Virus record (IMG/VR): IMGVR_UViG_3300027754_000447 | Coordinates: 1-23,503 of that record | From: a virus | DNA length: 23,503 bases | Direction: 5' to 3' (one strand) | Part shown: piece by piece, positions 1-23,503 of the stretch | Layout of the letters: each line of letters opens with the position of its first letter | Numbering within the stretch: the first letter of the stretch is position 1 | Made by a program: the position numbers and the translations under genes | The notes under the pieces: generated by a model | Told to the model about the DNA's origin: nothing | Seen by the model: only the letters and a program-made list of their open reading frames with translations | The model's database searches: none

Positions 1-25
1 CATTTTTTTAAGTTTTAAATGTTAT

Positions 26-55
26 AAAAAAAGGGTGGCAGATATTCCACCACCC
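26..55 (-). terminator. Intrinsic terminator after the capsid gene
   Basis: Read on the minus strand, GGGTGG pairs perfectly with CCACCC (positions 50-55 with 33-38) across an 11-nt loop, followed directly by seven T residues (32 to 26). It lies about 20 bp past the stop codon of the major capsid gene. It is the only clear stem plus T-tract at the end of the morphogenesis array, so it probably ends the late transcript. Confidence 0.85.
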
Positions 56-76
56 TCATAAATTAATAAGTTTCTA

Positions 77-1009
77 CTATGAAGTATAAAGAACGCAATC
101 AGAACCAATACCGTAGTTAACTCCTGCCGTTAGTCTCATTACAACTCTTACATTTTGACTTCCGTCAAGTGGACCTAAATCAATAATTTGAACCTCATTT
201 GCATCCGAAATCAGCGATGTCGCAAAAAACAAGTTATCAATAGTAGTAGCAATCATAGTGTCGTCATTCAATCCGTTAGCCATAAAGATTGGAATACCAT
301 CGAAAGACAACGCTCCGTTAGTGTACCATTGTGTACCTTGTGCATTAACACCACTATTTGATGTAGCTGCTACAGAGAAACCACCCAATGCACGAACGTA
401 TGCTTTAACTGCTTTCTGAGAAAGATACAAACGTAATCCTTCGTTACCATAAAGAGCAGCAGGGATAGCGTCAACTGTTGCACCCAAAGCAGCAATAATA
501 GTTGATGAAGTAATAGCTGCTGCACCTGCTACATCAATAACCGTAGCATCAGCCAACATAAGCGCGCGGAATCCATCAAACTCGCCTTGGTTAGCATTAG
601 CACCATTCCAAATGTTAGTTTCGATTTTAGCTGCTACCTTAGCTGCTGCGTGTGCGATTAAGAAATCAGCAAAAGATTTAGGTAGAACATCAAATGTAGA
701 ATATCCCATTTGTACCGCATCCCAATCGCTTCGGAAATCTTTTTTACAAAGTTGCAAATTCACTTGAAATTCCTCAGGTTGCAAAATTCTTTCAGTCAAA
801 GTAATAGTTGATGTTGCATCGAAATCACAAGTTGCATTTTTCAAAATGTCATTCGTTGCTACTTTCTTAATTACTTGCTTGTACTTTACGTTAGGTACGA
901 TTGTAACTCCACCTTGCTCTAAAGTCGGTGCAGACAAAAGTGCTGCAGCGATGTACTTACCTGCGAACTCACCAGCATAAGTAGTTGTAATTGATGTTGT
1001 AGTTGCCAT
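77..1009 (-). CDS. Major capsid protein (HK97-fold type)
   Basis: 310 aa, a usual length for small HK97-fold capsid proteins. The Thr-rich N-terminus (MATTTSITTTYAGEFAGKYI) and overall pattern match capsid proteins I know from Flavobacterium phages: an internal DFRSDWDAVQMG stretch, Ala-rich segments, and a C-terminal block with GPLDGSQNVRVVMRLTAGV. It would assemble the icosahedral head. Position supports the call: it follows a prohead protease and an acidic scaffold-like gene and is the last gene before a strong terminator. The start is the only ATG near the upstream A-rich stretch (a run of eight A before G-ATG), typical of Bacteroidetes initiation without a Shine-Dalgarno. The fold is inferred, not demonstrated. 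Confidence 0.85.
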   Translation of the reverse strand: MATTTSITTTYAGEFAGKYIAAALLSAPTLEQGGVTIVPNVKYKQVIKKVATNDILKNATCDFDATSTITLTERILQPEEFQVNLQLCKKDFRSDWDAVQMGYSTFDVLPKSFADFLIAHAAAKVAAKIETNIWNGANANQGEFDGFRALMLADATVIDVAGAAAITSSTIIAALGATVDAIPAALYGNEGLRLYLSQKAVKAYVRALGGFSVAATSNSGVNAQGTQWYTNGALSFDGIPIFMANGLNDDTMIATTIDNLFFATSLISDANEVQIIDLGPLDGSQNVRVVMRLTAGVNYGIGSDCVLYTS

Positions 1010-1035
1010 CTTTTTTTTAAATTATTAGTTAATAT

Positions 1036-1653
1036 TTATTTATTTAATTTTTCAAGTATTGCATCCATTGTGCTACGTGTTCTTTTTGTAGCATATTTGA
1101 ATGTTTCTGATTTATTTACATTCTCAGGATTAAAAGTGATAGGAGATACTTCCTCTAATTCAACCTTAACCTCTTCAGTAGTTTCTTCAGTAGCAACTTC
1201 TGCAGTAGGCTCAACTTTTGAAAACATTTCTAACTTAGCTTTCAACTCTTCGTTTTCGATTTTAAGTGCTTCCATTTCTGAGAAGAACGTTTCTTTAACG
1301 ATAGATTCAACCGTTTTTTTGATATCTTTTGGTGCTTCAGCTTCTGCTTCAACTTCTACCTCTACTTCTGGCTGTTCCATTGGTGCTTCCTCTTGAGCCA
1401 TTTCAGCATCTTTAATTTCAGAAATAATACCTTCTTGAGTAACTATTAACATTCTACCATCTTCCAATTCATACTCTCCAACAGGTAAAGCAATTTTTTG
1501 GTCTTCAGCAACTATAAATACTTCTGCTCCTGCTTCAAACATTTCTGCTTCCAATACCGTAACTCCGTCTGAAAGTTTCATAGTACCTAATTTAACTTCC
1601 ATCCCGAGAAGTTCTTTAATTTGATTAATCACGTTCTTTTTCATATTTAACAT
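1036..1653 (-). CDS. Scaffold-like acidic protein upstream of the capsid gene
   Basis: 205 aa. The N-terminal third resembles a small beta-rich domain (IKELLGMEVKLGTMKLSDGV and following). The centre is extremely rich in Glu, Val and Ala with many Pro (about residues 85-110). A predicted coiled coil follows (about 115-145, EMEALKIENEELKAKLEMF). The C-terminus is basic (KYATKRTRSTMDAILEKLNK). An acidic, helical body with a basic C-terminal tip placed directly before the major capsid gene is the classic look of a capsid scaffold, where the basic tip binds capsid protein. Assignment is by architecture and synteny; no catalytic motif is visible. The second ATG at 1644 (MKKNVINQ) is an equally good start, giving 202 aa. 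Confidence 0.65.
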   Translation of the reverse strand: MLNMKKNVINQIKELLGMEVKLGTMKLSDGVTVLEAEMFEAGAEVFIVAEDQKIALPVGEYELEDGRMLIVTQEGIISEIKDAEMAQEEAPMEQPEVEVEVEAEAEAPKDIKKTVESIVKETFFSEMEALKIENEELKAKLEMFSKVEPTAEVATEETTEEVKVELEEVSPITFNPENVNKSETFKYATKRTRSTMDAILEKLNK

Positions 1654-1694
1654 TTATAACTTAATAACTTTCGTGTTTTTATTCTGTTGTATTT

Positions 1695-1892
1695 TTATCC
1701 ACTTACGGAAGTAATAACTCTCGTTTCGTTAACGTTTGTTACACTGCTTGTGGATTGGTCTACTGTGCTTCCTATTCCTTGATTCTGTAGTTCACCTGTG
1801 CAACATTTTGAGTTGTACGTGCCATCATCACAAAGGCATCCTCTTGTACCTCCTTTAGGACTTGTTCTACTTACTGATTTTTGTCTTGCCAT
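1695..1892 (-). CDS. Small Cys-rich phage protein, CLC...CC type
   Basis: 65 aa, no known function. The N-terminus is basic. The core reads GCLCDDGTYNSKCCTGELQ followed by NQGIG, with Cys at 19, 21, 30 and 31. The CxC...CC spacing followed by QGIG is a pattern I recognise from small proteins in the structural region of Flavobacterium phages and prophages. The C-terminal half is Ser/Thr/Val-rich and looks disordered. It lies in the head module between the GAF-like protein and the scaffold-like protein, so a minor virion role or metal binding is possible; neither is shown by the sequence. Confidence 0.65.
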   Translation of the reverse strand: MARQKSVSRTSPKGGTRGCLCDDGTYNSKCCTGELQNQGIGSTVDQSTSSVTNVNETRVITSVSG

Positions 1893-1895
1893 AAT

Positions 1896-2519
1896 TTAAT
1901 TTATTAATATTTTACCTATTTGATTTGTAAACTTTTCAAACTGATGAAAAGATATTGTTGAATCCATTTCAGTCTTAACGTAATCACATCCTATAAATGC
2001 TATAAATTGTCCATCTGAAAAATAAGGTGCTATTACAATACTTTTAATTCCTTGATTTAACAATGTTAATCTTGTAGTTTCTTCCTCTATATCTCCTACT
2101 TTGCTATAGCACATTTTCTTTAACATAATATCTTGAAGGAATACAGGATATAAACTAACGGGTATATTTTGCAGCCAATAACATTCTGGACTTACTCCTT
2201 TATTACACACCTCAAAGCTATTTGACATATGATTCTTGTGGCTTCCATCATAGTATTTAATAGTGTTATGAAACTGAAATATATACGCCCTGTCAGCTTT
2301 GAATTCAATCATTAAATCATTAAGCATCTGTTGAATTAAAACATTGTTATTTATAGATTTGTTGAAAGATATCTCCGTCTTTTTATATTTCATTTTAGTC
2401 TCTACTACTTCAGTTACTAGAGATTTATAATAGTACAAAATGAAGGCTATTAACAAAATCAATAAAACAATAGTCCGTGTTTTTCTTAATTCAGCTAATA
2501 TCAATTTTATTTGTTCCAT
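1896..2519 (-). CDS. Membrane-anchored GAF-like domain protein
   Basis: 207 aa. After a short basic N-terminus there is one strongly hydrophobic segment (residues 17-30, IVLLILLIAFILYY), then a linker helix. A GAF-like domain follows from about 60 to 205, with ADRAYIFQFHN near 75-85, a tract ending NSFEVCNKGVSPEC near 100-113, and VIAPYFSDGQFIAFIGCDYV near 162-181. This order matches GAF-fold proteins I know from Bacteroidetes phages. GAF domains usually bind small ligands or mediate dimerisation; the ligand here is unknown and no output domain is present. It sits inside the head gene cluster, where a bitopic membrane protein is unexpected. The fold call is fairly sure, the role is not. Confidence 0.65.
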   Translation of the reverse strand: MEQIKLILAELRKTRTIVLLILLIAFILYYYKSLVTEVVETKMKYKKTEISFNKSINNNVLIQQMLNDLMIEFKADRAYIFQFHNTIKYYDGSHKNHMSNSFEVCNKGVSPECYWLQNIPVSLYPVFLQDIMLKKMCYSKVGDIEEETTRLTLLNQGIKSIVIAPYFSDGQFIAFIGCDYVKTEMDSTISFHQFEKFTNQIGKILIN

Positions 2520-2522
2520 TAT

Positions 2523-3143
2523 TTATACTTCGTTTACGGTTAATATTATACTTGGGATTGCAGGGTAAGGTATTGTTACGTTAGCTGCTTCATATTTAAA
2601 TTCAATATCGCTATTTTGTGTCCACATTAATTGACAATGTTCTCCTGCATCTAATTGAATAAAGAAATTCCAAGCTATAACTAAATAGTTTGCGTTAGCT
2701 TGTACGCTTACGTGAGTTGCAGTATTTGGCACATCTGTTCCGTTTTTACGCATCCATACTATTACGTGCTTACTTGAACCACCTGATAATCTTTCTACCT
2801 GAGCAGAGAACATTATGTTATAAACACCTGTTTTACTTACCGTGATTTTATTCTTTCTGTTACTCGGGTCTTCCTCTACACTTACACCGCTTGTAGCATC
2901 TGTATCTACAGAGTTAAACTTCATAGCTGCTATTCCATCTATAGCTACAGTTTGTGTTGTAGTGTCATAAAATGAACCTTTATCCTTTGTTAGATATGGT
3001 TCTATAATCGGTGCAAATCCTTCAGCAAAGTCTAATACGTTTACACGCTTAATTACGTCAGAATTTACATCGTCTAAGAAAACGCAGTCCGTGTTTTCAA
3101 TAGTAGTAAAATCTTTAAATCTTATAAAATAAGGAATTCTCAT
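2523..3143 (-). CDS. Virion protein with C1q/TNF-like C-terminal domain
   Basis: 206 aa. Residues 1-70 form an N-terminal region (PYFIRFKDFTTIENTDCVFLDDV) that may anchor the protein to the particle. From about 95 to 206 the sequence has the strand pattern of the C1q/TNF jelly-roll seen in phage fibres and decorations: KITVSKTGVYNIMFSAQVER, then VIVWMRKNGTDVPNTATHVS, then FFIQLDAGEHCQLMWTQNSD. Such domains trimerise and often bind receptors or decorate capsids. The start codon shares its A with the stop of the protease gene (TAATG), so translation is probably coupled. Head decoration or head fibre is my preferred reading because the neighbours are head genes; tail fibre is possible. Confidence 0.6.
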   Translation of the reverse strand: MRIPYFIRFKDFTTIENTDCVFLDDVNSDVIKRVNVLDFAEGFAPIIEPYLTKDKGSFYDTTTQTVAIDGIAAMKFNSVDTDATSGVSVEEDPSNRKNKITVSKTGVYNIMFSAQVERLSGGSSKHVIVWMRKNGTDVPNTATHVSVQANANYLVIAWNFFIQLDAGEHCQLMWTQNSDIEFKYEAANVTIPYPAIPSIILTVNEV

Positions 3144-3742
3144 TAAGCGTCTTTAAGAATTTCTTTTAATTTCTCAATTAATTCCTCTTCTGTTTCTGGC
3201 TCAGTAACTGCAGGATTAAAGCTCATTTCGTATTTGTCTGCAAAGTAACCTTCTATAGAAAATCCTTTTACTTTACCTTCTTTTACGTCTTTCCATACCT
3301 CATCGTTGTTTACCTTCATAGAAATCATCCACGTTCCTACAGGTAGACTGAATCCGTATTTTGCAGACTTGTCTTTTTTCTCATCTTCTATAATCCACGA
3401 TTCTACCACACTCATTCCACTTAATTTTTTATCGTGTTCGTATGTAGCGTTGTTTTGGTTTGCTCTCATTAAGAATAACTCAGATGCTTTTCTAACCGTG
3501 TCTTTACTGAAATAGATATGATATTCTTCGTTCTTGTCGTTACGTCTGTAGATTTGTTTATTAGGTACTAAAGCAGCACCCATTAAGATACGCTTCTCAG
3601 TATCTATTTCTTTCAACTCTACTTCGTGTTTATGTAACGCAATAAAGTTTTCCTCTATCGCAGGAGAACTAACAACTGAAACGGCATCTATTCCGCTCAT
3701 CTCATCATTCTCATCTATCACTAATTCTATTATCTTATTCAT
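3143..3742 (-). CDS. Prohead protease, XkdF-like putative serine protease
   Basis: 199 aa. The protein follows the XkdF-like phage family: an N-terminal segment with SGIDAVSVVSSPAIEENFIAL, then NNATYEHDKKLSG carrying a conserved His (H103), then SVVESWIIEDEKKD, LPVGTWMISMKVNNDEVWKDVKEGKVKGFSIEGYF with a Ser in the KGFSIEG motif (S162). H103 and S162 are the likely catalytic pair. Prohead proteases cleave scaffold and capsid precursors in the assembling head. The gene lies upstream of the scaffold-like and capsid genes with three small genes between. The acidic C-terminal tail (about 175-199) may be a target for self-processing. The ATG is preceded by the A-rich tract AAAGTTATTAGGTT. Confidence 0.85.
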   Translation of the reverse strand: MNKIIELVIDENDEMSGIDAVSVVSSPAIEENFIALHKHEVELKEIDTEKRILMGAALVPNKQIYRRNDKNEEYHIYFSKDTVRKASELFLMRANQNNATYEHDKKLSGMSVVESWIIEDEKKDKSAKYGFSLPVGTWMISMKVNNDEVWKDVKEGKVKGFSIEGYFADKYEMSFNPAVTEPETEEELIEKLKEILKDA

Positions 3743-3760
3743 AACCTAATAACTTTATAA

Positions 3761-5773
3761 TTATCCAAACGTTGCGTAATTGATTCTATTTCTATCTAAA
3801 GACTGAGCAGTCGTTACATCTCCACTTACTACATAGGCTTGTAATGGTTGTCCACCTAATCCTGCTAATGGATTTGTAGCTTGTGCATTTCCTACTATGT
3901 TGAAGTTAGGAGTGATTACATTGCCTCCACTCGCACCTGCTCCTGCACCACTTCCACCTCCACTTTCAGATGGCATAGTTGTAGCTTCAAACTCTTGCTT
4001 TTGAATATTCCTAACATTTAATAAACCTGCTGCTACTGCTAACGCTGCGGATGCTGCTTTAATAATCGGTCCGCCGGGAGTTGAGGCATAAGCACTCGCT
4101 GCACCTTTATAAGTGTCTACTAATGCACCTGCTATAGCTGCCTTCTTTTGTACATCGAATGCGTGTTTAGCTAACTTATTATTTTGGTCAAGTTGCTTTT
4201 GTTTTTCTTTAGCAGTCAGCTTGTCATTGCTTAAAATCGCTTGACTAATTTTTTGATATTGATTATAGTTTTGACTTGCAAATTCAGCTATTAAACTAAA
4301 TCCTTGTTGTACTGCATTTATGCTACTTGCTAAATTATCTTTTCTTAATTGTTCTTTTTTAGCTTCTTCAGCAGCGTAATTATCTGTGTCTTGTTTGTAT
4401 AGGTCTCCTCTAAATTGCATATTTGCAAGTTCTTGCTCTTGCATTATAGCATCTGCGTTCTTTTTATCTTCAAGTTTTTTAGCATCTTGGTCAACTAACA
4501 TTTGACGAAGATTGTTTTCTATTTCCTCAGTTAATTCAAATTCGTTTTGTTTTGATTCAACAACAGTTTTAGTAACTTTTTCAGTGCTTGTTTTTACTTC
4601 CGTGTTTTGCTCAACGTATTTCTTACCCGAATAAGTTAATTTGTCAATTTGTCCACTTGCATAGATTGCTGCCTTACCATAGTTTTCAAATCTATCTTGT
4701 GCATCTGCTAATGCTTTAGTATTTGTGCGTATTGTTTCCGCCGCTCTTTCTCTTGCTATAGATGCTGCTTCATTTACATTTATAGTAGTTAATACACCAT
4801 CTTCTAATGTTCGTTTAGTTTGTCCTGCACCATCTTGAATAGCTTTAGATAAATCTTTTTCTGCTTGTGCTAATTCTCTTTTTAATCTGCTTTGAGTTTC
4901 TAAGTTTTTAACTATAGCCTCTTCATTTTTTTGAAGTCTAAATTTAGCTTGTTGGTAAGTTAAATAATTAGCTAACTCTTGATTTAATTGATTTTGAAAT
5001 TCAGCTTCATCAGATAAGTTTTTAAGAGTAGTTCCGTATTTTTTGTTAATCTCAGATATTAATTCAGAACGCTCCTTACTCCCTTTATTGGATGCTTTTA
5101 ACTGAGCAATAAGAGTAGCAAATCCTTTAGATTCTTCTGCTACTTGTTTGTCTTGCTCCGCTGCATATTGTCTTCTGTATTCCGCTAATTTTTGTTCTTC
5201 TTCAGATACATCACCTACCGCTTTTCTAATATCATCCCAATAAGTAATAACAAGGCTTAATCCTGTGATAAGTAATCCTATTCCTGTAATAGCAAATACT
5301 TTACCTGCGGCAGTCATATTTTGGAATCCTTTTACCGCTCCCTCATATACTCCTGTGATTTGTTTGCCTAAGTTGGCGAAATCTTCTTTAGCTTCTAAGA
5401 TTCCATTAATACCTTGAGTTAAAGCCATAGCAGATTGTACCTTTAGCAAAGTAGCTTGTACCGCTTCGCCTTCTACACCTACTAATCCTAACGCACCTTC
5501 AAAGGCTTGAAATCCATTTAATACTCCACTAATAGAAGCAGATAACGCATTGAATTTGGCATCAGGGTTATATGCATCAGTTAAGTTCTTAGCATCTGCA
5601 ATAGCGTCTTTTAATTCAGCCGCTTTCTTTGCTGCTTGTACTGCCTCTTGCGATGTAGCACCAAACTTTTCAGCTAATGCAGCAACTTCAGCTTGTGCCT
5701 CTCTTAATTGTGCTTTTAGTGGTTTAAGTGATTCTGTCTTTACCTCTAATTCTATTACTTTCTTTTCAGCCAT
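3761..5773 (-). CDS. Tail tape measure protein
   Basis: 670 aa, the longest helical protein here. The N-terminus is a coiled coil rich in Ala, Lys and Glu (residues 1-65). A hydrophobic segment (about 157-179, GKVFAITGIGLLITGLSLVI) and a second Ala-rich hydrophobic stretch (about 565-615) flank a long charged coiled-coil centre. The C-terminus is Gly-rich and then polar (GGGSGAGAGASGGN). This is the standard tape measure build. By the usual rule of about 0.15 nm per residue it implies a tail near 100 nm, fitting a siphovirus or myovirus. The start overlaps the stop of the preceding 51-aa gene (TAATG). The tail-chaperone genes are not next to it, unlike in lambda. Confidence 0.9.
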   Translation of the reverse strand: MAEKKVIELEVKTESLKPLKAQLREAQAEVAALAEKFGATSQEAVQAAKKAAELKDAIADAKNLTDAYNPDAKFNALSASISGVLNGFQAFEGALGLVGVEGEAVQATLLKVQSAMALTQGINGILEAKEDFANLGKQITGVYEGAVKGFQNMTAAGKVFAITGIGLLITGLSLVITYWDDIRKAVGDVSEEEQKLAEYRRQYAAEQDKQVAEESKGFATLIAQLKASNKGSKERSELISEINKKYGTTLKNLSDEAEFQNQLNQELANYLTYQQAKFRLQKNEEAIVKNLETQSRLKRELAQAEKDLSKAIQDGAGQTKRTLEDGVLTTINVNEAASIARERAAETIRTNTKALADAQDRFENYGKAAIYASGQIDKLTYSGKKYVEQNTEVKTSTEKVTKTVVESKQNEFELTEEIENNLRQMLVDQDAKKLEDKKNADAIMQEQELANMQFRGDLYKQDTDNYAAEEAKKEQLRKDNLASSINAVQQGFSLIAEFASQNYNQYQKISQAILSNDKLTAKEKQKQLDQNNKLAKHAFDVQKKAAIAGALVDTYKGAASAYASTPGGPIIKAASAALAVAAGLLNVRNIQKQEFEATTMPSESGGGSGAGAGASGGNVITPNFNIVGNAQATNPLAGLGGQPLQAYVVSGDVTTAQSLDRNRINYATFG

Positions 5774-5928
5774 TACTTAAGTCTTTTACTCTTTAACTCT
5801 CTTTTACCTTGTTTGTATGCTTCTCTTACGCTTGTAGGTATTTTATACTTACCTTTTGCTATGTCGATGAACTCCGTCTTTCCGTAGAAATCGTCTATTT
5901 TTAATAACTCTAAAATATTCTTAATCAT
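5773..5928 (-). CDS. Small basic protein between tail-tip and tape measure genes
   Basis: 51 aa, beginning MIKNILELLKIDDFYGKTEF and ending in a very basic tail (KQGKRELKSKRLK). I do not recognise it. It is supported by its junctions: its ATG overlaps the stop of the 783-aa gene (ATGA at 5925-5928), its stop overlaps the ATG of the tape measure gene (TAATG at 5771-5775), and it exactly fills an otherwise empty 150-bp gap. A small tail assembly factor is a reasonable guess from position only. Confidence 0.7.
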   Translation of the reverse strand: MIKNILELLKIDDFYGKTEFIDIAKGKYKIPTSVREAYKQGKRELKSKRLK

Positions 5929-8276
5929 AAGTCTGATATTACAAATGGATAATCTTGTGTTTCTGTGCTTCCATCAGGGAATGAATATGTAATTTCTACG
6001 TTTAACACTTCTGGAGTTCCTTCCTCGCTTCTTAAATTATAGTAGTCTTCAGTATCTAAGTTATATCCGTCTTCAGTCATCAATAAATAACCACCATTTG
6101 CATTAGGTGGGATGACAAACTGAACGTTTCTATCTGCAAAACCTCTATCGGGAGTTGCTACTATTCCTGTAGTTCCTTCGTCTATATTAAACTCAGTCGC
6201 TCCGTTAGGCATAACTACAGGACTTTTTAAAGTTAATCCTGCACTTGGTATGCTCCACTTTGGTCTTCTGCGTACAATTCTTCTAAAATCAAGTAATAAA
6301 ACTAAATTAACTTCACCTGTAGTTAGGTTCGACTTCATCTCGTTTATTACATAACGCTTGTCTCTGATAATAACCCTATCATTTAAACGAATAGATGTCA
6401 ATAGAGCAAGTGGCAAATAGCACTTTACATAGACTAATCTATTCTTTCTAACATAAAGGTTGTTAATGTAGTTTGAGTAGTATGTAGCAAATATGTGGTT
6501 ATTAATTACTATCTCACGTAAAGAACTTATTTCTGGTCCAAAGTTTAAACTTAAATATTGACCATTAGCGTAAGTATCTTGTCCGAATGGCATATAGTTA
6601 GTAAGCGTGTCTACGGTAGTTGCATTGTTGAATTTAAAACTACAAGCAGTTTGTTCAGCCATATATAACAACATAGGTTTAGGAATGTATTTCCCAAAGT
6701 TTCTGTTTATTATATATCCTACTTGTAAATTGGTATCTGTGAATTTAGAATGTAATAAATTCTCAAATGGTGATTCTACTAAATAATCAGTACCATCATA
6801 GTCATAAGATTGTTCCAAATCTCCATATTCTTTACCATTATCATCTGCAAATTTTCCATTTGTAAATGATTCCGACTTTTGGTATCTAAATGAAATCTTT
6901 TTATATAATGGCACTCTTTGAATATCAATACTATCAATATCCGTATGTGGTGTGATATCTAATATTCGCCCTTTATTATACCAATCTTCTAACGGCATTA
7001 ATTCAAACGATGTAGGACTTAAAGGTGCTATAGTTAAATTAAATTCTTTTAGCACTCCTTTTACAAAATCCGACACGGTCATATCAGGAATGTTATTTCC
7101 TATATCTAAATCAGCTACTAAAGAAAGCGTTGAAGTCGTAGCGTTAAATATTAATAAATTAAAATATTGATATACTGGATTAAAACCATCATCATACCAT
7201 TCAGTTCTATATTGATTGTAGTATACATCTATTTTAATATTTATAGCTGCATTTGCCCTTACCACAAAGTAAAATATATTGTTTAATCCTACGTCATTGC
7301 TATAAGTTAAAGAGTCAATATTTCCCGTACCTTGTGCTTGTAAAGTAGTTTCTAAAACTCCGTTATTATATACATCTATGTAATAGGTTGCACTTGGGTT
7401 AGAAACAGATGAACAAACGAAATTAATAATATGAGTTCCTAAAGTAGGATTTAAATCTTCGTTATCGTAAACTATTAGTAAGGTATCTTCTACGGTATTA
7501 AAGCAGTCTCTCGCTACAAATCCTGTAGTATCAAAACCACTATAGGAAGTAAAATCTATTCTTTGTGGCTCAGTTTGAAAACCAAATGTCTCGCTATTCT
7601 TTAAATATAAAAATGCGTTATCAAATCTTGCATCTGTTAAAAACGCTCCTTGAAAGTCTACCCCATATTGAGATTCTATGGCATCAAATACTCTTCTGAT
7701 TTTTAGCGCAGGAAATAACTCGTAATAGTTCATTCGTGTTCCTGTAACACTTATATCGGTACTTGTTGCATCTCCATAAGTCCAAACACGCTCAGAGGTA
7801 ATCAAAGGGTATCTAACATCGTAATCTGTAGTATCTGTGATTCGTGCTTGAATTTCTGCACCAGAGTATTCGTGTGTGTAAGGAGAGAAATCTAATACCG
7901 CTAATTTATCGTCTTTAAAATAATCTTGTAAGGTTCTAACATCACCATAAAAAGTAATAGTGTAGCTTTCAGCCATTCCCTTTTTTAGGTTCGCCTTTTC
8001 GAGTTGCATCTTACCTGTTCTAAATAGAACTAAGTCTATCTCTATCTTCGCATCTCTTCGCAGTTGGTAGTCTAAAGTAGAATCTACATCTGTTTGGTAG
8101 AAGTGCTGAAATATCTGATTATTTATAGGTGATGCAGGTACGGTAAAAGATTGTGAGAAATCTGTAAATACTTTAGCAATATCTTGTACGTTCTGTACTG
8201 AACTTGTAATCTGAATTTGTTCATCGTCAAATAACTCTAACTTTTGATTCTCTATATATACTTGTACCTTTCTCAT
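5925..8276 (-). CDS. Large tail structural protein, probable distal tail/hub
   Basis: 783 aa. The N-terminus (MRKVQVYIENQKLELFDDEQ, then SSVQNVQDIAKVFTDFSQSF and TVPASPINNQIFQHFY) is a signature I know from large structural proteins of Bacteroidetes phages. The rest is beta-rich with many aromatic residues. It contains MTVSDFVKGVLKEFNLTIAP near 400 and a segment around 640-690 (RDKRYVINEMKSNLTTGEVNLVLL) that recalls the oligomer-binding layers of tail hub proteins. A C-terminal beta domain follows (about 710-783). It starts on the last base of the preceding gene's stop (TAATG). Distal tail or baseplate hub is inferred; there is no clear peptidase or hydrolase motif. Confidence 0.65.
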   Translation of the reverse strand: MRKVQVYIENQKLELFDDEQIQITSSVQNVQDIAKVFTDFSQSFTVPASPINNQIFQHFYQTDVDSTLDYQLRRDAKIEIDLVLFRTGKMQLEKANLKKGMAESYTITFYGDVRTLQDYFKDDKLAVLDFSPYTHEYSGAEIQARITDTTDYDVRYPLITSERVWTYGDATSTDISVTGTRMNYYELFPALKIRRVFDAIESQYGVDFQGAFLTDARFDNAFLYLKNSETFGFQTEPQRIDFTSYSGFDTTGFVARDCFNTVEDTLLIVYDNEDLNPTLGTHIINFVCSSVSNPSATYYIDVYNNGVLETTLQAQGTGNIDSLTYSNDVGLNNIFYFVVRANAAINIKIDVYYNQYRTEWYDDGFNPVYQYFNLLIFNATTSTLSLVADLDIGNNIPDMTVSDFVKGVLKEFNLTIAPLSPTSFELMPLEDWYNKGRILDITPHTDIDSIDIQRVPLYKKISFRYQKSESFTNGKFADDNGKEYGDLEQSYDYDGTDYLVESPFENLLHSKFTDTNLQVGYIINRNFGKYIPKPMLLYMAEQTACSFKFNNATTVDTLTNYMPFGQDTYANGQYLSLNFGPEISSLREIVINNHIFATYYSNYINNLYVRKNRLVYVKCYLPLALLTSIRLNDRVIIRDKRYVINEMKSNLTTGEVNLVLLLDFRRIVRRRPKWSIPSAGLTLKSPVVMPNGATEFNIDEGTTGIVATPDRGFADRNVQFVIPPNANGGYLLMTEDGYNLDTEDYYNLRSEEGTPEVLNVEITYSFPDGSTETQDYPFVISDL

Positions 8277-9355
8277 TACAATACTGTGTTATTTATATCG
8301 TATGCGTATTCAAAGTCTAATTGGTAGTTTATCATCTTCGTGTTTATCTGCTTGAACATCTCCATAGAATTCGTGGTTAGCTTCACAGGAGAGTTGTTTA
8401 AAAGGATTCTCTCGCTCATCATTAACTGCCTAATCACTTCCGAATAGCTATCGTCTCGCCAATCAGAATTAACTTGTATCGTCTCTAACATTACTGAGTT
8501 GAAAACTTTACGCTGCCCCTCTAATACATCGTAGTTGTGTAAATTATCCTGCATTAAGTTGTAAGTAGTGTTCGTTTTAGACACCGTGTTTTTAGATGCC
8601 TTAAAGAAAAACTCACGTTGCCATCCACCATACTTATTAATAAAGTCTATAACTACAGGTGTGTACCTACATTCTACGATAGGTCTAAATGTAGCTTCCC
8701 ATAAAACGTTATTAGAAGCATCTAAAATCTGCATTACATTTCCATTGTCGTAGTAGTTAGTATAAACTCTGTAGCTTGTTATAACGCCGCTACTCGGTAT
8801 AGTTCCGTTCACAATACTACCTGTGTTTAATTCGATGTACTTTACCTTCTGCCCTGCCGTAGCGTTCCACGTTACACTTCCTGCTCTTTTTAATGTATCA
8901 GTAGAAAGAACCGCAGCGGAATCGTATTCAAATTGATACGTTGCCTCATCTAAAAGTATATTACCTAAATCTGGGTTCGTTCCTTCCGTATAATATCCAA
9001 AGCCATCGAATACCTTGTATGTAGTACTATCAATTAAAACAAAAGACGAAGTGATTTTTTTATACCTATCTACCTTAACATTACACCATTCATAACTTCC
9101 TAAACTCGTGTTTATGGAGTTGTAGTTATTCCCAAAAGATTGGTGTTCAATATATTCTTTTAAATAAGGCGAAATATTATACAGAGTCTCTATGTCTGTA
9201 GCAGATGGAATTAACTTACTCAATGTATAAGTAGGTGATGCAGGTGCTGAACCTGTGCCATTCCAAATAAATAAATTTACTTTCGTTTCTACTTGTCCTG
9301 TTTCATTTATTCTCACAATAAAAGGAGAACGTGCAAAGATTCTATTATCAGCCAT
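8276..9355 (-). CDS. Tail structural protein
   Basis: 359 aa. It begins MADNRIFARSPFIVRINETG and has ISPYLKEYIEHQSFG near residues 62-76, a pattern shared by tail proteins of Bacteroidetes phages that pair with the large protein encoded next. Composition is beta-rich with many Tyr, Asn and Thr; there is no signal peptide or membrane segment. The C-terminal part (about 255-359, FFFKASKNTVSKTNTTYNLM and on) looks like a second domain. It overlaps the upstream gp10-like gene by 8 bp and the downstream gene by 1 bp. A baseplate or tail-tip component is likely from order; exact position in the tail is unknown. Confidence 0.6.
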   Translation of the reverse strand: MADNRIFARSPFIVRINETGQVETKVNLFIWNGTGSAPASPTYTLSKLIPSATDIETLYNISPYLKEYIEHQSFGNNYNSINTSLGSYEWCNVKVDRYKKITSSFVLIDSTTYKVFDGFGYYTEGTNPDLGNILLDEATYQFEYDSAAVLSTDTLKRAGSVTWNATAGQKVKYIELNTGSIVNGTIPSSGVITSYRVYTNYYDNGNVMQILDASNNVLWEATFRPIVECRYTPVVIDFINKYGGWQREFFFKASKNTVSKTNTTYNLMQDNLHNYDVLEGQRKVFNSVMLETIQVNSDWRDDSYSEVIRQLMMSERILLNNSPVKLTTNSMEMFKQINTKMINYQLDFEYAYDINNTVL

Positions 9356-9890
9356 TAGTCTTAGGTTGTTTTATTATATCGTTAAATGCTTTCATTCCTT
9401 CTAATCCGTATTTTTCTATCAATACGTCAGGAAGATTCTTATATGCTACCTCAAATGGCTTAGTAAAAAATAAACTCGGTTTAATTCCCTTTGAGTATAT
9501 GCTTTTTGTAATTAACCACGCAGTAGATTGGTAACTCATAAACTTACCATTCTTTCTATCTTTAAATTGAATGCGTCTATCTTTTACCCATTTCTCCATA
9601 GCTGCCGTTAAGCCACCTTTCTTGCCTGTACCGCTACCAAATCTAAACGGAGACTGTGGTGCTTTACTTGAACTATTCTTTCCTTTTATACCTAAGTCTT
9701 GATACGCTCCGTACTCTTCCATATCGAAGTACATTCCTATAGAATTAGGAAATACTTTTACATCCCCACTAATAGAGTTGTATAGCTTCTTACTAACGTT
9801 CTTATCCTTATTGGTAAGATTACGTTTCGCTTGTGTTACTACGTGGTCTCTAAAGCGTTCTAAAGCCTTCTGTACTTCGTCTTTTTGCAT
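9348..9890 (-). CDS. HK97 gp10-like neck/tail completion protein
   Basis: 180 aa. It has an N-terminal amphipathic helix (EVQKALERFRDHVVTQAKRN), then LYNSISGDVKVFPNSIGMYF and MEEYGAYQDLGIKG. The small-beta plus YGAYQDLG pattern is that of gp10-like neck proteins from Bacteroidetes phages; the C-terminal LFFTKPFEVAYKNL is also typical. These proteins act at the head-tail junction or end of the tail tube. It is translationally coupled to the upstream gene, since its ATG shares a base with that gene's stop at 9890. Being next to a tail-terminator candidate fits. Family membership is recognised by eye only. Confidence 0.65.
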   Translation of the reverse strand: MQKDEVQKALERFRDHVVTQAKRNLTNKDKNVSKKLYNSISGDVKVFPNSIGMYFDMEEYGAYQDLGIKGKNSSSKAPQSPFRFGSGTGKKGGLTAAMEKWVKDRRIQFKDRKNGKFMSYQSTAWLITKSIYSKGIKPSLFFTKPFEVAYKNLPDVLIEKYGLEGMKAFNDIIKQPKTNG

Positions 9891-10663
9891 TAATCACGTA
9901 TAACATTAAGCGTTAAAGTTCCATTACAAGCAAATGCGTTATAGGCTTCTAATGTCATTTCCATTCTTACTCTACCATCTCCATTATCATAACAAATTCC
10001 ATAATCTAAAAACGTAGCTTGTTCTTGTACAGGTGGATTAGCGTTAAACATATCAATTAAATCTGTTAGGTTTTGCTCGTCTGTTCCGTAGGAAGCATCT
10101 AAGAATTCTCCATCACATAAATATTGTATAGAGTTATATCTCGGTCTTACAGGGTTCTCAGGGTCAAAGTTTACTACTTGGCTATAAACGGAAACAGTAT
10201 TAACGTTATCGCAGATGCTCATCTGATTAGGAACTAACACATCGAATGTCATTGTCCATCCTGCTAACAGATTCTCAAAACGTTCTGTAAATGGTTCGCA
10301 ACTTGGGTTGCCATCTACTTGAAACAATTCAGTGTATAACGTACCTCTTCTCATCACCTCATATACTCGCTGAAGAACTGCTAACTGAGTATTCAATACA
10401 TCCTGCTCGTTATCGTTGCCTCTAAATACATCTTGAGTTTCGTCTTTTGATATATCCACTATATCCATAGCAATAATGCTTACGTTAAACCTCAACACGT
10501 TTTCTTCAAACGTTGCTGAGTTAACCATAATGTGAGATAAAGGAAATATAGTCTGCTTAGCTAAGTCAACATTGAAGATACTCCCCTCTGTAACTGAATT
10601 AACAAACGGAGAACTATTTAACTCCGCTTTCAATGTATCTATAATCGTGTAGAATCCTACCAT
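9890..10663 (-). CDS. Tail completion/terminator-like structural protein
   Basis: 257 aa. It starts MVGFYTIIDTLKAELNSSPF and continues through FVNSVTEGSIFNVDLAKQTI. It then has RFNVSIIAMDIVDISKDETQ and a central LFQVDGNPSCEPFTERFENL plus LAGWTMTFDVLVPNQMSICD. This is a pattern I know from neck/tail proteins of Bacteroidetes phages, and the alpha-beta N-terminal half recalls tail terminator proteins. The C-terminal part is less conserved. Its start overlaps the end of the -1 frame chaperone extension by 7 bp (ATGGTAG), which suggests that ribosomes finishing the frameshifted product reinitiate here. Confidence 0.55.
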   Translation of the reverse strand: MVGFYTIIDTLKAELNSSPFVNSVTEGSIFNVDLAKQTIFPLSHIMVNSATFEENVLRFNVSIIAMDIVDISKDETQDVFRGNDNEQDVLNTQLAVLQRVYEVMRRGTLYTELFQVDGNPSCEPFTERFENLLAGWTMTFDVLVPNQMSICDNVNTVSVYSQVVNFDPENPVRPRYNSIQYLCDGEFLDASYGTDEQNLTDLIDMFNANPPVQEQATFLDYGICYDNGDGRVRMEMTLEAYNAFACNGTLTLNVIRD

Positions 10664-10929
10664 TTTTGTTGTTGCTTTTTAATTTGTCTAATTTCTATTT
10701 CAGTCTTTTGCTTCTCGAATGTTAATAACGTCAAACATTTAACCAATGGTTCTCTGGTAACTGCGTCAAATCTTGTAACGTCTCCTTTAGCGAGTGCATA
10801 TATGCTTTGATACCATCCCCATTGCTTTGCAAATTGAGTTTGCTCTGAATAGTCGTTAAGTCCATCCCCTTCATCTCCTTCTCCAAATAGTCCATTAAAG
10901 CCGTCAACAATTCGCTTCCTAAAGTCCAA
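10657..10929 (-). CDS. Tail assembly chaperone, -1 frame extension (gpT-like part)
   Basis: Open frame of 90 codons with no ATG at its head (first codon after the slip is TTG), so it is not an independent gene. It is in the -1 frame relative to the 228-aa chaperone. It is entered from the slippery heptamer T_TTT_TTT at 10935-10929 and would give a 253-aa fusion (163 + 90). The sequence is protein-like: FAKQWGWYQSIYALAKGDVT and REPLVKCLTLLTFEKQKTEI are motifs I know from Bacteroidetes phage proteins. Its TAG stop lies inside the start region of the next gene. In lambda the equivalent gpGT bridges tube protein and tape measure. The frameshift is inferred from sequence. Confidence 0.75.
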   Translation of the reverse strand: MDFRKRIVDGFNGLFGEGDEGDGLNDYSEQTQFAKQWGWYQSIYALAKGDVTRFDAVTREPLVKCLTLLTFEKQKTEIEIRQIKKQQQKW

Positions 10930-11417
10930 AAAAAAACCGATGCACCAAATACTACATTTAAAGGTGCGTACTTCATTACATCTGAATAGTTAGCAGTTCC
11001 GTTGTACTCTTCTATTTCGTATTTTTCTCCTTTACGCTTTGTGATAGGTCTATACATTGCTGCCATAGCTTTATGCATCGTGTCCCAATCTGTAAGGTTA
11101 CGTTCGATATCAATATACTCTCCCCAAGATATGTTCTCTAAGTCAGGAACAAATCCAAACTCTAAATCTCCTATCTTAAATCTGTGTTCAAACTTTTGCT
11201 TTCCAGAAAACAATTGATTGAAGTGGCTAACCATATCAGAAATATCAGACGCTTTGATTTTAATCACATCCTTTAGTTCTATGCCGCAGAATAACTCAAT
11301 CATTTTCTCAGCTATAAACTCCTCATCGTTTGAGTTCTCAGCTACCTTTCTAAACTCTTGGTAGTGCTTTAATGGAATCTCACTTAGTGATGTTGGTATA
11401 AGCAATTCTAACTTCAT
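10731..11417 (-). CDS. Tail assembly chaperone, zero-frame product (gpG-like)
   Basis: 228 aa. It begins MKLELLIPTSLSEIPLKHYQ and has GDLEFGFVPDLENISWGEYI near 92-111, then WDTMHKAMAAMYRPITKRKG. It reaches KYAPLNVVFGASVFFWTLGS just where the nine-T run falls (codons 161-164, GTT TTT TTT TGG). The long 3' overlap with a protein-like -1 frame and a perfect slippery heptamer is the hallmark of gpG/gpGT chaperone pairs. These chaperones hold the tape measure and recruit tube subunits during tail assembly. The zero-frame tail after the slip (about 65 aa) is charged and less protein-family-like. The gene lies between the terminase and neck genes, far from the tape measure gene. Confidence 0.75.
   Translation of the reverse strand: MKLELLIPTSLSEIPLKHYQEFRKVAENSNDEEFIAEKMIELFCGIELKDVIKIKASDISDMVSHFNQLFSGKQKFEHRFKIGDLEFGFVPDLENISWGEYIDIERNLTDWDTMHKAMAAMYRPITKRKGEKYEIEEYNGTANYSDVMKYAPLNVVFGASVFFWTLGSELLTALMDYLEKEMKGMDLTTIQSKLNLQSNGDGIKAYMHSLKETLQDLTQLPENHWLNV
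10929..10935 (-). promoter_or_regulatory. Slippery heptamer T_TTT_TTT for -1 frameshift
   Basis: The minus strand carries nine T residues (10936-10928). In the chaperone frame the codons are GTT TTT TTT TGG, so positions 10935-10929 form T_TTT_TTT, a standard X_XXY_YYZ slip site. A shift of -1 reads TTG GAC TTT next and opens the 90-codon extension. No convincing stimulatory hairpin was found by eye downstream. Confidence 0.75.
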
Positions 11418-11430
11418 ATTTTTATAACTT

Positions 11431-11607
11431 TTATTTATCCTTATTGTTATACATAACTGCGATGCTATAGGCTTCGTTTAATAGCGTAACATCTCTTCTC
11501 ATTCTCATTGGGTTGTCAAATACTATTCTTACCCTTACACGCTTTCTATCGTATATGTAATCTTGAATTACGGCTATCATTTCCTCAACGGATGGCGTAT
11601 GTCCCAT
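11431..11607 (-). CDS. Small charged protein after the large terminase gene
   Basis: 58 aa starting MGHTPSVEEMIAVIQDYIYD and continuing RKRVRVRIVFDNPMRMRRD, ending AVMYNNKDK. It is rich in Arg and Met with no Cys. I do not recognise it. The ATG lies inside the last codons of the terminase gene (23-bp overlap), and the stop leaves a 13-bp gap before the chaperone start, so it exactly fills the space. Coding potential is judged from tight packing and from a protein-like amphipathic pattern. Function unknown. Confidence 0.6.
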   Translation of the reverse strand: MGHTPSVEEMIAVIQDYIYDRKRVRVRIVFDNPMRMRRDVTLLNEAYSIAVMYNNKDK

Positions 11608-12745
11608 AGCTATTGTTTAGTCCTAAAGTTTCCATTTCGTGATACCGTAGCGCATCTATAATGTGGTCATTTCCACCTGCAGGTTTATTTAATCTTACTC
11701 CTGTTCTATCCGTGTCCCAACAGTAGCTTCTAAGTTCCTTGATTAGATTAGTGCTATCAGACGTTACTAAATACTCTTGACGTTGCATTACGTCTATTCC
11801 GTAATTAATCGAATCCTTACCCTTCGTTACTCCTTTAATTGTTATTCCTTGTCTGCGTATTTCTTCTATACTTTTAGGTTCAGCACTATCAGCATATACT
11901 ACTACGTTTTTTTGTAGTTCTTTAGCTATATCAGAGTTAAGCATACCTGTACGATATACCTTCTCTCTTACTATTCTTTGTCCGTTGTATTGATATATTT
12001 CTACTATCGCAGTAGGGTCAACTGAATAACCAAAGTCTAATCCTATGCCAATTAATCGTGCTTCAATCGGAATAGTGTCGATTATCTTCCAATTATTGAA
12101 CACTACTCCCTCTAAGCTACCTACTAAACCAAGTCCGTAAACGTTCCACCAATTTCTCCAATACTCAGATGTCTTAGCTTTCTCCTTGTTCTTTTCTATT
12201 TGGTCTATTATGGATTGGTCTAAGGCTTCGTTATCCTTGTACGTTAAAATTATGAAGTCGCTATCTGGTTCGTCTTTTAGTTCCGTGTGTACCCAAAACT
12301 CATTCGCAGGGTTAAAGTCTAAAAATACCTCTCTCTTCGTTCTAATAGATAACTCGTTGTACGCTTCAAACGTTACATTATTACACTCATTGATATAGAG
12401 TACGTCACGCCTTGCTCCTCTTAGTTTAGATGCATCATCTGCACTAAAGAACTCTATTACGCTGCCGTTAGCAAATTCATATCTTAAAAGTGATTTATTA
12501 AAGTTTGCATCTATATATCTATTAGTCCACCTCATTATCTTTAAGAAGTCTTTTAATGCACCTCTTCTTAAATGTGGTATTGTTTCAGCTACTATACTAA
12601 TCTCAAGTCCTGATTGCCTAGCTGCTTTGTCTATAAGTATAGGAAGTATACCGAATGTTTTTCCTGCCGATGTGCCGCCTTGAATTATCTTAATCCGTTT
12701 TTTTAACGCAAGAATCTTCCGTATAGCAGTAGTTACTTTGAACAT
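11585..12745 (-). CDS. terL: Terminase large subunit
   Basis: 386 aa, somewhat short for TerL but with both activities visible. Walker A is QGGTSAGKT (residues 22-30) and Walker B with the catalytic Glu is VLYINE (115-120). The LRGARRD lead-in (108-114) is typical of TerL proteins that package with a gp3-like small subunit. The nuclease half has IGIGLDFGYSVDPTA (near 235-250) with the first metal-binding Asp, VVVYADSAEPKSIEEI with the next Asp, and GGNDHIIDALRYHEME near the C-terminus with the last. It cuts concatemers and pumps DNA into the prohead. It follows the small subunit by 3 bp. Confidence 0.95.
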   Translation of the reverse strand: MFKVTTAIRKILALKKRIKIIQGGTSAGKTFGILPILIDKAARQSGLEISIVAETIPHLRRGALKDFLKIMRWTNRYIDANFNKSLLRYEFANGSVIEFFSADDASKLRGARRDVLYINECNNVTFEAYNELSIRTKREVFLDFNPANEFWVHTELKDEPDSDFIILTYKDNEALDQSIIDQIEKNKEKAKTSEYWRNWWNVYGLGLVGSLEGVVFNNWKIIDTIPIEARLIGIGLDFGYSVDPTAIVEIYQYNGQRIVREKVYRTGMLNSDIAKELQKNVVVYADSAEPKSIEEIRRQGITIKGVTKGKDSINYGIDVMQRQEYLVTSDSTNLIKELRSYCWDTDRTGVRLNKPAGGNDHIIDALRYHEMETLGLNNSYGTYAIR

Positions 12746-12748
12746 AAA

Positions 12749-13177
12749 TTAATCTTCTAACTCTTCGTTATCTCCTTCTAAATCAAATAAAGGTTGTTCC
12801 ATAATCGTAGTCTGTGTCTTCTCTACAAGGCTATTTAAACGTTGTGTAATAGATGGGTTGTACATACCTGCCATACCTCCTTCGATTTGGTCTGAGCGCA
12901 CTTCCCTGCGTATACGTGAACAGATAGTAGAAAAACGTTTATACCTTCCTTTTGAATTACTAAAATACATTCCTAAATCTTGAATTATTTCTTGGTCTGC
13001 ACAATAGTTTTCAAAGCCTTCTATCGTTAAAGGTCTTTCTTTTTCTCTATAAACCATCTCTGCATCTTTACCTACAAAGTCTTTTACAATGAATGGGTTT
13101 TCTTTAGTCTTCTTCTTATAGTCTTGGAATAACTCCCATAGGTGTTCTGGTGATGTTATTTTATTAGGTCTTCCCAT
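12749..13177 (-). CDS. terS: Terminase small subunit, gp3-like DNA-packaging protein
   Basis: 142 aa. It begins MGRPNKITSPEHLWELFQDY, followed by VGKDAEMVYREKERPLTIEG and FENYC, a motif string I know from gp3-type small terminases in Bacteroidetes phages. The middle (MYFSNSKGRYKRFSTICSRI) is a basic DNA-binding-like helix region. The C-terminus is acidic (LFDLEGDNEELED) and probably contacts the large subunit or portal. The protein would recognise the packaging start and load TerL. The ATG is preceded by AAAACACGAAACAA, one copy of the strand-biased 9-mer described in the findings. Confidence 0.85.
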   Translation of the reverse strand: MGRPNKITSPEHLWELFQDYKKKTKENPFIVKDFVGKDAEMVYREKERPLTIEGFENYCADQEIIQDLGMYFSNSKGRYKRFSTICSRIRREVRSDQIEGGMAGMYNPSITQRLNSLVEKTQTTIMEQPLFDLEGDNEELED

Positions 13178-13192
13178 TTGTTTCGTGTTTTA

Positions 13193-13423
13193 TTAGTTGA
13201 GTGAGTAATTATAACTTCTGTACTCTTCATAGTTTACCTCTTCCATGTGGATTGTATTAATCGTGTTATCGTAAAATAATACCCATTCTACCTCTGCTAT
13301 AACCATAGTCAGCTTTAAAGTATTCCATACTTGTCTATGGAGTTCGGGGTTTATAACTACTAAGTAATAGTTAGTTGTTAAACTGCTTCCCGATGTCTCC
13401 CAATTCTCTAATGACATCTGCAT
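13193..13423 (-). CDS. Hypothetical protein before the small terminase gene
   Basis: 76 aa, not recognised. The first 17 codons overlap the end of the HAD-like gene in another frame, so the N-terminus there is doubtful; a second ATG lies two codons in. The non-overlapping part (YYLVVINPELHRQVWNTLKL, then AEVEWVLFYDNTINT) alternates hydrophobic and polar residues like a small beta-alpha protein and ends in a Tyr/Asn-rich tail. There is no better frame in this gap, and the stop lies 15 bp before terS. Coding is likely, function unknown. Confidence 0.5.
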   Translation of the reverse strand: MQMSLENWETSGSSLTTNYYLVVINPELHRQVWNTLKLTMVIAEVEWVLFYDNTINTIHMEEVNYEEYRSYNYSLN

Positions 13424-13808
13424 TATTGTCGTAGTGAGTTACTATGTTTAATTCTTTTATCTTCTCTATCTTAGCTTTATTGCTTCCCATTGCATAAACT
13501 CTTCCTATAGGTATTCCGATTTTTTCTGCCTTAGGTAGCATTCTGTCTTTATCTCCTCTCGCTGAAATAATATACACTTCGGCTCCTGAATCAATAAGGC
13601 TTTGTGCTAACTCAGTTCCTTTTAATGTGCTTAGCGTTCCATCGTAATCAAAACTTATCTTCTCTCCTGCTAACTTCTCTTCAAATGCTGAACGGCATAC
13701 TGCTGCTCTTTGTTCTTGTGGATATTCACTAACCATTTTTTCATCTCCCATACATCTTTGTAGGAAGTCATTCATTCTTTCGTATGGTTTAGGTTTAGGA
13801 ATTGGCAT
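13371..13808 (-). CDS. HAD-fold phosphatase-like domain fused to a phage N-terminal motif
   Basis: 145 aa in two parts. Residues 1-45 carry a phage motif with PKPKPYERMNDFLQRCMGDE, MVSEYPQEQRAAVC: the RCM...EYP..QR.AVC pattern I know as an N-terminal extension of phage head/portal-region proteins. Residues 50-140 are HAD-like: FDYDGTL (D54, D56), then IISARG (S82) as motif II, a Lys-rich NKAKIEKIK (about 110-118) as motif III, and THYDNNADVI (D127) as motif IV. All four HAD motifs are present, so phosphatase or nucleotidase activity is plausible. The substrate is unknown. It lies two genes before terL. Overlaps at both ends suggest coupling. Confidence 0.75.
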   Translation of the reverse strand: MPIPKPKPYERMNDFLQRCMGDEKMVSEYPQEQRAAVCRSAFEEKLAGEKISFDYDGTLSTLKGTELAQSLIDSGAEVYIISARGDKDRMLPKAEKIGIPIGRVYAMGSNKAKIEKIKELNIVTHYDNNADVIRELGDIGKQFNN

Positions 13809-14262
13809 CTTGTTCGTCTTTATATTCGTTATAGACTTTCTTTAGCTGATTTATAATATCTCTCCAACAACTTGAGCAGTTTGTAGGCTCTCTACGTGTG
13901 TTGAATACTCGGTTGTATATACCTAATAATATTACTTGTTCAGATGGCTTAACCTGTTCACTATTCTTTACAAAGAAGTTTTCTAAACTAATGTGTTCGT
14001 CTTGCGTTAGGCAGTTAGGTTTACGATACGGAAATAATTTATTTAACTTCTCCTTACGCTCAGTGCATCCGCAGTCCTCTCCAGCGATAAACTTAACTAA
14101 CTTCTTGATTCCTGTTTTCTCAAATACCTTTTCTAAAGTATCTCCTAATCCTTCAGCGACATCTTCTTTAATCTCGTTTACTAATTCTTGTGCTTCGTCT
14201 TTTACTATGTCTACAACTTCTTTAACTATTTTCGGTTGTCTACCTCTTCTTTTCTTTTCCAT
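13795..14262 (-). CDS. Conserved phage protein with Cys motifs (CGC and CSSC)
   Basis: 155 aa, function unknown. A basic N-terminus (MEKKRRGRQPKIVKEV) precedes an acidic helix, then GLGDTLEKVFEKTGIKKLVK and FIAGEDCGCTERKEKLNKLF, PYRKPNCLTQDEH. The C-terminal part has NCSSCWRDIINQLKKVYNEY. The GEDCGC..RKEKLN.LFPY string is familiar from Flavobacterium phages. Five Cys arranged as CxC, C, CxxC could bind a metal. It may act near packaging, as it stands just before the HAD-like gene and terS, but nothing in the sequence proves this. Confidence 0.7.
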   Translation of the reverse strand: MEKKRRGRQPKIVKEVVDIVKDEAQELVNEIKEDVAEGLGDTLEKVFEKTGIKKLVKFIAGEDCGCTERKEKLNKLFPYRKPNCLTQDEHISLENFFVKNSEQVKPSEQVILLGIYNRVFNTRREPTNCSSCWRDIINQLKKVYNEYKDEQDANS

Positions 14263-14416
14263 TTCCTAATTCTTTAATCATTAATTCTAAATGTACTATT
14301 CTTTCTAAAAAGTGTTTTGCATCTAATAAGTTAATATTTTCGCCTTGCAGACTATTTGCAAATGATACATAGGCTAACTCCTTTTGGTTTTCTAAATACG
14401 CTTTTATCGTCTTCAT
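14240..14416 (-). CDS. Small hypothetical protein
   Basis: 58 aa: MKTIKAYLENQKELAYVSFA followed by NSLQGENINLLDAKHFLERI and a Lys-rich end. It looks like a helical protein. I do not know the family. It is supported by junctions: its ATG overlaps the stop of the gene before (ATGA at 14413-14416), and its end overlaps the next start by 23 bp. Function unknown. Confidence 0.65.
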   Translation of the reverse strand: MKTIKAYLENQKELAYVSFANSLQGENINLLDAKHFLERIVHLELMIKELGNGKEKKR

Positions 14417-14574
14417 TTGTTATCTATTAAGTTCATATATCTTTCTTTTAGTTGGTCAAACTCTTCCTGTAGCTTTTCGTATTTCTGTAGCAACTGATAA
14501 TACTTGTCTAACTGCTCAGTATAATTCTTACGCAATTCCGCTAACGTTGTGTATGTGTTTTCAGATTCTTTCAT
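14413..14574 (-). CDS. Small coiled-coil protein
   Basis: 53 aa, MKESENTYTTLAELRKNYTE then a heptad-like run of Leu, Tyr, Lys and Glu (YYQLLQKYEKLQEEFDQLKE). Almost the whole length is predicted coiled coil. It starts inside the end of the sigma-like gene (14-bp overlap) and its stop overlaps the next ATG (ATGA). No family recognised. It could pair with a larger partner as a small helical adaptor. Confidence 0.65.
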   Translation of the reverse strand: MKESENTYTTLAELRKNYTEQLDKYYQLLQKYEKLQEEFDQLKERYMNLIDNK

Positions 14575-15133
14575 AATCGCCATTCAAATAATCTTCGTAG
14601 TCTTCTCCTACATTCTCAAGCAAACGCTGCTTACAATGCTTTATAGTGTGGAATATAGACGTTACAGATATTTTAGTTAACGCAGATAACTCACGCATAG
14701 AATGATTGTTCTCTTTATATAACTTAAATAGCATCGTATCGTACCAATGCCACGAATCTATCTCCATATATATCTTTAACTCAATATCGTTTTTAGCTTT
14801 CTCTATTCCGCTAACGTCAATATCCTTTATGTCTAAAGCATCGTTTATAGTTACCTTTTCAATCTTAGATTTTTGTTTACAGTAGTCTACATAAATGTTA
14901 CGCAGAACAAACCATATAAAGCCTTGATTTACTTGTCCATCTTTTATTATCTTCTCTGGATTCGTGTATTTGTAGATTCTTAAATACATCTCCTGCACTA
15001 TATCTTCTGAGTATCGCTCTTCTCCAAAGGATTTAACTACCGATATAAAGTGCTTATGGTGTTTTGCTACCGATGCTAACCACTCTGAGGAATTCTCAGT
15101 TGTCTTCATTTCTATACAATCGGCTAATAACAT
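14561..15133 (-). CDS. Sigma-70-like (ECF-type) transcription factor of the phage
   Basis: 190 aa. Region 2 is seen in YSEDIVQEMYLRIYKYTNPE (near 42-60) and GFIWFVLRNIYVDYCKQKSK (near 70-90). A region-4-like helix-turn-helix follows in YKENNHSMRELSALTKISVT then SIFHTIKHCKQRLLENV (about 140-175). This is the layout of a small ECF-type sigma factor; related proteins stand just before the terminase genes in flavobacterial phages. It is a good candidate for the switch to late transcription of the packaging and head/tail genes downstream. The second ATG at 15109 (MKTTENSS) may be the true start, giving 182 aa. No target promoter could be defined by eye. Confidence 0.75.
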   Translation of the reverse strand: MLLADCIEMKTTENSSEWLASVAKHHKHFISVVKSFGEERYSEDIVQEMYLRIYKYTNPEKIIKDGQVNQGFIWFVLRNIYVDYCKQKSKIEKVTINDALDIKDIDVSGIEKAKNDIELKIYMEIDSWHWYDTMLFKLYKENNHSMRELSALTKISVTSIFHTIKHCKQRLLENVGEDYEDYLNGDYERI

Positions 15134-15169
15134 ACACCCAAATTAAATCTATAACCTTATAAACATATT

Positions 15170-15295
15170 TCATTCTTCAGGGTTTAGCCTTATAAAAGCC
15201 ATACCATCGTACATATAACTTAAAAACCAATCAGCAGTACGTCTCTTCATACGATACTTCCTGTGCATTTCGTCTTTTACTATCTTCCTAGCCAT
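15170..15295 (-). CDS. Very small basic protein
   Basis: 41 aa: MARKIVKDEMHRKYRMKRRT then ADWFLSYMYDGMAFIRLNPE and a final E. The N-terminal half is strongly basic, the other half aromatic. Not recognised. It overlaps the upstream membrane-protein gene by 16 bp and ends about 36 bp before the sigma-like gene. Judged coding because it fits the tight packing and has no competing frame. Confidence 0.5.
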   Translation of the reverse strand: MARKIVKDEMHRKYRMKRRTADWFLSYMYDGMAFIRLNPEE

Positions 15296-15456
15296 ATATC
15301 ATACATAAAGATGCTCAAAGCTAATAAATTCAAAGCACCGATTGCTAAAAATATTACTGCTAAATTAAAATATTCCATCTTAAATGCCAAACTACTAAGC
15401 CCTAACATAAAAAATGCTTGAATCAAAAGGTATATAAATACTATTTCTCGTTCCAT
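15280..15456 (-). CDS. Small membrane protein with two transmembrane segments
   Basis: 58 aa. Two hydrophobic stretches (residues 5-24, IVFIYLLIQAFFMLGLSSLA, and 30-51, FNLAVIFLAIGALNLLALSI) are separated by the short FKMEY turn and followed by a short WLGR end. A two-helix hairpin of this size could be a holin-like or accessory membrane protein. There is no lysis gene beside it, so holin is only a possibility. It overlaps the 75-aa gene at its start by 16 bp. Confidence 0.6.
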   Translation of the reverse strand: MEREIVFIYLLIQAFFMLGLSSLAFKMEYFNLAVIFLAIGALNLLALSIFMYDIWLGR

Positions 15457-15668
15457 AATCTTTCGTAATAATTTTGTTTCTGCAAAGATAGATTTTCTTT
15501 TGATAAATCAGATGGCTTTAAATAAGACGTTTTAATCGTACTTCTTTCTATTGGATATACTTTGCTATTACTATCAGTAGAAAGTGTCTTAGAAACGAGT
15601 AAAACAAGTATTACGCTAAATACAACAAACATTGTAGCGTGATAGATTTTTAGTTCTGTGCTTTTCAT
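15441..15668 (-). CDS. Small single-pass membrane protein
   Basis: 75 aa. A short N-terminus (MKSTELKIYH) leads into one hydrophobic segment (ATMFVVFSVILVLLVSKTLS, residues 11-30), then a polar Ser/Lys-rich tail of about 45 residues (SYLKPSDLSKENLSLQKQNY). It could be a signal anchor with an outside tail, which recalls spanin or superinfection-exclusion size but has no diagnostic motif. It overlaps the previous stop (ATGA at 15665-15668). Family unknown. Confidence 0.6.
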   Translation of the reverse strand: MKSTELKIYHATMFVVFSVILVLLVSKTLSTDSNSKVYPIERSTIKTSYLKPSDLSKENLSLQKQNYYERLWNEK

Positions 15669-15883
15669 AGTTCTACCCCTCCATCTCTACACATTTCCCA
15701 TAACTTCTCTCGTGCTTCTTCAACTGCGTTATATGCATCGTCGGTTATATTGTCTTCGTATTTAAGTCTCCCTCTTAAATATTGGTCGAACTCGTGAAGC
15801 ACTACGCTCATATCCGCTGCCTTGTTTACAAGATTGTATTCGTGTGCGTCTTCAGGTAGGTTAAATTCTAATATTGCTTTCAT
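15665..15883 (-). CDS. Conserved small phage protein (EFNLPED...DQYLR type)
   Basis: 72 aa. MKAILEFNLPEDAHEYNLVN then VVLHEFDQYLRGRLKYEDNI and EEAREKLWEMCRDGGVEL. The pattern LEF.LPED..EY...V......L.EFDQYLR..LKY is widespread in small proteins of phages from several host phyla, mostly near replication or packaging genes. No biochemical role is known to me. It is predicted to be alpha-helical and acidic. It follows the 15885 gene by one base and overlaps the next by four. Confidence 0.7.
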   Translation of the reverse strand: MKAILEFNLPEDAHEYNLVNKAADMSVVLHEFDQYLRGRLKYEDNITDDAYNAVEEAREKLWEMCRDGGVEL

Positions 15884-15884
15884 A

Positions 15885-16193
15885 TCAGTCTCTATTATTC
15901 CAATTGTTTAACACATCTATAATCTCTTCCCAATCAATTTGGTCTCTCATCTGCGCTTCGATTGCGTTACATTCTTCCTCCGAGAAAACATAAGGATAGT
16001 AAATACCTGTGATGCCATTCCATTTCGCTCCTTGAATGCTTTCAAAGATAAACTCTGATGTGTCAGTTGCTAAGTTGTATTTATAGCTATACTCGGCTTT
16101 AGCTGAGAATATCTCTATTACTCCTTGTGCATAGACGATTTCTAATTCAAACTCTTTCTGAGTTCCTGTAAAGTTTTGGATTTCTACTTTCAT
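15885..16193 (-). CDS. Hypothetical protein behind an internal promoter
   Basis: 102 aa when started at the ATG at 16193 (MKVEIQNFTGTQKEFELEIV). The frame stays open upstream to a TTG at 16217, but that lies inside the -7 box of a promoter, so the ATG is preferred. The first half is beta-rich (EFELEIVYAQGVIEIFSAKA), followed by GAKWNGITGIYYPYVFSEEE and an acidic Trp/Asn-rich end. It is not recognised. It is the first gene after the promoter at 16215-16243. Confidence 0.65.
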   Translation of the reverse strand: MKVEIQNFTGTQKEFELEIVYAQGVIEIFSAKAEYSYKYNLATDTSEFIFESIQGAKWNGITGIYYPYVFSEEECNAIEAQMRDQIDWEEIIDVLNNWNNRD

Positions 16194-16214
16194 AATTTTT
16201 CTGTTTTGTTGGTT

Positions 16215-16243
16215 CAAATATAATTAACTTTTTAATAAATCAA
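16215..16243 (-). promoter_or_regulatory. Internal promoter, Bacteroidetes type
   Basis: Minus strand: TATTG (16245-16241), 18 bp, then TATATTTG (16222-16215), matching the known TTG / TAnnTTTG pattern of Bacteroidetes housekeeping promoters. The following leader to the ATG at 16193 is about 15 nt and A-rich. It lies in one of the few non-overlapping junctions and would drive the small-gene and sigma-factor segment. Confidence 0.65.
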
Positions 16244-16574
16244 TAGTTGGAAGTAAAATTCCTTTGCTCGTATTTAAATCTCCACCAAGAATATCTCTGT
16301 TTGTACCTATATATTTTCTACACATTTGTTTTAATCTTTCTGTTTTTATAAAGATGCAATGCTCATCACTCAACCAATAGCACCAATATTCAGCTTCTGT
16401 ACTTGCTAATCCACTCTTCTTGTTTCTTGATTCGTATTCTACAAATATATTTCCTGTTTCTAAGCATTTAAAGTCTCGCTTCACTTCAATTTTTTTACCG
16501 AACAAATCATTTAATTGCTTTTCGTATATCTGTCCTATCTCTAAATCATATCTAAAATCACTATTAAAATTCAT
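16224..16574 (-). CDS. PD-(D/E)XK nuclease-like phage protein
   Basis: 116 aa. FRYDLEIGQIYEKQLNDLFG is followed by KKIEVKRDFKCLETGNIFVE and YESRNKKSGLASTEAEYWCYW. The order E (early helix), EVKxD, GNIFVEYE, SGLxxTEAEYW matches a family of phage proteins with a compact PD-(D/E)XK-like nuclease core that I recognise from several host groups. The likely active residues are E37/K39 in the EVK and E53 in FVEYE, approximate positions. It lies beside ninG and overlaps its end, so a job in branched-DNA processing is reasonable. Nuclease activity is inferred. Confidence 0.6.
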   Translation of the reverse strand: MNFNSDFRYDLEIGQIYEKQLNDLFGKKIEVKRDFKCLETGNIFVEYESRNKKSGLASTEAEYWCYWLSDEHCIFIKTERLKQMCRKYIGTNRDILGGDLNTSKGILLPTIDLLKS

Positions 16575-17088
16575 CTTTTATTTTTTGTTTATAGGTTTCT
16601 ATAACCTCCTTTAATTCTTCTCGTGTAAACTTTCGTGTTTTCATCGCATCATTGCTTAAACGCTCAAATTCTTCATATCCTAATTTAACTAAAAGATTTT
16701 CACGGTAAGGTAAAAGATTCCCAGATAAAAACGAATTGCAATACTCACATTGAAGATGTACATTACGCTCATCGAACCTCACATTGAAGTGTCCACCTGC
16801 TGAATAGAAGTGTCCTGCGTTTCCTTTCTTAGGAGTTTTATTACAACTCACGCATAAATTACCTTCATCTCTTAATCTGATATACTTGTTAAATACTTGC
16901 TGCGCTACTTTCATTAAATCCTGCACAGTAGTTAGTTCGTCTTTTAATACCTTTTTACGTTCTTTCCACGCTTGACTTTTTTTCTGAGCAGTTTGTTCAA
17001 TAGCACAACTTAACGAACAAGTGCTTTGTGCAGTAGTGTATATCGGTGTAAATTCGTTTTTACATACTTTGCATTTCTTAGCTTTCAT
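16564..17088 (-). CDS. ninG: NinG/Rap-like recombination protein
   Basis: 174 aa, close to lambda NinG. The N-terminal zinc-binding part has C6, C9, C24 and C28 (CKVC...CSLSC). The middle is a Lys-rich helix. A second Cys/His set has CVSC (79, 82), GNAGHFYSAGGHFNVRFD and HLQCEYCNSFLSGN (C114, C117), which is the NinG core. Lambda Rap acts as a structure-specific nuclease on branched recombination intermediates. It fits the ERF and exonuclease genes upstream in the array. Its ATG overlaps the stop of the coiled-coil gene before it (ATGA). Confidence 0.9.
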   Translation of the reverse strand: MKAKKCKVCKNEFTPIYTTAQSTCSLSCAIEQTAQKKSQAWKERKKVLKDELTTVQDLMKVAQQVFNKYIRLRDEGNLCVSCNKTPKKGNAGHFYSAGGHFNVRFDERNVHLQCEYCNSFLSGNLLPYRENLLVKLGYEEFERLSNDAMKTRKFTREELKEVIETYKQKIKDEF

Positions 17089-17381
17089 AACAACTCGTTT
17101 AATTGATTATTCTCTCGCTTCAATTTTAAATACTCTGTATGATACTGAGCAAGTCTTTTAATTAGCTGATTGTTCTCGTCTTCCATAGCACTTAGAGTAT
17201 CTCTGGTCTCACTTATCCATATTTCGTATTTCTCTAAGGTTTCTATTAAATCTTTTCTGTGTTCGTGTTTATCTCGTAAATCGTGTAGAGAAAGTCGGAT
17301 GCTTCCTATAATCGCATTTAAGGAAGTCTTAGCGTGTATTACATCAAATAAATTCATATTAAAAAGGGAGTTTATCGTCAA
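17085..17381 (-). CDS. Coiled-coil hypothetical protein
   Basis: 98 aa as the longest frame. The ATG at 17357 (MNLFDVIHAK) is more likely, one base after the helicase stop, giving 90 aa. The body is helical with Leu heptads (RKDLIETLEKYEIWISETRD, and YHTEYLKLKRENNQLNELL at the end). No domain is recognised. It stands between the helicase and NinG and could be a helicase-loading or accessory factor, but only position supports that. Confidence 0.6.
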   Translation of the reverse strand: MTINSLFNMNLFDVIHAKTSLNAIIGSIRLSLHDLRDKHEHRKDLIETLEKYEIWISETRDTLSAMEDENNQLIKRLAQYHTEYLKLKRENNQLNELL

Positions 17382-18294
17382 AGTTCATATTATGTTCTAA
17401 AGGTTTTAATCCTTGCGCTTCTCTTATTATTGGGTTAACGGCATCAATGGTAAATCCTAATCCGTGATTATAGTAAAACATTAACGGAGAATTGCTCATC
17501 GTTTGTGTACCGCCTGTATCTTTGTCCTTTATTTTATCAATATCAATAAGTGTAAAATATTGCATTGATTCTAATTTAGTAAGTCTATGTACATTAATCC
17601 AATCGTCACACATATTAGCAAATATTTTTCCACCTTCAGCCATTGATTTATTAGGAATCATTGGTTGACCTTCCCATTCGTGACCTTTTGGATATTCACT
17701 TATTTTTCTTCCAGATGCAGTCACAGGATGCATTGATAGATATGCAGTCTTTTTATTAATCTTGCACCATCTTTTTAAGCTGCGTATAAATTTGATGTTG
17801 CTTTCATAATTCATATCGTGGTCTAACTGATTAAATGGGTCTATAAAATATCCATCTGCAGGTATTGTTTCAAATTCTTTTAATAAGTCTTGTGGTTTAT
17901 ATTGTTGACGATTGTCAATAAAGAAAAAATAATCTTCTAAATAATCATTATACAAATCAATTTCTTCGTGCGACAAGTTTTTAAATGGTATGCCAGAATA
18001 CATTTGTATTAAATCTCTTAATACTTGTCCTTTTGAATTCTCATCCATCCATATTCCCCATTTTAATTTATGATTTGTAGTCAAAGTTAACATATACCAA
18101 GTCATAAAATAAGTTTTTCCGACATTGTCTCCTCCAAGAATTCCATTATACTGACCTACTTTAAATCTTAAATGCTCATCTAACTTACATCCAATGCCTA
18201 AACCTTGTGCAATTTTTCCCTCTTTATAATCGTGCAAGTATTTTCTTGCGCTTCCGTTACTTAATACCATATTGCTCTTGTAATTTCTTAGCAC
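17359..18294 (-). CDS. RecA/DnaB-fold replicative helicase-like ATPase
   Basis: 311 aa. Walker A is GGDNVGKT (residues 54-61), a catalytic-type Glu is in WMDENS (E85), Walker B is GYFIDPFNQL (148-157) and a sensor-like His lies in YLSMHP. The layout is a single RecA-like domain as in DnaB-type phage helicases, without the N-terminal primase-binding domain of a full DnaB (about 450 aa). The C-terminus ends DDKLPF, like the tip of SSB proteins. It follows the initiator-like gene, as a helicase follows its loader in lambda-like replication blocks. The frame has an ATG at 18294 and one at 18270 (MVLSNGS); the second gives the shorter overlap and is preferred. Confidence 0.8.
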   Translation of the reverse strand: MLRNYKSNMVLSNGSARKYLHDYKEGKIAQGLGIGCKLDEHLRFKVGQYNGILGGDNVGKTYFMTWYMLTLTTNHKLKWGIWMDENSKGQVLRDLIQMYSGIPFKNLSHEEIDLYNDYLEDYFFFIDNRQQYKPQDLLKEFETIPADGYFIDPFNQLDHDMNYESNIKFIRSLKRWCKINKKTAYLSMHPVTASGRKISEYPKGHEWEGQPMIPNKSMAEGGKIFANMCDDWINVHRLTKLESMQYFTLIDIDKIKDKDTGGTQTMSNSPLMFYYNHGLGFTIDAVNPIIREAQGLKPLEHNMNFDDKLPF

Positions 18295-18895
18295 GTTGTA
18301 CTAATGGGTCAATACTTAAAGGTTGTTTAGTAAGTTCTGTCGAACTTTTTTCCCAAGTACGAATACAGGCTTTCCAATCTTTCATTTTATTCTTACCTAC
18401 CATCCAACCTTTTGAATCGTAAAAGTCTATAAATTTATTTACATCTACGTTATTCTTTCTTTCATTGCAATATTCAGCAACTTGTAAAAATGTAGGTGCT
18501 ATAAACATATTCTTTTCTCTTATCTTCTCTTCTCTTATAGCATTGCTTTTGCTATGCACTTGCAATGCATTTGCATCACTCCATCTTTTTTGTGCAGCTT
18601 TACTGCGTTTTTGACTTACATTATTAAACTCTGATAGTTGTTTATCAAGGAATTTTATTGATATTTCTTCTTCATTTTTATCAACCATTCCTGTATCAAT
18701 TAACTCCTGCAATATATTTGCATCACGTCTGCAATACTTTTGCAATGCAAATGCATAGCTAATGCATCCAAGTTTTAACCAATAGCCAGAACATAAATTA
18801 ATAAAACATACAATTGCTTCATCTGAACAAATTTGTATTTCTCCTTCTAACCATTCAGAAGGTTCGTGTTTATAGTACGGTAATTCTTTAGCCAT
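18257..18895 (-). CDS. Phage replication initiator (DnaD/lambda-O-like)
   Basis: 212 aa from the ATG at 18895, which overlaps the preceding stop (TGATG); a GTG one codon earlier is the only alternative. The N-terminal half (YYKHEPSEWLEGEIQICSDE, then FINLCSGYWLKLGCISYAFA) looks like the winged-helix domain of phage replisome organisers. The linker (KRSKAAQKRWSDANALQVHS and on) is polar. The C-terminal NKFIDFYDSKGWMVGKNKMK then DWKACIRTWEK is the DnaD-like segment that contacts a helicase. TGCA-rich repeats lie inside the coding sequence, as lambda ori lies inside O. It probably melts the origin and loads the adjacent helicase. Confidence 0.75.
   Translation of the reverse strand: MAKELPYYKHEPSEWLEGEIQICSDEAIVCFINLCSGYWLKLGCISYAFALQKYCRRDANILQELIDTGMVDKNEEEISIKFLDKQLSEFNNVSQKRSKAAQKRWSDANALQVHSKSNAIREEKIREKNMFIAPTFLQVAEYCNERKNNVDVNKFIDFYDSKGWMVGKNKMKDWKACIRTWEKSSTELTKQPLSIDPLVQRAKKLQEQYGIK
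18544..18576. repeat. TGC-rich repeat cluster in the initiator gene (second cluster)
   Basis: Plus-strand TGC units start at 18544, 18555 and 18566, exactly 11 bp apart, with TGCA also at 18561 and 18572. The 17-mer at 18560-18576 (TTGCAATGCATTTGCAT) repeats at 18740-18756 with two changes. It encodes the polar linker of the initiator, where sequence constraint should be low. Candidate origin iterons. Confidence 0.55.
18708..18766. repeat. TGCA repeats phased at 11 bp in the initiator gene (candidate origin)
   Basis: TGCA occurs at 18708, 18719, 18730, 18741, 18752 and 18763, six times at exact 11-bp steps, with an extra copy at 18746. Eleven is not a multiple of three, so codon repetition cannot produce it; the spacing puts each TGCA on about the same DNA face. 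Located in the N-terminal coding part of the replication initiator. Origin function is inferred from the lambda O/ori arrangement. Confidence 0.55.
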
Positions 18896-19080
18896 CACTT
18901 CTCAGATTTGATTTGTTTTTGTATGTGATGTAATGCTCCTATTAACTCGTATAATCCACGCTCATCAATAAAAACAATCTTAACTGCATTCTCATCTGCA
19001 ATCCCGATTTTGATAGTATCGTAACTATCAATTTCAATTTGTAAACTTCTTTCGTTTACACAATCCAAAACGTACTTCAT
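18895..19080 (-). CDS. Small hypothetical protein before the replication initiator
   Basis: 61 aa from the ATG at 19080 (MKYVLDCVNERSLQIEIDSY), then IKIGIADENAVKIVFIDERG and ELIGALHHIQKQIKSEK. The frame is open further upstream, but that part translates a structured, U-rich leader (giving LFYLFYF-like sequence), so the later ATG is chosen. Alternating beta strands followed by a helix suggest a small alpha-beta fold. Not recognised. It is coupled to the initiator by TGATG. Confidence 0.65.
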   Translation of the reverse strand: MKYVLDCVNERSLQIEIDSYDTIKIGIADENAVKIVFIDERGLYELIGALHHIQKQIKSEK

Positions 19081-19103
19081 AAAATAAAATAAATAAAATA
19101 AAA

Positions 19104-19189
19104 AAGCCACTTTAAATCCCAAGCATCCGACCTCTTGTTCATTAAAATGGCTTAAAAACTCTTTAGCGTTTATAATGTCGGATGAACGC
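19104..19189 (-). ncRNA. Structured leader RNA with kissing-loop potential
   Basis: On the minus strand hairpin 1 is GCGTT/AACGC (19189-19185 with 19170-19166) with CATCCGAC in its loop (19184-19177). Hairpin 2 has a 12-bp stem with one G-U pair (19153-19142 with 19115-19104) and an inner CAAG/CTTG stem (19137-19134 with 19123-19120) whose 10-nt loop contains GTCGGATG (19131-19124). The two loops are perfectly complementary over 8 nt. A T-rich tract (TTTTTTATTTTATT) follows hairpin 2, so it could end transcription. It sits just before the 61-aa gene and the initiator gene. Function unknown. Confidence 0.6.
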
Positions 19190-19194
19190 CTGTA

Positions 19195-19202
19195 CAAATA
19201 TA
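19195..19202 (-). promoter_or_regulatory. Possible promoter -7 box before the structured leader
   Basis: TATATTTG on the minus strand matches TAnnTTTG. A start about six bases downstream would begin the RNA exactly at hairpin 1 of the leader. No TTG element is seen at the usual distance, so it would be weak or need an activator. Confidence 0.4.
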
Positions 19203-19224
19203 ACTAAACTATTTGTATTTTGTT

Positions 19225-19461
19225 TTAGAATGGCAGCCCAGAACTTTCGTTTTTAATCTTGTCAGAAGCATTTTCCATCTTTTTAAATGGCTCTTGAATC
19301 TTACCTGAAAAAAACTTACCTGCTTTTCCATCTTTAATCCATAGGCTTATTTCTAATTCTCTTCCGTCTACGTTTATAGTCCCTCTGTAGTCAGGATGCT
19401 TCTCGTTTTCTTTCTTGTTATTCTTAAATATAACAGCCGTGTTTGTGTTGTCGTAACTCAT
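19225..19461 (-). CDS. Small recombination/replication-block protein with SSB-like tail
   Basis: 78 aa. TAVIFKNNKKENEKHPDYRG then TINVDGRELEISLWIKDGKA and GKFFSGKIQEPFKKMENAS. A short beta-barrel-like pattern of the kind I know from small proteins in phage replication clusters (DUF736-like). The end is ESSGLPF, close to the acidic-plus-LPF tip by which SSB proteins recruit partners. It may bind single-stranded DNA or compete for SSB partners. A true SSB is about twice as long, so I do not call it ssb. Confidence 0.55.
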   Translation of the reverse strand: MSYDNTNTAVIFKNNKKENEKHPDYRGTINVDGRELEISLWIKDGKAGKFFSGKIQEPFKKMENASDKIKNESSGLPF

Positions 19462-19480
19462 TTTTATTTGTTTTTGATTA

Positions 19481-19930
19481 TTAAATTATATGATATTTTT
19501 CTTTAGCGTTTAAATAGGCTTGTTTTGCTTCTTGTTCGGTATCAAAATAACCTAAGTTTATTTCTTTCCAATTTAAATATATTTTTGCTCTAAATTTGCC
19601 TTCACGCTTATTAAAATAATAGCCTTTAGCAGTTTTTCTATTCCATTGGTTTTGTTGTCGTGTAACGCTTCTAAGGTTAATTATTCTATTGTCATCACGA
19701 ACTCCGTTAATATGGTCTAACTCCTCAACTAATTCATTAAAGCATAACCACCAAGCGTATTGATGAGCAAATAAGTTTTCATTTTTTTCTCCTACTCGTA
19801 AATTAATAGCTACATATCCTTTATGCCTACGTGTTATTTCTTTACCTTTTATTCCGTAAATCTTACCTGTATTCACATCGTACTTATAACCGCTTTCTTT
19901 TGCGTACTTGCATTTTTCTTCTCGTGTCAT
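19481..19930 (-). CDS. HNH homing endonuclease with AP2-like C-terminal domain
   Basis: 149 aa from the ATG at 19930, whose ATGA overlaps the exonuclease stop; an upstream in-frame ATG at 19966 would lie inside the exonuclease gene. The HNH core is LFAHQYAWWLCFNELV (H56) followed by ELDHINGVRDDNRIINLRSV (D72, H73, N81, N85). From about 103 to 145 (KGYYFNKREGKFRAKIYLNW, then LGYFDTEQEAKQAYLNAK) there is an AP2-type DNA-binding domain, common in phage HNH homing enzymes. It cuts specific DNA to promote its own spread. It stands directly after the exonuclease gene without disrupting it. Confidence 0.85.
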   Translation of the reverse strand: MTREEKCKYAKESGYKYDVNTGKIYGIKGKEITRRHKGYVAINLRVGEKNENLFAHQYAWWLCFNELVEELDHINGVRDDNRIINLRSVTRQQNQWNRKTAKGYYFNKREGKFRAKIYLNWKEINLGYFDTEQEAKQAYLNAKEKYHII

Positions 19931-20610
19931 AGTATAGATTTTAATTGCTCGTAGTAGTTTCTGCAAAGTTCTACCTTCTCTTTAATCTGTTCAATAGCTT
20001 GTTCGTCTCTTTCTACGATAAATCTTTTAATTCGTAGGTTGTTAGGAATGTGGTCGAACGTGTGTTGAGATTGTACCGCTTCACGCAAATCTAAATCCTC
20101 ATCTATTAATCCTGCTTTCCAATGCGCTCTACGTACCTCATCTTCTACTATTTGATGTGGTGTATTCATTAAGCAGTAAATTAATTCGGCTTTATCTAAT
20201 CCTGTAAGCATCATATAACCTTGCATCTGCCAAAAATAATCTTTATTCTTTAACTCGGTATCGAATAACGGAAAAGTTGAACCATCCCAAGAGCATTTTA
20301 TATCCGCAAGTAAGTCTTTTGTAATTACATCGGGTTCTCCTGTGAGCCATTCATTATTATATCGCTCCGTGTTTTTAACTACAAACTCCCATCCTAAAAA
20401 CTGACCTGCAAACTCTATTGCCTCATCTTCCATCTGAAGACCTTTATCTGTGTATCTGCTCCAAAACTCTTTAGCTATTCCTAATTCCTTTTCTTTAAAG
20501 TAATCTTGAATATAAGTCTTTGCCGTTTCAGATAGAACCTCTCCCTTTGTTCTGGGAGAAGTTAGCAATTTACCAAGAGCAGAACATCTGAATTTTATAT
20601 TGTTATCCAT
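19927..20610 (-). CDS. YqaJ/lambda-exonuclease-like recombination nuclease
   Basis: 227 aa. It begins IKFRCSALGKLLTSPRTKGE, then DKGLQMEDEAIEFAGQFLGW with conserved Glu residues (61, 63). The PD-(D/E)XK core is LTGEPDVITKDLLADIKCSW (D94, then D103-I-K105). YFWQMQGYMMLTGLDKAELI supplies the conserved Gln and Tyr. This is the YqaJ-type alkaline exonuclease family. Together with the ERF protein upstream it forms a Red-like pair: the exonuclease resects double-stranded ends and the annealing protein pairs the strands. HNH genes flank it on both sides. Confidence 0.85.
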   Translation of the reverse strand: MDNNIKFRCSALGKLLTSPRTKGEVLSETAKTYIQDYFKEKELGIAKEFWSRYTDKGLQMEDEAIEFAGQFLGWEFVVKNTERYNNEWLTGEPDVITKDLLADIKCSWDGSTFPLFDTELKNKDYFWQMQGYMMLTGLDKAELIYCLMNTPHQIVEDEVRRAHWKAGLIDEDLDLREAVQSQHTFDHIPNNLRIKRFIVERDEQAIEQIKEKVELCRNYYEQLKSIL

Positions 20611-21079
20611 TTTTTATATTTTTTAATTTAAAATTTCTTTCTGTGATTGCTTCATCAAGTGAACTGTAATATCCAATGTGTTTTCCATCTACTATTAATC
20701 TATATTTATTTCTTATTTTATAAATATTAGGAGTATTAGTATTACTTCTATTTCCTCTTGTAATGTTTTCTCTATGAGATAAAATTCTTAAATTATTTAA
20801 ATTATTATTTGATTTATTATTATCTATATGGTCAACTACTATTATACCTTTATTTACTTTATAATCTAAAAATGCTTCTGCAACTATAATATGAATATAT
20901 TTAGTTATTTTTTTATTATTGCATAATAGAATTTTTAAATAACCTTTACCATTATTTGCTCCGTTTAAAATTTTATCATTTTTAACAGTTCCATTTCTTT
21001 GTAAAGATTTAACTCTACCAAAATTTGATACTTCATATAGTCCTTCATAGCCGACTACTGGCTTCCATTGCTCTTGCAT
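20603..21079 (-). CDS. NUMOD4-HNH homing endonuclease
   Basis: 158 aa. The N-terminus EQWKPVVGYEGLYEVSNFGR VKSL is a classic NUMOD4 motif (residues 3-26, spaced here). The HNH core is YIHIIVAEAF (H63) followed by VVDHIDNNKSNNNLNNLRIL (D83, H84, N87, N95), then SHRENITRG. The C-terminal PNIYKIRNKYRLIVDGKHIG YYSS is a small DNA-binding repeat like those in other HNH homing enzymes. Base composition is clearly more AT-rich than the flanking recombination genes, a sign of recent arrival. Its stop overlaps the exonuclease start by 8 bp, so it may be co-translated. Confidence 0.9.
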   Translation of the reverse strand: MQEQWKPVVGYEGLYEVSNFGRVKSLQRNGTVKNDKILNGANNGKGYLKILLCNNKKITKYIHIIVAEAFLDYKVNKGIIVVDHIDNNKSNNNLNNLRILSHRENITRGNRSNTNTPNIYKIRNKYRLIVDGKHIGYYSSLDEAITERNFKLKNIKNG

Positions 21080-21084
21080 ATTTT

Positions 21085-21175
21085 TGCAGTTAAATTAGTG
21101 CAGTTAAAAAGAAACGTGGAAGGTGTAACTGCTTCACTTTTCAAACGGCTAATTACCTCCGTTCTATCCACGTTT
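21085..21175 (-). ncRNA. Structured leader before the NUMOD4-HNH gene
   Basis: A perfect 9-bp inverted repeat (AAACGTGGA at 21175-21167 with TCCACGTTT at 21120-21112 on the minus strand) encloses a 5-bp hairpin AACGG/CCGTT (21163-21159 with 21148-21144). CTTTTT follows the outer stem, so it looks terminator-like. GCAGTTA in the big loop (21132-21126) can also pair with TAACTGC, present twice downstream (10-bp direct repeats TGCAGTTAAA on plus at 21085 and 21099). This is about 90 nt just upstream of the HNH ATG. Attenuator or small RNA is inferred. Confidence 0.5.
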
Positions 21176-21176
21176 A

Positions 21177-21184
21177 CAAATATA
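21177..21184 (-). promoter_or_regulatory. Possible promoter -7 box before the HNH leader
   Basis: TATATTTG on the minus strand, followed by TAAACG. TTG elements at 21202-21200 and 21199-21197 give spacers of 15 and 12 bp, short for a Bacteroidetes promoter. It lies inside the short gap after the ERF stop. Confidence 0.4.
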
Positions 21185-21190
21185 CAAAAA

Positions 21191-21730
21191 TTATAACAAC
21201 AACATTGCCTTAGTTTGTAACTCAGTTAATTCATATCCTTTCAAAGCATTCTTAAATTGCTCAGTAGTTAATTCTCCATTTGATACTTTAGTAAGTCCCG
21301 ATTCAAAACGCTCCTGAGGAAATAATTTACTTACCGCTTCTCGTGCCGTGTTCCCATCGTCATCCACCGCCTGTAAACTTAAAAGCGTTTGTAAACTTCC
21401 TCTTCGGTAGTAAGTAATCGAAGCAATTAATTTCTGTGGGTCTGTAATCATTGGAAGAACTAAACTGCTTTCTATCTTATCTCCGTTATCTATGTCTATT
21501 ATCTGAGTGCACACTTTGCCATCTAAGATTGGTTGTAAGAGTATTAATCCGTGTTTTAATAGGATTGGTTCAGTAGCTTCTAAAATAGCGTTTAAATCAG
21601 CGTATTTTGATTTAAAGAAAGGATTGTTACTTCCTTTAGTAACTTTACCTATCTCTTGCTTTGCTTTCCATAGCTTAGTGTAGATAGTTTCGCTTTTCGG
21701 TAGAACGTCTACCACTTCTTCTTTTTTCAT
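21191..21730 (-). CDS. erf: ERF-family single-strand annealing recombinase
   Basis: 179 aa. The ERF core is SNNPFFKSKYADLNAILEAT (residues 34-53) with EPILLKHGLILLQPI, then SSLVLPMITDPQKLIASITY and YRRGSLQTLLSLQAVDDDGN (about 85-127). This matches the ERF/Sak-like family, in which the central part binds DNA and the SITYYRRYxLxxLLxLxxxDDDGN motif is diagnostic. The protein anneals complementary single strands, working with the exonuclease two genes downstream. The C-terminal helix region (ELTTEQFKNALKGYELTELQ) may bind SSB or partners. It has its own candidate promoter at 21755. Confidence 0.9.
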   Translation of the reverse strand: MKKEEVVDVLPKSETIYTKLWKAKQEIGKVTKGSNNPFFKSKYADLNAILEATEPILLKHGLILLQPILDGKVCTQIIDIDNGDKIESSLVLPMITDPQKLIASITYYRRGSLQTLLSLQAVDDDGNTAREAVSKLFPQERFESGLTKVSNGELTTEQFKNALKGYELTELQTKAMLLL

Positions 21731-21754
21731 AGTTATTCTGTTTTTAATTGTTTA

Positions 21755-21762
21755 CAAATATA
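21755..21762 (-). promoter_or_regulatory. Possible promoter for the recombination cassette
   Basis: TATATTTG (21762-21755, minus strand) followed by TAAACAATTAAAAACAG, 25 bp before the erf start. There is no TTG at the expected distance; a perfect dyad (see 21778-21795) stands there instead, which suggests a regulated promoter. Confidence 0.5.
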
Positions 21763-21777
21763 ATAGTTATTCACTTA

Positions 21778-21795
21778 TCAGATACTTTTATCTGA
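21778..21795. promoter_or_regulatory. Perfect 7-bp dyad at the -33 zone of the erf promoter
   Basis: TCAGATA-CTTT-TATCTGA is perfectly symmetric with a 4-nt centre. It spans the last codons of the DnaA-like gene and begins about 16 bp upstream of the -7 box of the erf promoter. It could be an operator or an mRNA hairpin; there is no T-tract on the minus strand to make it a terminator. Confidence 0.4.
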
Positions 21796-22188
21796 AATTA
21801 TTTCAATCAATTCTCTTTTTAATTGTACAAATTCACCATACTTAGTTGCAGTTAACAATCTTCTTTCAATATCGCTAATACATTTTGTTTGTGCTGGGTA
21901 TATATGTTCCTGATTTATAATGCAATTTTCAATATCATTCGGTAACTCTCCTATGTATTCTAAAAAATCAACGTAGTTTATATTCTCATCATATACTTTC
22001 AAAGCGTGTATTACAGTTGCGTGGTCTTTATTAAGTAAGCTACCAATAAAAGAAAATGTGAAATTCATATCTCTTAAGGTTCTGCATAAAAAAGAACGCT
22101 TATAAACTAAATTTCTTTTTCGTGTTTTTGAATTCAATCCGTGAAATTCAATTACTTGTTTTAAACTATCAATGTCTATTTCTCTCAT
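21778..22188 (-). CDS. Stand-alone DnaA domain-IV-like DNA-binding protein
   Basis: 136 aa. KTRKRNLVYKRSFLCRTLRD, then FTFSFIGSLLNKDHATVIHA LKVYDE is the helix-turn-helix of DnaA domain IV, whose signature in DnaA is DHTTVxHA (here KDHATVIHA, residues 54-62). There is no AAA+ ATPase domain. The C-terminal 65 residues (YIGELPNDIENCIINQEHIY and later a Leu/Glu helix) are unassigned. It could bind DnaA-box-like sites as a regulator or origin binder. It is the first sizeable gene of the early region. Confidence 0.8.
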   Translation of the reverse strand: MREIDIDSLKQVIEFHGLNSKTRKRNLVYKRSFLCRTLRDMNFTFSFIGSLLNKDHATVIHALKVYDENINYVDFLEYIGELPNDIENCIINQEHIYPAQTKCISDIERRLLTATKYGEFVQLKRELIEIISDKSI

Positions 22189-22212
22189 AATGTTAAATAG
22201 TTTTTAAATATT

Positions 22213-22377
22213 TCAATGTTTTTGTAAATAGTATTTAATGAAGTAGTCGCATTTGCCTTTTTCGTTAGGCTTTATATCTGCGTATGTTTGCCAATATTTA
22301 GATGGCTCTGCCATATATCGGTAACACTCTTTCTTTAGTTTGCAAGTTTCATTTTTGCACATTGCTATATCTGGCAT
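22213..22377 (-). CDS. Small conserved phage Cys protein (CKN..C.LK..CYRYMA.PS type)
   Basis: 54 aa: MPDIAMCKNETCKLKKECYR, then YMAEPSKYWQTYADIKPNEK and GKCDYFI. Cys at 7, 12, 18 and 43 match a small phage protein family I recognise across hosts (CxxxxCxxxxxCYR..A.PS.Y......G.C.YF). The four Cys may bind a zinc ion. The role is unknown. Start and stop are clear and no longer frame competes. Confidence 0.7.
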   Translation of the reverse strand: MPDIAMCKNETCKLKKECYRYMAEPSKYWQTYADIKPNEKGKCDYFIKYYLQKH

Positions 22378-22382
22378 CTTAC

Positions 22383-22405
22383 TCTGATTTAAAGGTTTCG
22401 TTGTA
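22383..22405. repeat. 23-bp direct repeat, left copy
   Basis: Identical to 22532-22554, 149 bp away. On the minus strand one frame reads LYNETFKSE-stop, the same C-terminal tail as the 73-aa gene. It is probably a leftover of a duplicated C-terminus. Confidence 0.75.
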
Positions 22406-22526
22406 TAATTTCATCTGCTTCATCACACATTATTTCAAAATATTTATCTCTTTGAAAATAAGGCATTAAAGTTATATAGTAAATTTTAAATAAAATATTT
22501 TTCATAAAATCAATTATTTTTTTCAT
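22389..22526 (-). CDS. Very small hypothetical protein ending in the 23-bp repeat
   Basis: 45 aa: MKKIIDFMKNILFKIYYITL then MPYFQRDKYFEIMCDEADEI and IQRNL. It is basic and aromatic, rather AT-driven in composition. Its last codons use the 23-bp repeat in a frame different from the one used by the 73-aa gene. It could be a real small protein or a decaying remnant; confidence is limited. Confidence 0.4.
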   Translation of the reverse strand: MKKIIDFMKNILFKIYYITLMPYFQRDKYFEIMCDEADEIIQRNL

Positions 22527-22527
22527 T

Positions 22528-22749
22528 CTATTCTGATTTAAAGGTTTCGTTGTAGTAATCTTCTGGATATTTAAAATTTCCTAATCCTTCGCAATAATCT
22601 TCATACCATTCATTTGCAAATTGTATAATTTGTTGCTTCTCCATTTCTTTAGCGTGATTAAATGCTATTTCCCACTCATAATCATCAAAGGGTTGTACTT
22701 TTTGACCTTGACGTATTTTTTCAAGCCATTCTACTGCTGTCTGTTTCAT
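22528..22749 (-). CDS. Small conserved phage protein with YYNETFK tail
   Basis: 73 aa: MKQTAVEWLEKIRQGQKVQP, then EWEIAFNHAKEMEKQQIIQF ANEWYED and the end YPEDYYNETFKSE. This MKQTAVEWL ... A..MEKQQII.F ... YYNETF plan is a common small protein in flavobacterial phages, of unknown role. The last codons are shared with the 23-bp repeat. Its ATG overlaps the preceding stop (ATGA). Confidence 0.75.
   Translation of the reverse strand: MKQTAVEWLEKIRQGQKVQPFDDYEWEIAFNHAKEMEKQQIIQFANEWYEDYCEGLGNFKYPEDYYNETFKSE
22532..22554. repeat. 23-bp direct repeat, right copy
   Basis: Second copy of the repeat at 22383-22405. It encodes the tail YYNETFKSE of the 73-aa protein. Confidence 0.75.
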
Positions 22750-22889
22750 ATCTCACTTATATCTGTAATTAAACCTTTCCATAATTGGAATTTATCTTTA
22801 GCATCTGACTGAGTGTATGCGCTTACAATTAAGTAACGCTCCTCCCAAGTCTTTAGCTTTACCTTGTATGTTATCTTAAATCTTTTCAT
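22746..22889 (-). CDS. Very small hypothetical protein
   Basis: 47 aa: MKRFKITYKVKLKTWEERYL then IVSAYTQSDAKDKFQLWKGL and ITDISEI. It has alternating beta then helix (VSAYTQSDAKDKFQLW recalls the A.S..DA...F pattern of small phage proteins). It overlaps the upstream gene by 14 bp and its stop overlaps the next ATG (ATGA). No function known. Confidence 0.65.
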   Translation of the reverse strand: MKRFKITYKVKLKTWEERYLIVSAYTQSDAKDKFQLWKGLITDISEI

Positions 22890-23064
22890 AGCTTTTTATT
22901 TCTGAAATTCTGTTAACTAATTCTGCATTATAATTATTCCAATATCTTTTTAAGTCTCCGTGTCTTACTCCGTTGTTAGGGATGAACTCGTTTTCTAATG
23001 TCGTAGGCTTTACGTGTTGGTTAAATGCCTCTGCTACTTTCTTAAATACGTTCCGTGTTTTCAT
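22876..23064 (-). CDS. Small hypothetical protein
   Basis: 62 aa: MKTRNVFKKVAEAFNQHVKP, then LENEFIPNNGVRHGDLKRYW and NNYNAELVNRISEIKSYEKI. Basic and helical. Its first codons contain one AAACACGGA motif. It overlaps the upstream gene by 4 bp (ATGA). Not recognised; a small DNA-binding or inhibitory early protein would fit the place but is not shown. Confidence 0.6.
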   Translation of the reverse strand: MKTRNVFKKVAEAFNQHVKPTTLENEFIPNNGVRHGDLKRYWNNYNAELVNRISEIKSYEKI

Positions 23065-23198
23065 AATGACAATATTAGTTTGTGATACTCTTTAATTAAA
23101 TTATCTAATCTGTTTAGTGTTTCTTCTGAATAAACATCCGTGTTTGCTTGTCGCTCAATTTCTAATTGCTCAACGTACTTTTTTAAATCTTCTTTCAT
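23061..23198 (-). CDS. Small coiled-coil early protein
   Basis: 45 aa from the ATG at 23198 (MKEDLKKYVEQLEIERQANT, then SEETLNRLDNLIKEYHKLIL). The frame is open upstream to 23273, but that part would read through a GC-rich structured spacer and overlap the gene before, so the later ATG is preferred. The ATG follows ACAAAACAG, the same initiation context as the first gene. Helical, unknown function. Confidence 0.6.
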   Translation of the reverse strand: MKEDLKKYVEQLEIERQANTDVYSEETLNRLDNLIKEYHKLILSL

Positions 23199-23213
23199 CT
23201 GTTTTGTATTATT

Positions 23214-23238
23214 GTGCGTTACCGAGTCGCACCCCTCG
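23214..23238 (-). ncRNA. Possible compact H-type pseudoknot in the early leader
   Basis: A GC-rich island in AT-rich DNA. Minus strand: CGAG GG GTGCG A CTCG GTAA CGCAC. Stem 1 is CGAG/CTCG (23238-23235 with 23226-23223). Stem 2 is GTGCG/CGCAC (23232-23228 with 23218-23214), and its 5' strand lies in loop 1, so both stems can form only as a pseudoknot. It ends 15 nt before the ATG at 23198. Could be a riboswitch-like or translational control element, or chance. Confidence 0.4.
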
Positions 23239-23244
23239 TTGTTT

Positions 23245-23394
23245 TTAGTATTGTGTTTTAATATTATAAACAATACAATCTTTATATTCTTTCTGCAATT
23301 TTTTCATTGCTTTAAAAACATCTTCATTTTTAAATACAACATATTTTACTTCGTTATTATGTCCGATTTCAATTTCAATTTTACTTGCTTTCAT
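23245..23394 (-). CDS. First early gene, 49-aa hypothetical protein
   Basis: 49 aa: MKASKIEIEIGHNNEVKYVV then FKNEDVFKAMKKLQKEYKDC and IVYNIKTQY. It has an N-terminal beta hairpin and an Lys-rich helix. It stands 38 bp after the -7 box of the strong promoter and is the first gene of the transcript. The start context is ACAAAACAG-ATG. Function unknown. Confidence 0.65.
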   Translation of the reverse strand: MKASKIEIEIGHNNEVKYVVFKNEDVFKAMKKLQKEYKDCIVYNIKTQY

Positions 23395-23431
23395 CTGTTT
23401 TGTTTTTTTGTTTTGTGCCTTATTGACCTTA

Positions 23432-23462
23432 CAAATGTACGCAATTGTTTATAACTACCAAA
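23432..23462 (-). promoter_or_regulatory. Early operon promoter
   Basis: Minus strand: TTTG (23462-23459), 19 bp, TACATTTG (23439-23432). This fits the Bacteroidetes TTTG / TAnnTTTG consensus best of all sites in the window. Upstream is an A/T-rich tract at the window edge (23463-23503). It should drive the early genes running left. No gene was found between 23395 and 23503. Confidence 0.75.
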
Positions 23463-23503
23463 CTTTTACACAATTATTTTTACTTTTTTTTTTATTTATT
23501 TTT

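Follow-up and report, generated by a model that had tools for sequence, protein, structure and literature searches.

A conserved three-way-junction leader RNA that is probably an on/off switch for phage homing endonuclease genes

The leader that precedes a homing endonuclease gene in a viral genome fragment is, judged by the compensatory changes found across divergent members, a conserved structured RNA, and it probably serves selfish genes as an on/off switch of a kind not yet described. The window, by which we mean the whole 23.5-kb IMG/VR virus record analysed here (23,503 nucleotides), carries phage structural and replication genes on its minus strand, and the leader RNA corresponds to the minus strand of positions 21077-21178, between the genes for an ERF-family annealing protein and a NUMOD4+HNH_3 endonuclease. 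We consider it fairly likely that the leader acts in cis on translation of the homing endonuclease, with one downstream word (R1) as a decoy, a second (R2) at the ribosome site and a trigger bound at the junction.

The ERF-family gene (21191-21730) is the upstream neighbour of the leader, which in the proposed reading controls the NUMOD4+HNH_3 gene (20603-21079, minus strand; Pfam E-values of 1.1e-12 and 1.4e-9; HNH endonuclease in PHROG). This is followed by a putative exonuclease gene (19927-20610), assigned from sequence with no Pfam hit. In several relatives (L004, L005, L008, L009, L018 and L021) the ERF stop and the exonuclease start overlap as ATGA, and promoter, leader and HNH gene are jointly missing; likewise, phage P12002S lacks all three at the site where P12002L carries them. 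Since they are absent together in both comparisons, promoter, leader and gene constitute one inserted cassette (20610-21190, minus strand), which bears out an earlier suggestion, made in a sequence-only reading of this DNA, that the leader travels with its gene. Free-standing homing endonucleases are marked by an HNH or GIY-YIG domain, insertion between phage genes and an empty site in relatives, and by its domain, its insertion and its empty site the window gene is one of them. Other, unrelated open frames start from the same ERF stop codon in four close relatives (L010, L013, L014 and L016; window junction at about 20610-21193), and the ERF/exonuclease junction is thus a recurrent insertion place.

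Read 5' to 3' on the minus strand, the leader starts with the 5' strand of the closing stem P1 (AAACGUGGA, 21167-21175), followed by junction J1/2 (21164-21166), a UAG conserved in the alignment and in distant members. Next stands hairpin P2, whose strands AACGG (21159-21163) and CCGUU (21144-21148) enclose loop L2 (AGGUAAUUAG, 21149-21158), with a UAAUU core kept in most copies. Junction J2/3 (21140-21143) lies in a UGAAA region conserved in the alignment, reading YGAAA in distant members, and leads into hairpin P3 (21135-21139 and 21121-21125) with its loop L3 (AAGCAGUUA, 21126-21134). The 3' strand of P1 (UCCACGUUU, 21112-21120) abuts P3 directly. All three stems are delimited by covariation, and P1 additionally by the 9-bp perfect inverted repeat (21112-21120/21167-21175) that the sequence-only reading had correctly noticed; it had described one enclosed hairpin, and there are two. 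Downstream of P1 follow two copies of UAACUGC, R1 (21100-21106), the first partner of L3 and proposed decoy, and R2 (21086-21092), the second partner and proposed ribosome-site target, which ends 6 nt before the start codon and covers -13 to -7. They belong to a longer word, TTTAACTGC, present twice on the minus strand of the leader (21086-21094 and 21100-21108), with a third window copy elsewhere, on the other strand and within the span of a capsid-like gene; three copies per window were reached by no shuffle. The last seven bases of L3 (GCAGTTA, 21126-21132) are complementary to both leader copies, as had been noticed from the letters.

Taken singly, the window leader folds unremarkably, with a z-score of -1.2 and 25 of 200 shuffles equally good, and the unconstrained minimum-energy fold of the window RNA differs from the comparative three-way junction. 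Hence, the case for structure was made by comparison. Relatives were collected by an exact 16-base search of viral contigs and a search of named phages, which matched Polaribacter phage P12002L; other loci were fetched via the ERF and HNH proteins and with further degenerate patterns, and copies were confirmed by a covariance model. These pattern and covariance-model searches of phage records yielded 54 distinct leader RNAs, which were aligned. Among 34 leader-bearing records, 33 carry a single leader and L188 carries two. More distant candidates comprise five pattern matches (L296 to L300, of which L296 and L299 have one shared leader), returned by a viral-scan pattern with one extra base between P2 and GAAA, and a faecal phage fragment, L301. 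The covariance model gave E-values of 0.0008 for L298, 0.008 for L297 and 0.027 for L300, and the recognition of L296, L299 and L301 drew on their structure and neighbouring genes rather than on a model score; together, L296 to L301 look like more distant members of the group. The L296 to L300 contigs have 46-59% G+C.

When phages that have been isolated or deposited were searched, the leader was found only in Polaribacter phage P12002L and in the faecal phage fragment MT836429. A scan of cellular genomes returned 19 pattern matches, none of them a covariance-model match; a search of 296 relatives of a single flavobacterial genome, run without a positive control, gave no match; and a descriptor scan of the regions upstream of GIY-YIG genes in named phages found no new member. 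As the sequence-only reading would require, the stem is present in relatives carrying the HNH gene (L017 and L086). Across 80 fetched HNH relatives a leader was detectable at five loci only (L098, L100, L101, L103 and L121), about a dozen near-duplicates standing outside the model search. Given that a minority of NUMOD4-HNH relatives carry it, the leader is an accessory of the gene and not a fixture.

The shared fold, in which P1 closes a three-way junction with P2 and P3, is strongly supported by covariation, the check that the sequence-only reading had proposed. In the 54-leader set the covariation score was 0.589, against 0.193 for shuffled and at most 0.098 for slid controls, 92.7% of the cells were paired, and 17 of the 19 pairs exhibited both-sided change; both-sided changes persisted in 17 of 19 pairs after dereplication to below 75% identity (n = 13). 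A 33-leader set behaved similarly (94% of cells pairing; covariation 0.45 versus 0.17 shuffled and at most 0.09 slid). RNAalifold found P1, P2 and P3 unaided, and energy folding of the distant L296, L297, L298, L300 and L301 gave the same junction. The conserved unpaired parts are the UAG at the P1/P2 joint, the UAAUU core of most L2 loops and the (Y)GAAA at the P2/P3 joint. Among non-standard pairs, G.U outnumbers A.C by 25 to 5 in the stems (a count that omits the two outermost P1 pairs and one P3 position where the two occur about equally often), by 3 to 0 in R1 and by 18 to 1 in R2, and this excess indicates that the minus strand pairs as RNA. As a separate observation, the middle of L2 (21149-21158 in the window) is self-complementary in the majority of types (AAUU, GAUC, AGCU), so that loop kissing could produce dimers, on types too few to judge.

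In all 54 leaders, two words that follow P1 are complementary to L3, and this complementarity is kept across about a dozen unrelated loop sequences. The core L3 words include GCAGUUA, GCGUUUA, GUGUUUA, UACAGUUA and GCGUUAA; the second L188 leader has a GUCUGUGUU type, L260 has UCCAACA and L271 has AACUCC, and distant phages have CACCUUA, AGUCUUG, UUCGUUAC and UCCCUAG. In every word class, R1 and R2 are both altered to match. The second L188 copy, L260, L272 and L265 were found by patterns that excluded L3, have altered or unrelated loop letters and still hold both complementary words; L296 to L298 and L300, found in the same manner, have two complementary words with shuffle P values of 0 to 0.009, and L271 gave P = 0.012. 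Since several copies were thus found with patterns excluding both L3 and the repeats, the match is not a selection effect. The two leaders of L188 (2779-2882, minus strand, and 9001-9102, plus strand) have completely different L3 words, as if cross-pairing were avoided.

Mean pairing energies are -8.3 kcal/mol for L3:R1 and -7.9 kcal/mol for L3:R2, within 0.3 of each other in 25 leaders; in L271 and L297, R2 forms a short helix of 4-5 bp. Because one L3 cannot pair with both words, the two pairings are mutually exclusive. The common form consists of two A residues and then a 7-bp helix continuing directly from P3, a geometry that would suit an H-type pseudoknot. Dimer formation or a function in RNA stability might likewise account for the near-equal strength of R1 and R2. 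A pairing of L2 with the R1-R2 spacer, judged by eye, was dropped, as it displayed no covariation (L191, L103).

The main argument for translational control is the position of R2, which lies at the ribosome site in two styles of translation. Its end is mostly 6-9 bases from the start codon (6 nt in the window, 7-9 nt in L296, L297, L298 and L300). Outside the main group, R2 overlaps a Shine-Dalgarno-like sequence in four of five members, namely GAGG in L298, AGGGAG in L300, AAGGTGG in L296 and GGAGG in L271, whose contig also has Shine-Dalgarno words before its other genes. Flavobacterium mRNAs do without Shine-Dalgarno sites, and initiation there needs A at -3, -6, -12 and -13 together with low pairing (PMC6847099); the window R2 covers -13 to -7. 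The sequestering leaders known from T4 are marked by a segment that can pair immediately upstream of the start codon, and such a segment, L3 with its complement R2, was found in 54 of 54 leaders and in L296, L297, L298 and L300. From this position of R2 we infer that the leader affects translation, and we consider that it works like a ribosome-site-sequestering leader, claiming no membership in a named RNA family.

By comparison, the leader folds as a three-way junction whose L3 can form a pseudoknot with either R1 or R2. In the mechanism that we propose, pairing with R1 would leave the ribosome site open and pairing with R2, just before the start codon, would hide it, although this assignment of ON and OFF is a guess. 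R1 may accordingly serve as a decoy by which the switch stays poised. The outcome may be decided by a factor, metabolite or partner that binds to the conserved UAG and GAAA joints and the UAAUU loop. As a unit, promoter, leader and gene move in one cassette. A plausible purpose is the timing of a DNA-cutting enzyme during infection, given that in T4 RNA structures covering the ribosome sites of homing endonucleases delay these enzymes (PMC2988022). More tentatively, and with appreciable doubt, the leader might represent a widespread and hitherto undescribed class of sensing RNA, taken up by selfish homing genes from several nuclease families, in phages whose hosts belong to different groups, in which a junction receptor and a bistable platform of one loop and two targets read an infection signal (a metabolite, ion or protein) and decide nuclease timing.

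The leader has its own promoter, as the sequence-only reading had held. A Bacteroidota -7 box (TATATTTG, 21177-21184, minus strand; consensus TAnnTTTG), contained in TATATTTGTA at 21175-21184, stands at its edge. The box alone is weak evidence, since TANNTTTGTA occurs 7 times in the window versus 3.7 expected; all 52 scored copies nevertheless have a TAnnTTTG-type box at a distance of 5-8 nt upstream of the P1 core, in a scan that tolerated A at the seventh or last base. In L296, L297 and L301 the corresponding position is occupied by TATAAT. In F. johnsoniae transcription starts 4-5 nt after the box (PMC6847099), and the predicted start in the window falls within the 5' arm of P1, at about 21171-21172. 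Up to six outer P1 pairs lie upstream of the predicted start, and L3 and R2 lie within every transcript; in most copies (21175-21184 in the window) the longer P1 would form only in read-through transcripts.

As to what might trigger the switch, a phage or host protein, such as a ribosomal protein or the endonuclease itself, might sit on the junction and trap or free the ribosome site, which amounts to the favoured explanation with a protein trigger; we regard this as possible but rather doubtful. A junction of three stems that places a pseudoknot on the ribosome site would resemble ribosomal-protein leaders. I-TevI of T4 represses its own gene, though at the DNA level (PMC2988022). The endonuclease is an unlikely ligand, however, because leaders up to 97-99% identical precede endonucleases that are 23-31% identical or belong to other families. 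The same explanation with a metabolite trigger, a riboswitch with a small molecule or ion as junction ligand (a nucleotide changing in infection, for instance) and the choice made by L3 as expression platform, appears unlikely, although conserved unpaired joints and loop amid freely varying stems are typical of aptamers and two near-equal alternative pairings suit a switch; folding or protein binding could account for the conserved joints just as well, and the controlled genes, nearly all endonucleases, suggest no metabolite.

Transcriptional control is much harder to sustain. The sequence-only reading had placed a T-tract terminator before the HNH gene, and an attenuator of this type, with P1 and the U-tract as intrinsic terminator, L3:R as antiterminator and the gene transcribed conditionally, would draw on the U-rich stretch that follows P1 in the window and in most Flavobacterium-type copies. 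That stretch is broken in L179, L188, L191 and L197, with complementarity of L3 to R1 and R2 kept. L296, L297, L300 and the second L188 copy lack it altogether, again with L3:R complementarity kept. Furthermore, P1 encloses a branched junction instead of a short hairpin, a terminator scan did not report the site, and a G+C-rich stem with a directly following U-run is not conserved, all of which makes attenuation very improbable. Conditional expression of the selfish gene, the wider idea behind that claim, stays plausible, and position and conservation favour translation over termination as its route.

Even less credit can be given to a self-cleaving ribozyme or a trans-acting small RNA, trimming the mRNA or released from it. 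A compact pseudoknotted junction with conserved joints and no Rfam match would agree with either; a promoter at the 5' edge of the leader, however, leaves little to gain from 5' trimming, and the hammerhead core CUGAUGA is absent. A trans-acting role via the repeat word was rejected, as the only further window copy is antisense within the span of the capsid-like gene. We give almost no credence to a DNA-level element, in which the three word copies (one inverted, two direct), lying beside a promoter and the gene of a DNA-binding protein, would be operators or nuclease sites with the RNA incidental, since the strong stem covariation and the one-strand G.U bias reject an operator, and the same word precedes unrelated endonucleases and different words stand elsewhere.

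Most of what is known about the control of free-standing homing endonucleases in phages comes from T4, each case being differently built. The T4-kind leaders (I-TevI, I-TevII, I-TevIII, segB and mobE of Aeh1) resemble the present one in having an RNA structure by the start codon of a phage homing endonuclease, a promoter near the stem and a presumed delay or limit on the nuclease (PMC2988022). They hold their genes back by direct sequestration of the ribosome site, escaped by late transcripts that lack part of the stem (PMC2988022), whereas the present leader is a branched junction, kept across many unrelated endonucleases and phages, whose loop has two exclusive partners. Translational riboswitches such as the preQ1 classes and ribosomal-protein leaders such as that of rpsO would share the proposed output, a pseudoknot from loop to ribosome site; unlike them, this leader has no Rfam match, holds two tandem words complementary to one loop and travels with selfish genes. 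HEARO/omega RNA and TnpB-associated reRNA, the guides of mobile nucleases, are likewise structured RNAs adjoining a mobile HNH or other nuclease gene, yet they accompany IscB or TnpB and not small HNH or GIY-YIG homing endonucleases. With Rfam 15, the window gave no match at gathering score, the leader region yielding chance-level hits only at relaxed thresholds, and eight other leader loci gave no match at E <= 1. A literature search of incomplete coverage found no description of the leader.

Most of the leaders precede NUMOD4-HNH genes. Others stand before HNH-AP2 genes (L005, L020 and L298), an endonuclease-VII-like protein (L083), GIY-YIG genes (L199, L271, L296, L297 and L300) and a larger HNH type (L260), the gene assignments of L296 to L300 being read from sequence. 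Among the 53 pairs of leaders at least 90% identical, the proteins are less than 35% identical in 27, and the window leader is 97% identical to that of L005 before proteins that are 23% identical. The window holds a second HNH gene, of AP2 type (19481-19930), placed directly after the exonuclease with an ATGA overlap and lacking a leader; its L005 relative, 55% identical, has one. In L005 and L020 the leader of this relative scarcely differs from the one before the first HNH gene of the window. These near-identical leaders before dissimilar proteins, together with the presence of a leader in only one of the two related HNH-AP2 genes, indicate that the leader has been exchanged between unrelated endonuclease genes. 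If true, a shared, exchangeable RNA switch before HNH, GIY-YIG and other endonucleases would be a common timing device of selfish nucleases, and a ligand bound by the junction would be a signal of phage infection. It would also constitute a new RNA architecture, with one loop bound to stay complementary to two targets, and for this reason its switching rule is directly testable by compensatory mutation.

Two further observations concern other sites. A leader in L253 (9898-9997, minus strand) has a changed P1 core (GAGUC/GACUC) and precedes a gene of unknown function, phrog_21613, no known endonuclease. In the window, positions 1-60 of the minus strand carry, downstream of the capsid-like gene, a GGGUGG/CCACCC stem and then seven consecutive U, which looks like an ordinary terminator.
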